Assembly (NCBI GenBank): GCA_029269725.1 | Contig: JARJHS010000008.1 | Coordinates: forward strand, 62,001 to 126,000 | Reading direction: 5' to 3' | Source of the DNA: Pollutibacter soli | Lineage (GTDB): Bacteria; Bacteroidota; Bacteroidia; Chitinophagales; Chitinophagaceae | DNA length: 64,000 nucleotides | In this document: positions 1 to 64,000 of the stretch, one piece after another | How the letters are laid out: every line of letters begins with the position of its first letter | How positions within the stretch are numbered: the stretch's first letter is position 1 | Program-made: the position numbers and the translations under genes | Notes under the pieces: generated by a model | Database searches by the model: none | What the model was told of the DNA's origin: nothing | Seen by the model: only the letters and a program-made list of their open reading frames with translations

Positions 1-1968
1 GAAACCAGTACCGGCATCCATCACTTCATGCTCTTTTGTACCCAGAAAACCGATAGTGTTATTAAGAATCATATCACCCTGAACATCTACCGGAAAATGG
101 CGACTGGAAATGAATTCGAGACCAGATGTAGGACGAACTTTATGTTTCTCTTCGATCAGGTTAAAAGATTTATGCGTCGCGACACCATAACGCGGTTTTA
201 CAGAACCCGGCAGCATCCAGCGCACATCCGGACCAGAAGTCTCTGCAAAAAAGTTCTGTCCCCAATCATCAAATGCAATACCCCATGGATTGGGAATAGA
301 TAATTGCGCTGTACGTTCCAGCATACGACGTTTTGGATTATAGCGATAAAAACCTCCATTGGTTGCGCGTACGGTTCCGTATGAGGTTTCTACATTGGTA
401 TGAAGGAAAACCCCTTCACCCATATATATCGCGCCCGAAGGATCTGATGTGTACGCATGATGCGCGTGATGTGTATCATGATCATCGAAGCCACTGAGTA
501 AAATTTGTTTTTTATCCGCCTTGTCGTCACCGTTAGTATCTGTATACAGCATGAGATTTGTACCCTGGGAAATGTACACGCCTTCTGGTGCTATCTCAAA
601 ACCAACAGGAATATGCAATCCATCTGCGAACACAGTTTCTTTGTCCGCCCTGTTATCGCCATCGGTGTCCTCGAGAATGATGATCTTATCGTTTGGTTTT
701 GGATCACCGGGTTTGTAGTGCGGATAGCTTGGCATACAAGCCACCCATAAACGACCTTTATTATCAAAGGTGATCTGTACCGGTTTTGCGAGATCCGGGA
801 ATTCTTTTTCAGAAGCAAAGAGTTCCGCTTTGTATCCCGGCGGCAGCTGTAGTTTTTTTAATGCTTCTTCTGGGGATAAGTAGGTCAGACTGCCGTTTTT
901 TGCAGGATCGTAATTTGTTTCAACTGAGGGCAATGGCGGGATACGTGCATCTGAAGCAGCAATGTCCATTTTCTGACCTTTGAGGGCTAACCATATGGCG
1001 CTATCACGAATGCTGGTCATTTCGCGTATGCGTGCCAGTTCGGGAGGATAGTTGGCCGGCCCGAAGGGATTATATCTGCGACCAAACACATGTACGCCGT
1101 TGGGAATTTTAAAATCGTTGTGCCAGAACCAATTCTTTTCCTGTACTGCGTCGTGCACCAATTGGCGATTGGTTTCATTGGTATTTGCAGATTTTCCAAA
1201 AGCCTGGTCGGCAAGAAAAGCAGAAAACTTCACGTAGCCGGCATCGTTAAGCTGTGATCCGTCGATCGTCAGGTCTTCTGCAGTGTCATCAAACCACTTT
1301 TTTGATGCGTCGAATGCATCAATGAACAAAACATTTCTTTTCGCTGCCACTTCGCGCATCGCTTCAGTATAAAGAGAAAGATTTTCATTTTCTTTTTTTC
1401 CGTTGGGAAGATCGAATTTGGATGAAAGATCTTCAAAAGCAATGGGCGATACCAATACAAGCTGCGGTGCAGAAACACCGTTATATTTCTGACGCTGTGT
1501 CCATCCGACAAATGAATCCAGTTCAGCTTTATAGTTAGCAACACCCTCTTTACCAGAAAAGGATTCACTGAAACCAAAGAAAGCAATGATCATATCGGCT
1601 TTGAGCCGGGTCAGCCACTGATCTTCTGATTCAAAATGCCCTTCACTTCCGGAATTGGTGGCCAGTTCGGTTTGAAAAGTTTCAGCACCGGGAAATGCCC
1701 ATGGCGTCATTCGTCCCGAATGAGGTCGGAAGCCCGGTGTATTCCCACCGTCGCACATGTTGCGGATCAAAAGGTTGCTATCTGGAAAGCGTAACTGAAC
1801 ATCGGTTTCGAAATAGCCGTAGTTCATCATTCGTGAGCCGAGGTTATTACCTATCAGGACGAGGTGATCATTCTTTCTGACCTGCAGAACGGATTGATCG
1901 GATGATTTGCAACCGAAAAAAAGTACGATGATTGCAAGGGGCAGGAGGCGAAGGGCGAATATTTTCAT
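1..1968 (-). CDS. SGNH-like plus membrane-bound dehydrogenase (PVC-type) lipoprotein, 3' end truncated
   Basis: Open from an ATG at 1968 to the window edge (656 codons, no stop reached), so the C-terminus is missing. Residues 1-20 form a lipoprotein signal ending LFFGC. Residues ~30-270 resemble the SGNH-like domain found ahead of planctomycete-type dehydrogenases, but the usual GDS block reads IGNNLGSRM, so the catalytic Ser is absent. From ~370 onward (SPEEALKKLQLPPGYKAELF, then VACMPSYP and EDTDGDNRAD) the sequence matches the putative membrane-bound dehydrogenase propeller domain. Family members usually continue into HEAT repeats and a CxxCH cytochrome domain beyond the part seen here. 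Likely periplasmic or surface, acting on sugars or other polyols; the substrate is not inferable. Confidence 0.85.
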   Translation of the reverse strand, partial: MKIFALRLLPLAIIVLFFGCKSSDQSVLQVRKNDHLVLIGNNLGSRMMNYGYFETDVQLRFPDSNLLIRNMCDGGNTPGFRPHSGRMTPWAFPGAETFQTELATNSGSEGHFESEDQWLTRLKADMIIAFFGFSESFSGKEGVANYKAELDSFVGWTQRQKYNGVSAPQLVLVSPIAFEDLSSKFDLPNGKKENENLSLYTEAMREVAAKRNVLFIDAFDASKKWFDDTAEDLTIDGSQLNDAGYVKFSAFLADQAFGKSANTNETNRQLVHDAVQEKNWFWHNDFKIPNGVHVFGRRYNPFGPANYPPELARIREMTSIRDSAIWLALKGQKMDIAASDARIPPLPSVETNYDPAKNGSLTYLSPEEALKKLQLPPGYKAELFASEKEFPDLAKPVQITFDNKGRLWVACMPSYPHYKPGDPKPNDKIIILEDTDGDNRADKETVFADGLHIPVGFEIAPEGVYISQGTNLMLYTDTNGDDKADKKQILLSGFDDHDTHHAHHAYTSDPSGAIYMGEGVFLHTNVETSYGTVRATNGGFYRYNPKRRMLERTAQLSIPNPWGIAFDDWGQNFFAETSGPDVRWMLPGSVKPRYGVATHKSFNLIEEKHKVRPTSGLEFISSRHFPVDVQGDMILNNTIGFLGTKEHEVMDAGTGF

Positions 1969-2048
1969 ACCAGGAAATCGTTGGGTGAACCGTTTGGGCA
2001 ATAGCGGGTAAAGTACGAAAAATCGGGGAGGAACTTTCATGGGCTGTC

Positions 2049-2083
2049 TTGGTAGGCAGGAGGCAGGAGATAGGAGGGAGGAG
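2049..2083. repeat. GGCAGGAG-type short-period purine repeat
   Basis: Purine-rich run of GGCAGGA/GGAGATA-like units upstream of the dehydrogenase gene. It resembles the runs near 4970, 13510, 23410 and 61900. Function unknown; one of several low-complexity families dispersed through the intergenic DNA. Confidence 0.6.
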
Positions 2084-2211
2084 AGGCAACATATGGAGGA
2101 AGAATGCAGAATACTGAATACAGGATACAGGGAAAAACTCAAGTTTTCGTTGTTGGTTTTTCCGGGGAGACTGTATGCGATTGTGACTTAAAAAAAATCC
2201 ACGGGGATCAT

Positions 2212-2274
2212 ATTTGTTGGTGTTCCGGTAATTGTCTGTTTCATACATAGTTTCTATCAGGAACACCAACAAAT
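2212..2274. repeat. Inverted-repeat element 1 (15-bp arms)
   Basis: ATTTGTTGGTGTTCC at 2212-2226 is followed, after a 33-nt spacer, by its exact reverse complement at 2260-2274. A degenerate direct copy (ATTTGTTGATATTCC) lies at 2314-2328. Together with element 2 this makes five copies of one motif within 192 bp. The architecture is like a REP-doublet or a protein-binding site pair. Confidence 0.85.
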
Positions 2275-2341
2275 CATTGGTCATCATTCGCACCCGCCAT
2301 TCGACCAATACATATTTGTTGATATTCCTGTCGGGTTTTTG

Positions 2342-2403
2342 TTTGTTGGTGTTCCGGACAGTTTTTATTTTTCGTGAGATTCTTTATTTGAACACCAACA
2401 AAT
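2342..2403. repeat. Inverted-repeat element 2 (14-bp arms)
   Basis: TTTGTTGGTGTTCC at 2342-2355 and its reverse complement GAACACCAACAAAT at 2390-2403 (13 of 14 bases paired across arms). The start-to-start spacing is 48 bp, as in element 1. The spacers of the two elements share only their first GG, so the arms rather than the interior are conserved. The element ends 8 bp from the stop of the neighbouring minus-strand gene. Confidence 0.85.
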
Positions 2404-2410
2404 GAAATCT

Positions 2411-2983
2411 TTATCGTCCGGAATGTCGTGCATCGCTTGTCTTTTTATTAATAGCTGCCATCTCCCGTATTTCTTTCTGAGCCTGCTTTCTTATCGTAAA
2501 AAACTTCTTTGCAAGTCCGTCATCGTCAGCATAAGCCTCATTTTCCCAAGGCATAGAATACAACTGGTCAGGATGCAGATAGTATCTTTTTCCATGCCAT
2601 AAAACATCATCCCCGGTAACATCAAGCAAACCTGCTGCATATTGCTTTACATGAATCAGTTCATGGGCGAGAATCAGAAACTGTTTTTCGGATTTTAAAC
2701 CGGATTGTACATACACTGAATATTGATCGATACCTGCAGAATCCGGAGCATGCCTGACAGTTCTTCCTTCGTAAGGGTAAGGGAGATGATCAGTAATAAA
2801 AATATTTACCCTGATCTGATTTTGGATGTTCAAAAGGGAAAGACATTCCTCCGAATATTGTTTTATCTGCTGAGGATATATGGATCCGAACACCTGCATT
2901 TCCACTTGTGCATTTGCATTTGTTGTATTTAAGAATAAACAGTATACCAAAGCCGGTGCGATCAATTTTTTAAGCATAGCCAT
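2411..2983 (-). CDS. Secreted HELIH-motif putative metallopeptidase
   Basis: 190 residues with a signal peptide at 1-25 (hydrophobic 8-20, cleavage near NANAQ). The centre carries HELIH (107-111) in the context LILAHELIHVKQYAAG, a HExxH zinc-binding signature. A downstream acidic ENEAYADD segment (~146-153) could supply a third ligand, as in gluzincins. It fits no named peptidase family that I recognise, and the small size suggests a minimal peptidase-like domain. It is divergent from the histidine kinase gene at 3242, with a 258-bp shared upstream region that contains an inverted repeat. Start ATG 2983; a second ATG two codons in is possible. Enzymatic activity is inferred only. Confidence 0.75.
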   Translation of the reverse strand: MAMLKKLIAPALVYCLFLNTTNANAQVEMQVFGSIYPQQIKQYSEECLSLLNIQNQIRVNIFITDHLPYPYEGRTVRHAPDSAGIDQYSVYVQSGLKSEKQFLILAHELIHVKQYAAGLLDVTGDDVLWHGKRYYLHPDQLYSMPWENEAYADDDGLAKKFFTIRKQAQKEIREMAAINKKTSDARHSGR

Positions 2984-3102
2984 AGATTTAATGATTTGGG
3001 AAATAATAGTCTCAGGTTTTGTTGCAATGCTGACTATATAAACCTAGATCAGTAAATCTGCGGTGCAAGTCATTTTTAGCTTAACAACATTGCTTTTAGA
3101 TC

Positions 3103-3131
3103 ATCAACTTTGATAGTCCATCAATGTTGAT
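3103..3131. promoter_or_regulatory. Inverted repeat in a divergent promoter region
   Basis: ATCAACTTTGAT (3103-3114), loop AGTCC, ATCAATGTTGAT (3120-3131): 12-bp arms with one mismatch. It lies between the divergent HELIH gene (start 2983) and the sensor kinase gene (start 3242), so an operator role is plausible. There is no T-run, so it is not a typical terminator. Confidence 0.45.
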
Positions 3132-3241
3132 CGTGGGTATAAAAAGCCGTTGGTCTAAAAGAATGGTGAAATAGTGTTTTTGATGGAATACGTGGACAAA
3201 AAGCAGGTACTTTTATAGATATTGATATCATAAAAATCAAA

Positions 3242-4267
3242 TTGTCAAACACCAAGCGAAATATTTTATTCAACCTGGTCTTCTGGCTATCTTATTTTTT
3301 ATACGAATGGCTAAGTAACAGTGCCTGGGATGACCAATACCTGCAACATTTCATTCACGCCTGTATGGTGATCCCGACCGCTATGATTGCTGCCTGGTTG
3401 AGTGTTCATGTACTTGTCACGAAGTATTATTTCACTAACAGAAAGGCATTCTGGATATCCCAGGTGCTAGTCGCAATTGGAATCGTTTTGTTTCGCCGTG
3501 CATTTAATTACTATTATACTTACCCTAATTTTTATCCGGATGCTTTAATGCAACCCTTCTTTTATCCTGTAAAACTCATGATAGAGATGGTGAACCTCTA
3601 TCTGTTTGTATTTTTGTACGCAACATTTTACGTGTTAAGAAACTGGTATGAACAACAGAAGGTAGTGCAGGAGCTGAAAGAACAAAATACAAAAGCGGAA
3701 CTGGAATTATTGAAGTCACAGGTGCATCCGCATTTCATTTTCAATACTCTAAATAATATCTATGCAGTTACCGTAAAGAATAATCCGGAGACTGCTGCGC
3801 ACCTGTTGAATCTTGCACGTTTCCTCGAATACAACTTGTACAATACCCAACAGAATTTTGTTACGCTTGAATCTGAACTCGCGTATATCAAAGATTTTGT
3901 AAGTCTGCAGCAACTTCGCTATGGTAATAAAGTTGATTTTTCGGTGAGTGTTTATGGTCCGACAGAGGGTGTTAAACTTCCGCCGTTACTATTGTTACCT
4001 TTGATTGAAAACAGTTTTAAGCACGGTGTTGATTCGATGGAAGCCAATGCCTGGGTGCGTCTAGAAGTAAGCAATCGCGAAAATGATCTTTCAATAAAGG
4101 TGGAGAATGGCCGCGAAATACAGGTGCAGAAAAATGGTACCAACGGAGGTTTGGGTTTGAAAAATGTGAAGAAACGTCTGGAGCTGATCTATCCTGATAA
4201 ACATGAATTTAAAGTATTCGATGAAAGCACGGCATTTATGGTTGTTATGAAAATTAAGAAAGTTTGA
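3242..4267 (+). CDS. LytS/YehU-type sensor histidine kinase
   Basis: 341 residues. Four hydrophobic segments (about 8-24, 38-60, 70-86, 108-131) are followed by a short coiled linker. The His_kinase domain contains SQVHPHFIFNTLNN with candidate phospho-acceptors H162/H164, and a GHKL ATPase domain has an N-box LLPLIENSFKHG (251-262) and a G-box GGLGLKNVKKRL (302-313). This arrangement defines the LytS/YehU class, which signals to LytTR regulators. The start is TTG at 3242; no in-frame ATG lies upstream before ATT-type codons. Its stop overlaps the regulator start by 4 nt (TTGA), indicating translational coupling. The ligand is unknown because there is no separate extracellular sensor domain. 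Confidence 0.92.
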   Translation: MSNTKRNILFNLVFWLSYFLYEWLSNSAWDDQYLQHFIHACMVIPTAMIAAWLSVHVLVTKYYFTNRKAFWISQVLVAIGIVLFRRAFNYYYTYPNFYPDALMQPFFYPVKLMIEMVNLYLFVFLYATFYVLRNWYEQQKVVQELKEQNTKAELELLKSQVHPHFIFNTLNNIYAVTVKNNPETAAHLLNLARFLEYNLYNTQQNFVTLESELAYIKDFVSLQQLRYGNKVDFSVSVYGPTEGVKLPPLLLLPLIENSFKHGVDSMEANAWVRLEVSNRENDLSIKVENGREIQVQKNGTNGGLGLKNVKKRLELIYPDKHEFKVFDESTAFMVVMKIKKV

Positions 4268-4980
4268 AATTCAAATCAGTCATAGTGGAAGATGAGGCAC
4301 CTGCTCGCGAGTTGCTGCAGATGTATCTTGCGGATATGCCGGAGTTTGAACTAACGGCAAGTTTCGCAAATGCATTCCAGGCTTTTTCCTACCTGCAATC
4401 AAATGCTGTGGATCTGATGTTTCTTGATATCCAGATGCCGCGAATGACCGGCCTTGAGTTGCTACGTTCCTTGAGGTTTGCACCAAAAGTTATTCTCACT
4501 ACTGCTTATCGCGAGTATGCGCTGGATGCTTTTGAACTCGATGTGATTGATTATCTTCTAAAGCCTGTTTCGCAGGAAAGATTTCTTCGTTCAATTTCTA
4601 AATTTCATTCTTATCTCGGTGCATCAACCACAGGTGAGGAGAAGCCAGCGATTGCAGAAAATGCGTATGTATTTATAAAAGTAGGAAAAGACCAGATCAA
4701 GGTTTTCCTGAAGGATATTTTATTCATCGAAGGATTTAAAGACTATATCAAAGTCCACACGGATCAGAAAATGTATGTTGCCTATGATCGGCTGGGATAT
4801 ATGGAAGAAAAACTGCCCGAATCGAATTTTTTTCGCATACACAAGTCTTTCATTGTAGCGAAAGACCGGCTGGATGTTTTCCGGAATGAATCTGTCCGCA
4901 TTGGAGGTGTCGAAATTCCGATCGGGCGTGTATATCGCCAGGGATTTATTGCAATGATGAATTCAGGCAGCAGGCAGTAG
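4264..4980 (+). CDS. LytTR-family response regulator
   Basis: 238 residues. The receiver domain (1-118) has acidic residues E9-D10, phospho-acceptor D55 (MFLDIQMPRM), T79/T80 and K100 (YLLKP). The C-terminal LytTR DNA-binding domain (~133-232) contains IEGFKDYIKV and FFRIHKSFIV. It is the cognate partner of the preceding kinase, as the TTG start overlaps the kinase stop. The regulated genes are not evident; the inverted repeat at 3103-3131 is a candidate site. The last codons (GGC AGC AGG CAG TAG) lie inside a GGCAGG-type low-complexity repeat, so the C-terminal tail SGSRQ looks repeat-derived. Confidence 0.93.
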   Translation: MKFKSVIVEDEAPARELLQMYLADMPEFELTASFANAFQAFSYLQSNAVDLMFLDIQMPRMTGLELLRSLRFAPKVILTTAYREYALDAFELDVIDYLLKPVSQERFLRSISKFHSYLGASTTGEEKPAIAENAYVFIKVGKDQIKVFLKDILFIEGFKDYIKVHTDQKMYVAYDRLGYMEEKLPESNFFRIHKSFIVAKDRLDVFRNESVRIGGVEIPIGRVYRQGFIAMMNSGSRQ

Positions 4981-4983
4981 GCT
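4965..4983. repeat. GGCAGCAGGCAGTAGGC repeat spanning a stop codon
   Basis: GGCAGCAGGCAGTAGGC covers the last codons and TAG stop of the LytTR gene and runs into a further GGCAG motif at ~5004. It is the same low-complexity family as at 13505 and 23405. Confidence 0.55.
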
Positions 4984-5302
4984 TCAGGAAAAAGGCAGAA
5001 TCAATAATGGCAAAAGGTAAAAAGAACAATCTGGTCAAATGAATTTAATGAGGGTCTGCTGTTTTATTGTTCGAATCCCATCCGATGTTGAATTACAAAG
5101 GAATGTTGGTGTCATCATCCGGATGGATCTAAAAGGCAAACTGTGAAATGACCTGCTCCTGGTTGACTTAGGTTTTCGGTTTAAACTTCACATCTTTCAA
5201 TTCTGCATTTCTGCAAAACACAGCCCTTCAACGAGCAACGAACAACGAGCAAAGCCGCCAGTTCTCACTTAGTAAGCAGCCCCCTTAATGAGGTAATAAC
5301 CA
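4981..5302. other. Intergenic region without a recognised gene
   Basis: 322 bp between the convergent LytTR and propeller genes. It contains a short-period stretch at 5231-5255 (CAACGAGCAACGAACAACGAG). No convincing reading frame or T-tailed hairpin was seen. Confidence 0.6.
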
Positions 5303-6202
5303 TCAGGGGTAAACGATCTTCTTCCACAAATCATTTTCCAGGCGCCACATTTCTGAAGTCGGCATTCCTTTTTCATTCGTACCACCGTACAAAATCAAAT
5401 CTTTTGTAGCGGGTAATAAGTGAGCTCCGGCGCGAGGCGATGGTCCGGAAGTACTTATCTTTTTTGAATGTCCGTCCTGTATTCTGTAGAGATCCGATGA
5501 GTAAACCTGGTTATTTTTTATTCCTCCGAAAACGAAAAAGCAATTTTGATGGGGATGGTAACTGATTGCAGCTTTATCGGCTTTAGGTTGGTCCTTGATC
5601 TCCTGCGTTTCACCATTACTCAGATTCCTGATAATAAGACCATCTGAAGAAAAATTAGAAAGCACAATTCCATTTTTTGTATTCATCAATGCAAAACCAT
5701 CCGGCGCGAACCCGATATCTATTGTCATCTTTTTTGAAAACATGTTATCCGAAATCTCCCATACTTCAAAAACATTTTGATCCAGATTTGACTGACCAGC
5801 AAGGATTAATTTTTCCGCATCTGAAAATAATGATGGGCGATTGAGTAAAGGTCCTTCGCCTATTTTTTTCCAGGTTTTGCGAAAGGTATAAAGGTCGTTC
5901 AACAATACTTCTGCTCCCTTACTGTTCAATGTTAATCCCCCGTAAGTGTACAAATCATTCTTGTGCCAGACTAATGCGTGAGACCATCGTCCGGATATGC
6001 TATTGTCATCGAAGTACTGCCATCGTTGATTAAAAATCCAAAGTGAATCAGTTGTATAAAATTTTCCGTGGCTGAATTCTGCGCCGCTGAAAACGGCGAG
6101 TTCGTCTGTAGATTCATTATAGGCAACTGCCTCCCAATGTTTTGGCGGGGGTTGCAAGCTGATTGCAAGAAAAGCCAGGAACCAGGTGCAGCATTGTATC
6201 AT
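5303..6202 (-). CDS. Secreted kelch/galactose-oxidase-like beta-propeller protein
   Basis: 299 residues with an N-terminal signal peptide (1-17, WFLAFLAISLQ). The rest consists of repeating blades with kelch-like signatures: SGRWSHALVWHKNDLYTYGG, PHQNCFFVFGG, GPSPRAGAHLLPATKDLILY followed by GGTNEKG. The GG doublets followed by spaced Trp/Tyr are typical of kelch motifs. Likely periplasmic or surface-exposed; no galactose-oxidase copper ligands can be assigned, so an enzymatic role is not claimed. Transcribed alone, convergent with the LytTR gene. Confidence 0.75.
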   Translation of the reverse strand: MIQCCTWFLAFLAISLQPPPKHWEAVAYNESTDELAVFSGAEFSHGKFYTTDSLWIFNQRWQYFDDNSISGRWSHALVWHKNDLYTYGGLTLNSKGAEVLLNDLYTFRKTWKKIGEGPLLNRPSLFSDAEKLILAGQSNLDQNVFEVWEISDNMFSKKMTIDIGFAPDGFALMNTKNGIVLSNFSSDGLIIRNLSNGETQEIKDQPKADKAAISYHPHQNCFFVFGGIKNNQVYSSDLYRIQDGHSKKISTSGPSPRAGAHLLPATKDLILYGGTNEKGMPTSEMWRLENDLWKKIVYP

Positions 6203-6343
6203 TTGCAGATAGCATTTGTTTCCATTTCAAACTTACCATTGACGATTAGTTGAAATAACCTGTTTTTGATGATCTGCAGGATTTTCTCCACCTCTTACCC
6301 CGCTGTATGCTTTGCTTTGGCCTTTTATATACATTTGACCCCT

Positions 6344-6778
6344 ATGACTTACTACATCCTTTTTAAGTACATGCACCTCGTGGCAATCATCACGATGATT
6401 GCCTGCCTGGCGGCCGAGCTGGTTTTATTGAAAAAGGTTATGCACCGGCAGGAAATTAAACGCGTAGCACGTGTTGACTCACTATATGGTATAGCCGCAA
6501 TTATTGCCGTTGCTGCCGGACTTACACTATGGTTTGGTGTAGGCAAGGGCACTGCTTTTTATAATAACCCAGTGCTGCACATTAAAGTGACACTCGTTGT
6601 GATTGTAGGGCTAATTTCTATCGCACCGACGATTTATTTTATAAGAAATTCCAAAGGTCTGCCGGAGGAAAAAGTGGAAGTTCAACAGCGGATTCGAAAG
6701 ATGGTATCCTTGCAATTGATAATCCTTGCATTGGTGCCACTGCTGGCTACAATGGTCGCAAATGGTCAAAGGCTTTAA
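6344..6778 (+). CDS. DUF2214-like integral membrane protein
   Basis: 144 residues from ATG 6344. The frame is open 26 codons further upstream, but MTYYILFKYMHLVAIITMIA is the family-like beginning. Four hydrophobic segments (about 5-27, 46-69, 76-100, 120-143) with conserved H12 and a central GLTLWFGVGKG loop fit the DUF2214 small membrane protein family. Function unknown. It ends 82 nt before the convergent isomerase gene, with a cluster of hairpins between. Confidence 0.75.
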   Translation: MTYYILFKYMHLVAIITMIACLAAELVLLKKVMHRQEIKRVARVDSLYGIAAIIAVAAGLTLWFGVGKGTAFYNNPVLHIKVTLVVIVGLISIAPTIYFIRNSKGLPEEKVEVQQRIRKMVSLQLIILALVPLLATMVANGQRL

Positions 6779-6783
6779 ATAAA

Positions 6784-6846
6784 AGACCTAACAGGTCTGG
6801 CGGTAAATCGCCAGGTAGGCGATTTGAGGTAAGGACCTGCTAGGTC
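6784..6846. terminator. Triple-hairpin cluster between convergent genes
   Basis: Three consecutive hairpins: AGACCT-aac-AGGTCT (6784-6798), AAATCGCC-aggta-GGCGATTT (6805-6825) and GACCT-gct-AGGTC (6834-6846). It sits between the ends of the DUF2214 gene (6778) and the isomerase gene (6860), so it can act as a bidirectional terminator. The AGACCT/AGGTCT arms recur at 35470-35536. Confidence 0.6.
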
Positions 6847-6859
6847 TGAATGAGCATTC

Positions 6860-7732
6860 CTACGAGAGATTTTTAATATACTGCGCGCATCCCTGCATTA
6901 CCGTTGGATCAGATTCCATCTCAACGAATATATATTTAAGTCCTCCGGCTTTTGTAGCAGCGAAGAAATCAGGCCAGTCAACGATACCGGTTCCCATAAC
7001 CACTTCTTTCTTGTGATCGGAAGGACTATAATCCTGGAGATGTGCTGAAATAAAGCGGCCTGGGAATTTGCGGAAATAATCCTGTGCCTTATAACCTGAA
7101 GTGATGGCAGCGACCTGGAACTGCATTTTTACCAACGCCGGATCAAGACGCTCCAACATGAGATCATATTGCGGACGATCACCGAATTTAGCGTCAAACT
7201 CGCCGTTATGGTTATGATATCCTGCAACCATGCCGCCTTTTTTCACGAGCTCTCCTACATGATTCATCTGGTCACACCGTTTCTTCACTTCATCTTCTGT
7301 TTTCGCCTGAAGTCCTCCGGAACACACCATATGTTTTAAACCTAACTGGTTGGCAAATTCAATGCGTTCAGCCAGGCTTGCATCATCAGTAATTTCTTTC
7401 CAGGTGAAATGGCAACTGACCGCGTCCAGTCCGTTATCGTTCGTGAGCTTTTTCAATTCTTTACCAGAAAATTTCTCCAGCGGAGCGAACGGGCCCTTGT
7501 ATCCTTTCGGGCTGCACCATTCAATGGTTTTGTAACCATAGCTTGCGAGTTGTTTCATCGTCTCTTCCGGTTTCGCTCCGATCTCACTACGATATACATA
7601 TGACTGAAATCCAAGTGGCAGTTTGACTCTTTTTCGTGCTGACATGGCAAGGAGAGAATCGGGAACCGAACTAAGAAAACCGGTAGCAGCGAGACCGGCA
7701 GCGGCATTACCTAAGAATGATCTTCTGTTCAT
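6860..7732 (-). CDS. Tat-exported sugar phosphate isomerase/epimerase (AP endonuclease 2-like TIM barrel)
   Basis: 290 residues from ATG 7732 (MNRRSFLGNAAAGLAATGF), chosen because it begins with a twin-arginine signal; the frame stays open 13 codons upstream. The TIM-barrel features of the xylose-isomerase-like fold are visible: TIEWCSP early, YHNHNGEF (metal/substrate-binding histidines), SAHLQDYSP and FVEMESDP with the terminal Glu ligand. Secreted members of this family in Bacteroidota are associated with sugar and inositol processing. The substrate is unknown. Monocistronic. Confidence 0.85.
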   Translation of the reverse strand: MNRRSFLGNAAAGLAATGFLSSVPDSLLAMSARKRVKLPLGFQSYVYRSEIGAKPEETMKQLASYGYKTIEWCSPKGYKGPFAPLEKFSGKELKKLTNDNGLDAVSCHFTWKEITDDASLAERIEFANQLGLKHMVCSGGLQAKTEDEVKKRCDQMNHVGELVKKGGMVAGYHNHNGEFDAKFGDRPQYDLMLERLDPALVKMQFQVAAITSGYKAQDYFRKFPGRFISAHLQDYSPSDHKKEVVMGTGIVDWPDFFAATKAGGLKYIFVEMESDPTVMQGCAQYIKNLS

Positions 7733-7999
7733 GACAATCGTTTTGATAAGTACTTGTTTACAATAAAGCAACCCGATAGCGACAACATCAATTGGCAGTC
7801 AACCCGCAGTTGCTGATGACAAAAGATAGACATTAATTTCCGATGTTCAATAAAATGGAAAGAAACCATACAGAAATGAAAACATAAAATAACATTGGAT
7901 AAGACAGAACTTACAAGTAAGCGATTTAATCTTTTTTAAGTGGGATGTAATGGGATATTGGCGAAAGACTAAAAGTATTCACGAGTGCCCCGACATTCG

Positions 8000-8902
8000 C
8001 TAGTTTCTCCTTCTGCCGTATAACACTTTCAGCGTTCGGCTGGTCATTGCGGGAACCACGGAAACATGTGTTTCTCCTTCGAATACAAAAGTGGTCAGAG
8101 CAAGATTTAAGTATTTTCTGCTTGCCAGCGAATCTGCAAAATCCTTCATCGACGAATTCATCATCTGTCCTTCTCTACTGCCAACCGACATAAAGACCTG
8201 GGCGGGTAATGATGTCCGTCCCTCTGAAAATCTTTTCTCAACCGTAAACATTTCTCTGCTGTTCCACCAGAACGAAGGGCTGTTGATTCCGAATTTATTA
8301 AAAGTGTCTGTTCCGTTTAGCAGGCAGTATCCGGCAAACAGTCCGCCGAATGAGTGACCCGAAATACCTCTGTCCCTGTTGGTTTTGTACGTTTTTTCTA
8401 TAAAGGGAATAATTTCTGTCTTTATAATGTCTAAAAATGCAGGAGCTCCACCCGACACAAGACTTGAAGTAACTCCGAAACTTCTGGCAATCGCATTTTT
8501 TTCAAACGAAGTATCTCTTGTCGGGGTGTAATCCCGTGTTCTGTTGATGAACCACGGTGCAAGTGAGCGTTCCCATTCATACTCAATCGCAACAATGATC
8601 ACATCCTGGATTTCGTTTGACAAGTCCAATAAAAATCTGGTTGAATGCGCGATAGGAAAACCTGCGCCACCGTCAAGCATATACAACACAGGGTAATGGG
8701 TTGTGTCGTTGGCAGAGTAATATTTAGGTAGGGAAACATACAAATGATAATTCACACCATTGACTTTCGATTTTATATCATGCTCAGCTTTCGCATTAAT
8801 GACAGGACCAGCCCCGGATTGTGCATTAGTCATCATCATTGAAAAAAGATTGATAAAAACAAATGCTGAAATTATTTTTAAAACAATTTTGCAGAGAGCC
8901 AT
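8000..8902 (-). CDS. Alpha/beta hydrolase of the putative esterase (IroE/Fes-like) family
   Basis: 300 residues with a signal peptide (1-27, ending TNAQ). Esterase fold with YPVLYMLDGGAGF (71-83), the RTRDYTPTRD motif (121-130) characteristic of this family, and nucleophile S184 in GISGHSFGGLFAG. The acid is probably a downstream Asp/Glu and the catalytic His lies in GETHVSVVP near the C-terminus. Family members hydrolyse ester bonds, including trilactone siderophores, but no siderophore locus is nearby. Periplasmic or extracellular. Single gene between intergenic gaps. Confidence 0.85.
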   Translation of the reverse strand: MALCKIVLKIISAFVFINLFSMMMTNAQSGAGPVINAKAEHDIKSKVNGVNYHLYVSLPKYYSANDTTHYPVLYMLDGGAGFPIAHSTRFLLDLSNEIQDVIIVAIEYEWERSLAPWFINRTRDYTPTRDTSFEKNAIARSFGVTSSLVSGGAPAFLDIIKTEIIPFIEKTYKTNRDRGISGHSFGGLFAGYCLLNGTDTFNKFGINSPSFWWNSREMFTVEKRFSEGRTSLPAQVFMSVGSREGQMMNSSMKDFADSLASRKYLNLALTTFVFEGETHVSVVPAMTSRTLKVLYGRRRN

Positions 8903-8975
8903 GGTGAAGAATATTTGTTGAATTCGTGCCTGATCAGATATCGAATAAAAATATTGAATTCAATGTCGGCAATAA

Positions 8976-10865
8976 CTATTCCAGTTCACTCAACTCCAGC
9001 CATCTCATTTCATTCGTATCAATCAGATCATTCAGCTCATTGATCCGGACAGAAATTTTGTTCAACTCTGTATAATCCAGGATTCCTGAGTTGAGTTTTT
9101 CTGTGAGCTGAGTTTTTTCATCCTGCATTTTCTTCAGCTCTTTTTCAAGTTTTTCAAATTCGATTTTCTCTTTGAAGGACATTTTCTTTTTTGCTGCTGG
9201 TGCATTCAGAGTTGCTTTCGCAGTTGCAGCCGCTTGCTTAAACTCCGTTTCTGTTTCTGTTTTCTGTTTCTGTTTTTTATCTTCTGCGATGCGGAATTCT
9301 GCATAGTTACCTGGAAAATCTGAAATCTCACCGTCGCCTTCAAAAACGAAAAGGTGATCTACGAGTCGATCCATAAAATAACGGTCATGACTTACAATCA
9401 GGATAGAACCCGGATAGTCTGCCAGAAAATTTTCAAGGACAGTCAACGTCGGCAGATCAAGGTCATTCGTAGGTTCATCAAGAATAAGAAAGTTAGGATT
9501 TTTAAAAAGTACAGAAAGTAATTGTAGTCTTTTTTTCTCGCCTCCGCTAAGTCTGCTGATATACGTGTACTGTTGTTCAGGAGTAAAGAGAAACAATTCA
9601 AGAAACTGAGATGCGCTCAACGAACCGCCTTTTGCAAGAGGAAAATGCTCTGCGATATTTTTGACGTATTCGATGACGCGCATGTCTTCTTTGATCTCAA
9701 GTCCCGCCTGTGAAAAATTTCCGAATACCACCGTATCTCCGATATTGATTTTACCGCTATCGGGTTCGTCGATTTCCTGGATGATATTGATAAAAGTCGA
9801 CTTACCTGCACCGTTTTTGCCAATCACACCAACACGTTCACCGTTTTTAAATGTGTAATCGAATCCTTTGAGAATAACTTTTTCTCCAAATCTCTTATAC
9901 ACTTTTTTCATCTCCACTACCTTGCCTCCTAACCGGGTCATTTTCACCTGCAACTCTACTTGACGATCTTCGATTTTTTGTTTTGCTTTTGCTTCTACCT
10001 GGTAGAAATTATCCTGACGGCTTTTTGATTTTGTTGTACGTGCACGTGGCTGCTTGCGCATCCATTCAAGTTCTTTGCGATAGGTATTCCTGGCCTTGTC
10101 GATGCTCGCCGTATCCGATTCGATTCTTGCTGCCTTCTTCTCCAGGTAATCGCCATAATCACCAGAGTAAACAAAGAGCTGGTTATTGTCCAGTTCCCAG
10201 ATTTCTTCGCACACATTATCGAGAAAATAACGATCGTGACTTACTAAGAATAATGTCAGGTTTTGTTTACTGAGATAATTTTCCAGCCATTCTACCATCT
10301 CCACATCGAGGTGGTTGGTAGGTTCATCCATGATCAGCAAAACATGTTTGTGTTCAAATCCAATGTCAATCAAGGTACGTGCAAGTGCAACTCTTTTGCG
10401 CTGTCCACCACTGAGTGTTTTTACCTTCTGATCAAGGTTCCGTACCTGGAGTTTCCCCAGTATCTGGTGCACTTTTGATTCAAAATCCCAGGCGCCCAGT
10501 TCGTCCATTGTACTTATTGCTTCACCCAACAATTCGTCATCGCCTTTTTCTACTATTGATTCATATTTCCTGATAGCGTTGATAACGGGATGATCATGAA
10601 AAAAAATATTGTCGAGAATTGTCGCTTCTTCTTCAAAAACAGGATCCTGTTCAAAAAAAGCAATATCGACATCTTTATGTACCCACACTTTGCCGCTGTC
10701 AGCATGTTCTTTTCCCGCAAGAATTTTCATCAGGGTTGATTTACCCTGGCCATTCCTTGCGACTAACGCGATTTTGTCCCCTTCTTCAATGTGGAATGTG
10801 ATATTGGTGAATAGAGGTTTAATTCCATATGATTTACCAAGATTTTCGACGGATAGATAATGCAT
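8976..10865 (-). CDS. ABC-F family ATPase (Uup-type)
   Basis: 629 residues from ATG 10865 (MHYLSVENLGKSYG); upstream in-frame codons are repeat-derived and not family-like. Two ABC domains: Walker A ARNGQGKST and GKNGAGKST, signature LSGGQRKRVALA and LSGGEKKRLQLL, Walker B LLIMDEPTNHLD and FLILDEPTNDLD. An interdomain linker separates them. A charged C-terminal extension predicted to form a coiled coil (~545-629) resembles the Uup C-terminal domain. There are no membrane segments, so it is a soluble ribosome-associated ABC-F protein, not a transporter. A TATCTTTG -7 element lies only 4 nt before the start codon. Confidence 0.93.
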   Translation of the reverse strand: MHYLSVENLGKSYGIKPLFTNITFHIEEGDKIALVARNGQGKSTLMKILAGKEHADSGKVWVHKDVDIAFFEQDPVFEEEATILDNIFFHDHPVINAIRKYESIVEKGDDELLGEAISTMDELGAWDFESKVHQILGKLQVRNLDQKVKTLSGGQRKRVALARTLIDIGFEHKHVLLIMDEPTNHLDVEMVEWLENYLSKQNLTLFLVSHDRYFLDNVCEEIWELDNNQLFVYSGDYGDYLEKKAARIESDTASIDKARNTYRKELEWMRKQPRARTTKSKSRQDNFYQVEAKAKQKIEDRQVELQVKMTRLGGKVVEMKKVYKRFGEKVILKGFDYTFKNGERVGVIGKNGAGKSTFINIIQEIDEPDSGKINIGDTVVFGNFSQAGLEIKEDMRVIEYVKNIAEHFPLAKGGSLSASQFLELFLFTPEQQYTYISRLSGGEKKRLQLLSVLFKNPNFLILDEPTNDLDLPTLTVLENFLADYPGSILIVSHDRYFMDRLVDHLFVFEGDGEISDFPGNYAEFRIAEDKKQKQKTETETEFKQAAATAKATLNAPAAKKKMSFKEKIEFEKLEKELKKMQDEKTQLTEKLNSGILDYTELNKISVRINELNDLIDTNEMRWLELSELE

Positions 10866-10869
10866 GGCG

Positions 10870-10877
10870 CAAAGATA
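10870..10877 (-). promoter_or_regulatory. TATCTTTG -7 element next to a start codon
   Basis: CAAAGATA on the plus strand, TATCTTTG on the coding strand, matching the Bacteroidota -7 consensus TAnnTTTG. It ends 4 nt before the ABC-F ATG, which implies a leaderless or near-leaderless transcript. No clear -33 TTTG is present. Confidence 0.45.
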
Positions 10878-10901
10878 GTAAGTAGTAAGTAGCGAGTAGT
10901 A
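10875..10901. repeat. AGTAGTAAGTAG short-period repeat
   Basis: AGTAAGTAGTAAGTAGCGAG, degenerate 7-8-nt period, immediately upstream of the ABC-F gene. The reverse complement (CTACTTACTACT) recurs at 11090-11128, 53669-53695 and 62231-62258. Confidence 0.6.
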
Positions 10902-11089
10902 CCAGGCGTCTGAATAATAGCTGATATCATGTATTGTGGTGAGTATAGAAAAGATTACAGCCCGGAAGTCCAAATTGAAAATGATAACCGCTCAATCTAT
11001 AAATTATAATTGATTACCAGGAGGTATAAATAGCTGTAAAATGGTAGTTAATACAAATGCAATTCAACAATAGCAACCGCCGGCTGTTC

Positions 11090-11128
11090 ACTACTTACTT
11101 CTTACTACCTACTACTCACTAATTACTC
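11090..11128. repeat. CTACTTACT short-period repeat spanning a stop codon
   Basis: CTACTTACTTCTTACTACCT followed by ACTACTCACTAATTACTC, degenerate 7-nt period. The TAG stop of the DnaJ-like gene (11119-11121) lies within it. Confidence 0.6.
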
Positions 11129-11769
11129 ATCTTAAATATCAGGTAACAAATCACCACGGTCACCATCAAAACAATCGGAACTCTCCACTTCTGCCAGAAT
11201 TCCTGTTGTGATCTCACTGCGATAAATTTTTCGATTGATGAATAAGCATCTGATTTTTCGGGAACGAGTAGTTGAAGAAATGGTGCAAGTCTAATGGCCT
11301 GGCTCAGATTATAGTGTTTGCCGCTGTCGAGAGAGAGCCTGACAATTTCTGAAGAAAGATTTTGGTCGTTGAAATTTTTTAATATTTCGATGTTTTCAGA
11401 AGAAAAAAGTTTCAGCTGGTATTCCACCAATCCGTCACGATCCATACGATAAGGGTTCAGTTGCGATGCATAACGGTTAAGCCTGACCGCTTCCTGGAGA
11501 ATGCTTTCAGCAGTCAATGGTTCTGAACCACCCAGTTGTCGCCCCATACTTTGTTCGTACCAGCGTTTTTGCAGGTAAATCTCCTTTTTATCCGGATCCA
11601 TTAATGTATCATAGGCTTCATGAATCTCCATAAACCTTGCCATCGACGGCTCATTATCCTCATGTTTATCGGGATGATAAAGCATGGCCAGCTGCCGGAA
11701 GGATTTTTTGATTTCTCCCGGTCCGGCATTGGGGGGTACACCAAGAATTTTGTAATAGTCTTTCAGCAT
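11119..11769 (-). CDS. J-domain protein with C-terminal membrane anchor
   Basis: 216 residues. A J-domain occupies 3-70 with the invariant HPD at 32-34 (LYHPDK) and helix I/III features (YYKILGV, YDTLMDPDKK). The remainder lacks the Gly/Phe and zinc-finger regions of DnaJ. One hydrophobic segment near the C-terminus (~194-212, VPIVLMVTVVICYLIF) makes it a tail-anchored inner-membrane J-protein, expected to recruit DnaK to a membrane site. The final codons are Ser-Asn-stop inside a CTACTTACT-type repeat. Confidence 0.85.
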   Translation of the reverse strand: MLKDYYKILGVPPNAGPGEIKKSFRQLAMLYHPDKHEDNEPSMARFMEIHEAYDTLMDPDKKEIYLQKRWYEQSMGRQLGGSEPLTAESILQEAVRLNRYASQLNPYRMDRDGLVEYQLKLFSSENIEILKNFNDQNLSSEIVRLSLDSGKHYNLSQAIRLAPFLQLLVPEKSDAYSSIEKFIAVRSQQEFWQKWRVPIVLMVTVVICYLIFKMSN

Positions 11770-11787
11770 CGCCAGAAACCTGCGAAT

Positions 11788-11827
11788 TTACGTTAAACGT
11801 ATAACGTAGAACGCATAACGTAAAACG
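11788..11827. repeat. ACGTWNA heptad repeat, copy a
   Basis: Five to six units of a 7-bp period (ACGTTAA ACGTATA, then ACGTAGA ACGCATA ACGTAAA) between two minus-strand genes. Same family as at 14540, 27447, 46292, 56464, 57254 and 57391. Confidence 0.75.
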
Positions 11828-11835
11828 ATGCCTGC

Positions 11836-12375
11836 TCACTTTCTCTGCGCCATCATCGGCTTATGCATATCATAATACATCACCATGACGTCAAATTTAC
11901 CTGCACCATTCTCGTGGGCAACGGTATGTACCGGTAGAAAAATGGCATTTCCGCTTTTATAATTAATCTGAAATGAGTACCAGGCCATCAGCCATTCGCC
12001 TGGCATCACAGAGTTGCTTCTTTTTACATTCACAGCAAGGAAAGTGGGGTTCACCATTTTAATTGAATCAATCAGTTTCCACCTCCCTCCATAATAAGTT
12101 TGAACAGCCGCTTTGCCAACAAGACTGTCTCCCGGTGCCGGATAATAAAATTTGATGTCGTCTGCCATTGCACTTGTGAACTGGTCCATATTTCCAACTG
12201 CAAAAGCTTTGATCGATTCTTCCAGCATTTTTGATTTTGAAGAATCTAATACATCCACCGGACCGTCACTTTCAGGCCGGGCAACAACCTCGTTGGTTTT
12301 TTCAGGCGTGCTTGTATTACAGCCTGCCATAATGATGAGCAAAAAAAACAGGGGCAAAACAATCTTCTTTTTCAT
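11836..12375 (-). CDS. Lipoprotein with NTF2-like (SnoaL/DUF4440-like) domain
   Basis: 179 residues from ATG 12375 (MKKKIVLPLFFLLIIMAGC), a clear type II signal with lipobox MAGC; upstream in-frame residues are not signal-like. The mature part has a SnoaL-like pattern: an initial helix (ESIKAFAVGNMDQFTSAMAD), DDIKFYYPAPGD, a G-K-A-A-V-Q-T-Y-Y-G-G-R-W stretch, then beta strands. NTF2-like domains bind small ligands or stabilise complexes. No catalytic assignment is possible. Tethered to a membrane; monocistronic. Confidence 0.7.
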   Translation of the reverse strand: MKKKIVLPLFFLLIIMAGCNTSTPEKTNEVVARPESDGPVDVLDSSKSKMLEESIKAFAVGNMDQFTSAMADDIKFYYPAPGDSLVGKAAVQTYYGGRWKLIDSIKMVNPTFLAVNVKRSNSVMPGEWLMAWYSFQINYKSGNAIFLPVHTVAHENGAGKFDVMVMYYDMHKPMMAQRK

Positions 12376-12598
12376 TTTGAATGCATTTTTAGAAGTGAAA
12401 GAATAGTGCGCATTCGTCAAAGGGCAGGATGGGAGCGGAGGTGTATAGGCGAAGTACCTGTTAAAGGTAAAATTTTCCTGTGGTAGCCTGATAATCTTTT
12501 ATTTCCACATTGTGCATTTGTTGTAATATCGCGGCAAAATTTTTCGTTATTAGCCCGGTGAATTTCAAAACCTGACCTTTTTGAATATCCAATACACT

Positions 12599-13504
12599 AT
12601 GAATCAAAGCAAAGCACTCAGAGCGCTGGTATGTTCCGTACTCCTGGTCTCCGCAACTTCTATGATTATTTCCGGTTGTACGCGGACGAGAGCGGGTATC
12701 AACACAGAAAATGCAGAATCTGCAGTGGATAAAGATTCCATTGCAACAAATCCGGCAAAGGAACTGCCTGCTGCCCCGGCACCGGAATCGCTGAAAATTG
12801 CCAACGCAAAAGCCATCCTGGAAAGAAGACAAATTCCTATTCTTTGCTATCACCAGATCCGCGACTGGAAAGCAACTGACAGTAAAACTGCCAAACCTTA
12901 TATTGTTCCGGTTGACGCTTTCAAAGCGCAGATGAAAGCCCTTGCTGATAGCGGCTATACCACCATTTTACCCGACCAGCTATTCTCTTACCTGGCTACG
13001 GGAACAGAAATTCCTGAAAAATCAGTTATGCTCACTTTTGATGATGGTGATGCCGACCAGGTGACTACTGGTCTTCCGGAATTAAACAAATACGGATTCA
13101 AAGCTGTGTATTTTATAATGACCGTTTCAATGGGGAGGTCGATTTACATGACCAAAGAACAGATCAGGGCTTTGTCTGATGCCGGACATGTGATAGGTTC
13201 GCATACCTGGGATCATAAAAACGTAAAGAAATTCGAAGATGCTGATTGGGCAACGCAGATAGAAAAGCCTTCGAAGCAGCTGGAAGAAATTACCGGCAAG
13301 CCCGTAAAATATTTCGCCTATCCTTTCGGGTTATGGAAACCTGAAGTAATTGCTCCGCTGAAGGAAAGAGGCATGGTGGCTGCTTTCCAGCTTTCCACTG
13401 CCCGTGATGAAAATGATCCGCTGCACACGATCCGCAGAATTATTGTACCGGGTACATGGAGCGGGGAAGCGTTGATTAAGAATATGAAGAGCTCTTTCAA
13501 ATAG
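12599..13504 (+). CDS. Polysaccharide deacetylase lipoprotein (CE4, NodB homology)
   Basis: 301 residues from ATG 12599, preferred over an upstream in-frame TTG. Lipobox near IISGC (C27). The NodB domain contains LCYHQIRDW, motif 1 MLTFDDGD (catalytic base and metal Asp), motif 2 GSHTWDHKN (metal histidines SHxxxH) and AYPFGLWKP. CE4 enzymes remove acetyl groups from N-acetylglucosamine polymers such as peptidoglycan or exopolysaccharide. It is lipid-anchored, so it acts in the periplasm or at the surface. The gene is followed directly by a GGCAGGAG repeat. Confidence 0.9.
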   Translation: MNQSKALRALVCSVLLVSATSMIISGCTRTRAGINTENAESAVDKDSIATNPAKELPAAPAPESLKIANAKAILERRQIPILCYHQIRDWKATDSKTAKPYIVPVDAFKAQMKALADSGYTTILPDQLFSYLATGTEIPEKSVMLTFDDGDADQVTTGLPELNKYGFKAVYFIMTVSMGRSIYMTKEQIRALSDAGHVIGSHTWDHKNVKKFEDADWATQIEKPSKQLEEITGKPVKYFAYPFGLWKPEVIAPLKERGMVAAFQLSTARDENDPLHTIRRIIVPGTWSGEALIKNMKSSFK

Positions 13505-13534
13505 ATGGGAGGCAGGAGTAGGGAGGCAGGAGAG
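13502..13534. repeat. GGCAGGAG repeat at a gene 3' end
   Basis: TAGATGGGAGGCAGGAGTAG then GGAGGCAGGAG, starting at the deacetylase stop codon. Near-identical text follows the MFS gene at 23402 (GTAGGCAGGAGTAGGGAGGC). Confidence 0.65.
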
Positions 13535-13664
13535 TTAGAGTAAAGGATGCAGCGATAAGCTTTCGGGCTTGTAAGCTTTTTTGTTTTCGGATGCTTGTTA
13601 ATTTACGCTCGGCTTTAAATCTCCTGACTGCAATCTCCTGCCTTCTGCCTCGACGACCTCTTTG

Positions 13665-14516
13665 TTACGCGAGATATTTTTTAAAAAAATCCAATGTCCT
13701 TTGCCATGCCAGCTTCGCAGCAACCTCATTATAGCGTGATGGCGCAGTATCATTATGAAATGCATGTTGCGCGCCTTCATACATATATAATTCATAAGTT
13801 TTACCGCCAGACTTTAACGCAGCCTCATAACCGGCAATTCCAGCATTCACACGTTCATCAAGAGATCCATAATGTAATTGTACCGCAGCCTTGATTTTAG
13901 GAACATCAGCAGCGTCAGGTTGCCTGCCATAAAATGCAACTGCCGCCTTAAGATCCGGCACGTTCACAGCAAGACTGTTTGCCATCGCTCCGCCCCAGCA
14001 AAAACCAACGCATCCGAAATTGCCGTTGCAGTCTTTTCGTGTTTTCAGATAAGGGAAAACGTTAATGAAATTCTGTAAACTGTTTTCCTGTTTGAGTTCC
14101 TGGAATTTTGTTCTGGCTTCATCTTCGTTGGCAGGAGTACCACCCAACGGAGCGAGCGCATTTGGAGCGATGGCGAGAAAACCCGCGTTGGCAACCCTTC
14201 TTGCAACATCTTCTATGTGTGCATTCAATCCGCGGTTCTCATGAATCACCACAACAGCCGCATATTTTTTTTCAGCTTTGGGCCTTGCTATATAGGCCTT
14301 CATCTCTGCAGGAACACCGGGATAAGTAATATATTCTGTGAACAGTTCCTGTGAAGATGTAACAGCTGCATGTGCCTGGTTCACTTCTATCATCGGAAGT
14401 ATCGCCATTGCACCTGCAAGACTCCCTGTTATTTTTGTAAGCCTCCTTAAAAACTCTTCGCGGGTTAACGGCACATGAGTGTATTCGTCGTAAAGATTGA
14501 TGATGTTCTGATCCAT
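13665..14516 (-). CDS. Dienelactone hydrolase family protein
   Basis: 283 residues. A short cytoplasmic-like N-terminus is followed by RRLTKITGSLAGAMAILP (25-42), a Tat-like or uncleaved export segment. The DLH domain shows VVIHENRGLN, nucleophile Cys in GCVGFCWGGAMAN, Asp in LHYGSLDERV and His in EGAQHAFHND, a complete Cys-Asp-His triad. Family members hydrolyse lactones or esters; the natural substrate is unknown. Start ATG 14516. A heptad ACGT repeat separates it from the next upstream gene. Confidence 0.88.
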   Translation of the reverse strand: MDQNIINLYDEYTHVPLTREEFLRRLTKITGSLAGAMAILPMIEVNQAHAAVTSSQELFTEYITYPGVPAEMKAYIARPKAEKKYAAVVVIHENRGLNAHIEDVARRVANAGFLAIAPNALAPLGGTPANEDEARTKFQELKQENSLQNFINVFPYLKTRKDCNGNFGCVGFCWGGAMANSLAVNVPDLKAAVAFYGRQPDAADVPKIKAAVQLHYGSLDERVNAGIAGYEAALKSGGKTYELYMYEGAQHAFHNDTAPSRYNEVAAKLAWQRTLDFFKKYLA

Positions 14517-14539
14517 ATTAGAAGTTTAATTAATACAGT

Positions 14540-14583
14540 AAAACGTAAAACGTAGAACGTTCAACGTTATACGTTCAACGTAG
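14540..14583. repeat. AACGTWN heptad repeat, copy b, overlapping a CDS end
   Basis: AAACGTAAAACGTAGAACGT then TCAACGTTATACGTTCAACG: six 7-bp units. The minus-strand gene ending at 14567 takes its last codons (Leu-Asn-Val-stop) from it. Confidence 0.8.
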
Positions 14584-15622
14584 TTCCGGGAATTTCCTCA
14601 ATGAGCCCATCACCATAGCAGGTTGCCGGCGTTTGAAATCCTGGCTTAAAATTTCCGTTTAAAATCTTTTTTGTGATGATCAATGTACCATGGGCAGTAA
14701 GCAAATAGGACTCTGCAGCTTCCATCCGTATAGTTACCTTTTCTCCTTTCGGATTTTTTACCTGTGCCCATACGAATGACTTTCCATTTCTCAGCATTTC
14801 ATCATCAGGGCCGGGTGCACGTTTACTTATTTTTCTCCGGATGATATTTCGCACAAATTCAGTGCGCAATAGCCAGTTGAAAAACTGCTGGTATTTCATG
14901 GCATTGATCATTGACCTGGGGGCCGCGGCATAGGTTTCAATATTTGGAATTCCGGTTGAATACCATGCGGTGAAAACATCACCCCAGGAAATATTCATCA
15001 CCTTGATTTTTTTAACACCAAAATCAACTTCCATCGTTGTCGAACCAAAGGGAATGGAAACAATCCGGCCATTCTCTCTCTTTGATGCTCCTTCGCCTAA
15101 TTTTCCTGCCATCGTCAATGCTGTGCCATGGGATATCATACTTCCCAGGTTAGCGAAAGCAAGTTTTAATTCATTTGCATCTGGTAGTAGTTTTTTTGCT
15201 TTCAATGCGAGGCAGTCGGTAGGAATTACGTCAAAGCCCGCCCCAGGAAGAAGCATCACTTGTTTTTCCCGTGCCGCCTCGTGATAGCCATGAACGATTT
15301 CAAAACATTTGATATCTCCATTAATATCGATATAATGCTTCCCTAGTTTCAGACAGGCTTTTATCACAGGACGACAGGTATGAATGAACGGTCCGGCCGC
15401 AAGAAGCACCATGGGTACTTCAGCCAATGCAGCTTCAATGGAAGGTTTATCCTCCAAAGAAAAACAGAGATACCTGAATCCGGTTTGGGCCGAAAGTTCC
15501 TTTAAAGCCTGTTCATTTCTTCCGGCCAGGATCGGTGACAATTGATAATCAGAAGCCAGTCTTGCGATCAATTTTCCTGTATACCCGTTAGCTCCGTAAA
15601 GGAGAAATTCGTTACTGGCCAT
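14567..15622 (-). CDS. Saccharopine dehydrogenase-like NADP-binding protein (trans-acting enoyl reductase type)
   Basis: 351 residues. Rossmann start EFLLYGANGYTGKLIARLA (5-23) with the GxxGxxG dinucleotide signature, then LAAGPFIHTCRPVIKACL and YIDINGDIKCFE. This matches the Sacchrp_dh_NADP domain of eukaryote/mycobacterial-type membrane-associated oxidoreductases rather than lysine-pathway saccharopine dehydrogenase. Substrate unknown, possibly a lipid or ketide. The C-terminal GTTLNV is encoded by a heptad repeat, so the ancestral stop may have been displaced. Divergent from the small gene at 15709, with 86 bp between. Confidence 0.8.
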   Translation of the reverse strand: MASNEFLLYGANGYTGKLIARLASDYQLSPILAGRNEQALKELSAQTGFRYLCFSLEDKPSIEAALAEVPMVLLAAGPFIHTCRPVIKACLKLGKHYIDINGDIKCFEIVHGYHEAAREKQVMLLPGAGFDVIPTDCLALKAKKLLPDANELKLAFANLGSMISHGTALTMAGKLGEGASKRENGRIVSIPFGSTTMEVDFGVKKIKVMNISWGDVFTAWYSTGIPNIETYAAAPRSMINAMKYQQFFNWLLRTEFVRNIIRRKISKRAPGPDDEMLRNGKSFVWAQVKNPKGEKVTIRMEAAESYLLTAHGTLIITKKILNGNFKPGFQTPATCYGDGLIEEIPGTTLNV

Positions 15623-15708
15623 AGACTTAGATATTAGTAAGATATTTAATGTAGGCCATGCGCGGGGAAAACGGCCTGAAATCCTTACCTTTATTCAAAT
15701 TTAATGTT

Positions 15709-15972
15709 ATGACAAGTGAACAGATCGAGAAATTTTTGGAACCCAAACATCTTGACAAACATCCGGTGAAAATCAGTTTCAAGACGAGAAACTCGCTGAG
15801 CGGAATTTTTATCCATACCAATGACTATAATGATCTGAAGTCGAAGAATTTCTGGCGCGTGGTAAGTGAATCAAATATCAAGCAGTGGGAAAAGACTAAA
15901 GACTTCAATCTGGCGCGCATCTTCAATGGTGCGGAATTCACACGCCTTACAGAGCAATCAAGCAATAATTAA
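15709..15972 (+). CDS. Small conserved-looking hypothetical protein
   Basis: 87 residues from ATG 15709 (MTSEQIEKFLEPKHLDKHPV); further upstream in-frame Met is within the promoter region. Soluble, basic, no signal peptide. The middle (KISFKTRNSLSGIFIHTNDY, FWRVVSESNIKQW, ARIFNGAEFTRL) reads as a small beta-barrel such as an SH3- or Sm-like fold, but this is inference. It is followed by a strong terminator at 15981-16008. Confidence 0.7.
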   Translation: MTSEQIEKFLEPKHLDKHPVKISFKTRNSLSGIFIHTNDYNDLKSKNFWRVVSESNIKQWEKTKDFNLARIFNGAEFTRLTEQSSNN

Positions 15973-15980
15973 GCAATATA

Positions 15981-16008
15981 AAAAACCCCGGTCATACGGG
16001 GCTTTTTT
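15981..16008. terminator. Bidirectional rho-independent terminator
   Basis: AAAAACCCCG-gtcata-CGGGGCTTTTTT: 5-bp GC stem extended by A/T pairs, T-run at 16003-16008. It lies between the convergent small gene (ends 15972) and gcvP (ends 16073), with an A-run for the opposite direction. Confidence 0.8.
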
Positions 16009-16072
16009 ATGAGTTGAAAGTATAAAGTTGAGAGTTGAAAGTCTGGAACAGCCAGACTTTCAACTTTTAACA

Positions 16073-18964
16073 TTAAACCTCTGCTTCCATATAACTGCTC
16101 ACAGGTTCACATGTACAAATCAGGTTTCTGTCGCCATGTGTATTATTAACCCTGGAAACGGAGGGCCAGAATTTGTTTTCGCGAACCCACTCCAGCGGAA
16201 AAGCTGCTTCTTCCCGACCATAAGGTTTGTTCCAGTCGTTAGAAATGATTACCTGCTGTGTATGCGGTGCATTTTTCAGAACATTATTTTTTCTGTCCGC
16301 GCGACCTTCTTCAATGGCACGAATTTCCTCCCTGATACCCAGCATCGCGTCGCAGAAACGATCAAGCTCTGCTTTGTCTTCACTCTCTGTGGGTTCAATC
16401 ATGATCGTACCTGGTACAGGAAAGCTTAACGTTGGTGCATGAAAGCCGTAATCCATTAACCGTTTAGCTACATCTTCAGCTTCTACTTCAGCAGATTTTT
16501 TGAACGGCCGAAGATCAATGATGAATTCATGCGCACAGGTTCCGTGTGTGCCGAGATAAAGGATTTCATAATCCTTCTGCAATCGTGCGCGCATGTAGTT
16601 TGCATTCAGGATAGCATATTCAGTGGCCATGCGAACGCCATCATAACCCAGCATCCTGATATAACCATAGCTGATCAAAAGGATACTTGCACTTCCGTAA
16701 TGAGCAGAGCTCACTGCCGTCTGACGTGTTCCGTTTAATGTATGATTTGTTTTTTCTTCAACATGTCCCGGCAGGAAAGGCGCGAGGTGTGCTTTTACAC
16801 AGATTGGTCCCATACCAGGCCCCCCGCCACCGTGAGGGATAGCAAATGTTTTGTGCAGATTAAGATGACAAACATCAGCGCCGATCAGGCCCGGTGCAGT
16901 TAAACCCACCTGGGCATTCATATTCGCACCATCCATATATACCTGTCCGCCATTCTCATGAATGATGCGGGTGATGTCTTTTACAGTTTCTTCATAAACA
17001 CCATACGTGCTTGGATAAGTGATCATGATACCGGCCAGTTCTTCTTTATATTGATTTGCTTTTGCTATCAGATCATTAACATCGATATAGCCATTCTCCA
17101 GGGCTTTCACCACCACCACTTTCATTCCAGCCATAACCGCTGATGCCGGATTGGTGCCGTGTGCTGAAATCGGGATCAGCATTACATTTCTATGATGTTC
17201 GCCGCGTGCTTCATGATAAGCGCGAATCGCAAGCAGGCCTGCATACTCACCCTGCGCACCGCTATTAGGCTGCAGGCTGCAGGCATCAAAAGCAGTTATC
17301 CTGCAGAGATAATCTGCCAGTTCGGTTACCACTCTTTTATATCCACGCGTTTGGTCAGCAGGCGCAAATGGATGAATCTTGCCCCAGTGTGACCAGCTCA
17401 GTGGAATCATCTCAGCCGCTGCATTCAATTTCATTGTGCAGCTTCCGAGCGATATCATTGAAGTGTTAAGTGAAAGATCCTTATTCTCCAGCGATTTCAT
17501 GTACCTCATCATCTTGCTTTCGCTTTGCCATGTATGAAATACCGGGTGAGTGAGAAAAGGAGATGTACGTGTTAAGCCTGGGGGAATATGTTCAAGAGTT
17601 ACGTCTTCATCAATTGAAAAACTTACCGGATCCTGGCTGTTATCAAAACAACGGATCAGGTCGAAAATATCTGAAGTTGTTGTTGTTTCATCAAGAGAAA
17701 TGCCGATCTGACCAGGAGCAGGATAACGAAGATTCAACTGCAGCTCGGCCGATTTCTTTTTAATTGCATCGGTCATTGTTGTATTAACAGTGATCGTGTC
17801 AAAGAAATCCTGTGATACAAGACTGTAATCTTTATCGGCAAGCGCATCGGCTAGTGTCTGTGTCAGCAGCGCAACACGTTTTGCAATATTTTTCAATCCA
17901 TCAGGTCCATGGTACACTGCGTACATCGCGGCCATGTTTGCAAGTAGGGCCTGTGCTGTACAAATATTTGAGGTTGCTTTTTCTCTCTTGATGTGCTGCT
18001 CGCGTGTCTGCAAAGCCATACGCAACGCACGTTTGCCGGTAGCATCGATACTCACACCGATGATACGACCAGGAATATTTCTTTTGAATTCTTCCTTAAC
18101 CGCAAAGAAGGCAGCGTGTGGTCCGCCAAAACCGAGAGGAACTCCAAAACGTTGAGAGTTTCCACAAGCCGCATCCGCGCCTAACTCGCCGGGAGGTGTT
18201 AATAGTGTCAATGCAAGGAGATCAGTAGCCATTACTACAAATGCGCCTGCTGCATGAACACGATTAATAAATTCACGGTAATCAATAATGGCGCCCTTGT
18301 CATTCGGATACTGAACGATGGCGCCGCAATAGGTATGATCGATTTCCGCGTTATAATAATTTCCGATAACGATTTCGATGCCGATGGGAATTGCTCTGGT
18401 GATCAGGACATCGATTGTTTGCGGAAACACATTTTCATCGACAAAAAAACGATGACGTTCAATATGGTCATGTTTGTTGAGCATATTGAAGAACATGGCC
18501 ATTGCCTCAGCAGCCGCAGTACCCTCATCCAGAAGAGAAGCGTTTGCAATAGGAAGAGCGGTAAGATCACTCACCATCGTCTGAAAATTCAAAAGGCTTT
18601 CCAACCGACCCTGGGCGATTTCCGCCTGGTAGGGGGTGTATTGGGTATACCAGCCTGGATTCTCAAAGAGATTGCGCTGAATAACTGCGGGGGTATGGGT
18701 GTCATAATAACCCTGACCGATATAATTTTTGAAAACCTTATTCTCAAGACTGATGTCCTTGATGTGTTCAAGATATCCTGCTTCGCTCATGGGAGGCGGG
18801 ATGGGAAGATCGCCTTTCATCCGGATGGATGCTGGTACAGTTTTACCGGTCAGTTCGTCCAGGCTCGCTTCACCAATGGTGCGCAACATCTGGGCAGTTT
18901 CTGATGCTGTCGGGCCGATATGTCTTTTTTTGAATTCGTTCTTCTGCTGGTCGAAAAGATTCAT
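16073..18964 (-). CDS. gcvP: Glycine dehydrogenase (decarboxylating), P-protein
   Basis: 963 residues, full length for the single-chain P-protein. It decarboxylates glycine and passes the aminomethyl group to lipoyl-GcvH. N-terminal half: RHIGPTASE, then TPYQAEIAQGRLESLLNFQ. C-terminal half: PLP-binding Lys in NLHKTFAIPHGGGGPGMGP (~705) and the Gly-rich loop. Start ATG 18964 (MNLFDQQKN); a TTG two codons upstream is less likely. No gcvH/gcvT is adjacent, so the cleavage system is dispersed. A TACCTTTG element lies 71 nt upstream. Confidence 0.97.
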   Translation of the reverse strand: MNLFDQQKNEFKKRHIGPTASETAQMLRTIGEASLDELTGKTVPASIRMKGDLPIPPPMSEAGYLEHIKDISLENKVFKNYIGQGYYDTHTPAVIQRNLFENPGWYTQYTPYQAEIAQGRLESLLNFQTMVSDLTALPIANASLLDEGTAAAEAMAMFFNMLNKHDHIERHRFFVDENVFPQTIDVLITRAIPIGIEIVIGNYYNAEIDHTYCGAIVQYPNDKGAIIDYREFINRVHAAGAFVVMATDLLALTLLTPPGELGADAACGNSQRFGVPLGFGGPHAAFFAVKEEFKRNIPGRIIGVSIDATGKRALRMALQTREQHIKREKATSNICTAQALLANMAAMYAVYHGPDGLKNIAKRVALLTQTLADALADKDYSLVSQDFFDTITVNTTMTDAIKKKSAELQLNLRYPAPGQIGISLDETTTTSDIFDLIRCFDNSQDPVSFSIDEDVTLEHIPPGLTRTSPFLTHPVFHTWQSESKMMRYMKSLENKDLSLNTSMISLGSCTMKLNAAAEMIPLSWSHWGKIHPFAPADQTRGYKRVVTELADYLCRITAFDACSLQPNSGAQGEYAGLLAIRAYHEARGEHHRNVMLIPISAHGTNPASAVMAGMKVVVVKALENGYIDVNDLIAKANQYKEELAGIMITYPSTYGVYEETVKDITRIIHENGGQVYMDGANMNAQVGLTAPGLIGADVCHLNLHKTFAIPHGGGGPGMGPICVKAHLAPFLPGHVEEKTNHTLNGTRQTAVSSAHYGSASILLISYGYIRMLGYDGVRMATEYAILNANYMRARLQKDYEILYLGTHGTCAHEFIIDLRPFKKSAEVEAEDVAKRLMDYGFHAPTLSFPVPGTIMIEPTESEDKAELDRFCDAMLGIREEIRAIEEGRADRKNNVLKNAPHTQQVIISNDWNKPYGREEAAFPLEWVRENKFWPSVSRVNNTHGDRNLICTCEPVSSYMEAEV

Positions 18965-19035
18965 ATTCAATTTTATAATGATGTAGATCGATGGGTTTGT
19001 TCCGTGAATAAGTTGCAGCTTATTTCTGGCGAGTG

Positions 19036-19043
19036 CAAAGGTA
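19036..19043 (-). promoter_or_regulatory. Possible -7 element for gcvP
   Basis: TACCTTTG on the minus strand (CAAAGGTA on plus) fits TAnnTTTG and would give a leader of ~65 nt. No clear -33 TTTG 17-23 nt further upstream. Confidence 0.3.
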
Positions 19044-19147
19044 AAACGCAGGAGTCAATAAAATGATATTTAAACACCAGCTAAAATGATCGTGGTTAGC
19101 ATAGATGTTTCCTAAAGAAATCGCCTGCATTCTGAGTAAATTGCAAC

Positions 19148-19636
19148 ATGAATGAACAGGTACTGGTTAACTGGCAGAAGAAATCGGCCGAGAGGCAGAA
19201 AATTTATCAGCGTTTGCTCAACCGAGCCGATAAAAATGACGTGTTGAAAACCTTGCCTGACCTGCACGAAGAAGCCTTTGAAAAAGTCGATTGTCTCAGT
19301 TGTGCCAATTGCTGTAAAAATTATTCGCCCAGGTTCAAAACACCGGATATTAAGCGGATCAGTAAAATGATGAAGATGAAGGAAAGTGTTTTTATCGAGA
19401 CCTACCTGAACCTGGATGAAGATGGCGATTATGTGGTTAAAACAAAACCTTGTCCCTTTCTGGGAGCCGATAATTATTGTTCTATTTACGAAGATCGTCC
19501 ATCGGATTGCCGCCGGTTTCCTTATACTGATGAAGATGTAATCGTCAAACGCCAAAAGCTGACTTTAAAGAACAGTGAGTTTTGCCCGATAGTCTATTAT
19601 GTGTTGGAAGGACTTAACGACAAGCTGGGGCGCTGA
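19148..19636 (+). CDS. YkgJ-type cysteine-cluster protein (zinc/iron-chelating domain)
   Basis: 162 residues. The cluster CLSCANCCKNY supplies C49, C52, C55 and C56 (CxxCxxCC). A second group in KPCPFLGADNYCSIYEDRP and SDCRRFP completes the pattern of the CxxCxxCC-family putative Zn- or Fe-chelating domain. The C-terminal Cys in SEFCPIVYYV is also conserved in this family. The exact cofactor and role are unknown. Cytoplasmic. Ends ~95 nt before the 134-bp tandem array. Confidence 0.88.
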   Translation: MNEQVLVNWQKKSAERQKIYQRLLNRADKNDVLKTLPDLHEEAFEKVDCLSCANCCKNYSPRFKTPDIKRISKMMKMKESVFIETYLNLDEDGDYVVKTKPCPFLGADNYCSIYEDRPSDCRRFPYTDEDVIVKRQKLTLKNSEFCPIVYYVLEGLNDKLGR

Positions 19637-19731
19637 TAACAATTGCATAAAACATTGAACTTAAAACGTAAAAGGTTGATGATTCGGAAAAAGCGAATAA
19701 CGGTTTATTCCAATGGGATAGAACTTAAACA

Positions 19732-20869
19732 ATCGGACCTAAAAATGTCTTCCCTTCTTCTTGTAAAATGTTTTTGAAAGCCGCAGGTTTTTTTAACAAG
19801 AAGGCAGGAAGGCAGGAAGAAATGTTACTCTAGACCTTGTCACAATGTTGAGATACTTACAAATCAGATCTAAAAAATGTCTTCCCTTCTTCTTGTAAAA
19901 ATGTATTTGAGAAACCGCAGGTTTTATTAACAAGAAGACAGGAAGGCAGGAAGAAATGGTATACAAGGTTTTGTCGCAATGCTGAGAAAGGTACAAATCC
20001 GATCTAAAAAAATGTCTTCCCTTCTTCTTGTAAAAATGTATTTGAAAAACCGCAGGTTTTATTAACAGGAAGACAGGAAGGCAGGAAGAAACGGTATACA
20101 AGGTTTTGCCGCAATGCTGAGAAAGGTACAAATCGGCTCAAAAAAATGTCTTCCCTCCTTCTTGTAAAAATGTATTTCAAAACCGCAGGTTTTATTAACA
20201 GGAAGACAGGAAGGCAGGAAGAAACGGTTTACAAGGTTTTGTCGCAATGCTGAGAAAGGTACAAATCGGATCAAAAAAATGTCTTCCCTCCTTCTTGTAA
20301 AAATGTATTTGAGAAACCGCAGGTTTTATTAAAAGGAAGACAGGAAGGCAGGAAGAAATGGTATACAAGGTTTTGTCGCAATGCTGAGAAAGGTACAAAT
20401 CGGATCAAAAAAATGTCTTCCCGCCTTCTTGTAAAAAATGTATTTCAAAACCGCAGGTTTTATTAACAAGAAGACAGGAAGGCAGGAAGAAACGGTATAC
20501 AAGGTTTTGCCGCAATGCTGAGAAAGGTACAAATCCGATCTAAAAAATGTCTTCCCGCCTTCTTGTAAAAAATGTATTTCAAAACCGCAGGTTTTATTAA
20601 CAAGAAGACAGGAAGGCAGGAAGAAATGGTATACAAGGTCTTGTCGCAATGTTGAGAAAGGTACAAATCCGATCTAAAAAAATGTCTTCCCGCCTTCTTG
20701 TAAAAAATGTATTTCAAAACCGCAGGTTTTATTAACAAGAAGACAGGAAGGCAGGAAGAAACGGTATACAAGGTTTTGCCGCAATGCTGAGAAAAAGGTA
20801 CAAATCCGATCTAAAAAATGTCTTCCCTTCTTCTTGTAAAAAATGTATTTGAAAACCGAAGGTTCCACT
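19732..20869. repeat. 134-bp tandem repeat array, eight full units plus a partial ninth
   Basis: The anchor ATGTCTTCC recurs at 19745, 19877, 20012, 20146, 20279, 20413, 20547, 20682 and 20818, i.e. spacings 132, 135, 134, 133, 134, 134, 135 and 136 bp. Each unit has a pyrimidine block (CTTCCCTTCTTCTTGT), a core AAACCGCAGGTTTTATTAAC, a purine block (AAGAAGACAGGAAGGCAGGA) and TTGTCGCAATGCTGAGAAAG. The pyrimidine and purine blocks are partly complementary, so each unit can fold into a hairpin around the core. The array fills the space between convergent genes. The spacing drifts by 1-4 bp and is not held to multiples of 3, arguing against coding. The last unit is truncated after the core. Confidence 0.95.
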
Positions 20870-20880
20870 GCAACGGAAGC

Positions 20881-21816
20881 CTAATTATTGGCTTTGATCG
20901 TTGAATTCTCAAGTCCTTTAGGAAGCTCACCGTTTTCTGCCTGCCGCATCTCGTCACTGGTTTGTCGCGACCCATCGTGGCTCCAGCCGGGCGGACCGAA
21001 TAGATAACCCAACTTCTCCCTTATCCCAAGATCCTTTCTTTTCAGATCCTGTGCGATGGCCTGCCACTCATGAAATATTACTTTTCCGGGATTTGGTTTC
21101 TCCAACGGTTTTGTAAGGCCATATTTTATCGGCTGATATTCCTGTTCCGGAAGCTCTGCCTGGAATGTGCCAAAAATTTTGTCCCAGATGATCAGGAACA
21201 TCCCCATGTTTTTGTCGAGGTACAAGGGGTTAGACGCATGGTGCACGCGGTGATGCGATGGTGTCACCAGGAAATGCTCCAGGAAGCCCATTTTTTTGAT
21301 GAGTTCCGTATGTACAAAAATGCCCCAGATCTGTGTTGCTGAATAAACGAACATCATATCCAGCGGATGAAAGCCAACAAATGCAAGTGGAATAAAATAG
21401 AGAAACCTGTACAACGGTTGAAATACGGATGAGCGGAATCCGACAGTAAAATTCAGGTGATCTGAAGAATGATGGGTAACATGTACTGCCCAGAAAAAAC
21501 GGATCTCATGATCAAAGCGATGCAACCAGTAATACATGAAGTCTTCCGCCAGCAGCAAAGCGATCCAATACAGCAGCACTGTTTCAATTTCCATCAGGCG
21601 ATGTTCCCAGCAATAAGCCAGAACACCGAGATAAAAGCCGCGCATAAGCAGGTCCAGCAAACTGTTCATCAGCATCAGAAAAACATTGGTGAATGTATCC
21701 CTGAAACTGTACAGCTTTTTGGGCCGGTAATGGCTCAACAACAACTCCAGACCAATGATGATCATGTATACCGGCGTGCTTATCAGAAGCAGTATTTGTT
21801 CACGTAGTGATTCCAT
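20881..21816 (-). CDS. Sterol desaturase/fatty-acid hydroxylase family membrane protein
   Basis: 311 residues. Hydrophobic segments at ~8-28, 44-70 and 78-98 precede the di-iron histidine motifs H99-RFD-H103, HVTHHSSDH (112-120) and HRVHHASNP (~195). Together these form the eight-histidine signature of the integral membrane di-iron hydroxylases and desaturases (FA_hydroxylase). The substrate could be a sterol, carotenoid or fatty acid; nothing nearby resolves this. The C-terminal ~60 residues are hydrophilic. The gene ends at the edge of the tandem array. Confidence 0.9.
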   Translation of the reverse strand: MESLREQILLLISTPVYMIIIGLELLLSHYRPKKLYSFRDTFTNVFLMLMNSLLDLLMRGFYLGVLAYCWEHRLMEIETVLLYWIALLLAEDFMYYWLHRFDHEIRFFWAVHVTHHSSDHLNFTVGFRSSVFQPLYRFLYFIPLAFVGFHPLDMMFVYSATQIWGIFVHTELIKKMGFLEHFLVTPSHHRVHHASNPLYLDKNMGMFLIIWDKIFGTFQAELPEQEYQPIKYGLTKPLEKPNPGKVIFHEWQAIAQDLKRKDLGIREKLGYLFGPPGWSHDGSRQTSDEMRQAENGELPKGLENSTIKANN

Positions 21817-22152
21817 GAAGTGCCAAAAATATTAAAAAACAAATTTATAGTTCACAATAACGGACGAACGGAGAGAAAAGTACGGGGGAAGATCATAGTT
21901 GATCGTTCTTAGTTCATAGTTAGAACAGCCGGTTCATGGTTCATAGGATGGTTCAGTTGAACAGCCGGCTTAATTTGAGTTGTCAGTTGACGGTGGTCAA
22001 TTGTCAGACCTGGTGTATCTACTGGCTAATCACAGCCAGTTGTCAGGCTTTCATTTTTTTTGATTTTAAAGACTACTACCTATTCATCAGGATAATGGCT
22101 TATGTTCTGACAACTGACAACAGACAAGTAACAACTATCTTTGCCTTTCCCC
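21817..22152. other. Intergenic region with short-period text, no gene
   Basis: 336 bp between divergent genes. It contains TTCTTAGTTCATAGTTAG and GGTTCATGGTTCATAGG (21905-21951), two GAACAGCCGG copies (21926, 21971), and a TTGTCAGTTGACGG/CAATTGTCAG stretch (21980-22010). The short-period repeat CAACTGACAACAGACAAGTA (22112-22131) ends at the -7 element of the MFS gene. Confidence 0.6.
22136..22143 (+). promoter_or_regulatory. TATCTTTG -7 element of the MFS gene
   Basis: TATCTTTG matches TAnnTTTG and ends 9 nt before the ATG at 22153, implying a very short or absent leader. Confidence 0.45.
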
Positions 22153-23403
22153 ATGTTGACATCACGATTACGAAAACACGCGGCATTCGATTCTTTTAAA
22201 TTTCCTGAATTCAGGAATTATATTCTGTCCCGCTTCTTTTTCATTTTCGTTTTGAATATGCAGGCCACGCTGATCAGCTGGACGGTTTATGATCTCACTA
22301 AAGATCCGTTCAGCATCGGATTGGTGGGTTTGGTTGAATTTTTCCCGGCATTTATCACGGCTTTTTTCTCAGGTTATATCATTGATAAGAATGATAAACG
22401 AAAGATGCTTTTGTTGAGCATTGCAGGAAATGCCTTGCTGACCATCTCACTCTGTTTCGTCACCAGCAATTTTGCAGCACAGCTGATGCATAAGCATGCG
22501 GTGCTTATGGTGATTTATGGGATAGTATTTTGTACAGGCATCGTGAGGGTTTTTGCCGGGCCGACCTCGTTTGCACTGGTGAGTCTGCTGGTGCCGAGGG
22601 AATATTTGCCCAATGCTATCACCTGGCATAGCGGCATGTGGCAGGTGGCTGCGGTTTCGGGTCCGGCACTGGCGGGTATACTTTACGGTACGGTTGGTAT
22701 TACCTACACTTTTTACCTCATGATTTTTTTTATGATAATAGCGGTAACCGGCGCTTCTTTGATAAAACCAAAACCATTTGTGTCCGCCCGGCAACAGGAA
22801 CCGATGTGGCAAAGCATCAAACAAGGCTTTCGGTTTATATGGCATTCCAAGGAAGTGTTGGGAGCTATGAGTCTGGATCTGTTTGCCGTTTTCTTCGGTG
22901 GTGCGACGGCGTTACTTCCCTATTTCGCAGATGTTATACTGAAAACAGGTCCGCAAGGCCTGGGTATGTTAAGATCAGCGCCGGCTCTGGGCGGGGTGTG
23001 TATCCTGTTGCTGATGACTTTCAGACCCCTGAAACGAAACCAGGGGCGTAACATGTTGTTCTGCGTTTTCGGATTCGGTCTTTGTATTATCCTTTTTGGC
23101 CTATCGAAATATTTTTATTTGTCACTGGTCGCACTGTTTTTTTCCGGCGTACTCGATGGAATCAGTGTTATCGTCAGATCTACGATTCTCCAGCTAAAAA
23201 CGCCTGACGATATGCGCGGTAGAGTAGCTTCTCTGAACAGTATGTTTATCATGTCGTCAAATGAACTCGGGGCGTTCGAAAGCGGAACAGCGGCCAAATT
23301 GTTCGGAGTAGTACCTGGCGTAATTTTCGGTGGTGCGATGACGATAGCTGTCGCTGTTACGACGTGGTTTAAGGCACCGGGATTGAGGAAACTGGAATAT
23401 TAG
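22153..23403 (+). CDS. MFS transporter, enterobactin-exporter (EntS/MFS_3) type
   Basis: 416 residues from ATG 22153, chosen over an in-frame TTG 12 nt upstream. About 11-12 membrane helices. The N-terminus FPEFRNYILSRFFFIF, DPFSIGLVGLVEFFPAF, SGYIIDKNDKRKML (loop 2-3 motif A variant) and the second-half segment TALLPYFADVI identify the MFS_3 exporter group, which exports siderophores, drugs or macrolides. No siderophore biosynthesis gene is close, so the substrate is open. Single gene; followed by a GGCAGGAG repeat. Confidence 0.88.
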   Translation: MLTSRLRKHAAFDSFKFPEFRNYILSRFFFIFVLNMQATLISWTVYDLTKDPFSIGLVGLVEFFPAFITAFFSGYIIDKNDKRKMLLLSIAGNALLTISLCFVTSNFAAQLMHKHAVLMVIYGIVFCTGIVRVFAGPTSFALVSLLVPREYLPNAITWHSGMWQVAAVSGPALAGILYGTVGITYTFYLMIFFMIIAVTGASLIKPKPFVSARQQEPMWQSIKQGFRFIWHSKEVLGAMSLDLFAVFFGGATALLPYFADVILKTGPQGLGMLRSAPALGGVCILLLMTFRPLKRNQGRNMLFCVFGFGLCIILFGLSKYFYLSLVALFFSGVLDGISVIVRSTILQLKTPDDMRGRVASLNSMFIMSSNELGAFESGTAAKLFGVVPGVIFGGAMTIAVAVTTWFKAPGLRKLEY

Positions 23404-23433
23404 GCAAGTAGGCAGGAGTAGGGAGGCAGGAGG
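23402..23433. repeat. GGCAGGAG repeat after the MFS gene
   Basis: GGCAAGTAGGCAGGAGTAGG then GAGGCAGGAGGG, beginning at the MFS stop codon TAG (23401-23403). Confidence 0.6.
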
Positions 23434-23712
23434 GCTGGCGTAGAGTGGGATAGTAACAGGCATTAAATTCGAAAATGTTTCTTTAAGATAATAATTTGAA
23501 CCTCCCGGATTCGTGGATAAAAGGAGAATGGTCAGAATCTACATTCAATAGAAAGAATGAAATTTTTTTGCCAGACCTTAGATAGGAAATAATCAACAAA
23601 GCGGGAAATAAGTTCAGATAATTTTTAGAGATTAACAGCTTCACATCAGGGAGCTTGATACTAACTCCTAATTTCTAAATCTTCTGCCTCTTTACTCCTC
23701 CTCCCCACTACC
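23404..23712. other. Intergenic region between convergent genes
   Basis: 309 bp between the MFS gene and the nucleoside kinase gene. It is AT-rich with GGCAGGAG-type repeats at both ends (23402-23433 and, inverted, CTTCTGCCTCTTTACTCCTC at 23680-23700). No reading frame or terminator hairpin is convincing. Confidence 0.55.
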
Positions 23713-24345
23713 TCATGGCAGTGCCACATAATGCTGCCCCGGTCCCCATTTATGCCCGAGCGCATTAATCACTGTTTGCAGATGCTTTTCATTCCCTAAA
23801 AAATCAGCGTGTTCTGCATCGATAATCAAAGTGGTGATATTGTGCTGACGGATATAATGCGTGTAGGTTTGCTGAATATTGAAAAGATATTCGTTGCTGA
23901 TATTCTTTTCGTATGACCTGTTTCTTTTTTTTATGTTTTCTTTCAGCTTATTCACCGGTGCATGTAAATAAAGAAGAATATCCGGTTGAATCAATTGCTG
24001 ATAAATGATATCGAACAATCGTTGATACAATCTGAATTCATCCTCCGGCAAATTCAGTTTTGCAAAAAGGAGACATTTGGTGAAAAGGTAATCGGAAATA
24101 GTAACCTGCTGAAAAAGATCCTTCTGCTGAAGCAGATCTTTCTGCTGTTTGAATCTTTCTGCCATGAAAAACAGCTCGAGAGGAAAAGCATACTGGCCCG
24201 GGTTCTCATAGAATTTTGACAGAAAAGGATTGTCTGCAAACTCTTCCAGGATCAATCTCGCGTTAAAGTGTCGGGACAACAGATGGGCTAAAGTCGTTTT
24301 GCCAGCACCGATATTGCCTTCAATCGTGATGAAGTGATAGTCCAT
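23713..24345 (-). CDS. Deoxynucleoside kinase
   Basis: 210 residues from ATG 24345 (MDYHFITIEGNIGAGKTTLA) with P-loop GNIGAGKTT, the ILEEFADNPFLSKFYENPGQ motif, and the arginine-rich lid KKRNRSYEKN. This is the dNK family of nucleotide salvage kinases (dGuo/dAdo kinase-like). An upstream in-frame TTG is ignored because the family begins at the ATG. It lies 36 nt downstream of folK, a pairing common in Bacteroidota, and is probably co-transcribed with it. Confidence 0.92.
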   Translation of the reverse strand: MDYHFITIEGNIGAGKTTLAHLLSRHFNARLILEEFADNPFLSKFYENPGQYAFPLELFFMAERFKQQKDLLQQKDLFQQVTISDYLFTKCLLFAKLNLPEDEFRLYQRLFDIIYQQLIQPDILLYLHAPVNKLKENIKKRNRSYEKNISNEYLFNIQQTYTHYIRQHNITTLIIDAEHADFLGNEKHLQTVINALGHKWGPGQHYVALP

Positions 24346-24381
24346 ATCGCGGGTCAAACTTAGTGTACGGAGGGCGAAGGG

Positions 24382-24885
24382 TTAATCTTTGTTATTCACA
24401 ATGGGAAAATATTTATACACAGCCAATTCATCCTTGCAATTTGCGAGAAGCCAGGAAATTGTTTTTCCCGCTACAGGATGTATAAAGTCCGGAGCAATTT
24501 CATTCATAGGAGTCAGTACAAACCTGCGTTCGGCAATTCGCGGATGAGGGATCTGCAGATGTTTTTCATCGACGATGATGTCATTATAAAAAAGAATATC
24601 AATATCAATGGTGCGCGGCCCGTATCTTTCATTTCTGAAGCGCCCAAGGTCATTTTCAATAGCAAGAATGACCGGCAACAGCTCCTGCGAAGCCAGGGGG
24701 GTGTCGATCTCCAGAACCTGGTTAAGGAAATCCGGTTGCGGAATATCTCCCCATGCGGCAGTTTCGTACAAAGAGGAAGAATTTAGAATTTTACCGCACC
24801 TGGCACCGATCAGCTTCCGGGCCTGGGCCAGGTTTTCTGTTCTGTTTCCTAAATTGCCGCCTATCAGTAAATAAACCTGTTTCAT
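24382..24885 (-). CDS. folK: 2-amino-4-hydroxy-6-hydroxymethyldihydropteridine pyrophosphokinase
   Basis: 167 residues. HPPK signatures: VYLLIGGNLGNR (4-15), SSLYETAAWGD, the catalytic metal-binding region RYGPRTIDIDILFYND, and IPHPRIAERRFVLTPMNEIA. It transfers pyrophosphate from ATP to the pterin alcohol in folate synthesis. Cytoplasmic; first gene of a folK-dNK unit. It is divergent from sppA across 60 bp. Confidence 0.96.
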   Translation of the reverse strand: MKQVYLLIGGNLGNRTENLAQARKLIGARCGKILNSSSLYETAAWGDIPQPDFLNQVLEIDTPLASQELLPVILAIENDLGRFRNERYGPRTIDIDILFYNDIIVDEKHLQIPHPRIAERRFVLTPMNEIAPDFIHPVAGKTISWLLANCKDELAVYKYFPIVNNKD

Positions 24886-24918
24886 TCAACCGTTCTCTTC
24901 CGGGCTGTCAAATATCAT

Positions 24919-24926
24919 TATTTTTG
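24919..24926 (+). promoter_or_regulatory. Possible -7 element for sppA
   Basis: TATTTTTG fits TAnnTTTG and lies 19 nt before the GTG start at 24946. No convincing -33 element. Confidence 0.3.
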
Positions 24927-24945
24927 CCAGATTAAATTTTACGTA

Positions 24946-26706
24946 GTGAGGAGTTTCTTTAAATATTTCTTTTCTGCACTTTTAGCCCTGATTGTTTTTT
25001 TCGGATTGCTTTTTATCATTTTCTCCGCTGGGGTAGGAATGTTGATGAGTTCTGAAAAAGTTACTATTCCAAGGAACTCTGTGTTCGTTTTAGATCTGTC
25101 AAGATCCTTTAATGACCGACAGATGGAAAACCCGATCCTCGAATTAACCGGCAGGCTGGAAGATAAAGTGCCGACACTTTCCCAATTGATCCGATTGATT
25201 CATGCAGCGGAAAAAGATTCTGCAATCCGGGGAATATATATTGTCGCAAGAGATAATAACAATGGTTTTGCATCAAGCGAAGAAATAAGAAATGCATTGA
25301 TCAGTTTCAAACGGAGCGGAAAATTTATCGTCGCTTTCGGAGATTATCTTGATCAGAAAGGTTACTACGTTGCAAGCGTCGCTGACCAGGTGTATTGCCA
25401 TCCTAAGGGAATGCTTGACTGGCGTGGGTTTTCAGTGGAGTATATGTTCTTCAAAAAAACACTTGATAAACTCGAAATAAAACCGCAGATTTTTTACGAC
25501 GGAAAATTCAAAAGTGCGACTGAACCTTTCCGGGAAGAAAAAATGACGGATGCAAACAAGCTCCAAACCAATATTTGGCTTGGTGATATATATGGTCAGT
25601 TTCTTACGGGCGTTTCTCAATCACGAAAAGTAGATACTGCGCAATTACATCGGCTGGCAAATGAATTTGCTCTTCGTGATGCCGAAGCAGCAACAAAAAA
25701 CAAATTGCTTGACGGCGGAAAATATGACGATGAAGTAAAATCGGTTCTCAAATCAAAACTGAAACTTGCTGATGATGATAAAATTTCTTTTGTTACTCCG
25801 GGTTCATACCTCGAATCTGGTGCATTAAAAAGAACATATAATTCAGATAGGATCGCTGTTGTATATGCTGAAGGTGAAATTGTATATGGTACTGGTGTTG
25901 ATGGTCAGATTGGTTCTGATGAATATCTTGCTTTGCTGAGAAAGATCAGGTATACAAACGATATTAAAGCTGTTGTTTTAAGAATCAATTCACCAGGAGG
26001 AAGCAGTCTTGCCAGTGAAATCATCTGGAGAGAAATTGAGCTGATAAAAAAATCCGGAAAACCAGTCGTCGTGTCGATGGGTGATGTTGCAGCCAGTGGT
26101 GGTTATTATATGGCATGCAGTGCAGATTCTATTTTCGCGCAGCCGAATACGATCACCGGTTCCATTGGTGTGTTTGCTATGGTTCCAGACTTTTCTTCCT
26201 TCATGAAAAATAAACTTGGCGTTACATTCGATGGTGTTAAGACCGCAACATATGCTGATGCAATGACTGTTACAAGACCGCTGACTCCAAATGAAAAAGC
26301 AATCATTCAAAAAGAAGTCGATGATATTTATTCTGATTTCAAAACACGTGTGGCTGAAGGCAGAAAGAAAGACACCGCTTACATTGACAGCATTGCACAG
26401 GGTAGAGTATGGACCGGACAGCGCGCTTTAGGGCTTGGTTTGGTAGACAGAATGGGGAGCCTGGAAGATGCGATTGCCTGTGCCGCACGTCTCGCAAAAG
26501 TTTCAACATACTCTTTACGCGAATATCCGGAGCCCGTCTCACCATTCGATGCAATTTTCCGCAATATGGGAAAACAATACAAGACTGATCTCATTAAAGA
26601 AGAAATCGGTGAGGAAGAGTTCAAAGTGTTATCGCAGATCAGAAAGATCAAACAACAAACCGGTCAACCACTTGCCCGGATGGTTTTTGATTTCACCATC
26701 AGATAA
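24946..26706 (+). CDS. sppA: Signal peptide peptidase SppA, 67K type
   Basis: 586 residues with one N-terminal membrane segment (~7-34) and two tandem S49 domains. The catalytic dyad is visible: Lys189 in YDGKFKSATEPF from the first domain and Ser384 in MGDVAASGGYYMA from the second. Family role: degrading residual signal peptides and damaged membrane proteins on the periplasmic side of the inner membrane. The start is GTG 24946 (Met-Arg-Ser-Phe-Phe), the only candidate that gives a proper signal anchor. Followed after 32 nt by a SRPBCC-like gene, possibly co-transcribed. Confidence 0.95.
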   Translation: MRSFFKYFFSALLALIVFFGLLFIIFSAGVGMLMSSEKVTIPRNSVFVLDLSRSFNDRQMENPILELTGRLEDKVPTLSQLIRLIHAAEKDSAIRGIYIVARDNNNGFASSEEIRNALISFKRSGKFIVAFGDYLDQKGYYVASVADQVYCHPKGMLDWRGFSVEYMFFKKTLDKLEIKPQIFYDGKFKSATEPFREEKMTDANKLQTNIWLGDIYGQFLTGVSQSRKVDTAQLHRLANEFALRDAEAATKNKLLDGGKYDDEVKSVLKSKLKLADDDKISFVTPGSYLESGALKRTYNSDRIAVVYAEGEIVYGTGVDGQIGSDEYLALLRKIRYTNDIKAVVLRINSPGGSSLASEIIWREIELIKKSGKPVVVSMGDVAASGGYYMACSADSIFAQPNTITGSIGVFAMVPDFSSFMKNKLGVTFDGVKTATYADAMTVTRPLTPNEKAIIQKEVDDIYSDFKTRVAEGRKKDTAYIDSIAQGRVWTGQRALGLGLVDRMGSLEDAIACAARLAKVSTYSLREYPEPVSPFDAIFRNMGKQYKTDLIKEEIGEEEFKVLSQIRKIKQQTGQPLARMVFDFTIR

Positions 26707-26738
26707 TCGCTTCGGTATTAATATTAAAAACATTTCTT

Positions 26739-27272
26739 TTGAATCTCAGGTTGATCAAACCCTTATTGATTGGTATCCTTGGTGTTTTATCAGTCGTCAC
26801 CTTAATTTCTTTACTTCTTCCCAGCCAGGTGATGACTTCAAAGTGGGTACAGGTAGCCGCAGGAAAAGATACTATCCTGAATAATATCCGCGATCTGAAT
26901 CAGTGGAAAGATTGGAACGGTTTGCTGACAAACGCCCGTGATATTCAGGTTGTGCAAAAAACATCCCTTACAGATACCGGTAGCCGCATTTTCTGGACAG
27001 ATTTAAGAGATTATCACAATGAAATTCGTGTTACCGGAAACAATGAAAAAGGATTAGTTACTAACCTCTACATGGGCAACCAGCGACCGATGACATCAGG
27101 CTTCAGCGTTGAAAAAAGACATCCCGATTCTGTCCAGGTGGTTTGGTATATTGTTGAGAATCTCAAATGGTATCCCTGGGAAAAATTCTATGGCATGATG
27201 AGCGGAGACATGAAAGGACCCGTCATGCAGGAAAGCCTCTATCAGCTAAAGAAACGGTTGCAGACTCAGTGA
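26739..27272 (+). CDS. Membrane-anchored SRPBCC (START/polyketide cyclase-like) protein
   Basis: 177 residues with an N-terminal hydrophobic anchor (~5-28, LLIGILGVLSVVTLISLLLP). The rest follows the SRPBCC pattern: VAAGKDTILNNIRDLNQWKD near the start, a pair of central strands, and a C-terminal helix GPVMQESLYQLKKRLQ. These folds hold hydrophobic ligands. The start is TTG 26739; no ATG is available near the anchor. Function unknown; 32 nt after sppA in the same direction. Confidence 0.75.
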   Translation: MNLRLIKPLLIGILGVLSVVTLISLLLPSQVMTSKWVQVAAGKDTILNNIRDLNQWKDWNGLLTNARDIQVVQKTSLTDTGSRIFWTDLRDYHNEIRVTGNNEKGLVTNLYMGNQRPMTSGFSVEKRHPDSVQVVWYIVENLKWYPWEKFYGMMSGDMKGPVMQESLYQLKKRLQTQ

Positions 27273-27446
27273 GAAAAACTGCAACTCAAGGTTTATTGTT
27301 TAACGTTTAATGTAACACTTTCACCACCGTGATAAAATAACTACGCTGTACTTTCTTAACAGCAATTACAAATGTTATGGCAACATGTCTTTGTCTTGCA
27401 CGTAAACCGTTTGCGGATCAGGCATGAATAATCCCATCTCAGAGTA

Positions 27447-27477
27447 TAACGTTCAACGTTTAACGTTAAACGTTATA
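27447..27477. repeat. AACGTTN heptad repeat, copy c
   Basis: TAACGTTCAACGTTTAACGT then TAAACGTTATA: four 7-bp units ending 9 bp from the A2M stop codon. Confidence 0.75.
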
Positions 27478-27486
27478 CCCCCGGTG

Positions 27487-30400
27487 TTATCGTGTAATCC
27501 GGATCTTCCCTCCACCGTGATAAGAATGATATTCCCCATTGTACATTGCATCGGCACTGACAGGCCCTATCCTGAAAACACCTGGAGTTATGGCACGGAC
27601 CGCATAATAATAGGTTTGCGTTTTTTCATCCAGGTCGACAAAGAAATGGATTCTGTCGTCACGAACGTCCAAAGCATCCGGTGATGATGCGCCTTTGATC
27701 CAATCCATTCCCGGTATTTCTTTTGTCCTTGGGTTTTCGATTTCAAAACCGGCAGGAAGAAGATCCGTAATTACAATGTTGTCTACTGGTGACGAATAGC
27801 TGTTTTCAAGCGTTATGCCGACAATGACCAACTGATTTTGTTCAAACTGGTTGCCGCTAATTTTCTTTCCATATCGATCATAGAATTGTCTGCGCACGCG
27901 TATGAATTTATCTTCTTCGATATAATTACCTGTTATATCCAGTCCTTCAGCTTCCCATGAATAATACAATTGGCCGGATCCTTTGGTGGCTATGTCAAAT
28001 GATGCAGGCCCGCTAACTATTTTATCAGTAATTAACACAGTCTTATCTGAAATTGCGGCGATAAATTTATTAGCTGATTTTATTTCGCCGGTAATATTTC
28101 CTTTTGCACCATTTCTTGCAATTTTGCCTAGAGCCAGGAATGAAAAAGCCCGTTCCTGTGTACTCAGGTATCGCTGGGATTTCAAATAATCCTGAACATG
28201 TTTTGCCATCACCGGTATTTGTGCATTCGAAGGCTCCGTATCGACAAGCACAGACAAAGCCAATGCTTCATCACGCACAGGGGAATAAAAACTTCCTCCC
28301 GTTTGTGTCACTGAAACTTCACCCTGGAAAGATGATGGTAACAAGGATTCAAAACTTTTTCTGTTTCCGGACAATGCAAATGCTGCAGCAAGTGTATACC
28401 TGCCATCAAGGCTCAGCCAATCTGTATTTGATTTGTAATAATTCATTGTACCAGACTGGGGCTTACCTGCCAATGCGAGAACATACAAACTATAAGCAAC
28501 TTCTTTCGGTGCAATTTTCTTTTGCTTATCGCGGTTGTAATAATAGTTGATGAACTGCCTGTTGCGTAATTTAAAAATCAGGTATTGGTATAATGTTTCA
28601 AGAAGTGATTTGTCAATTTCATAACCACTTCTGCTGGCTTCTGTAAGGAAGTGTGCAGCATACGCACTTGCCCACCAGTTCTCTTCACCTTCGCCATCCC
28701 ACATCGTAAGGCCACCATTCTGCAATTGTCGCATTTTAATTTTCCTGATGGCTTCATTAATATTTCCGGCTGCAGCATTTGCTGAAGTTGTTTTTGTTTT
28801 CCCGATGTTGGACAAATCGGTATAGTATAGCTGAGGGAATGCCGCTGAAACTGTTTGCTCCGTACAACCATAAGGATACTGGATAAGGTAAGCCAGCTGG
28901 TCACTTATAGCAGTTACCGGATTCGAACTGATCATGAAACGATAATTGGTCGTGCCTGCAAGAAAGCGACTCATTGGCAGGTCTACTTTTTCCGATTTAT
29001 TTCCCGCAATCGTTCCGCTGCCGGAAACTTTCTGCAATGTGGATGATGGTCTTACAGCAATGGGTATCTCTTCAAAAGCCTGAACACCTTTCCCACTGAC
29101 TTCCACCCTCATTTTTGCAGTGTCCATTCTTGCTTCAGCATACACTTTATAATTCAATCTTACTTCACCGCCAGCAGGTACAGTTGTTTCCTGTTTTGGA
29201 TCGCCGCTGACGCTTAATGGTCCTGTGAGTTTAACAATGGCGGCACCATTGATCGGGTTTTTCGTTGTATTAGTAATGGTAACGGGCAGGCTGATCGTGT
29301 CACCCGGACTTAGGAAACGCGGAAGGCCTGTACTGATCACCAATGGATCAGCAACACGCATCTGCTGTTCTGCACTTCCGAATGTTTCATCTTTGTATGC
29401 AACAGCCATCATTCGCAACGATCCGCTGAATCCTGGAATGGCAACATCAAATCTGGCTTCACCATTACTTCCGGTTTTTCGAATTCCACTCCAATAACTC
29501 ACCACTTTTATACGGCCAGCCGGCATTGGATTCGTCCTCTTTTTCATTTCAATACCATCACCACCTGTGCTGCTGAGCCTTGCTCTTAACTCTGGGAAAA
29601 GCAACGGATAAAGATCGTAAGAGGTGGTTGTGAGTTTTCGTTTCTGATAAAACCAATGATAAGGGTCAGGCGTTTTCATATCAGTAACCTGCAATACTCC
29701 TTCATCAACTACCGCCAACGTTACCATTGCACCAGGAGTTGTGCTTACTGTTATCTGTTGCTTCGTTCGACTCCCGCTTGTGGCAACAGCATTTATTTTT
29801 ACATCAAGTTTTCTCTCTTTTGATTGAACCGAAACCGATTGAATGCCATGTGCAACTGTCAATGGCAATTCCGAAACGCCATGAGATTTGAATAAGGTTG
29901 CCGTAATATAGACATTTGGTAAATGCTGGAACTGAAGAGGCAGCTCAACAGTTGCGGTACGCTCCTGTACATCGACATATTGCCAGGAAAGAATTCCATC
30001 ATTTTCCAGGGATACCAGCATCTTTCCGTTGAATGGCGTTTTGAAAAGGAGTTTTGCTTTTTCACCAACCTGGTAGGTTTTTTTATCTGTTTCTATTTCT
30101 ACCCGACCTTCCGGATCTACTTCAAATGCAGTTGCATTACCCCGGGAACCGTAGCTGTAAAATGATCTGCTTACATAGGTTGATCCACCGGGGACGAACA
30201 CCCGAATTTCATAGTCGCCGGGTTGTTGAGGAGAGAAAGTGTAAAAGCTATTCTGCGTGTTTATTGAAATGGTTTCATCTTTCAGGATTTTATTTTCCTG
30301 TTGTGAGGTATACCTGAAATATCCGTCACTCCGGTTGAGGATGGTACGATAATCATGTTTTATAATCTGGATTTTTGCATTTGCCGCAACAGGTTTCCCA

Positions 30401-32883
30401 TCTTTCTTTACTGCGATTAATGGAAATCGAACTGCCTGCTTTAGAGGATAGTAGTCGTACCCGTCATATCCAATTCCAAAATAAACATCCTGAGTATTGA
30501 TGTCTACAGAGGTTGTCCTGCTCACAGGCCTGCCTGTTTCATCAAATACAGTTGAATAGAAAGTAGCTTCCAACAGGCCCATATTTTTATATATCGAGGG
30601 AATACTTATTCCGATGCTGGCTTTTCCATCATCATCTGTCTTCCCTTCTTTTACCACTTTGTCGAAAAAGTTTGTTTGATTGGTCAGCTGGAATGTGTAA
30701 TTGTCGAACTGCTGCGGCCTGAATGTTTTCTGACTCAGCTGCATTTCATATTCGTAGTTGCGGTTGGCAGCTGGTGGGCCAAAGAGATTTACAGCGGTGA
30801 TCTGCAAACTGGCCGAATCGCCAGGCATTAATACTGTCTGACTAACGGCAACGTCTACCTTAATTCTATCAGGTACAAACTCCTCCACACTGATTGTTTT
30901 TGTTCCCAGAAGAATATCGTTGCCACTGTAAACTTCCAGCCGGTAGGCTCCGGTATATGCTTCATAGGGAATAGGTACTGCTATTTCCGCAGAACCTTCG
31001 TCATTCAGCATTTTCCTGATATTCTTCATCTCCTTGCCATTCGGCATTACCAGCCTGAATCTGACTGGAATTTCACCCGGACTTTTCCACTGTTTATCAC
31101 GAAGTACCAGTGACTGATGTATTTCTTCACCGGGGCGGTAGATATCTCGTTCACCATAAATAAAGGCATCCATTCCCGTTAGTGAAATCGATTTTCCATC
31201 GACATTGAATCTGCTGGTATTTACACGGGTAGACTGAAAAGGCAGATAGTTGAAGTCATCTGCAGTGGTGGCAATCAACATAGCTGGTTGAAATCCTGCA
31301 TATTCTTTTCTGGTATAATTAATTTCAACAGCCCCTTGTGCATCAGTAGTTCCCATTCCCAATACCTGGTTGTTCGAACCGTATGCCGTTACCTGCACAC
31401 CATTCATTGCATCAGCTGTTTTCAGTGAATTTGCAAAAACAACCAGTTTGTCACGACTTTCCTTTGCAATCAAACCGATATCCGATACCGCAAGAAACCT
31501 GCTGTCCCTGATCCAATAGTCGGTTGCGCTTCTGATCATGATATGATAAATTCCTTTGAAATCAGGCAATTTGTCTTCAGGATTGAAATGCAATAAATAC
31601 CCTTCTCCTTTTTTAGGAAGGCTGCGGGTCTCAATCTCTTTTTCATAGATAATATCACCCGGTGTACCATCTGTTGATGAAGTTTCGTAGCCATAATATT
31701 CTTCGTCATCATAGTTACCTCTCTTGTCTGCCGGATAATATCCATATCGTTGCGCCGTCAACAGATTCGATGCATATATCTTTGAAATAATCAATTTTAC
31801 CTTCGGGATATTGGTGATGCGGATATCAATATTTCTTTCACCTGATGCCATCATGTACACAGCTTTGGAACTACCAAAACTGATGTTTGGTTCGAGTTCA
31901 CCAAATCCAACTTCTTCTTCATATTCATCTTTCAGAACACCACCCAGTATACCTCGCAAACCCTTGAGCAGTTTCACTGCGTAAGTTTCACTCGCTTTGA
32001 AATTCTCACCTGATATCTGCAATCCGTCTTCAGTTGTTTGTACCTGAAATCCTGTGGTTGGGTTTATCCTGACAAATGCTTTCAGGTCTTCGGATGCAAT
32101 GGGCTGCGAAGTCAGGATATTCACGGTACCTGTAAGCCCATCATGTTGCGCTTCAACGCCACGAATTACAAGAACGAATGGCGATGGCACCTGCAATGTT
32201 TCTGTCAGAGCTTCACCCGTCGGATTTTTACCTTCATCGGGAATAAGGCCTTTCTCTAAATTGACTTTGATATTGTAATCTTTATCAGTTGCCGGAACAT
32301 TGTTCAGTTGCAGTGAAACAAATCTCGTTGCTGTCGTATTCATGAAATTCAACTCCTGCAGTTTGTCATCAACAGTTACAGTCATTTTCTCTTTCAGCAC
32401 AGCAGGAGAAATTGCATAATTAAATTCCAGATCGATTTTCGGAACTGCTTTCTGACTGCCTTGCTGTGAAAGTACCCAGCTCGCAGCTGCGTTCTGCAAT
32501 TTCAATGGTGCTGTGTAAAAGCTGAGTGCTTCAGATTTTGCTACATTTTCAACTTCGCTGAATGCAAGTAAATCATTTCGTAATTCAGCTGTGTAATTGG
32601 TTGCGGGAGCAAATGGGGATGCTGGTGAAAAAACCAGCTGATCCGGGCTTTCCCAGCGGAATCGTCCTTTTATCGCAGGTTTGAAACTGATGAATTCGGT
32701 TGAATCCCACCGGTTAAGCAGGCTGTCGGGAACAAGAGGTTTGTCGAAGCGGAAATAAAGATTTCCCAGGGGTGGAATTTCATTTCGGGCATTCGTTTCA
32801 GTTAGTGATACAGTAGATCTGTTGCATGAAAATAGCGTGATTGTTGTCAGGATGACAAAAACCAGGGAAGAAAGCTGTCGCAT
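27487..32883 (-). CDS. Alpha-2-macroglobulin family lipoprotein (bacterial A2M, thioester-containing)
   Basis: 1798 residues from ATG 32883; lipobox ITLFSC (C20). The frame is open 19 codons further upstream, but those residues are not signal-like. MG-type beta domains fill the first two thirds, including GERDIYRPGEEIHQSLVLRD, the MG2 motif. A bait-like region precedes the A2M domain (IPGFSGSLRMMAVAYKDE). The thioester CxEQ is present as YPYGCTEQTVS (~1338-1345), followed by the all-alpha TED and a C-terminal receptor-like domain. Bacterial A2Ms trap invading proteases at the cell envelope. It is divergent from pbpC, the usual partner. No stop or frameshift breaks this very long gene. Confidence 0.95.
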   Translation of the reverse strand: MRQLSSLVFVILTTITLFSCNRSTVSLTETNARNEIPPLGNLYFRFDKPLVPDSLLNRWDSTEFISFKPAIKGRFRWESPDQLVFSPASPFAPATNYTAELRNDLLAFSEVENVAKSEALSFYTAPLKLQNAAASWVLSQQGSQKAVPKIDLEFNYAISPAVLKEKMTVTVDDKLQELNFMNTTATRFVSLQLNNVPATDKDYNIKVNLEKGLIPDEGKNPTGEALTETLQVPSPFVLVIRGVEAQHDGLTGTVNILTSQPIASEDLKAFVRINPTTGFQVQTTEDGLQISGENFKASETYAVKLLKGLRGILGGVLKDEYEEEVGFGELEPNISFGSSKAVYMMASGERNIDIRITNIPKVKLIISKIYASNLLTAQRYGYYPADKRGNYDDEEYYGYETSSTDGTPGDIIYEKEIETRSLPKKGEGYLLHFNPEDKLPDFKGIYHIMIRSATDYWIRDSRFLAVSDIGLIAKESRDKLVVFANSLKTADAMNGVQVTAYGSNNQVLGMGTTDAQGAVEINYTRKEYAGFQPAMLIATTADDFNYLPFQSTRVNTSRFNVDGKSISLTGMDAFIYGERDIYRPGEEIHQSLVLRDKQWKSPGEIPVRFRLVMPNGKEMKNIRKMLNDEGSAEIAVPIPYEAYTGAYRLEVYSGNDILLGTKTISVEEFVPDRIKVDVAVSQTVLMPGDSASLQITAVNLFGPPAANRNYEYEMQLSQKTFRPQQFDNYTFQLTNQTNFFDKVVKEGKTDDDGKASIGISIPSIYKNMGLLEATFYSTVFDETGRPVSRTTSVDINTQDVYFGIGYDGYDYYPLKQAVRFPLIAVKKDGKPVAANAKIQIIKHDYRTILNRSDGYFRYTSQQENKILKDETISINTQNSFYTFSPQQPGDYEIRVFVPGGSTYVSRSFYSYGSRGNATAFEVDPEGRVEIETDKKTYQVGEKAKLLFKTPFNGKMLVSLENDGILSWQYVDVQERTATVELPLQFQHLPNVYITATLFKSHGVSELPLTVAHGIQSVSVQSKERKLDVKINAVATSGSRTKQQITVSTTPGAMVTLAVVDEGVLQVTDMKTPDPYHWFYQKRKLTTTSYDLYPLLFPELRARLSSTGGDGIEMKKRTNPMPAGRIKVVSYWSGIRKTGSNGEARFDVAIPGFSGSLRMMAVAYKDETFGSAEQQMRVADPLVISTGLPRFLSPGDTISLPVTITNTTKNPINGAAIVKLTGPLSVSGDPKQETTVPAGGEVRLNYKVYAEARMDTAKMRVEVSGKGVQAFEEIPIAVRPSSTLQKVSGSGTIAGNKSEKVDLPMSRFLAGTTNYRFMISSNPVTAISDQLAYLIQYPYGCTEQTVSAAFPQLYYTDLSNIGKTKTTSANAAAGNINEAIRKIKMRQLQNGGLTMWDGEGEENWWASAYAAHFLTEASRSGYEIDKSLLETLYQYLIFKLRNRQFINYYYNRDKQKKIAPKEVAYSLYVLALAGKPQSGTMNYYKSNTDWLSLDGRYTLAAAFALSGNRKSFESLLPSSFQGEVSVTQTGGSFYSPVRDEALALSVLVDTEPSNAQIPVMAKHVQDYLKSQRYLSTQERAFSFLALGKIARNGAKGNITGEIKSANKFIAAISDKTVLITDKIVSGPASFDIATKGSGQLYYSWEAEGLDITGNYIEEDKFIRVRRQFYDRYGKKISGNQFEQNQLVIVGITLENSYSSPVDNIVITDLLPAGFEIENPRTKEIPGMDWIKGASSPDALDVRDDRIHFFVDLDEKTQTYYYAVRAITPGVFRIGPVSADAMYNGEYHSYHGGGKIRITR

Positions 32884-33140
32884 AAAAGGGGAAGTCCGTT
32901 TGTGGAGAATCCAATATGAATTTAGATAAGTCCGGTTCATATTTTCATTTTCCCGGTAGAAAATATTTTGTTAATAGCGATTTCAAATCGGTTTTAAAAC
33001 CATGGCTGATTATTCCAGGCTGAAAATCTTGTGTTTAACCGATTAAATAATTCAGGGAAGATCAACAATAATTTTAACATGGCGTTTTGCTTGCCTGAAA
33101 AAAAGGGATTTCGTATTTTAATGTCTTTCGTTTTCAACCA

Positions 33141-35468
33141 ATGCCTCAGACCCGAACAATAATTTTTAGGCGGATCCTCCGTTGGACCTGGCGTGGCTTC
33201 CTGTCGGTAGGAGTTTTGTTTATTCTTTTCCTGATTCTCAATTTTATTTTTCCATTAAAAGATCAGGTCAGCTATTCAATTACTGTCGCAGATAAAAAAG
33301 GGGAGATCATACATGCTTTTCTGACGCCTGATGAGAAATGGAGGATGAAAACTGAAGCAGGGGAAATAACTTCCCAGCTAAAAAAAGCGATCCTGTATAA
33401 AGAAGATCGCTATTTCTATTATCACCCGGGTGTTAATCTTCTTGCGATTGTTCGTGCCGCTTTCAATAACGCTATTGGTAGTCACCCAACGTCAGGCGCA
33501 AGCACGATTACCATGCAGGTGGCCAGAATGATGGATCCGGGAAAAAGAAATTTAAAGAACAAGATCAAAGAATCATTTCGTGCGCTTCAACTCGAGTGGA
33601 AATATTCCAAAGATGAAATTCTGCTGATGTATCTCAATCGTGTTCCCTATGGAGGAAATATTGAAGGAGTGAAAGCAGCGTCCGTTATGTATTTCGGAAA
33701 ACAGCCAGATCATCTTTCACTTGCGGAAATAACAGCACTATCAGTCATACCTAACCGACCAGTTTCTTTGGTGATGGGAAAGAGTAATGATAAAATTGTT
33801 GTTCAAAGAAATATCTGGCTGGAAAGATTTGGGAAGGAAAAGTTATTTCCTGCAGAAGCAATTGCTGATGCTATGGATGAGTCTCTCGAAGCCTGGCGCA
33901 GACCGCCGCCGCAGTTTATTCCGCATCTCGCAAATAGATTAAAATACAGCGGTGGACATAATATCGCTTCAACAATCGATTTCAATCTGCAGCAGAAGAC
34001 TCAACAGATTGTGAGCGATTATGTACAGGAATTACTGTTGAAGAATATTCACAATGCTTCTGTGATCATTATGGATAATGAAACGCATGAAGTGTTGTCT
34101 TACATCGGCTCTGGAAACTTTTTTGATTCAACAGACGGTGGACAGGTGAATGGTGCAAGAGCAGTAAGGCAACCGGGAAGTACGCTCAAGCCATTGGTGT
34201 TTGGCCTTTGTATGGACCAGGGATTGATTACGCCAAAGACTGTGATCAATGATGTTCCCGTAAATTTCTCTGGCTATACTCCGGAGAATTATGACAAGCA
34301 ATTTCATGGGCCTGTGACAGTTGAATATGCGCTCGAACGGTCGTTGAATATCCCTGCGGTAAAAGCGCTCAGTATGACTGGCCTGGAAAATGTTACATCG
34401 CGTCTTGCACTGATGGGATTTAATAAAATCAACCCGCGCAGCCAGGGGCTTGGCTTATCGCTTGTGTTGGGTGGTTGTGGTGTAACTCTGGAGCAGCTGA
34501 CCGGAATGTACAGCTGTATAGCAAATAGTGGCGTTTATGCTGCACCGGTATATCTTGCTGGCAAGAAAACACAAAAAGGAACAAGGATTTTATCTGAAGG
34601 AACCAGTTTCATGATTTCGGAGATATTAAGCAAAGTAAATCGCCCGGATTTCCCTTTGAACTGGGATGCCACAGCAAAACTTCCTAAGATAGCCTGGAAA
34701 ACGGGGACTTCTTATGGGAGGAGAGACGGATGGAGTATCGGGTATAACAAAAAGTACACAGTCGGCGTTTGGACAGGTAATTTTTCGGGGGAGGGAAATC
34801 CGGCGTTGAGTGGTGCAGATATAGCAACGCCTTTGTTATTCAGGATTTTTAACACACTCGATTATGATACTGACCGGGAATGGTATTCACCACCGCCGGG
34901 ATGCGAACTAAGAATGATCTGTGCGGAAACGGGAAAGATTCCATCGGCACATTGCGGGAATATCATCATGGACTATTTTCTTCCTGGGGTATCGGCGACG
35001 GATACCTGTAATCATGTACAGGAAATTATGGTCAGTGCTGATGAACGAATCAGTTACTGCATGTCCTGCCGCCCCGAGTCGGGTTACAAAATGAAATTAT
35101 TTCCATCGCTTTCACCGGAATTGCGTCATTTTTTGCAGAATGGACATGCGCCGGTGGTACAGATACCACCGCATAATCCTTCATGTGAACATGTGTTTTC
35201 CGGGAATGCACCACAGATACTTTCTCCTGTCAACGGTACCGAATACCTGATCAGCAAGGAAACGCCGGAGCCATTAATGCTGGAATGCAAAACAGGTAAC
35301 GATGTGCAAAAAGTTTTCTGGTATATCGACAACCGGTATTACAAAACGGCCGATGCCGGTGCTGCTCAATTCTTTATGCCGGAAGAAGGTCCGGTAAAAA
35401 TTTCCTGTACAGATGACAAGGGCCGCAACCGGGATGTTACAGTTATAGTGAAAAAGGTTGACTGGTGA
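33141..35468 (+). CDS. pbpC: Penicillin-binding protein 1C (bifunctional transglycosylase/transpeptidase)
   Basis: 775 residues. Membrane anchor ~16-34. GT51 transglycosylase (~55-230): YKEDRYFYYHPGVN with the catalytic Glu, GASTITMQVARM, and KIKESFRALQLEWKYSKDEI. Transpeptidase: S347-x-x-K350 in PGSTLKPLVFG, SLNIPAVKAL, and KTGTSYGRRDG. A C-terminal BiPBP_C domain (~690-775) is typical of PBP1C. It builds and crosslinks peptidoglycan in the periplasm. With the divergent A2M gene it forms the known A2M-PBP1C partnership, thought to repair cell wall and trap proteases after envelope damage. Confidence 0.96.
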   Translation: MPQTRTIIFRRILRWTWRGFLSVGVLFILFLILNFIFPLKDQVSYSITVADKKGEIIHAFLTPDEKWRMKTEAGEITSQLKKAILYKEDRYFYYHPGVNLLAIVRAAFNNAIGSHPTSGASTITMQVARMMDPGKRNLKNKIKESFRALQLEWKYSKDEILLMYLNRVPYGGNIEGVKAASVMYFGKQPDHLSLAEITALSVIPNRPVSLVMGKSNDKIVVQRNIWLERFGKEKLFPAEAIADAMDESLEAWRRPPPQFIPHLANRLKYSGGHNIASTIDFNLQQKTQQIVSDYVQELLLKNIHNASVIIMDNETHEVLSYIGSGNFFDSTDGGQVNGARAVRQPGSTLKPLVFGLCMDQGLITPKTVINDVPVNFSGYTPENYDKQFHGPVTVEYALERSLNIPAVKALSMTGLENVTSRLALMGFNKINPRSQGLGLSLVLGGCGVTLEQLTGMYSCIANSGVYAAPVYLAGKKTQKGTRILSEGTSFMISEILSKVNRPDFPLNWDATAKLPKIAWKTGTSYGRRDGWSIGYNKKYTVGVWTGNFSGEGNPALSGADIATPLLFRIFNTLDYDTDREWYSPPPGCELRMICAETGKIPSAHCGNIIMDYFLPGVSATDTCNHVQEIMVSADERISYCMSCRPESGYKMKLFPSLSPELRHFLQNGHAPVVQIPPHNPSCEHVFSGNAPQILSPVNGTEYLISKETPEPLMLECKTGNDVQKVFWYIDNRYYKTADAGAAQFFMPEEGPVKISCTDDKGRNRDVTVIVKKVDW

Positions 35469-35469
35469 T

Positions 35470-35536
35470 AACCTGGCAGGTCTTTTAAACCTGGCAGGTC
35501 TTTGAAACCTCGCAGGTCTTAAACCTGGGAGGTTTA
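35470..35536. repeat. Four tandem ACCTggcAGGT hairpin units
   Basis: Units of ~17 bp, AACCTGGCAGGTCTTTTA, AACCTGGCAGGTCTTTGA, AACCTCGCAGGTCTTA and AACCTGGGAGGTTTA. Each has a palindromic core, and the cluster begins at the pbpC stop. It lies between convergent pbpC and bioA, so it may terminate both. Confidence 0.75.
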
Positions 35537-35640
35537 GACCCCCAAGGTTCACTTTCCCGGGAAATTTCTTCTTTTAATTTCGTGATTTTCGCAAGTGAAA
35601 ATCCCATAGAAATGTTATCGATTGCCGGCTTGTGGAAAAT

Positions 35641-36936
35641 TTATAATAAGCCTAACACCTTAATAATCGTTGTATATACTTTCTGCGATTCTTCTTCTGT
35701 AATGCAATACGGTGGTAAAATATAAACAGTATTTCCCAACGGCCGGAGCAGCACATTTCTTTCCAAAGAAAGCTTTGCAAATTTTTTTCCGATTGTATTC
35801 AGGTAATTGCCGGATGAAGATTCCAACTCAAACGCGAGGATCGTTCCTTGTACCCGAACATTTTGAATTTTTTTCTCAGTGAAAAAAACTGATTTCTTAA
35901 GCTGTTTTTCGAACTGCAAATGTTGATAATTAATTCTGCGGATTGCATCAAATGTCTCTGCTTTCATAATCAGATCCATACTCGCTAACGCAGACGCACA
36001 GGCGATGGGATTGGCAGTGAAGGAGTGGCCATGAAAAAGCGTTTTTGTTTTATCAGCACTGATATAGGCTGAATGAATTTCAGCGGTGCAAGCTGTAACT
36101 CCCATCGCCATCGTGCCACCCGTCAATCCTTTACTCAGACAAATAATATCGGGTTGAACGCTCAAATATTCTGAAGCAAAAAGCCTTCCTGTTCTTCCGA
36201 AACCCGTCATCACTTCATCAGCAATACAAAGGATTCTTTTTGATTTACAATATTCAAGCAATTGGTTCAATAATCGCTGCTCAGTCATGATCATACCTCC
36301 GGCGCCCTGAACAAGAGGTTCATAAATAAAACAAGCAGTTACTTCCCCGGTCTGTTCAATTCTATCGCAAACCGAATCGATATTTTCTTTGGTGGGTGCA
36401 TCGATAAACTCAACATCAAAAAGATAATCCTGGAAAGCGAGTGTAAATACCCCTCGTTCACTCACACTCATTGCGCCGAATGTGTCGCCATGGTAGCTGT
36501 TTTTAAGCGCAATGATTTTAGATCTGCGGGGATTTTTTCCATCACCCAGGTTCCGCCAGTATTGAATGGCCATTTTCAGCGCAACTTCAACCGCGGTAGA
36601 ACCATTATCAGAATAAAATATTTTTGACATTTTACCCGGCAGGACTTCCAGGAGTCGATCGGCCAGTCGCACTGCAGGCTCATGGGTAAATCCCGCAAAA
36701 ATGACCTGTTCCAGTTGTAAAGCTTGCTCATATATTTTTTCTGCGATATACGGGTGCCCGTGACCATGAATGGTCACCCACCAGCTGCTGATGGCGTCGA
36801 TAATTTTTTTGCCATTGGTATCGATTAGAATCGTTCCTTTGCCGCTCACAATCCCCAAAGGATCAACCATTTCTGCCTGCTGCGTGTAAGGGTGCCAGAT
36901 TATTTCCCTGTCTTTTTGTATCAAATTGGCCATCAT
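35641..36936 (-). CDS. bioA: Adenosylmethionine-8-amino-7-oxononanoate aminotransferase
   Basis: 431 residues, class-III aminotransferase. It uses SAM as amino donor to convert KAPA to DAPA in biotin synthesis. Signatures: IWHPYTQQAEM near the N-terminus (BioA-specific), DAISSWWVTIHGHGHPYIAE, LKNSYHGDTFGAMSVS, ADEVMTGFGRTGRLFA and PLP lysine in LSKGLTGGTMAMGV. The WHPYTQ and SSWWV motifs separate BioA from other class-III enzymes. No other bio genes are visible. Start ATG 36936 or the next codon; a TATCTTTG element lies 5 nt upstream. Confidence 0.95.
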   Translation of the reverse strand: MMANLIQKDREIIWHPYTQQAEMVDPLGIVSGKGTILIDTNGKKIIDAISSWWVTIHGHGHPYIAEKIYEQALQLEQVIFAGFTHEPAVRLADRLLEVLPGKMSKIFYSDNGSTAVEVALKMAIQYWRNLGDGKNPRRSKIIALKNSYHGDTFGAMSVSERGVFTLAFQDYLFDVEFIDAPTKENIDSVCDRIEQTGEVTACFIYEPLVQGAGGMIMTEQRLLNQLLEYCKSKRILCIADEVMTGFGRTGRLFASEYLSVQPDIICLSKGLTGGTMAMGVTACTAEIHSAYISADKTKTLFHGHSFTANPIACASALASMDLIMKAETFDAIRRINYQHLQFEKQLKKSVFFTEKKIQNVRVQGTILAFELESSSGNYLNTIGKKFAKLSLERNVLLRPLGNTVYILPPYCITEEESQKVYTTIIKVLGLL

Positions 36937-36941
36937 AGCGT

Positions 36942-36949
36942 CAAAGATA
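36942..36949 (-). promoter_or_regulatory. TATCTTTG -7 element of bioA
   Basis: CAAAGATA on plus, TATCTTTG on the coding strand, ending 5 nt before the bioA ATG. A TTG lies ~24 nt further upstream. Suggests a leaderless mRNA. Confidence 0.45.
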
Positions 36950-37019
36950 TGGTTCGGAGATGCGGAACAGGTGCAACGGAACCTATAAATTGTTTGTCAG
37001 GAGCTATCAAGACATCAGG

Positions 37020-37583
37020 ATGTTCAATCAGAAACAGGTAATCAAAGACTGCCAGAAAGGAAATGTATTGGCCCAGCGCCAGTTGTACGACCATTATGCC
37101 GAACAGATGTTTGGTGTCTGCTATCGCTATACCAAATCTTTTGAAGATGCTGAAGATGTGCTACAGGACGGGTTTATCCGGGTGTTCACCAATCTCCACC
37201 AATATCGTGGCGATGGCGAACTTGGTGCCTGGATCAGAAGGATCATGGTACATACTTCCATCAACTATCTGAAAAAAAATGTTCATTACCGAAAGGAAAT
37301 GGTGTTTACTGAACCATCCTTGCACCCGGTATTGAACGACACGCCGGATATCCTTATCCAGGCGAAAGAACTTGCTGACCTGATCCGTCAGCTGCCGACC
37401 GGCTACCAAACCGTTTTTAACCTGTACGCAGTGGAAGGTTTTGCACACGCTGAAATTGGCAAAATCCTGGGTATTTCGGAGAATACTTCCCGTTCGCAAT
37501 ACATGCGGGCCAGGAATCTTTTGTCCGAATGGATTGAGAAAATTGATGAAGACAATAAAAAATCGGAAAAATATGCCCGATAA
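37020..37583 (+). CDS. ECF RNA polymerase sigma factor
   Basis: 187 residues from ATG 37020 (MFNQKQVIKDCQKGN); upstream in-frame residues are not sigma-like. Region 2 includes QRQLYDHYAEQMFGVCYRYT and EDAEDVLQDGFIRVFTN. Region 4 includes QLPTGYQTVFNLYAVEGFAH and EIGKILGISENTSRSQYMRA (helix-turn-helix). It overlaps the next gene by 11 nt (ATGCCCGATAA), indicating coupled translation with a membrane-anchored partner. First gene of a four-gene unit extending to 40985. Confidence 0.94.
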   Translation: MFNQKQVIKDCQKGNVLAQRQLYDHYAEQMFGVCYRYTKSFEDAEDVLQDGFIRVFTNLHQYRGDGELGAWIRRIMVHTSINYLKKNVHYRKEMVFTEPSLHPVLNDTPDILIQAKELADLIRQLPTGYQTVFNLYAVEGFAHAEIGKILGISENTSRSQYMRARNLLSEWIEKIDEDNKKSEKYAR

Positions 37584-39078
37584 CTCATTTGAAAAGAAAG
37601 TCAGCGATAAGCTCAATGATTTTGGGCTTTCTCCTACGCCCCGGGTTTGGGAAGGAGTTGAATCGCATCTCCATTCCCGGAAGAAAAAAGACAGGTGGAT
37701 CCTGTGGTTATTTCTTGGTCTGTTGCTGATAGGGGGAGCAGGATACTTCATGTACAATTCTTCAGAACCAGGAATTGAAACCGGATTCCAGGCATCTGTA
37801 AAAGATGCTAACGGGCCAGGCAAATCGAATCCATCCGACAACTCAAACAATCAGAATGCAAATCCGATAGAATCAGACAACTCTACAAACGAAAGAGCTT
37901 CCAAGGAAGAAAAAAATTCATCCGCAAGATCAGATGAAATTACAGGTAAATCAAACCAGCCTGAAAACTCAATTACGATAGTCGATAAGTCTGATGACAA
38001 TACGAAGTCTGAAAAATTATCAAGTAAAAGCACATATTCAAAACAAAAGAGAAATTCCGGCGGAAATAAGATCAGTGAGCTTAGAGAAGTAAACGTAGAA
38101 AAAGAGATGTCAAATGAATCATCCGCAGCTATTGTTCATGCGGGAGAACAACCTATAAAAAACAGCAACTCAGAAATCATTGATCAGAAAGATCAGGCCG
38201 CGGATTTATCGAACACAACAGAAAAGAAAAATGAAACCACAGCCGAACTGAAAAGGCCTGATTCTTTGTCTGATCAAAAAATTCCGATAAAAAAAGCAGA
38301 AACGGCTTCTGCAAAAAAGCTGAAAACAAAAGATCCTCAAAAAAAATGGCAATTTGGTGTTAGTGCAAATGTGGGATTGACAGGATTGCCTGAAAGTTTT
38401 ACTGTTGCTACACAGAAATCTTTTGTTGCAGATAATCTCAGCGTTGGCAATTTCCCTGTAAGTCCGGCAGCACTACCAGCTTATTTCCCCTATAGCCAGG
38501 AACAATCCACAGGATGGGGTGCCGGTGTTTGGGCAAGAATAGATATTGGAAAAAAATCATCACTTTCAGCAGGCCTCTTATATCAATATTATTCCACTAC
38601 AACAACGACAGGTTACCAGGCAAGCGGAAATATTTCCGTCAACAATGGTTACACCAATATGGCGCTCAGGAGTTACTACCTGCCGGGAACACTATCGGAA
38701 TACCGTAACCGATATCATTTGTTGCAGGTTCCTTTGAACTACAGAATAACCTTTGGTAAGAGTAAATTACTTCCTCTTTCGCTGGTTGCAGGTTTGCAGC
38801 CGGGATATATCATGGGATCCAATGCACTTTTAAAAGATACTTCCGGTGTCTTGTACACCAACATCGGGAATTTCAATCGTTTCCAGCTCGGCGTTAACGG
38901 CGGCGTTCAATTGCGGCTGTTTAACAAATCAAAAATGCCGCTGGATATTGGTCCTGTGTTTCAATATCAGCTTACTGACGCATTCAGAAAAAATGTTGGC
39001 TACTCGGGCCACCTGCTCTTCGTAGGATTGCAGGCCGATTGGCAGATATTTAATCTGCAAAAGAAGCAACGACAGTAA
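37573..39078 (+). CDS. Sigma-factor partner: inner-membrane helix, long periplasmic linker and outer-membrane beta-barrel
   Basis: 501 residues from ATG 37573, inside the sigma gene's last codons. Residues 1-41 are cytoplasmic-like (MPDNSFEKKVSDKLNDFGLS, PRVWEGVESHL). A single hydrophobic helix follows at ~42-61 (WILWLFLGLLLIGGAGYFMY), not a cleavable signal. Residues ~62-256 are a Ser/Asn/Lys/Glu-rich low-complexity linker. Residues ~257-501 are alternating beta strands of the PorT/OMP_b-brl type (WQFGVSANVGLTGLP, SLSAGLLYQYYSTTTTTG, LFVGLQADWQIF). Coupling to the sigma factor suggests the N-terminus is an anti-sigma-like segment. If both ends insert, one chain spans the envelope. Confidence 0.85.
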   Translation: MPDNSFEKKVSDKLNDFGLSPTPRVWEGVESHLHSRKKKDRWILWLFLGLLLIGGAGYFMYNSSEPGIETGFQASVKDANGPGKSNPSDNSNNQNANPIESDNSTNERASKEEKNSSARSDEITGKSNQPENSITIVDKSDDNTKSEKLSSKSTYSKQKRNSGGNKISELREVNVEKEMSNESSAAIVHAGEQPIKNSNSEIIDQKDQAADLSNTTEKKNETTAELKRPDSLSDQKIPIKKAETASAKKLKTKDPQKKWQFGVSANVGLTGLPESFTVATQKSFVADNLSVGNFPVSPAALPAYFPYSQEQSTGWGAGVWARIDIGKKSSLSAGLLYQYYSTTTTTGYQASGNISVNNGYTNMALRSYYLPGTLSEYRNRYHLLQVPLNYRITFGKSKLLPLSLVAGLQPGYIMGSNALLKDTSGVLYTNIGNFNRFQLGVNGGVQLRLFNKSKMPLDIGPVFQYQLTDAFRKNVGYSGHLLFVGLQADWQIFNLQKKQRQ

Positions 39079-39111
39079 TATCGTTTTTGTCAGAGTACCA
39101 AACCGCTGTTT

Positions 39112-40392
39112 ATGAAGAAAGAACTTTTCAGGATTTATCTGCCTGCAATCATTGCTATGTTTTTCTTCAGCTCCTGCCTGAAGGATCAGTGTACTCACAC
39201 CTACAGTTTCTACACTCCGGAATATCGAACTGCTGATGAAGTCAGGGCCAACATAAAAAGCAATGATCCTGTTCCTGTAACAAAAGCAGGCAAACTCTAC
39301 CTGCGCGGAAATTATATCTTCCTGAACGAACCAGATCGCGGAATACATGTATTTGATAACAGTAACCCTTACTCGCCGAAGAATGTGGCCTTTATTGATA
39401 TACCGGGCAACATCGATCTTGCCGTAAAAGGAAATTATTTATATGCTGATGCTTACACTGACCTGGTGGTGATTGATATCACTAATCCTTTGGATGTAAA
39501 ATTGAAAAATGTTAAAGAAGGTGTATTTCCTCAGCGATTTTATTCGACATTCTTTGCGCAGGATTCTTCACGCGTGATTGTTAACTGGAAAAGAAGAGAT
39601 ACCACTGTTGTTGCGACTTGCGGCAATGATGGTTTTTTCGGTATCAACCCAATGAAAACCGATGTTCTGGTGCTGAATTCAGGTTGTCCTAATTGTGCCA
39701 ACGCAGATTTTTCAAATGGTAATTCTTCGCCGAATTCTCCCTACGGTATGGGGGGATCAATGGCCAGATTCACACTGATGAACAATAATCTATACACTGT
39801 ATCCAATTCTCACCTTAATGTTTTTAATATCAGCAACGCAGAAGATCCGAATTTCAAAAAAGACATCATGTTGGGGTGGGATGTGGAAACTATTTATCCT
39901 TTCAAAGATAAATTGTTCATAGGCTCAATGAGCGGGATGTTTATTTACAGCGTCAGCAATCCTGATGAGCCACAGCAGTTAGGCACATTTTCGCATGCGC
40001 GTAGCTGTGACCCCGTAGTTGCTGACGATGATTTTGCTTATGTTACCTTAAGGTCCGGCACAGAGTGCCTAGGTTTTATCAATCAGCTGGATGTACTGGA
40101 TATCAAGGATATCATGCAGCCTTCTCTGTTGAAAACATATCCACTTACAAATCCGCGTGGTTTGTCAAAAGATGGCAACTATCTTTTGATTTGCGATGGA
40201 GATGATGGCCTGAAAATATTTAACGCAACCGACCGTAACAATTTGGAGCTTCTCAGCACCATTTCATTAAAAGATACCTACGATGTAATTGCATGGAGAG
40301 GTGTTGCACTTGTTGTTGCACAGGATGGTCTGTACCAGTATGAATATTCTGATCCATCTGCTCCGAAACTGATCAGTAAAATTTCACTTTAA
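39112..40392 (+). CDS. LVIVD-repeat lipoprotein
   Basis: 426 residues. Lipoprotein signal with lipobox FFSSC (C22). The mature part contains LVIVD-type repeats: NIDLAVKGNYLYADAYTDLV followed by VIDITNP, HLNVFNISNAEDPNF, GMFIYSVSNPDEPQQLG and LLICDGDDGLKIFNATD. These form a surface beta-propeller of unknown ligand. It sits 33 nt after the barrel protein and 5 nt before the next gene, so it is the third member of the sigma-factor unit. Confidence 0.85.
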   Translation: MKKELFRIYLPAIIAMFFFSSCLKDQCTHTYSFYTPEYRTADEVRANIKSNDPVPVTKAGKLYLRGNYIFLNEPDRGIHVFDNSNPYSPKNVAFIDIPGNIDLAVKGNYLYADAYTDLVVIDITNPLDVKLKNVKEGVFPQRFYSTFFAQDSSRVIVNWKRRDTTVVATCGNDGFFGINPMKTDVLVLNSGCPNCANADFSNGNSSPNSPYGMGGSMARFTLMNNNLYTVSNSHLNVFNISNAEDPNFKKDIMLGWDVETIYPFKDKLFIGSMSGMFIYSVSNPDEPQQLGTFSHARSCDPVVADDDFAYVTLRSGTECLGFINQLDVLDIKDIMQPSLLKTYPLTNPRGLSKDGNYLLICDGDDGLKIFNATDRNNLELLSTISLKDTYDVIAWRGVALVVAQDGLYQYEYSDPSAPKLISKISL

Positions 40393-40397
40393 TCCAC

Positions 40398-40985
40398 ATG
40401 AGAATTATACCGGGCTTTGTGTTTTTGCTGATAATTTCGCTTGTGGGAAAATCGCAGGATCAGAATTCTTCAAAGCCTGCTAAAAAAGTCAAAGTGAATT
40501 TCGCGAGTTACAACACGTTTAACCTGTTGCACAGTGTTGAGTCTGTTCATGCAGGATTGCAGACGGTGAATGGCGTCAGTATAAACAACACATTTATCGG
40601 CGCTGGTGTTGCGATCGATTGGTATGGTATGCGATCTGTTCCCATGTTCGCTGATTTCAGGCAGGTATTTAACCTTGGTCGAGCAACTTTCTTTGCTTAT
40701 GGTGACATCGGATATAATGGCCCCTGGTATAAGAAAGAACCAGCAACGATGTGGGGGTATTCCCACCAAAGTACTGACGGTGGAATTTACTATGATATCG
40801 GTGCCGGCTACCTGATTCCTTTTCGGAAAAGAAATGCTATGATCCTGAGCGCAGGATATTCGGTGAAGGAAATGGCAAAATCATATCAGCAAGTTGGTTG
40901 GGGTTGGCCGACGGAAGAAGATCTTTACGAAAAATTTAATTACAAATACAGACGGCTGTCGGTGAAAATCGGCTGGCGGTTTTAA
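40398..40985 (+). CDS. Putative outer-membrane beta-barrel protein of the sigma unit
   Basis: 195 residues with a signal peptide (1-19, ending GKSQD). Aromatic-rich alternating strands (VNFASYNTFNLL, ATFFAYGDIGYNGPWYKK, GGIYYDIGAGYLIPF) end in KIGWRF, a terminal Phe typical of BAM substrates. It belongs to the small Bacteroidota outer-membrane barrels; no named family was recognised. It begins 5 nt after the LVIVD gene and is followed by a 36-bp palindrome. Confidence 0.75.
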   Translation: MRIIPGFVFLLIISLVGKSQDQNSSKPAKKVKVNFASYNTFNLLHSVESVHAGLQTVNGVSINNTFIGAGVAIDWYGMRSVPMFADFRQVFNLGRATFFAYGDIGYNGPWYKKEPATMWGYSHQSTDGGIYYDIGAGYLIPFRKRNAMILSAGYSVKEMAKSYQQVGWGWPTEEDLYEKFNYKYRRLSVKIGWRF

Positions 40986-41000
40986 TTTCGCCGCAATCCG

Positions 41001-41036
41001 CCAGGTATCCGATACTTGCAAGTATCGGATACCTGG
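41001..41036. terminator. Perfect 36-bp palindrome between convergent genes
   Basis: CCAGGTATCCGATACTTG immediately followed by its exact reverse complement CAAGTATCGGATACCTGG, with no loop. It sits between the sigma-unit end (40985) and the YdeI-like gene end (41110). No T-run, so it is a REP-like palindrome that may also terminate transcription. Confidence 0.8.
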
Positions 41037-41109
41037 GAGCTTTCACGAAGTTCAAAAGCCGTTTTGGATAAAACAAGTGAAAAATCTTTTATAACGTGGG
41101 TTTTTTCTG

Positions 41110-41583
41110 CTACGTCAGCAGTTTATTCTGTGCGATTTTTTCTACTGCGGATGCCATTCTTGAAATACGCGTTTCTTCTTTCTTAGCGTCAGATATCCAG
41201 TCGATATATTGTTTCTGTACAGCATCGCTGAATGCGAAGAAGTTTTTGTGAGCAATCGGCTCATCGCGCAGGCATTCGAGAAATTCAACGGGAACTTCTA
41301 CAGGATCTGTATTGATGTAAAGCGTGATATGAACAGTATCGCCTGCCTCTCTTTTGATTTGTTTCCTGATTTCTTTTTTAACTGCAAAAAACATTTCGCC
41401 ATCTTTCATTGGCATCAGGCTATAGGTAGGAAAAACATATCCGTCGATGGAACCCTTAACTTTCATCCAGCCAAATCCTTTTGACCTCGGTACTTTGATG
41501 CCTTTCAAACGAGCGAAAGTCCAACCGCCTTTGCCGTCGAATTTTTCGAGCTTTACCTTTTTATTGAATATGGGTTTTTCCAT
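41110..41583 (-). CDS. DUF1905/YdeI-OmpD-associated family protein, copy 1
   Basis: 157 residues from ATG 41583 ([20 protein letters not shown]); another ATG lies one codon upstream. N-terminal DUF1905 barrel ([14 protein letters not shown], then [20 protein letters not shown]). C-terminal YdeI-like helix block ([55 protein letters not shown]). Role unknown; homologues are annotated as bacteriocin-protection or OmpD-associated. Its start overlaps the end of queG by 23 nt, so the two are co-transcribed. A second family member is at 50247. Confidence 0.85.
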
Positions 41584-42511
41584 CATCTGTAATAAACCGA
41601 AGATTACGTTGTATTCCTGCGAGCTTTGTTCTTTTGATTGGCGAATGTTTAAATATTGCACGGAATTTTTCTTCCGTAAGTGCTTCCCAATCCTTCGTAT
41701 TGAAGTTAAGAATTTCAGGGATGGGTGTGAACTGCGGCTCAGTAGTTTCTGTAGAAAAACGATTCCACGGACAGACTTCCTGACAGGTATCGCATCCAAA
41801 CATCCAGTTGTTGAACCGTCCTTTTTGTTCTTCAGGTATCAGTGCATCCTTCAGTTCAATCGTAAAATAGGAAATGCATTTACTTCCATCAATTTCTTTG
41901 TTTGGAAGAATCGCATCTGTGGGACATGCATCAATACAACGTGTGCATGTGCCACAAAAATCTCCCGCAAAAGGATTATCGTAATCGAGGTCCAGGTCGA
42001 GTATCAAAGTGGCAATAAAAAAATAAGAACCATTCTTTTTTGTGATGATGTTTCCGTTCTTTCCGATCCATCCTAATCCGCTTTTTAATGCCCAGCTTCT
42101 TTCCAGCACCGGTGCTGAATCAACGAATCCCCGGCCCTGGACTTCACCAACCAGGTTATTAATATCAAGTAAGAGAGTTTTGAGTTTTTCCCGGATGACT
42201 TCATGATAATCATTTCCGTAAGCATAACGGGAAATCTTAGGCGAAGTTTTGTTTTGCTTTTCAGCCTGGTAATAGTTCATCATTAAAGTCACTACAGACT
42301 TTGCTCCCGGAACAAGAACACGCGGATCCACACGCTGTTCAAAATATCGCTCCATATAATTCATACTGCCCTGTCTTCCTTTATTTAGCCAGTTTTCCAG
42401 GCGCCTTGCGTCTTCGTCGAGCTTTTCTGCTTTTGCAATACCACAATAAGAAAAGCCCAGTTCAGAGGAACGTGTCTTTATATACCGGGTAATATGTGCA
42501 GTTATTGGCAA
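41561..42511 (-). CDS. queG: Epoxyqueuosine reductase
   Basis: 316 residues. It reduces epoxyqueuosine to queuosine in tRNA with a cobalamin and two 4Fe-4S clusters. Cluster motifs: [16 protein letters not shown] and [11 protein letters not shown]. The N-terminal DUF1730 region ([47 protein letters not shown]) is the cobalamin-binding domain. The start is TTG 42511 ([10 protein letters not shown]), with no ATG in a suitable place. Followed by and overlapping the YdeI-like gene. Confidence 0.96.
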
Positions 42512-42571
42512 ATGAAAAAATGCCGGCTGTTAAATGCCGGCATCTGCAAAGTTAATATGATGTGAGGAAGG

Positions 42572-43612
42572 CTAGTTCATTCTACTATCAATATCGTTCC
42601 TGATCTGAATGATGGGTTTCTGCTTTTCATCAGATAATTCTTTCTGTGGTAAGATCACAGCCGCATAGCCTTTGCCAAAATTAATCCAGGGGATAGGTCC
42701 TGAAAAACCCGGACTGCTGATAATGATGGGTTTACCGGATCCATCCGCTTCCTCGATCCACGCTCCTGGTACGGGAATAAATGAGGCCAGTTCTTTAGGA
42801 ATATATTTTACTGGCTGGTCAGTAAACTGTTTCTTCAAAAGCTGTTCAACTGAAGCTTCACTGAGTACTTTTTTCCCGTTGAACATTCCATTGTTCATCA
42901 GCATGGTCATGAAATTCATCATGTCGAATGCTGAACTGTTTGCGCCGGCTGCCGGATCAACAGAACCTTTTTCAGCATAGAAACTGCTGTTTCGCATGCC
43001 TAACGGACGAAATAATTTCTGTTGTGCCAGCTGATCAAAGCTCTTTTTGCCAACAACTTCTAATACTCGCCCCGCAATAACAGTTCCCAGGTCGCTGTAG
43101 AAATAGGCCGTACCGGCGTTGTCCTGTATATCTTTTTTTGAAACGATATTATTTACTTCGGCTTCGAGACTTTCAAATCGTTTTTTCTCTGTGAGTTTCA
43201 TAATACCTGCAGCCTCCGCACGGATGCCAGTTGTATTTGCAAGACAGTGACGGATCGTAATATAGCCCTTCAGGTAAGTGTTAAAAATCGGCAAATACTT
43301 ACCAACCTTGTCATCCAGTGATATCTTCCCTTCGTCTACATAAATCATCACGAGCGCTGCAGTAAACCAGCGGCTGACAGAGTTCACCGGCGCCGGGTTT
43401 TTAAGTTTGAATTCAGGAATTTCACGGGTGTAGATATTTTTTCCGCCTTTACTGACGATAATAGCGATATCGTTCCCGATCAGTTTCTGATTTTGCTTGA
43501 TGATCGATTCGATGTGTGCAGAATCCGGCTGAGCGGAGCTGACCTGAAAAAATAGCATGAAACCCAATACAATACTGAATTTGAGGCAGTTTAACATAGA
43601 ATTGGCTGACAT
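42572..43612 (-). CDS. Beta-lactamase-family serine hydrolase with SxxR in place of SxxK
   Basis: 346 residues from ATG 43612 with a signal peptide (to VSSAQ). The class-C beta-lactamase/PBP4-like fold is evident: NSVSRWFTAALVMIYVDEGK, SLDDKVGKYLPIF, ITIRHCLANTTGI, YFYSDLGTVIAGRVLEVVGK and a late ISSPGFSGPIPWI. The motif that should be SxxK reads SVSR (codon CGC), so the general-base Lys is replaced by Arg; the Tyr motif is YSD rather than YxN. The nucleophile Ser remains. It may be an inactive or altered hydrolase. Divergent from clpB with only 66 bp between. Confidence 0.85.
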   Translation of the reverse strand: MSANSMLNCLKFSIVLGFMLFFQVSSAQPDSAHIESIIKQNQKLIGNDIAIIVSKGGKNIYTREIPEFKLKNPAPVNSVSRWFTAALVMIYVDEGKISLDDKVGKYLPIFNTYLKGYITIRHCLANTTGIRAEAAGIMKLTEKKRFESLEAEVNNIVSKKDIQDNAGTAYFYSDLGTVIAGRVLEVVGKKSFDQLAQQKLFRPLGMRNSSFYAEKGSVDPAAGANSSAFDMMNFMTMLMNNGMFNGKKVLSEASVEQLLKKQFTDQPVKYIPKELASFIPVPGAWIEEADGSGKPIIISSPGFSGPIPWINFGKGYAAVILPQKELSDEKQKPIIQIRNDIDSRMN

Positions 43613-43678
43613 ATTTTCCTTCAATGATGATTGGTTTATGATTTGAGAAAGGTTACCTGTACAAATTAAAACTTGATT

Positions 43679-46294
43679 ATGAATTTAGGGAACTTTACTA
43701 TTAAGGCTGCTGAAGCGATACAACAAGCTCAGCAATTAGCATTTAATTCACAGAACCCGAATATTGAAACGGAACATATACTGAAAGCATTGCTCGAACA
43801 GGAAAATTCACCTGTCGATTATTTGCTTAAAAAGAATAATGTAACAGTCAACCTGGTGGATAATAAACTGGGTGAACTGATTAATAAACTCCCGAAAACA
43901 AGTGGTGAACCTGCACAATCGATTAGTCGGGACGCCAACAGTGTGGTATTGCGTGCCGGGGCCGTATTAAAGCAGTTCAATGATGAATTCGTGACACCAG
44001 AGCATCTTGTTTTAGCGATATTGCAGGGTAATGATGCTTCTGCAAAATTGTTAAAAGATGCGGGTTTAAACGAGAAGGGGTTAATCGCATCGATCAAAGA
44101 ATTACGTAAGGGTGAAACCGTTAGCAGTCAGACACAGGAAACGCAGTTCAATGCATTGAATAAATATGCAAAGAACCTCAATGAACTTGCCCGCCAGGGT
44201 AAGCTTGATCCTGTAATAGGTCGTGACGAAGAAATAAGAAGAACACTGCATATTCTTTCCAGGAGGTCAAAAAACAACCCGATCCTTGTGGGTGAGCCTG
44301 GTGTAGGTAAAACGGCAATCGCAGAAGGTTTGGCGATGCGCATTATTAATGGTGATGTTCCGGAAAACCTGAAATCAAAAATCATTTATGCGCTCGATAT
44401 GGGGCAGTTGATAGCAGGTGCAAAATATAAGGGTGAATTTGAAGAGAGATTAAAAGGCGTCGTGAAGGAAGTGAGCACCAGCGAAGGTGAGATCATTCTT
44501 TTTATTGACGAGATACATACATTGGTTGGTGCAGGTGGTGGAGAAGGCGCGATGGATGCTGCAAATATTCTGAAGCCTGCGCTTGCACGTGGCGAACTCA
44601 GAGCAATTGGTGCCACCACTTTGAATGAATACCAGAAATTTTTTGAAAAAGATAAAGCGCTGGAAAGAAGGTTTCAGAAAGTAATGATTGATGAGCCAAG
44701 CGTGGAGGATGCAATATCCATTCTTCGCGGTCTGAAGGATCGTTATGAAACACATCACCATGTGCGTATAAAAGATGAAGCGATCATTGCTGCTGTTGAA
44801 TTGTCCAGCAGGTATATTACAGATCGTTTTCTTCCAGACAAAGCTATTGACCTGATTGACGAAAGTGCAGCGAAGTTGCGTTTGGAAATGAATTCTATGC
44901 CCGAAGAGCTCGATAAACTGGAGCGTCAGATAAGACAATTGGAAATTGAGCGCGAAGCTATCAAACGTGAGAATGATGAAGTGAAACTGAAAGAACTCAA
45001 TACAGAGATTGCAAATCTTTCTGTTGAGAAGGATACGCTGAAAGCAAAATGGAAAGAAGAAAAAGATTTAGTTGAGAAGGTGCAGTCAGCAAAGGCAGAG
45101 ATCGAAAATCTGAAGGCACAGGCAGAACGTGCGGAAAGAGAAGGCGATTATGGAATGGTCGCTGAGATCCGTTACGGGAAGATCAAGCAGCAGGAAGAAC
45201 TGATTGCAAAGCTGACAACTGAGCTGTCTTCAACAGGCGATAAAAGATTGTTGAAAGAAGAAGTTGATGCAGAAGATATCGCAGAGAACGTAGCGAAAGC
45301 AACGGGTATCCCTGTAACAAAAATGCTGCAGTCTGATAAAGAGAAATTGATTCACCTGGAAGAACATCTGCATGAAAGGGTGGTGGGTCAAGAAGAAGCG
45401 ATCACAGCTGTTGCTGATGCGATCCGCAGAAGCCGTGCAGGTTTGCATGATCCGCGTAAGCCGATCGGTTCCTTTATTTTCCTGGGTACAACAGGTGTAG
45501 GTAAAACTGAACTTGCAAAAGCGCTGGCTGAATACCTGTTTGATGATGAGAGTATGATGACCAGGATTGATATGAGTGAGTACCAGGAGAAACATACCGT
45601 TTCAAGATTGGTGGGTGCCCCTCCGGGATATGTAGGATATGATGAAGGTGGTCAGCTAACGGAATCGGTCAGGCGAAAACCGTATAGCGTGGTTTTGCTT
45701 GATGAAATTGAAAAAGCACATCCGGATGTATGGAATATTTTACTGCAGGTGCTGGATGATGGAAGATTAACCGATAGCAAGGGAAGAACAGTGAATTTCC
45801 GGAATACGATCATTATCATGACCAGTAATATCGGAAGTCACCTGATCCAGGAGGCGTTTGAGGACGTGAATGAAAACAATATTGACAAGGCTGTGGAGAA
45901 GGCGAAAGTCGAAGTGATGGCTTTGTTACGTCAGACTATAAGACCGGAGTTTTTGAACCGTGTGGATGAGATCATCATGTTCCAGCCTCTGCTGAAGAAA
46001 GAGATCAGGAATATCATCAGGATACAGCTGGAAAACCTGAAGAAGCTGGTGGGGGAGAGTGGTATCAACCTGCAGTTCAGTGAATATGCGATTGATTACC
46101 TCGCAGAAAATGGATTTGACCCGCAGTTTGGAGCAAGACCTTTGAAGAGATTGATTCAGAAGGCAATTGTCAACCAGTTATCGAAGAAAATATTGACCGG
46201 AGATATTGATAGGAGCAGGCCAGTAGTTGTGGATGTGTTTGACGGTGTTGTCGTGTTCAGGAATGATGCAGCTGCAGAGAAAGTAAGCGTTTAA
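43679..46294 (+). CDS. clpB: ATP-dependent disaggregase ClpB
   Basis: 871 residues from ATG 43679 ([14 protein letters not shown]); an upstream TTG is less likely. N-terminal Clp repeats (1-150), NBD1 with [15 protein letters not shown] and arginine-finger region, and a coiled-coil middle domain (~405-525, rich in Lys/Glu heptads). NBD2 has [19 protein letters not shown], and a C-terminal D2-small domain ends the protein. Works with DnaK to dissolve aggregates. The last codon and TAA stop lie in an AACGTAG heptad repeat; a 10-bp stem hairpin follows at 46367-46400. Confidence 0.97.
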
Positions 46295-46328
46295 CGTAGA
46301 ACGTAGAACGTTGAACGTTGAACGTAAG
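46292..46328. repeat. AACGTAG/AACGTTG heptad repeat, copy d, at the clpB stop
   Basis: TAACGTAGAACGTAGAACGT then TGAACGTTGAACGTAAG: five 7-bp units. The clpB stop TAA (46292-46294) is the first three bases. Confidence 0.8.
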
Positions 46329-46366
46329 TCGCTGATTAGGTAGAGCTATTTTAATATTAATAAAAC

Positions 46367-46400
46367 CAAAGCCATCTGCATAGTTGTGTGGATGGCTTTG
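46367..46400 (+). terminator. Hairpin downstream of clpB
   Basis: CAAAGCCATC (46367-46376), 14-nt loop, GATGGCTTTG (46391-46400): perfect 10-bp stem. A T-rich stretch follows at 46404-46408 only weakly, so termination strength is uncertain. Confidence 0.6.
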
Positions 46401-46428
46401 TGCGTTTTACGGCGAACGTGTACCAATC

Positions 46429-46483
46429 AACGAAAAACGAAAAACGAAAAACGAATTAAAGTAAAAAGTTTAAAGTAAAAAGT
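46429..46483. repeat. AACGAAA and AAAGTAA short-period repeats before a start codon
   Basis: AACGAAA units four times (46429-46456) then AAAGTAAAAAGTTTAAAGTA and AAAAGT, ending directly at the ATG of the DsbA-like gene (46484). The repeat provides the entire proximal 5' untranslated region. Confidence 0.7.
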
Positions 46484-47038
46484 ATGTCACATAAAAACAA
46501 GTCGCTGGATATTACTCCTTCGAAAAACTTCTGGACCGGAGACGCGCATGCTCCGATCGCGTTGGTGGAATTCGGTGATTATGAAAGCGAGGAATGCGCT
46601 AAAGCTCATGAAGTGGTGCTGAAAATACTGGAAGATTATTCAGGCAAGGTCAAATTCAACTTCAGGCATTTTCCTCAGACGAAGATTCATCAGAAAGCAC
46701 ATAAAGCTGCTGAGGCCGCTATTGCCGCGGCGCAGCATGGAAAGTTTGCAGAGATGCATGATCTTCTTTTCAAAAACAGGCGAAACCTGGGAAGTATCAG
46801 TCTGAGAGAATATGCTATTGAAGCCGGTGTTGTTGATAAAAATTTTATTCCCAACCTGGTCGATTCGGTATTTGGATGGACGGTGCGTGAAGATGTACTT
46901 GAAGCCGTACGGTTAGGTGTAACCGAAGTGCCGACCTTTTTTATCAACGGAGAAATGTATCATGGCAAGAATGACTATGCCCATCTGAGTAAAGCCATTG
47001 AAGGCTATCTGCAGAAAAACGGCAGACAAAGAGCGTGA
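46484..47038 (+). CDS. DsbA-family thioredoxin-fold protein lacking the nucleophilic Cys
   Basis: 184 residues, no signal peptide. DsbA/NhaA-C-like thioredoxin fold: FWTGDAHAPIALVEFGDY, helix insertion FPQTKIHQKAHKAAEAAIAA, and cis-Pro loop VTEVPTFFINGEMYHG. The family normally has DxECPxC after FGDY; here it reads FGDYESEECAKAHEVV, so the first Cys is Ser and only the resolving Cys is left. It cannot run a normal disulfide exchange cycle; a chaperone, peroxidase-like or degenerate role is possible. It ends 23 nt before a T-tailed hairpin. Confidence 0.85.
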   Translation: MSHKNKSLDITPSKNFWTGDAHAPIALVEFGDYESEECAKAHEVVLKILEDYSGKVKFNFRHFPQTKIHQKAHKAAEAAIAAAQHGKFAEMHDLLFKNRRNLGSISLREYAIEAGVVDKNFIPNLVDSVFGWTVREDVLEAVRLGVTEVPTFFINGEMYHGKNDYAHLSKAIEGYLQKNGRQRA

Positions 47039-47438
47039 TGGATGGTTTTGATTTTGTACAGACCCGGAGGAAAGTCCGGGTTTTTTTACGCGCGGATTTA
47101 CTGATATACAGTTGATGTTCAGCATTTTGTTTTTGCGTTTATGATTAATTAAACGAGTATTTAAGTAGGATATTCGTTGTTTCGTATGATTTATGAACAA
47201 TGAATCGAAAATAAACCTAAAAATATCTTGGTACAATTGTCATATCAACATGCAATATTATGTACTGGTCCATTGCTTATAATTTGCAGCAAAGTTTTTT
47301 CTTTATCATCCACTAATAATAGCGATCGTTCAGGCTGAACTGCTCCAGAATCGTTGAGGGATTTCTTTCCATATTCTTAATTTGTTAATATATTAGATAT
47401 GCTAACACTAATCAATAGCCTAAAAATTTCAGGATTTC
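47039..47438. other. AT-rich intergenic region
   Basis: 400 bp containing the terminator at 47062-47087, then AT-rich sequence without a supported reading frame. No promoter with both -33 and -7 elements was found ahead of the gene at 47439. Confidence 0.55.
47062..47087 (+). terminator. Rho-independent terminator of the DsbA-like gene
   Basis: ACCCGGA (47062-47068), short loop, TCCGGGT (47075-47081), then seven Ts. 23 nt after the stop. Confidence 0.85.
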
Positions 47439-48563
47439 ATGTCCGAAACTAGAAAGCAGCGCCTTGTGAGATTGCGTATCGAAAGGAAACGTAAAGGAGA
47501 AGAACGCAAAGAAAAAGAGCGCGCACAGGCGCAAGCTAAAGTGAACAAAAACACTACGGAAAAAAAGACATTTCCTGCCGAACGAACTCCAACTGGTGAA
47601 GAAGGCAAAACTGATAACGATTATAAAGGCATAGCTGAAAACAATTCACAGCAACAATGCCACAAAGAGAGCATCGAAAATGATGGAAAAATAAAAAGTG
47701 AAAATCATCGATTTTGGCTCTGGCTTGAGCATCCCTATACTCAAAACATTATAGCAATTTTCGTCGCAGTTATAAATGTTGTTCTTCTTTGGATTGGTGT
47801 GAGCCAAATATCCGCGGCAAAGGAGGGTGTACGTGATATTAGAGATCAATTTGAAAAAGAAAACAGACCGATGCTTCAAATTGATTCGATTGGCTATCCA
47901 TGTCCAGAGAATTGCGATTGGCCTGTAACTTTTAAAATAGTAAATATTGGCAAGGTGCCTGCTCGAATAATTGAAGCCAGCATGATGGTTCGATTTGAGC
48001 CTATTACATTTAATCCCGTAGTTCCTTATAAAGCATATGAAGATTTTGAAGATACCGATAAAGACTTGTTCATTCCGAATGATCGTCCTTTGTATCTTAG
48101 GCGATTTCTGGAGTTTACGCCCGCTAAAATTGATATGGCAAGTGGAGAACGGTTGTTTTTGTTTGCTTATGGATTTGTCCATTATAAAGACCTTTTCAGT
48201 GGAAAAGAATATTATTATTTATTTGCTGTTCGTAATAGGAAAAGATTCACTAGAAGACGAGATGTTTTGCGATTAATCAATGAAAACATTTTATTAGACA
48301 GTTTAAAAATTGACTCCAGTTCAATTTTTTATAATGATCCTAAGAAAGAGATAGCCTATACCATAGAACCTGAAATTGATACGATGCTAAATGAGAAAGG
48401 GAAAATAGGTATTGTTGCTATTAAAAATCAACATATGTATGATTCAGCCGAGGTAAGAAAAGCTTGGGAAAAATTGAAGGCCAGTGATTCGACGTTTAAG
48501 GTTGACCCTCCTCCGCCAGTTCCGCCGTTTCCAAACTTACCGCTTCCGAAACGGAAGCGTTAA
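47439..48563 (+). CDS. Hypothetical charged membrane protein (orphan)
   Basis: 374 residues with no family recognised. Residues 1-90 are extremely charged (KRKGEERKEKERAQAQAKVN) and probably an intracellular coil. One hydrophobic helix lies at ~104-124 (IIAIFVAVINVVLLWIGVSQ). The following ~230 residues look like a compact domain with Cys-containing GYPCPENCDWPVTFKIVNIG (C~155/C~159), and a Pro-rich tail (VDPPPPVPPFPNLPLPKRKR). Flanking DNA is AT-rich and lacks the repeats seen elsewhere, consistent with an acquired insert. No partner gene is adjacent. Confidence 0.7.
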   Translation: MSETRKQRLVRLRIERKRKGEERKEKERAQAQAKVNKNTTEKKTFPAERTPTGEEGKTDNDYKGIAENNSQQQCHKESIENDGKIKSENHRFWLWLEHPYTQNIIAIFVAVINVVLLWIGVSQISAAKEGVRDIRDQFEKENRPMLQIDSIGYPCPENCDWPVTFKIVNIGKVPARIIEASMMVRFEPITFNPVVPYKAYEDFEDTDKDLFIPNDRPLYLRRFLEFTPAKIDMASGERLFLFAYGFVHYKDLFSGKEYYYLFAVRNRKRFTRRRDVLRLINENILLDSLKIDSSSIFYNDPKKEIAYTIEPEIDTMLNEKGKIGIVAIKNQHMYDSAEVRKAWEKLKASDSTFKVDPPPPVPPFPNLPLPKRKR

Positions 48564-48933
48564 TATATACCATCGTCAGGTGCTCTACCGGAGAAAGGTT
48601 ATGCATCGTTCGAACACAAGGCTACAAGGATGATAGATGCACAGCCACAGGGTTCGCAATGCTTGTTCGAAGCCTTGGAGAAACAATTTTTTACACACGT
48701 GAATAGCAGGATTTATTTTTAAACCAACTGGCTTCTATATACCTCGCAACTGAAGGAATTAAAAACATTTCAAATCTTGATAGTGGGGTACAGGATGATA
48801 TCCGCACACTGATTAGTTTTACTCAATCTCAAGATGAATTGAGAGAAGAGACTAGCATTACCGACTCCTTGGTTGGTTCTGGCAAAACAAATTTCAGGGC
48901 AGGCTAAAATTTCACCTCCGAATGCTATTGACT
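48564..48933. other. Intergenic region containing a decayed reading frame
   Basis: 370 bp between the orphan gene and the helicase gene. Most of it is occupied by the broken reading frame described at 48575-48907; no other feature was seen. Confidence 0.5.
48575..48907 (+). pseudogene. Degraded coding remnant with one in-frame TAG
   Basis: One frame stays open for 43 codons (from 48575), stops at TAG 48704-48706, and continues 66 codons to TAA at 48905. The second part has ordinary protein-like composition (NQLASIYLATEGIKNISNLD, then QDDIRTLISFTQSQDELREE). There is no ATG start for the second part and no family is recognised. Most likely the tail of a lost accessory gene. A competing open frame in the first part weakens the case. 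Confidence 0.3.
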
Positions 48934-50154
48934 TTACTGTCCCGCCTTCCTCTTCTTATGAAAAAACTTTTTCTTTTTCCCGCCATGTCCACCACTTCCG
49001 CCCGGGTTATAAGATGGCACAGGCCCTAATTCAGGAGGTACTGAGGCTTTGGGAACTTCCCTCCCGATCAGTCTTTCGATCATCGCCAGTCTGCGCTGTT
49101 CTTTTTCGGTTACAAACGTGTACGCAGTACCGTCAGTCTCCGCACGCGCAGTACGACCAATGCGATGAACATAATCTTCACCGTCATGAGGAACATCGAA
49201 ATTGATAACGAGCTCGATATGATCGATATCGATGCCACGGCTTAGTATATCGGTTGCAACGAGTATAGGCAGGCGCTTGTTGGCAAAGCTGCGAAGTACT
49301 TCTTCACGTTGCAGCTGTTCGAGATCGGAGTGAATTTCTTCCGCATTAAATCCGGCCCTTTTTAAATCACGCGTCAACTGTTTTACATTCTGTTTCTTTG
49401 AACAGAAAATCAATATGGATTTAAATGGGCTGTCTTTCAACAAATGTTTTACTAATGGAATCTTCTGAGGTTCGTAAATAATAAATGCCTGCTGGTTAAT
49501 TTTTTCCGGAGGCTTGGAGATGGCGATATTGATCTCTTCAGGGTTTTTCAGGATTTTCTGTGCGAGTGTCCTGATCTTCGGAGGCATGGTTGCAGAAAAA
49601 AGTAATGTCTGTCGTTTCTCCGGCAAATTGGAAATGATTCTCATGATATCATCATGAAATCCCATATCCAGCATGCGGTCGGCTTCATCCAGCACCAGGT
49701 ATTGCAGCTGTTTAAGTTTTACATATCCCATATTGATATGCGCGATCAATTTGCCAGGAGTACTAACAACAATATCAGCTCCTTTGGACAGAGCCTGTTT
49801 TTCCTGCACAAAGTTCTGACCGTCGCCGCCGCCATACACCGCGATGGAACTCAGCGAAGTGAAATAGGTGAGCCCGTCCAGATGCGTGCTGATCTGGATC
49901 GCCAGCTCCCGGGTCGGCACAATGATGAGCGCACTGATATGATGATCATTGCTTTCGCCGGTCAGGAGATTGTTTAACAAGGGCAATAAAAACGCAGCTG
50001 TTTTACCAGTACCTGTTTGTGCTGAGGCAATAACATCCTTGCCTGCCATGATGATCGGCATCACCTGTTCCTGAACAGGGGTAGCGTCTTCATAGCCGCT
50101 GGCTGCAATACTTTCAAGAATATTTTCGTGGAAATTAAATTCGGAGAACTTCAA
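48934..50154 (-). CDS. rhlE: DEAD-box RNA helicase, RhlE type
   Basis: 406 residues from a TTG at 50154 giving MKFSEFNFHENILESIAASG, the usual family start; the frame is open 20 codons further upstream from another TTG. All motifs are present: Q-motif ATPVQEQVMP, motif I AQTGTGKTA, Ia PTRELAIQ, II VLDEADRMLDMGFHDD, III FSATMP, V ATDILSRGIDID, VI HRIGRTARAE. The short basic, Gly-rich C-terminus (GGSGGHGGKKKKFFHKKRKA) fits RhlE proteins, which act in ribosome assembly and RNA turnover. Confidence 0.92.
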   Translation of the reverse strand: MKFSEFNFHENILESIAASGYEDATPVQEQVMPIIMAGKDVIASAQTGTGKTAAFLLPLLNNLLTGESNDHHISALIIVPTRELAIQISTHLDGLTYFTSLSSIAVYGGGDGQNFVQEKQALSKGADIVVSTPGKLIAHINMGYVKLKQLQYLVLDEADRMLDMGFHDDIMRIISNLPEKRQTLLFSATMPPKIRTLAQKILKNPEEINIAISKPPEKINQQAFIIYEPQKIPLVKHLLKDSPFKSILIFCSKKQNVKQLTRDLKRAGFNAEEIHSDLEQLQREEVLRSFANKRLPILVATDILSRGIDIDHIELVINFDVPHDGEDYVHRIGRTARAETDGTAYTFVTEKEQRRLAMIERLIGREVPKASVPPELGPVPSYNPGGSGGHGGKKKKFFHKKRKAGQ

Positions 50155-50246
50155 GCTTAAATAAGGGTGGGTTTTAATGATCGGTAAAGTTAATCCAATT
50201 CCGCCACTGCACAAGAATATATTAACTTGAGCCGCTATTTGTTCTT

Positions 50247-50768
50247 ATGATCCGTTTTAAAGCATTGATTAAAAAGTACGACGCCAACGGAGAGAAAACC
50301 TGCTGGACTTATATCGAGATACCACAGAAAGTAGCCGATAAGATCAACCCGGGTAGCCGCAAATCCTACCGGGTGAAAGGCAAACTGGATAAGCTGGAGA
50401 TCGAATCCATGGCCCTGGTGCCCATTGGTGGTGGTGACTTTATTCTTCCTTTAAAAAAAGAAATCAGGAAACAACTAAGAAAAGACAAAGGCGCAGAATT
50501 GGTTGCATCTCTCGAACTCGATGCCAATCCTGATCCGTTTCCATTGCCTGACGACTTTTCGGATTGTCTTAATGATGAACCTGCATCCCTGGTTCAATGG
50601 AAAAAACTACCAAAATCCCATCAGAATTATTTTATCAAATGGATTGATTCGGCAAAAACAGATGCGACAAGGGTCAAAAGAATTGCCCAGTCAGTAAATG
50701 CGCTCAGCTACGGAATGCAATATGGAGAGATGTTGAGGGCTTTGAAAAAAGAAGAAGGGGAGAGATGA
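50247..50768 (+). CDS. DUF1905/YdeI-OmpD-associated family protein, copy 2
   Basis: 173 residues. DUF1905 domain (MIRFKALIKKYDANGEKTCW, VPIGGGDFILPLKKEIRKQL) plus YdeI helices (FSDCLNDEPASLVQWKKLPK, KSHQNYFIKWIDSAKTDATR). It is the same two-part architecture as the gene at 41110, with only moderate similarity apart from the KKEIRKQ and LNDEP/LRDEP motifs, so they are old paralogues. Divergent from rhlE. Function unknown; soluble. Confidence 0.85.
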   Translation: MIRFKALIKKYDANGEKTCWTYIEIPQKVADKINPGSRKSYRVKGKLDKLEIESMALVPIGGGDFILPLKKEIRKQLRKDKGAELVASLELDANPDPFPLPDDFSDCLNDEPASLVQWKKLPKSHQNYFIKWIDSAKTDATRVKRIAQSVNALSYGMQYGEMLRALKKEEGER

Positions 50769-50815
50769 TTTTATTGAACATGTTATTCGTTGCGGCCAAT
50801 GGGTATCATAAAGAC

Positions 50816-51046
50816 TTATACCATTTTTCGATATTTGTCGTTTGAAAAAAACTTTATATAAACAAAGTAGATGACCAGGGTCTCCTGGGTCACCTGTTTA
50901 TATCTGTCGTCCACGCGTAAACGCAGAAAGTTGTTAGCTGACAATGTTACCGTCCGCCGCGGCGAACAATATTCTGAAATGATACCGGCATCATTTACAT
51001 CGAAGATAACCTGGGCGTATAGCCTGTTCCAGGTGCAGATCTTCAT
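50816..51046 (-). CDS. Small hypothetical protein
   Basis: 76 residues, MKICTWNRLYAQVIFDVNDA, with later CSPRRTVTLSANNFLRLRVD. Balanced composition and no low complexity suggest a real gene; the opposite-strand frame across the same DNA is less protein-like. No signal or membrane segment is clear and no family is recognised. It is convergent with the YdeI-like gene. Confidence 0.5.
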   Translation of the reverse strand: MKICTWNRLYAQVIFDVNDAGIISEYCSPRRTVTLSANNFLRLRVDDRYKQVTQETLVIYFVYIKFFSNDKYRKMV

Positions 51047-51162
51047 TTTCCAAAGTGAAAATCAACCGGAAAAAAGTTGAAAATCCGGAGCAACTAACCC
51101 AGTTTTTCTGACAAAGGAAATGAGTCATTAAATTTGAAAGTAAGGCTCAAAAAAACCATTAA

Positions 51163-51471
51163 CTATCCTGTTGCCTGGGCGGCCTTTTCTTCTGCTTTCA
51201 ATGGTTTATCGAGTAAAAAAGTACCGAAGGGGAGCAGTGAAGAAATAAAAGCGATTGCTGTTTTCTTCAACGACCATTTTCGGCTAATCATTACATCTGC
51301 CAATGCAAAAATAAAAGCAACAAACAGTAGTCCGTGTAGCCATCCGGTGTACTTCACAGCTTCAGGATATCCTCCGAAATATTTCAATGGCATGGCAATT
51401 CCCAGCAATAACAGGTAAGAAACACCTTCGAGATTTCCAATAATCCTGAGTCTTGACAATGCAGTCTTCAT
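51163..51471 (-). CDS. DUF3817 small membrane protein
   Basis: 102 residues. Start IIGNLEGVSYLLLLGIAMPL (10-29), GWLHGLLFVAFIFALADVM (43-61) and a third hydrophobic segment at ~73-88 reproduce the DUF3817 pattern (EGxSyllLl, GxxHGxlf). Three membrane helices. Function unknown; common in Bacteroidota. Confidence 0.88.
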   Translation of the reverse strand: MKTALSRLRIIGNLEGVSYLLLLGIAMPLKYFGGYPEAVKYTGWLHGLLFVAFIFALADVMISRKWSLKKTAIAFISSLLPFGTFLLDKPLKAEEKAAQATG

Positions 51472-51629
51472 GTACTGTTTATTTCGGCCTGCAAGTTAAT
51501 AGTAAAAATCTTTCTGCTGCTCCGGTTTTAAACTGCGGAATCCGTATATTTCCAATACAAACGTTTTCCGTTCCCCGAAACACTCTCCGGGCTCTTTTGT
51601 AGTTATTTTCAAATTTTAAAAAGTTAAAA

Positions 51630-51959
51630 ATGTCTGAAAATCCGACTAAACAACCGGCTACGGACGGAACTGAAAAAATTCAAGCAGAGGAATCTTTCAC
51701 TGATAGACTGACTACTTCCGCAGGAAACCTGGCAGAGAAAGCTGGTGATGCCTGGGAAAAAGTGAGCGATAAAGCTGAAGACACCTGGGAAAAACTTGAA
51801 GACAAAGCTGAAGAACTTTGGGATAAAGCTAAAAACAGTGAACTCTATGCAGATGCAAAGGATAAGCTGGAAGATCTCAAAGATGGCGCACAAAAATTAT
51901 GGGATAAAGTAGTAGACAGGTTTGATGGTAACGATGAAGAAAAGCCAAAACAGGCTTGA
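51630..51959 (+). CDS. Small charged amphipathic-helix (YtxH/LEA-like) protein
   Basis: 109 residues, very rich in Lys, Glu, Asp and Ala, with 11-residue-like repeats around LAEKAGDAWEKVSDKAEDTW and EKLEDKAEELWDKAKNSELY. No signal peptide or membrane helix. It resembles stress-related YtxH/LEA-type proteins, intrinsically disordered until bound. A strong terminator follows at 51979-52012, so it is monocistronic and probably well expressed. Confidence 0.75.
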   Translation: MSENPTKQPATDGTEKIQAEESFTDRLTTSAGNLAEKAGDAWEKVSDKAEDTWEKLEDKAEELWDKAKNSELYADAKDKLEDLKDGAQKLWDKVVDRFDGNDEEKPKQA

Positions 51960-51978
51960 TTTATCTACTGTCTGACTT

Positions 51979-52012
51979 AAAGGCTGGCCGATCACATCAG
52001 GCCAGCTTTTTT
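51979..52012 (+). terminator. Rho-independent terminator
   Basis: GCTGGCC (51983-51989), 10-nt loop, GGCCAGC (52000-52006), then TTTTTT, with A residues ahead of the stem pairing to the Ts. 20 nt after the preceding stop. Confidence 0.88.
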
Positions 52013-52183
52013 ATTTGCAGAAAGTTGATGCTGTTTTTCTGCACTTAATCCTGCAGCCAGTATATTTGCGCCCTTTAAATAGTTGGAACGAGGTTTGATA
52101 TTACTGCATCTGATTATACGTTTTTAATTGCGGGTGATTAAAATAAAGCAAGAGGTAACCCGTTAATAACAAATCTTCTGTCC

Positions 52184-53281
52184 ATGAAAATGCCTGTTAT
52201 GAAATCAATGTCCCTGAGAAAAAGGTCTGCCCAAACCAGAATAATATATTCTGCTGGTTTTGCTTCTTTATCATTGTCTTTACTGACGTTCAACAGCTGC
52301 GGAAATGTTTCCGGTAGTGAGAATCATGCCGATACAGCTGTTGCCAAAATAACAGATTCAGTTTCCGCTGTGGTTGCAACACCGCCGCCGGCTGCACCTG
52401 TCGCCGATGTTGCGAGCTACGAAACAGCATTGAATCATATGCTGAATGGAGACAGCTCCGGAAAATGGCCCGCGAAAACGCCGATGCCACTGGAGGGTTC
52501 TATTCTTCCATTTAAAAGGGTAATTGCTTATTACGGCAATCTGTACTCAAAACAGATGGGTATTCTTGGTGAATTACCGAAAAACGAAATGTTTGCGAAG
52601 CTGAAAGGTGAGGTAGCAAAATGGGAGAAAGCTGATCCCAATACCCCCGTTCAACCTGCACTTCATTATATCGCTGTTACAGCACAGGGTTCACCTGGTA
52701 AGGCAGGTAAATATCGTTTACGTATGCCCTTTAACCAGATCGATACGATCCTGAAAATGGCTGATGAAATCAACGCAATTGTATTTCTTGATATCCAGGT
52801 TGGTCTGGGTTCACTGCAGGAAGAAGTTCCTGAACTGGTGGAGTACCTTAAGAAGCCCAATGTGCATCTTGGTATCGATCCTGAGTTCTCTATGAAAGGT
52901 GGACAGAAACCAGGAGCAGTAATAGGTGTATTTGATGCCTCAGATATTAACTTTAGCATCGATTTTATGACCAGACTGGTAAAAGAAAATAATCTTCCTC
53001 CTAAAATCCTGGTGGTTCACCGTTTCACACAAGGTATGGTGACCAACTATCAGAATATCAAACCAACTCCGGAAGTGCAGGTGGTAATGCATATGGATGG
53101 ATGGGGAGAGCCTGAACTTAAGAAAGGAACTTATCGTAATCATATCTTCAAAGAGCCTGTACAGTTCACTGGTTTCAAACTCTTCTATAAAAATGATATC
53201 AAAAAAGCACCGCACGTGCTGATGACTCCGGAGGATCTGATGAAGCTGAAGCCATTGCCATTGTATATTCAGTACCAGTAG
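52184..53281 (+). CDS. Hypothetical lipoprotein with TIM-barrel-like features
   Basis: 365 residues. The long basic n-region and lipobox FNSCG (C39) mark a lipoprotein. After a ~40-residue Ala/Pro linker the domain (from ~90) reads PFKRVIAYYGNLYSKQMGIL, NAIVFLDIQVGLGSLQ, VHLGIDPEFSMK, FMTRLVKENNLPPKILVVHR and VQVVMHMDGWGEP. Alternating strands with Asp/Glu at strand ends suggest a TIM-barrel-like hydrolase fold. No family was recognised. Start ATG 52184 or 52199; a terminator follows at 53390-53419. Confidence 0.75.
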   Translation: MKMPVMKSMSLRKRSAQTRIIYSAGFASLSLSLLTFNSCGNVSGSENHADTAVAKITDSVSAVVATPPPAAPVADVASYETALNHMLNGDSSGKWPAKTPMPLEGSILPFKRVIAYYGNLYSKQMGILGELPKNEMFAKLKGEVAKWEKADPNTPVQPALHYIAVTAQGSPGKAGKYRLRMPFNQIDTILKMADEINAIVFLDIQVGLGSLQEEVPELVEYLKKPNVHLGIDPEFSMKGGQKPGAVIGVFDASDINFSIDFMTRLVKENNLPPKILVVHRFTQGMVTNYQNIKPTPEVQVVMHMDGWGEPELKKGTYRNHIFKEPVQFTGFKLFYKNDIKKAPHVLMTPEDLMKLKPLPLYIQYQ

Positions 53282-53389
53282 GAAAGCAGGAGTGAGGAGT
53301 AAGGAGGAGTTTATAGTTTTTAAAGGCCTTGCGATTGTTAGTGAATGACCGAAAGATAGAATTGCTCTATTACAGATATAAATAAATTC

Positions 53390-53419
53390 AAAGAGGTGCG
53401 GTTTTCCGTGCCTCTTTTT
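53390..53419 (+). terminator. Rho-independent terminator of the lipoprotein gene
   Basis: AAAGAGGTGCGG, loop TTTT, CCGTGCCTCTTTTT: 12-bp stem with two G-U pairs and a T-run. Confidence 0.8.
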
Positions 53420-53668
53420 CGATTATGTAGCAGCGAAATATTTGTTGGATGCAAGGCTTCATTCAGCCTTCATTGAGAAAATCAGAGATACCCTCAGGTA
53501 TGCTTATGCATTCAGAGACAAAGGCAGGTTGTTCGATGAAGAGGTATGATTTGTAGAAATATAGTTGAAGGAAATCGAATGATAACGCCGCCTGCCGTCA
53601 CTTAAACAGCATGCCCTATTTAAACCCGTTCCGTTGAGCTGCTGTACAGCATTTACAACCGCCACCTT

Positions 53669-53695
53669 CTACTTACTACTCACTACTTACTATCT
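53669..53695. repeat. CTACTTACTACT short-period repeat
   Basis: CTACTTACTACTCACTACTT then ACTATC. Same family as 11090-11128 and 62231-62258. Not at a stop codon here. Confidence 0.6.
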
Positions 53696-53775
53696 ATCGT
53701 TCCCCTTCTGCCTTCCGTGTAAATCCCGCTGACATTCTTCCCAGGACTATCTATTTTCAGAAAAACTATGCGAAA

Positions 53776-54894
53776 ATGAAACGAACAAACCGATTATGGC
53801 TGACTGCTATTCTTTTTTCTATTCTGCCAGGACTTGCAGATGCACAACTCACCACGCTTCCCAGTGGCGGTAATCCGCGTGCCTCTGTATACGAGCAGGT
53901 AGGCCTTACCGATATTACAATACATTATAATCGACCAGGTGTAAAAGGCCGCGAAGGGAAAATATGGGGCGACCTGGTTCCTTATGGCTACACCGATCCG
54001 GGTTTTGGCATCGCAAAATCCGCTCCATGGAGAGCCGGGGCCAATGAAAATACAGTAATCAGATTTTCTACGGATGTTGTCATTGAAGGAAAGCCACTAG
54101 CTGCCGGCGAGTATGCGTTACTGATAGATGTACAGCCAGATGCTGCCAACATCATTTTTAATAAAAACGTCAAAGCCTGGGGAACCTATTTCTATAAACC
54201 TGAAGAGAACGTGTTATCTGTTCCGGTGAAAACAGGAACGTTAGCTGAAAGCCAGGAAAGACTCAGTTTCGAATTTCTGAATCAGAAAGAAAACAGTGCT
54301 GTGATTGCTTTACTGTGGGAGAAAAGATCATTTCCATTTACAGTGCAGGTGGATGCTGTAAAAAATCAACTCGATTTATACCGCGGTGAGTTAACGGGGC
54401 AAACAGGCTTCCGTAATGATGTATGGGCTGAAGCCATTCAATTTTGTGTGAACAGGAAAGTGAACCTGGAAGAAGCTTTGCAATGGTCGGACTATGCATT
54501 GAACGGGCCATTCTTTGGTGTTAGGAATTTCAGTAATTATAAAGCCAGGGCTGATGTGCTGAATGCATTGAACAGGAGTTCGGAAGCAGATTCAGCAATG
54601 GCTCAGGCAATGAAAGTGGGTGATGAAGTTGAAGTTCATCAGTATGCAAGGCAGTTACTTGCGCAGGGCAAAAAGGACAAGGCTGTTGAAGTTTTCAAAA
54701 CAAACGCAAAGAATCACCCCAATGTGTATACGACTAACATGGGTCTTGTCCGGGCTTATTCAGCACAGGGCGATTATAAAAATGCACTGAAATATTTAAA
54801 GCTTGCGCAAGCGCAGGCACGTAACCAGGCTGATAGGGACCAGATCGCAAAAATGATGACCGATCTGCAGGCGGGGAAAGATATTAATCTCTGA
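53776..54894 (+). CDS. DUF2911 domain protein with C-terminal TPR-like helices
   Basis: 372 residues. Signal peptide 1-23 (LPGLADAQ). DUF2911 region (~28-185): PRASVYEQVGLTDITIHYNR, PGVKGREGKIWGDLVPYG, WRAGANENTVIRFSTDVVIE, AAGEYALLIDVQ and AWGTYFYKPEENVL, all family-typical. Residues ~290-365 form TPR-like helices (KDKAVEVFKTNAKNHPNVYT, YSAQGDYKNALKYLKLAQAQ). Periplasmic. Function unknown although the family is frequent in Bacteroidota. Start ATG 53776; another ATG upstream is out of frame. Confidence 0.9.
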   Translation: MKRTNRLWLTAILFSILPGLADAQLTTLPSGGNPRASVYEQVGLTDITIHYNRPGVKGREGKIWGDLVPYGYTDPGFGIAKSAPWRAGANENTVIRFSTDVVIEGKPLAAGEYALLIDVQPDAANIIFNKNVKAWGTYFYKPEENVLSVPVKTGTLAESQERLSFEFLNQKENSAVIALLWEKRSFPFTVQVDAVKNQLDLYRGELTGQTGFRNDVWAEAIQFCVNRKVNLEEALQWSDYALNGPFFGVRNFSNYKARADVLNALNRSSEADSAMAQAMKVGDEVEVHQYARQLLAQGKKDKAVEVFKTNAKNHPNVYTTNMGLVRAYSAQGDYKNALKYLKLAQAQARNQADRDQIAKMMTDLQAGKDINL

Positions 54895-55268
54895 ACGGCA
54901 TACTTTCCGGACATATTTCAACATGTCTTGAACGATCTCTTTAGGGAACACTTTATCATAAAGCAGACCGCTGATGGCGGTCTCTTTTTTTGGCGGCGAT
55001 GAGTCATTTAACGGTAAACTCATCCCGTTTGCTGGCATTCCTCAAAAAAATGAAAAGATTTGGCTTACTTGCCTTCTGAGATGTGTCTTATGAAAAGATG
55101 TGGTGTATCCTAAATAGCCGGGAAGTTGCATACATCCAAATAACTCCCGTTATTAGCCAGCACCAGTTGTAAATTCATCCTGATAAACTGTTCCGGGTAC
55201 CTGTTTTTTTCTTTCATAATTAAAATGCGTTGGGTTCGAAATATTTTACCTAGAAAACAGAATGAAAT
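54895..55268. other. Intergenic region before the orphan transposase fragment
   Basis: 374 bp with the terminator at 54965-54991. No IS terminal inverted repeats could be paired across the OrfA gene. Confidence 0.5.
54965..54991 (+). terminator. Rho-independent terminator of the DUF2911 gene
   Basis: AGACCGC (54965-54971), loop TGATG, GCGGTCT (54977-54983), then C and a T-run. Confidence 0.85.
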
Positions 55269-55571
55269 ATGGCGGGGCTAAGACGAAAATTTACCGAGCA
55301 ACAAAAGCTTGCAATTCTCGAAGAAGCTCGCAGTATCGGAGTCAATGCTGTACTGCGGAAATATAAATTGTCATACAGTGCTTTCTCACGCTGGCGACTT
55401 CAGCTTGCATTTGAAACTGTGGCTCAAACAAAAGCTGCTGTGCTTTTTCAAACCCGGGATGAATTGCACAAGTATAAAGAAGAAAACCTATTACTCAGAA
55501 AACTCGTTGCTGACCAGGCACTCGAGCTGATGCGGAGGGAAGAAGAATGGAAAAAATTAAATCACGCATAA
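55269..55571 (+). CDS. Orphan IS3-type transposase OrfA
   Basis: 100 residues. The N-terminal helix-turn-helix (RRKFTEQQKLAILEEARSIG, VLRKYKLSYSAFSRWRLQL) and the C-terminal leucine-zipper-like coil (ELHKYKEENLLLRKLVADQA) match OrfA of IS3-family elements. No orfB frame, -1 slippage A-run or inverted repeats were found downstream, so this is a stranded or domesticated OrfA. It could still bind DNA. Confidence 0.8.
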   Translation: MAGLRRKFTEQQKLAILEEARSIGVNAVLRKYKLSYSAFSRWRLQLAFETVAQTKAAVLFQTRDELHKYKEENLLLRKLVADQALELMRREEEWKKLNHA

Positions 55572-55703
55572 TGTTGATTAAACAGTGAGATGTCACTAAA
55601 GATATTTCTGTTTCGTAAAATCTATACCTGTAAAAAAAAGAAAAACACCGCCTCTTGAAAAGGGAATTTCGAAAAAGCTATTAAAAATCAAAATCTAGAG
55701 TTT

Positions 55704-56354
55704 ATGAAAAAGATGTTTCTGCTGGCTGGTTTTCTGTCGATGATCTTCGTTTCCTATGCGCAGTCAAAATTCCGGCTAAATGGTTTTGCGGCGTATACGT
55801 TTCAGGACAATTTTGATGGTTACTATGATGCCAACAATTTTTTTACCGGTAAAGTGAATGGTAGTTTTCAATGGGGTGCCAGCGCTGAATATTTTCCTGG
55901 AAGTCAGATCAGTATTGAATTGCTTTATCAGCGTTCAGATACCAAGGCACCGACCTCTTTTAAAAATGGTGCAGCAAATCCGCTTCAGACCGAGAACTTT
56001 AATGTTGGTCTGAACTATATCATGGCAGGTTGTAATGGTTACATGTACACTGGCAACGATAAGTTTGAACCTTATGGAGGAATTATGGCAGGAGTTGTAC
56101 TTGCAAACATTGAAGCTCCCTCCAAGAATGCATCGAATTCTACTTCAAACTTTGCATGGGGTGCAAAACTCGGAACCAATATCTGGTTATCCGATAGAAT
56201 GGGATTGAAATTACAGGCGCAGATGTTGTCATCATCACGTGTGACAGGCGGAGATGTATACTTTAGCTGGTGGGGACCTGTTTATCTCGATACCTACAGC
56301 ACGTTGTGGCAATTCAGTCTTGGTGGTGGTTTGGCTTTCAAACTTGGTCATTGA
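55704..56354 (+). CDS. Outer-membrane beta-barrel protein
   Basis: 216 residues with signal peptide 1-20 (ending YAQS). Strand-like segments FRLNGFAAYTFQDNFDGYY, GSFQWGASAEYFPGSQISIE, NFNVGLNYIMAG, KLGTNIWLSDRMGLKLQAQM and LWQFSLGGGLAFKLGH correspond to an 8-stranded OMP barrel of the PorT/OmpA-like group. Single gene. Followed by two T-tailed hairpins. Confidence 0.85.
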   Translation: MKKMFLLAGFLSMIFVSYAQSKFRLNGFAAYTFQDNFDGYYDANNFFTGKVNGSFQWGASAEYFPGSQISIELLYQRSDTKAPTSFKNGAANPLQTENFNVGLNYIMAGCNGYMYTGNDKFEPYGGIMAGVVLANIEAPSKNASNSTSNFAWGAKLGTNIWLSDRMGLKLQAQMLSSSRVTGGDVYFSWWGPVYLDTYSTLWQFSLGGGLAFKLGH

Positions 56355-56393
56355 TTGAATCGACGTACACGATAAGCGAAAAATAATTTTCAG

Positions 56394-56429
56394 AAAAGTT
56401 TTCAGCAATGCAGAGCTGGAAACTTTTTT
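56394..56429 (+). terminator. Rho-independent terminator of the barrel gene
   Basis: AAAAGTTTTCAGC, loop AATGCAGA, GCTGGAAACTTTTTT, a 12-13-bp stem with one G-U pair and T-run. Confidence 0.82.
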
Positions 56430-56463
56430 AATTGTGGCCTGCTTTTGAAGTCAATTCAGGCCT

Positions 56464-56488
56464 TTAACGTTATACGTACAACGTTAAA
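56464..56488. repeat. AACGTTN heptad repeat, copy e
   Basis: TTAACGTTATACGTACAACG then TTAAA; three 7-bp units in the middle of an intergenic region, not at a gene end. Confidence 0.65.
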
Positions 56489-56526
56489 TCTGCATGTTCT
56501 TACTTAAACAGCAGCTCCTAAATTAA

Positions 56527-56553
56527 AAAAGTCCGGGTATCAGCCGAACTTTT
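56527..56553. terminator. Second terminator-like hairpin
   Basis: AAAAGTCCGG (56527-56536) and CCGAACTTTT (56544-56553), one mismatch, flanked by A and T runs so it could act on both strands. Confidence 0.5.
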
Positions 56554-56754
56554 CTTAAAAGTGGTTTTGGTTGGTTAATCAAACCAGGGAACAATCTATA
56601 AATAACAAAAAAATTGAATAAAATCTAAGGAAATAATAGTGAAGTTATAGGCTTAGCAATCAAAACACACTTGTATTAGATCAGGTGGGTGTAAAGGAAA
56701 TGCAATATTTCTTTACAAACAAAAATAATTTCGGGTTAAATTTAGCAGGCAAAC

Positions 56755-57261
56755 ATGACGATCACAGCCGAACAACTCGTTGAGAATTATCATATGTCCG
56801 AACACCCGGAAGGAGGGTTTTTTGTTGAAACCTACCGCGCGAGTGAGTTTCTTCAGGAGGAATGTTTACCACTTCGCTTTCGCGGGGAAAGAGTCTTTTC
56901 AACCGCGATTTATTACCTGCTCCGGGGAAATGAATATTCCGCATTTCATCGTATTCATAGCGATGAGCTTTGGCACTTTTATTACGGTTCGTCTTTGAAC
57001 ATTTATATTCTCGATCCCTGGGGAAATTTTGAGTTGATAACATTGGGAGCAAATCTTTCAAACGGAGAAGTTTTTCAGGCGGTAGTAAAAGCAGGACACT
57101 GGTTTGCTGCCCATCCCGTCAATACAGATCATTTCTCTTTTGTCGGTTGTACCGTTGCTCCTGGTTTCAGCTTTGAAGATTTTGAAATTGCCGATCCCGC
57201 AAACCTGTCGGAGCAGTTCCCGAAGTATACTGATATGATCTGGAAATTCTCTAAACGTTGA
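56755..57261 (+). CDS. DUF985 cupin-fold protein
   Basis: 168 residues. Family-typical opening LVENYHMSEHPEGGFFVETY, then STAIYYLLRGNEYSAFHRIH, SDELWHFYYGSSLNIYIL, FQAVVKAGHWFAAHPVNTDH and FSFVGCTVAPGFSFEDFEIA. This is the cupin_5/DUF985 pattern with conserved His and Glu that could bind a metal. Substrate unknown. The stop TGA (57259-57261) is formed within an AACGTTGA heptad-repeat unit. Confidence 0.92.
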   Translation: MTITAEQLVENYHMSEHPEGGFFVETYRASEFLQEECLPLRFRGERVFSTAIYYLLRGNEYSAFHRIHSDELWHFYYGSSLNIYILDPWGNFELITLGANLSNGEVFQAVVKAGHWFAAHPVNTDHFSFVGCTVAPGFSFEDFEIADPANLSEQFPKYTDMIWKFSKR

Positions 57262-57295
57262 AAGTAAAACGTATAACGTTGAACGTTAAACGTTA
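57254..57295. repeat. AACGTTN heptad repeat, copy f, at a stop codon
   Basis: AAACGTTGAAAGTAAAACGT then ATAACGTTGAACGTTAAACG. The DUF985 stop TGA is inside the first unit. Confidence 0.75.
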
Positions 57296-57390
57296 GCTAA
57301 CGCGGTTGTTAGCGATTGTGATAATTTAAGACCTGGTATTTCCGCGGTAAGAGTTTAAAATATTTCAGGACTTTTGCCTAAGCGAACTCT

Positions 57391-57425
57391 AACGTTCAAC
57401 GTTACACGTTTTACGTTCTACGTCA
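57391..57425. repeat. AACGTTN heptad repeat, copy g, at a stop codon
   Basis: AACGTTCAACGTTACACGTT then TTACGTTCTACGTCA: five 7-bp units. The minus-strand anti-sigma gene ends with its TGA (57423-57425) in the last unit. Confidence 0.78.
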
Positions 57426-57782
57426 CTTGGTCATGTACATCTTATAAATCACAAAAGCGAGTACTACCATACCAATAACAGTTACAGTCGCGACGATCAG
57501 CCAGGCGGGGAAATACAGATTGGCGATTCTTCTCTTCTTCTTTCTATCCTGGATTCGTTTCTTGAGTTGGTTATCCAGTTCGCTGATGATGGTGGCGATC
57601 TTTTGTTTGTCTTTCAATTCACCTAATCCCTCGAGGGCATCGTTGAGAAAAGGGGAGTCGTTCAGGAAAGATTCCACTTCATGCTTTTCAGCATCGGACA
57701 ATTTCCCCTGCAGATAATCCATCAGTTTTTTCTGATCGATCCTTTCCTTATTGGCCAGTATGTCCTTCCAGTTACCGTTCAT
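57423..57782 (-). CDS. Putative anti-sigma factor with one membrane helix
   Basis: 119 residues. The cytoplasmic part (DQKKLMDYLQGKLSDAEKHE, VESFLNDSPFLNDALEGLGE) resembles the zinc-less anti-sigma domain, followed by a basic stretch QDRKKKRR and one C-terminal helix ~93-115 (LIVATVTVIGMVVLAFVIYK). Its ATG (57782) lies 11 nt inside the upstream sigma gene, arguing for a sigma/anti-sigma pair. No Cys/His metal ligands, so not a ZAS type. The last codons sit in a heptad repeat. Confidence 0.72.
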   Translation of the reverse strand: MNGNWKDILANKERIDQKKLMDYLQGKLSDAEKHEVESFLNDSPFLNDALEGLGELKDKQKIATIISELDNQLKKRIQDRKKKRRIANLYFPAWLIVATVTVIGMVVLAFVIYKMYMTK

Positions 57783-58323
57783 GGGCCTTGATGCGTTTTT
57801 CCAGAAAAATCCGCAGGTTTCTTTTACCGTTCTGAATATAACTCTTTACCTGCATATAATTAAATCCGGTTTTGTCGGAGATCTGCTGATAGGTTTGTTT
57901 CTCCAGGTAGAAAAGCATGATACATGTTTTCTGTTCGGGAATCAATTCCAGCAATGCTTCATTCATATCTGAATATTGCTGATCGCGAAGAATATGCAGC
58001 AACTGAATATTTTCGGGCTCTTCTGTCAGCAATAAATTTTCATGTACTTCCACCAGTTTCCTGTTCTTTTCCCGCAGTTTCATCAGGCAGTGATTCTTTG
58101 CAATCGTGTACAGCCAGCTTTTAAAATACTCTATCCTGTATTTTGGAATTTCTGTTAATGCTTTCAGAAATATCTGCTGCACGGCATCCCTTGCTTCATC
58201 TTCATTCTTCAGGTATTTCATGCAAACACCAAAAAGCAATAATGTATATCGTTGGAGTAATTCACCGAGCCAGTGATTGTCATGAGTTGCCTGGTAGTGT
58301 TCAAGCAGCTCGGTATCGGTCAT
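57772..58323 (-). CDS. ECF RNA polymerase sigma factor
   Basis: 183 residues from ATG 58323 (MTDTELLEHYQATHDNHWLG). Region 2: LLFGVCMKYLKNEDEARDAV and QQIFLKALTEIPKYRIEYFK. Region 4: LLELIPEQKTCIMLFYLEKQ, TYQQISDKTGFNYMQVKSYI. It shares an 11-nt overlap with the membrane protein gene downstream, identical in length to the overlap at 37573-37583. Probable autoregulated pair. Confidence 0.93.
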   Translation of the reverse strand: MTDTELLEHYQATHDNHWLGELLQRYTLLLFGVCMKYLKNEDEARDAVQQIFLKALTEIPKYRIEYFKSWLYTIAKNHCLMKLREKNRKLVEVHENLLLTEEPENIQLLHILRDQQYSDMNEALLELIPEQKTCIMLFYLEKQTYQQISDKTGFNYMQVKSYIQNGKRNLRIFLEKRIKAHER

Positions 58324-58842
58324 ATGGTTGAAATTCGAATGGGGCACCAGATGAAAATAAGGGTTTTCTCTCTGATGAGATGCTAAGGGTTAGTGAATTC
58401 CATAAAAGTGAGATTGAGTAAGGAGGGAGCAGCCGGGCAACAGGAAGCTGAAGAGAGAAAAACAAACAGAGAACGGAAACAGTGAGTAAAAGGCAATGGA
58501 GAACACAGAGCATGGAATACAGAATAGAGTAAGTAAACGCGCCTGAAAACAGAAAACTGAAATGAAAAGAAAATTCAATATTTAAAGCTTGTTAATGGTA
58601 GAGACGTGATGCATCGTGTCTCTACGATTAACAAGCAAAAGGAAGACAGGTAGAAAATCTGATACTGAAATCAGGATCTCTGCATAGTATCTGCTGCCTG
58701 GAAGAGAAACAGAAAACAGAAACGGAAACAGTGAAGAAAGCAAAATGACCTGACTTCTAAATCTCCTGCCTGCTGCCTCCTATGAACTATGAACTATGAA
58801 CTAAGAACTAAGAACTATGAACTAAGAACTATGAACTAAAAA
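58324..58842. other. Intergenic region rich in repeats
   Basis: 519 bp. It contains two near-copies of a GAGAAAAACAAACAGAGAAC / GAAACAGAAAACAGAAACGG text (~58455 and ~58705), the palindrome 58587-58636, a CTCCTGCCTGCTGCCTCC block (58762-58780) and the GAACTATGAACTA repeat. No gene seen. Confidence 0.65.
58587..58636. repeat. 50-bp near-perfect palindrome (REP-like)
   Basis: GCTTGTTAATGGTAGAGACG and CGTGTCTCTACGATTAACAAGC arms around TGATGCAT; only one mismatched pair plus wobble positions. Both the outer GCTTGTTAAT and inner GTAGAGAC arms pair exactly. No T-run. Short mobile or structural palindrome. Confidence 0.82.
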
Positions 58843-58846
58843 CTAC
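58781..58846. repeat. GAACTATGA/GAACTAAGA 9-bp repeat spanning a stop codon
   Basis: Seven units of TATGAACTA/GAACTAAGA, period 9. The TAG stop of the TSUP gene (58843-58845) is in the last unit. Confidence 0.8.
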
Positions 58847-59241
58847 TTCTTATCAAAAAACAACATCTTGATAGCAACAATGATCATAATCACAGCAAAC
58901 ACTTTCTTAATATTTGCCTCGGGTAAACTGAGAGAGAATTTACTTCCAAGATAACTGCCGAGAACAAAACCGATAGCAAGCAATCCTGCATACCGGAAAT
59001 CGACATACCCTCTTTTGTAATAATTAAGTACACCCAATATGCCAACAGGAAATAACATTAAAGCCAGTGATGTGCCCTGTGCCTGGTGTTGAGAGAATGC
59101 GAGAAAGTATACCAGCGCAGGAACAATGATTATTCCTCCGCCGACGCCCACCATACCTCCAAGCATTCCCGCAGCCAGACCGGTGAGGATGATCACGATG
59201 ATGGTATGTGTCGTCATGGGAGGCTTATCGGGGTTTTGCAT
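58843..59241 (-). CDS. Half-size TSUP (TauE/SafE) transporter
   Basis: 132 residues from ATG 59241 (or 59217, MTTHTIIVIILTGLAAGMLG). Four helices: TIIVIILTGLAAGMLGGMVG, GIIIVPALVYFLAF, SLALMLFPVGILGVLNYYK, FAVIMIIVAIKML. The GGMVGVGGG motif and QGTSLALML are TSUP signatures. Full TSUP proteins have ~250 residues and a duplicated fold; this is only one half, so it probably forms a dimer. Substrate, possibly sulfite or sulfur-containing organic acids, unproven. It starts 3 nt after the ppa stop. Confidence 0.85.
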   Translation of the reverse strand: MQNPDKPPMTTHTIIVIILTGLAAGMLGGMVGVGGGIIIVPALVYFLAFSQHQAQGTSLALMLFPVGILGVLNYYKRGYVDFRYAGLLAIGFVLGSYLGSKFSLSLPEANIKKVFAVIMIIVAIKMLFFDKK

Positions 59242-59244
59242 GCA

Positions 59245-59787
59245 TCAATGCTTATACGTTTCCTTGTAGAGTGTTAATGCATCTGTAATGATCTTCAAAG
59301 CTGTGGCTTTATCCTGGAATTCTTCCACGACCACCGTTTTATTCTCGAGTTTTTTATATTCTTCAAAAAAGTGCCTGAGTTCATTGAAGAAATGTCTTGG
59401 CATCTCTTCGATGTTTTTGATATAATTCACACTGGGGTCAGTGTGTGCCACCGCAATGATTTTATCGTCGGCATCGCCGCTGTCGACCATCTGCATGACA
59501 CCGATTACCCTGGCTTCCACGAGACAAAGTGGTTGAACGCTTACACTTGACAATACAAGGATATCCAGGGGGTCCTTATCATCTCCCAGTGTCTGAGGAA
59601 TGAAGCCATAATTAACCGGGTAATGAAATGAAGAATGAATCACGCGGTCCATTCTGAGCAAGCCGCTGGGTTTATCGATTTCATATTTCGCCCGTGCGCC
59701 TTTAGGGATTTCGATAACACCATTAACTATACGAGGAGCCTGATCGCCTGGATTTACGCCGTGCCATGGATGGAGAACTGTAAGCAT
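59245..59787 (-). CDS. ppa: Inorganic pyrophosphatase, family I
   Basis: 180 residues. Family-I signature region [19 protein letters not shown] with its Asp triad; also [20 protein letters not shown] and [15 protein letters not shown]. Hydrolyses PPi to drive biosynthesis. A possible -7 TAGGTTTG lies ~20 nt upstream with TTG 17 nt further. Co-transcribed with the TSUP gene. Confidence 0.95.
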
Positions 59788-59846
59788 ATCTTTCTGTGTT
59801 TTGCAAACCTAATAAAAAACAATTGATACAATAAACTGATATACAA

Positions 59847-60218
59847 TCATTTTATTATCTGAAAACCCAGAAAAACTGCACCGATGCCCGTGACCAAGCT
59901 TATTGCCGTGTAGGCAAACGCATAAACGCCAGCACCGGTTTTGAGCAGTTGCATGTTTTCGAAAGCAAAAGCTGAGAATGTCGTGAAACCTCCACAAAAC
60001 CCTGTAGTGAGAAAAAGAACAATTGAAGGTGAAAGGGGTTGCTGACGTGCAGCGAGCGCATAGAAGATGCCGGTTAAAAAACAACCGGTAATATTTACAA
60101 AGAATGTACCCCAGGGGATCAACGCTGGAAAATGTTCGTTGATCCATTTGCTCAGCAGGTATCGGCACACCCCACCAGCGGCACTTCCGGCAGCTATATA
60201 AAGAACGTTCCTGATCAT
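59847..60218 (-). CDS. crcB: Fluoride exporter FluC/CrcB
   Basis: 123 residues, four helices. GGVCRYLLSKWI, GTFFVNITGCFLTGIFYALA (Asn pore residue) and TTGFCGGFTTFSAFAFEN (the FTTFSxF phenylalanine box) mark the Fluc channel. Works as an inverted dimer exporting F-. Its ATG overlaps the stop of the upstream lipoprotein gene (ATGA), indicating coupling. No fluoride riboswitch is visible upstream of either gene. Confidence 0.95.
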   Translation of the reverse strand: MIRNVLYIAAGSAAGGVCRYLLSKWINEHFPALIPWGTFFVNITGCFLTGIFYALAARQQPLSPSIVLFLTTGFCGGFTTFSAFAFENMQLLKTGAGVYAFAYTAISLVTGIGAVFLGFQIIK

Positions 60219-60664
60219 TTCAAACTATCTTCCAGTGACCTGCCGGAAAATGTATAACTGAAATCCACCCACCATTCGCCATTGTGTTTTACTACGCGAA
60301 CGTCGGCAGGATGTTTTTCAAATGAATTGGCGTAGTTGATCACGGTAACACTGTCATTCAGCTCATCCACTTTGTTGATCTGGATCGATGCCGATTTCAA
60401 TCCAAGCCTTTCGTTCTCCGGCCTTTTCTTCATGTGTTCTGTAAACCTTTCGAACAGCTGCCTGTCTTCTGCTTCTGGTAACACAAATAATTCTGCCTTG
60501 GTATAATCTCCATCAAGTACTGCACGAACAAACTCACGCCCTGCATCCAGTGCGTCTTCCGGTTTTTTGAAACCTTCAGGACCGCCACAGGACAGGCAAA
60601 AGGCAACAGGCAGCAGGCAGCAGATGAATGCAATGATGCTGTAGTTTGGAATCAGAGGTTTCAT
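60215..60664 (-). CDS. DUF4878-like lipoprotein
   Basis: 149 residues from ATG 60664 (MKPLIPNYSIIAFICC). Lipobox FCLSCGG. Mature part: KKPEDALDAGREFVRAVLDG, DYTKAELFVLP, VTVINYANSFEKHPADVRVV and KHNGEWWVDFSYTF, matching the DUF4878 (NTF2-like) pattern. Upstream in-frame Met codons are not signal-like. It is translationally coupled to crcB, an unusual pairing. Function unknown. Confidence 0.8.
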   Translation of the reverse strand: MKPLIPNYSIIAFICCLLPVAFCLSCGGPEGFKKPEDALDAGREFVRAVLDGDYTKAELFVLPEAEDRQLFERFTEHMKKRPENERLGLKSASIQINKVDELNDSVTVINYANSFEKHPADVRVVKHNGEWWVDFSYTFSGRSLEDSLK

Positions 60665-60802
60665 TCCTTTAAGGTTAAAATATTTTTTTTGCGAAATATT
60701 TTCAAAGATGTTCTGCATTACAAATTCGTTATAATACAAAGAAAGGAAACCTTTATAAGATTTCCTTCAATCACTTTCAATTGACAAGATCACTGCCCAA
60801 AA

Positions 60803-61786
60803 TTACTGCGGTTGATTGCTTTCTTTATCGTAAGCTCTGATAATCGCTTTAACCAAACGGTGACGAACAACGTCTTCTTCATCCAGTTCGATATGAGCTA
60901 TACCGTCAATATTCTTGAGAATCCGGATGGCTTTATCCAGACCGCTTTTCTGATTTTTTGGCAGATCCACCTGGCTGAGATCACCGGTGATAATGGCCTT
61001 CGCATTGGCACCAATACGTGTCAAAAACATTTTGATCTGGAGATCGGTAGCGTTCTGCGCTTCATCAAGAATGATATAGGCATGATCCAGCGTACGGCCA
61101 CGCATATACGCTAACGGCGCAATTTCAATGACGCGTGTACTCATATAGTATCCGAGCTTATCTGCCGGGATCATATCATCCAGCGCATCGTATAATGGAC
61201 GCAGATACGGATCGATTTTCTCTTTCAGGTCCCCGGGAAGAAACCCCAGACTTTCTCCAGCTTCAACTGCAGGACGTGTCAGAATGATTTTCTTGACCAT
61301 CTTATTCTTCAATGCGCGAACCGCAAGTGCAACAGCAGTATATGTTTTACCGGTACCTGCGGGACCAATAGCAAAGATGATATCATTGCGATCACTCATC
61401 GTCACCATCTTCTTCTGATTCGCTGTGCGCGCCCGAACCGATTTGCCATTCGGTCCGAATACCAATACCTCATTGGGGTTGCGCTCAACGAAATTGTCTA
61501 CCGTTTCGGCGTCATCACCGCCGAGTATCTGTTCAAAATAATTTTCACTGAGATGTCCGTTGCGTTCAAGGTATTGAATCAATAATTCAATTTTTTCCCT
61601 GGCGCTTTCGATTTGTTCCGGTGCTCCGCTGAGTTTGATCTGTGTACCTCTGCTGAGGATTTTGAGTAGGGGGAATTTCTTTTTGAGAATGTCCAGCTTT
61701 CCGTTATTGACCCCGAAAAATTCAAGGGGATTAACGGATTCAAGGTTAATGATAGTTTCTGTCAATTTTCCTGTTTTAATGTTCAC
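60803..61786 (-). CDS. PhoH family ATPase
   Basis: 327 residues. N-terminal KH-like domain (~1-95: [40 protein letters not shown]) then the PhoH ATPase: Walker [41 protein letters not shown], Walker [21 protein letters not shown]. Related to RNA metabolism and stress. The start is GTG 61786. A promoter with TTTG and TATATTTG lies 45 nt upstream. Confidence 0.95.
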
Positions 61787-62244
61787 AATGCTTATCTACT
61801 GACGAGGAACGGACTATAATTCGTCTCTATCCAAATATAATCAGGATTGAGCGTACTCTTTCAAAGTTACTTATTAACAGCGTGTGGGAAAACTTAAAGT
61901 TTAGGCAGCAGGCAGCAGTGAGCAGGCCGCAGATATTCCGCAATGAAGTTGAGTATAAGCAAACAATATCTAGACAAAATGGTTCAAATGAAAACAAAGT
62001 TTGTATGCAGATTAACTATCGGCATGGGGCGGCACCGGATAGGGGTGATCAATATTTAAAATGTGTGAAAATGATGTTGCTGATATTTAACAAAAACCAA
62101 GATTGAAAATTTGTTTGCTTTTGTGAAATTATCTGTTGCGTGCTGCCTGAACAGAATACGTAATACAGAATACAGGAAGACAACTGAAAACTGAATTTGC
62201 CACACGAAATAATTTAACGACGAAAGCGGGCTACTTACTGCTTA
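61787..62244. other. Intergenic region, promoter for phoH and repeats
   Basis: 458 bp. It holds the phoH promoter (61832-61865), a GGCAGCAGGCAGCAGTGAGC block at 61904-61923, TACGTAATACAGAATACAGG (~62157-62176) and the CTACTTACT repeat reaching the permease stop. No supported gene. Confidence 0.6.
61832..61865 (-). promoter_or_regulatory. Promoter of phoH (-33 TTTG, -7 TATATTTG)
   Basis: On the minus strand TTTG (61865-61862), 22-nt spacer, TATATTTG (61839-61832). This matches the Bacteroidota sigma-ABfr consensus TTTG/TAnnTTTG with 17-23 nt spacing, and lies 45 nt from the GTG start. Confidence 0.6.
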
Positions 62245-62258
62245 CTACTCACTTCTCA
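62231..62258. repeat. CTACTTACTGCTTACTACTC repeat spanning a stop codon
   Basis: CTACTTACTGCTTACTACTC then ACTTCTCA. It contains the TAG stop of the permease gene (62245-62247) and its last codons (Arg-Ser-Glu). Confidence 0.7.
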
Positions 62259-64000
62259 GATCCACCACCGCATTCGCATTCGCCGCTTTCCATGTTTGTG
62301 AAATAATGGTACACAACCCCAGCAACAATAACAATGCAAAACAAAGCACAGCGCTGCCAATGCCAAATGAAACGCGGTTTGCAAATCCCTGCAGGAAGAA
62401 GAATGCAGCAGTATACCCGATCGGCACTGCTATAAAGCCCGCAATGAATAATAGTTTTACAAATCCGGTCGATAAAATCCTTAAAACCTGTTTCACATCT
62501 GCACCAATAATTTTCCTGATGCTGATTTCTTTCCGTTTGGTTTCAACTGTATAAATCACCAGGCCAAGCAATCCAAGTGTGGCAATGGATATTGCCATAA
62601 AGGCGAGATAGCCTAGCAATGAAATGGTGGCCGATTGGGAATTGTTTTTCTCCAGAACTTCCGCCAGCCATACAGGAGTAAATTCCTGCTTTGGCGAGAT
62701 CGTTTTTAATGTTTGAGCTATTTCAGAGGGCAGCATCTTGTTATTTTGTGCATTCGCTTTCACATAGAGATAATGATATTCTTTTTGTTTTGACATTATA
62801 GCTAATGCTTTTACGGGCCTTCCTGCGCCTTCGTAATTGAAATCCTGCATTATTCCTGCTACCTGCAGGCTCGTACTGTCATTTATTTTCACCAGGCTTC
62901 CGATAGCCTTATTGAAATCTTTAAATCCGAAAGCAATAGCGGCTTGCTGGTTGAGCAAAATATATTGATTGTTATTTGCACCATCCGGAATATTTTTTCC
63001 TGCAACAATTTTCAGATCCATATCGCTGATGAAAGATGGTTCAGCATAATAATAATTCATCTGGAACGCATCCGATTTGTCTTCGCGCCACGCAGTTGTT
63101 GACTTACCATTGAATCGTGCTGCGAGTGTCGATGACATCGCTGAAACGGATTCGATGCCGGCTATCTGTTTTATTTTTTGCGATGCTAATTCATCATCAA
63201 CACCTTCGAGTGGAACAACAATCACATCGGCCCTTTTATACCCGGGATCAACATCTGATAAATAGGCAAACTGCCGGTAAAATGCAAGCAGAAAAATAAT
63301 AATGGTAAGAGAAAGACTGTATTGAAAAACCACCAGTGTTTTTTGCAGACTTACCTTACCAACAATACGTGCTGTAACCATGTTCTTCAGCACACGCAGA
63401 GGTTTAAATGAACTCAGTATCCATGCCGGTGCGATTCCCGCGAGAATGCCTGTCAGCAATACATATAAAACACACCAGAGATAGTAACTCCGGTTCAGAT
63501 GAAAGGTTGAAGGAATAAATTCATAGCCATCATTGAAAGGTGCGTAGTGCAGGATAAAAGAGAGCAGCACTGAAGCAAATCCAAAGGCAAGAATGGAGAC
63601 AATAACGGATTCGAAAATATATTGCAGAAAAACCTGGTAGCGTTTTGCGCCGGCAACTTTTCTTATACCAACTTCTTTTGCCCTTGTGAGTGCGCGGGCA
63701 ATATTCAGGTTGGTATAATTGAAGGCGGCAGCGAGTAAAACAATCAACGCAACTCCGATTTCAAAAAGCATTTTCGACCATGAAGTGCCCCTGCCAATAT
63801 CATTGTATAATTGTTCACTTCCTGGAGTGATATCATCCAGGGCCTGCACGCCATAATTGACTTTGCCTTCCTTATTAATTTTGTTGAGTTCTGCCGATAC
63901 CTGCGCTAATTGAATTTCAAGACTTGCTTTTTTGGCCGATTTATTCAAATGGACGTAGGTATACGCATTGTCCATCCCAAACCAAAGAGAAGATTTTTGA
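62245..64000 (-). CDS. MacB-like ABC transporter permease, 5' end beyond window
   Basis: The frame is open to the right edge (QKSSLWFGM precedes the first internal Met at 63975), so the N-terminus is missing; 585 codons are visible. Visible order: MacB periplasmic remnant, FtsX domain with helices (LFEIGVALIVLLAAAFNYTN, IVSILAFGFASVLLSFIL, LWCVLYVLLTGILAGIA). A second MacB_PCD domain (~290-440) and a second FtsX domain (YLAFMAISIATLGLLGLVIY, ETKRKEISIRKIIGADVKQV, LLFIAGFIAVPIGYTAAFFF) follow. This is the FtsX-duplicated Bacteroidota permease type. Its ATPase partner is not in the window. The last codons are in a CTACTTACT repeat. Confidence 0.9.
   Translation of the reverse strand, partial: QKSSLWFGMDNAYTYVHLNKSAKKASLEIQLAQVSAELNKINKEGKVNYGVQALDDITPGSEQLYNDIGRGTSWSKMLFEIGVALIVLLAAAFNYTNLNIARALTRAKEVGIRKVAGAKRYQVFLQYIFESVIVSILAFGFASVLLSFILHYAPFNDGYEFIPSTFHLNRSYYLWCVLYVLLTGILAGIAPAWILSSFKPLRVLKNMVTARIVGKVSLQKTLVVFQYSLSLTIIIFLLAFYRQFAYLSDVDPGYKRADVIVVPLEGVDDELASQKIKQIAGIESVSAMSSTLAARFNGKSTTAWREDKSDAFQMNYYYAEPSFISDMDLKIVAGKNIPDGANNNQYILLNQQAAIAFGFKDFNKAIGSLVKINDSTSLQVAGIMQDFNYEGAGRPVKALAIMSKQKEYHYLYVKANAQNNKMLPSEIAQTLKTISPKQEFTPVWLAEVLEKNNSQSATISLLGYLAFMAISIATLGLLGLVIYTVETKRKEISIRKIIGADVKQVLRILSTGFVKLLFIAGFIAVPIGYTAAFFFLQGFANRVSFGIGSAVLCFALLLLLGLCTIISQTWKAANANAVVDLRSE

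Follow-up and report, generated by a model that had tools for sequence, protein, structure and literature searches.

A tandem array fills most of the 1,244-bp gap between two convergent genes of Pollutibacter soli, whose stop codons lie at 19636 (plus strand) and 20881 (minus strand). Where does such an array come from, and does it serve the genes around it? We analyzed it within a window, a stretch of 64,000 nucleotides from this genome (6.12 Mb, 37 contigs; G000), and followed its arms through the rest of the genome, a sister species, and more distant relatives.

Structure of the array

The array consists of eight complete units of 132–136 bp and a partial ninth (Table 1). TRF gives a period of 134, 8.4 copies, 93% matches, and a score of 1792, and the anchor ATGTCTTCC is found nine times, at positions 19745, 19877, 20012, 20146, 20279, 20413, 20547, 20682, and 20818, with a step of 132–136 bp. 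The nine anchors and the TRF score exclude a chance origin of the array. Together with the Pfam matches of the flanking genes, these data confirm the earlier note, which had described a ~134-bp array of eight units plus a partial ninth between convergent YkgJ-like and sterol desaturase genes; its view of the locus as hairpin-forming, non-coding, and tandem is also supported. Minus-strand ORFs of 112, 106, and 102 amino acids run across the array. The protein-coding reading was rejected because the 132–136-bp units change the reading frame from unit to unit, and these ORFs serve as a warning against annotation as genes.

Table 1. Coordinates of the array, its units and flanking genes in the window, and of related copies on other contigs of G000
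Feature	Location	Strand	Evidence or description
134-bp tandem array, eight complete units + partial ninth	19741..20864		TRF and unit list
Flanking gene, PF03692 CxxCxxCC (YkgJ-like)	19148..19636	+	Pfam match, E 1.7e-14
Flanking gene, PF04116 fatty acid hydroxylase (sterol-desaturase-like)	20881..21816	-	Pfam match, E 2e-26
Unit 1 hairpin (Y arm, loop, R arm), most diverged unit	19745..19822	+	Unit list; covariance model, 84.8 bits
Unit 2 hairpin	19877..19956	+	Unit list; covariance model
Unit 3 hairpin	20012..20091	+	Unit list; covariance model
Unit 4 hairpin	20146..20224	+	Unit list; covariance model
Unit 5 hairpin	20279..20358	+	Unit list; covariance model
Unit 6 hairpin	20413..20492	+	Unit list; covariance model
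Unit 7 hairpin	20547..20626	+	Unit list; covariance model
Unit 8 hairpin	20682..20761	+	Unit list; model; predicted fold of 20678-20812, -36 kcal/mol, z -3.40
Partial ninth unit, Y arm and half loop	20818..20864	+	TRF, anchors; weak model match 20818-20884, 19.8 bits
Example spacer (54-56 bp, R arm to next Y arm)	20762..20817		Unit list
Array with family arms	C4:129.0-129.5 kb		80-bp period, 6.8 copies
Array with family arms	C33:411.9-412.2 kb		82-bp period, 3.3 copies
Array with family arms	C33:48.0-48.2 kb		86-bp period, 3.1 copies
Single copy	C23:36.3 kb
Half copy, Y arm only	C36:269.9 kb

Each unit includes a pyrimidine arm (Y), a loop of 31–33 bases, a purine arm (R), and a spacer of 54–56 bases. 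In most units the R arm, which reads ACAAGAAGACAGGAAGGCAGGAAG, is made of three octamers, ACAAGAAG-ACAGGAAG-GCAGGAAG. The Y arm has two octamers and therefore, judging by sequence, could pair with the R arm in two registers. The loop motif GCAGGTTTT is present in all eight complete units, and the partial ninth unit reads GAAGGTTCC. The arms had been proposed to vary around a nearly constant core. This holds for the Y arm, where the variants CTTCTTC, CTCCTTC, and CGCCTTC are present as described; it does not hold for the outer purine block paired with it, GGCAGGAAG, which is constant across the variants.

Pairwise identity is 89.7–98.5% among units 2–8 and 81–84% between unit 1 and the rest. 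Such a pattern would be expected if inner tandem units become homogenised. Among units 2–8, variable columns number 8 of 81 in the hairpin and 11 of 57 in the spacer. In a whole-genome DNA search (E ≤ 0.001), matches to the array are confined to its hairpin parts, the spacer having none. The spacer was rejected as a part of the ancestral element: beyond AAACGGTA, the window spacer matches the loop of the sister species no better than resampled sequences do (30–90% of nulls equal). The left flank was also considered as a decayed further unit. Its similarity to the unit-1 spacer is suggestive (4 of 1000 nulls), but spacers 2 and 8 give no support (76 and 109 of 1000), and this candidate was rejected.

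Hairpin strength is uneven. Over the eight units and both strands, z ranges from -0.79 (unit 1) to -4.26 (unit 6), with units 1 and 5 weak. By a simple stem score, the first 300 bases of the array do not beat 20 shuffles (9 against 10), which counts against calling the array an exceptional hairpin. The same score was applied to window gaps of 40 bp or more, with the array trimmed to 300 bases and long non-convergent gaps to 700. The best stem beats 20 shuffles in three of 10 convergent gaps, in 6 of 18 codirectional ones, and in none of nine divergent ones, an outcome suggesting that the window commonly has stems at gene ends.

For the suggested non-coding RNA repeat, there is no Rfam match at threshold and no convincing covariation. 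The array region has 13 Rfam matches with E ≤ 1, all to microRNA families and far below the gathering score, and seven related loci have none at the gathering score. In alignment A1 (13 of the 21 listed hairpins, also the source of the covariance model), none of eight pairs has compensatory changes. Alignment A2 includes three of seven window elements, two of seven from C4, one of three and one of two from C33, and three from the sister species picked by eye. Here both sides change in 2 of 16 pairs, equalled by 53 of 500 shuffles, and there are three such cells (15 of 500 shuffles); the covariation score is likewise reached by 15 of 500. Paired cells make up 87.5% vs. 85.7% in shuffled alignments (15 of 500 as high) and 40–60% when the alignment is slid. 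The A2 statistics are weak and depend on a structure drawn up by the analyst.

The window contains several other repeats. A convergent gap at 35470–35540 holds 3.7 tandem copies of the 18-bp unit AACCTGGCAGGTCTTTTA, each a mini-hairpin; the unit core AACC..GCAGGT is similar to AAAACCGCAGGTTTT, the core of the loop in the 134-bp array. A second convergent gap contains a perfect 36-bp palindrome, CCAGGTATCCGATACTTGCAAGTATCGGATACCTGG (41001–41036), and a third (13510–13643) has purine-rich 31-nt inverted arms (AGGCAGGAG.. / ..CTCCTGCCT) that are 77% complementary and recall the array arms. Simple repeats with 7-, 14-, and 21-base units (AACGTAG, AACGAAA, CTATGAA) are found at 46288–46483, 57254–57293, and 58780–58845, and similar AACGTTG heptamers occur in one locus (L297) of the sister species.

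Related copies in the genome and in relatives

The array arms recur in G000 at four more complete loci, three arrays with periods of 80–86 bp and one single copy, and in one half copy (Table 1). A 15-base arm pattern with at most one mismatch has 42 matches in G000 vs. 4 for the backwards control. The copy count is based on this pattern and on model scoring of 116 of 6351 candidates, a procedure that strongly diverged copies may escape. Three pattern matches with one mismatch (C12:872416, C33:255325, and C23:58010) resembled coding sequence by eye and were dropped.

The building block of the family is a purine-rich sequence of 24–32 bp built of octamers: ACAAGAAG comes first, RCRGGAAG-like octamers next, and AA and ACGGTA last. 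In most arrays the blocks alternate in orientation, and an inverted pair could fold as a hairpin or cruciform. At the further loci, arrays begin or end in either arm. When one chosen representative per complete locus is compared with the others (five in all), the Y arms share 88% identity on average, the R arms 80%, and the loops 45%; the loops appear too diverged to reveal a recent common element.

Four of the five complete loci in G000 lie in convergent gaps, and the fifth lies between codirectional genes; heuristic ORFs of 120 amino acids or more define 45 gaps in the window, 10 of them convergent. The neighbors at the further loci are (i) a YkgJ-like paralogue and UPF0102, (ii) an ORF without a Pfam match and an M23 peptidase, (iii) a CBS protein and a Cys/Met PLP enzyme, all three pairs convergent, and (iv) an ORF with no match over the cut-off followed by a PD-(D/E)XK protein, codirectional. 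At the four convergent loci, the distance from the nearer stop codon to the start of the repeat is 16, 5, 1, and 14 bp, and that from the other stop codon is 104, 13, 19, and 21 bp.

In the sister species (G152), a purine block of 30–33 columns is observed at three sites other than the orthologous gap of the array. The covariance model detects a 136-bp-period array (best E 7.5e-7, significant) where contig C752 ends, a 118-bp-period array on C385 (E 0.086), and a half copy on C310 (E 0.038), the last two not significant alone. Local alignments of the window block ACAAGAAGACAGGAAGGCAGGAAGAAACGGTA with the three stretches score 37, 39, and 40, and each score is reached by none of 500 resampled sequences, a null that represents the chosen stretch and not the whole genome. 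On C385 the R blocks follow one another directly in tandem, and no clear Y arm is present; therefore, pairing is not required for amplification.

Two orthologous gaps of G152 are empty. Its YkgJ-like and desaturase-like genes converge with no repeat between them, their stop codons being 32 bp apart, and its gap between the second YkgJ-like gene and UPF0102 is 62 bp vs. 303 bp in G000. The orthologous comparison covers these two sites, as the CBS gene of G152 has another next gene and its M23 gene is followed by ~500 bases of contig. Both comparable sites carry the element in one sister species and lack it in the other. In four other genomes, the matches to the YkgJ-like and desaturase genes are convergent, and their ends are ~19 (G162), ~48 (G166), ~81 (G163), and ~336 (G161) bases apart.

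Outside G000 and G152 there are scattered single matches, and a wide distribution of the family was rejected, since the backwards controls of the genus and phylum searches give about as many matches or more. A 16-base arm has 21 occurrences in G000; of 146 other genomes sampled from the family, three have it, each in a single place. Paired inner arms are found at 16 places in G000 and in none of 40 other genomes of the genus, where the backwards control has single matches in three of 40. The search of 395 phylum genomes finds 25 other genomes with matches, 24 of them with one match each, and the backwards control has a match in ~35 (counted from the list). The exception is G451, with an inverted repeat at 15 places that is unrelated to the family; its arms, in the first few places listed (including L226), are like CTTCTTGTCTGTG / CACAGACAAGAAG. 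A model match in G162 (E 1.1e-5), which falls within a long ORF, was set aside as chance. The covariance search gave 19 further genus genomes matches with E 0.07–1, at 116 candidates per genome and with stricter filters that weak copies may escape. In 80 loci of named relatives (739 kb, the best 80 of 149), the model has four matches, all with E 0.52–0.99. One locus from another Chitinophagaceae MAG (L139, 7191–7404) carries 3.2 copies of a 66-bp tandem unit with palindromic stretches; thus, relatives also have tandem hairpin arrays that differ in sequence.

Origin and possible function

The array probably arose by local amplification of one member of a family of short intergenic inverted repeats that is low in copy number, restricted to the genus, and REP/BIME-like in architecture; it is most likely mostly neutral. 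The observed basis is the dispersed inverted blocks, the tandem arrays, the absence at two orthologous sites, and, in a small sample, the location at gene 3' ends. Once the sister species had split off, a copy would have reached the gap that the array now fills, and may then have multiplied along with ~54 bp of adjoining sequence. Slippage or unequal exchange is the likely process because of the pattern of unit identity. A mostly neutral repeat would be tolerated at gene 3' ends, where it would give a 3'-UTR hairpin on either transcript. Variation of copy number among strains, expected in the earlier note, would be consistent with the alike inner units and the empty orthologous gap of G152.

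Several observations stand against this explanation: the copies are few for a REP family, no association with a transposase was found, the loops are too diverged, C385 has no clear Y arm, no target-site duplication is visible by eye, and the first 300 bases of the array do not beat shuffles in stem score. Neutral spread also does not predict that two of the five complete loci are behind the two YkgJ-like paralogues.

A possible but doubtful alternative is that a cellular transposase moved the repeat as a miniature element of the MITE or REPIN type, and that tandem growth came later. The inverted arms and the non-orthologous sites in two sister genomes would fit such mobility, but no fixed ends were seen, with arrays starting and stopping in either arm, and no target-site duplication was seen by eye at five loci, the empty sites being too diverged for comparison. 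None of the four PF01797 (Y1 transposase) genes of G000 has the element nearby: the model has no matches up to E 10 within ~1.5 kb on either side, and the three matches of the arm pattern there (at most three mismatches; two in L043 and one in L044) are not family members by eye. Inverted repeats of other sequence are present beside the PF01797 genes in L043 and L044.

Another scenario assigns the hairpins a function as a bidirectional 3'-end element that stops or slows converging transcription or protects both mRNA 3' ends, strengthened by repetition. It is compatible with the origin proposed above and differs from the mostly neutral reading in function; we regard it as rather unlikely. Convergent gaps hold four of the five complete loci, 1–16 bp from the nearer stop codon and 13–104 bp from the other, and this points to such a role, as do the presence of stems that beat shuffles in some convergent and codirectional window gaps but in no divergent one and the stronger conservation of arms than of loops. 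However, no U-tract follows the stems by eye. A consensus terminator scan of 19100–21900 finds one site, inside the YkgJ-like gene, and none in the array (shuffles average 3.0), and the same two gene pairs do without the repeat in the sister species. A more specific and quite improbable variant is that the octamer arms, with period 8 and kept across loci and two species while the loops drift, are the binding site or substrate of a dedicated protein. The arrays would then be barriers of tunable length that insulate converging transcription units from each other, and the insulator would evolve through expansion of the repeat.

Both YkgJ-like (PF03692) paralogues seen in G000, at 19148–19636 of the window and at 1860–2393 of locus L038, have an array directly 3' and in the same orientation. 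A cis-regulatory or small-RNA device of YkgJ-like genes is nevertheless very improbable. All five genus-mates searched have two PF03692 genes each, neither G152 copy has the array, and the other loci adjoin unrelated genes. The pattern was noticed after the fact, and we take it as a coincidence. Tandem direct repeats of such size can bind proteins, but nothing was found in favor of the nucleoid-protein, replication, or segregation site that had been suggested, a reading we find hardly credible: the arms recur at several ordinary, unrelated gene ends, so a dispersed repeat fits better than a dedicated site, and the array is absent from the orthologous site of G152.

The repeat family extends the gathering and expansion of intergenic inverted repeats at gene 3' ends to a branch of Chitinophagales whose named relatives are mostly metagenome bins. 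If the arrays do change transcription between converging genes, the repeat number would be a simple tuning dial. At present, the main use is in annotation and, possibly, as a strain marker.

Comparison with known repeat families

Among the closest counterparts are the REP/BIME elements of the GTAG and CGTC superfamilies, as described in PMC3733652. Like these, the array family is extragenic, lies mainly 3' of genes and in convergent gaps (four of five loci), and forms alternating inverted units and tandem clusters with flanking DNA, the R-only array on C385 of G152 being an exception. The same paper places conv-REPs mostly <20 bp from both 3' ends and reports large REP clusters reiterated in tandem together with flanking DNA. 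In contrast to REP/BIME, no GTAG or CGTC tag is seen by eye at the hairpin ends of the family (21 hairpins and the 13 of A1), which start with (C)ATGNCTTCC or ATGCATTCC and finish with GGAAG, GGAAGAAA, and similar sequences. A single block is an R or Y run and no palindrome, so that both blocks are needed for pairing. The copy number also differs: it is often >100 for REP/BIME, and five complete loci and one half copy were found in G000.

REPINs with RAYT transposases are described in PMC3116915 as forming ordered tandem clusters that take in flanking sequence; the array family shares this feature, and its inverted pair also makes a long hairpin. Unlike REPINs, it has no REP stem in each half and few copies, none of them beside a PF01797 gene. 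According to PMC6006769, one class of Y1 transposases, mostly from Bacteroidetes, has atypical flanking structures with copies elsewhere. Like MITEs, the elements of the family are short and non-coding, have inverted arms, and are scattered over intergenic sites, but no constant centre, target duplication, or parent transposon was found. The arms, one purine and one pyrimidine, leave a purine octamer spare as a possible third strand, and in this they recall the intrastrand triplex repeats of PMC4666352. The motif given there is G/C-rich and of other sequence, whereas the array arms are interrupted purine runs.

We recognised no description of the family among the papers listed in searches of open-licence literature. 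It is a repeat family without the usual REP tags and transposase neighbor. Thus, the architecture is that of REP clusters, but the tag, the single-unit palindrome, the transposase, and the copy number all differ, and the family is therefore filed as a new one, of short intergenic inverted repeats, and not as REP or REPIN.
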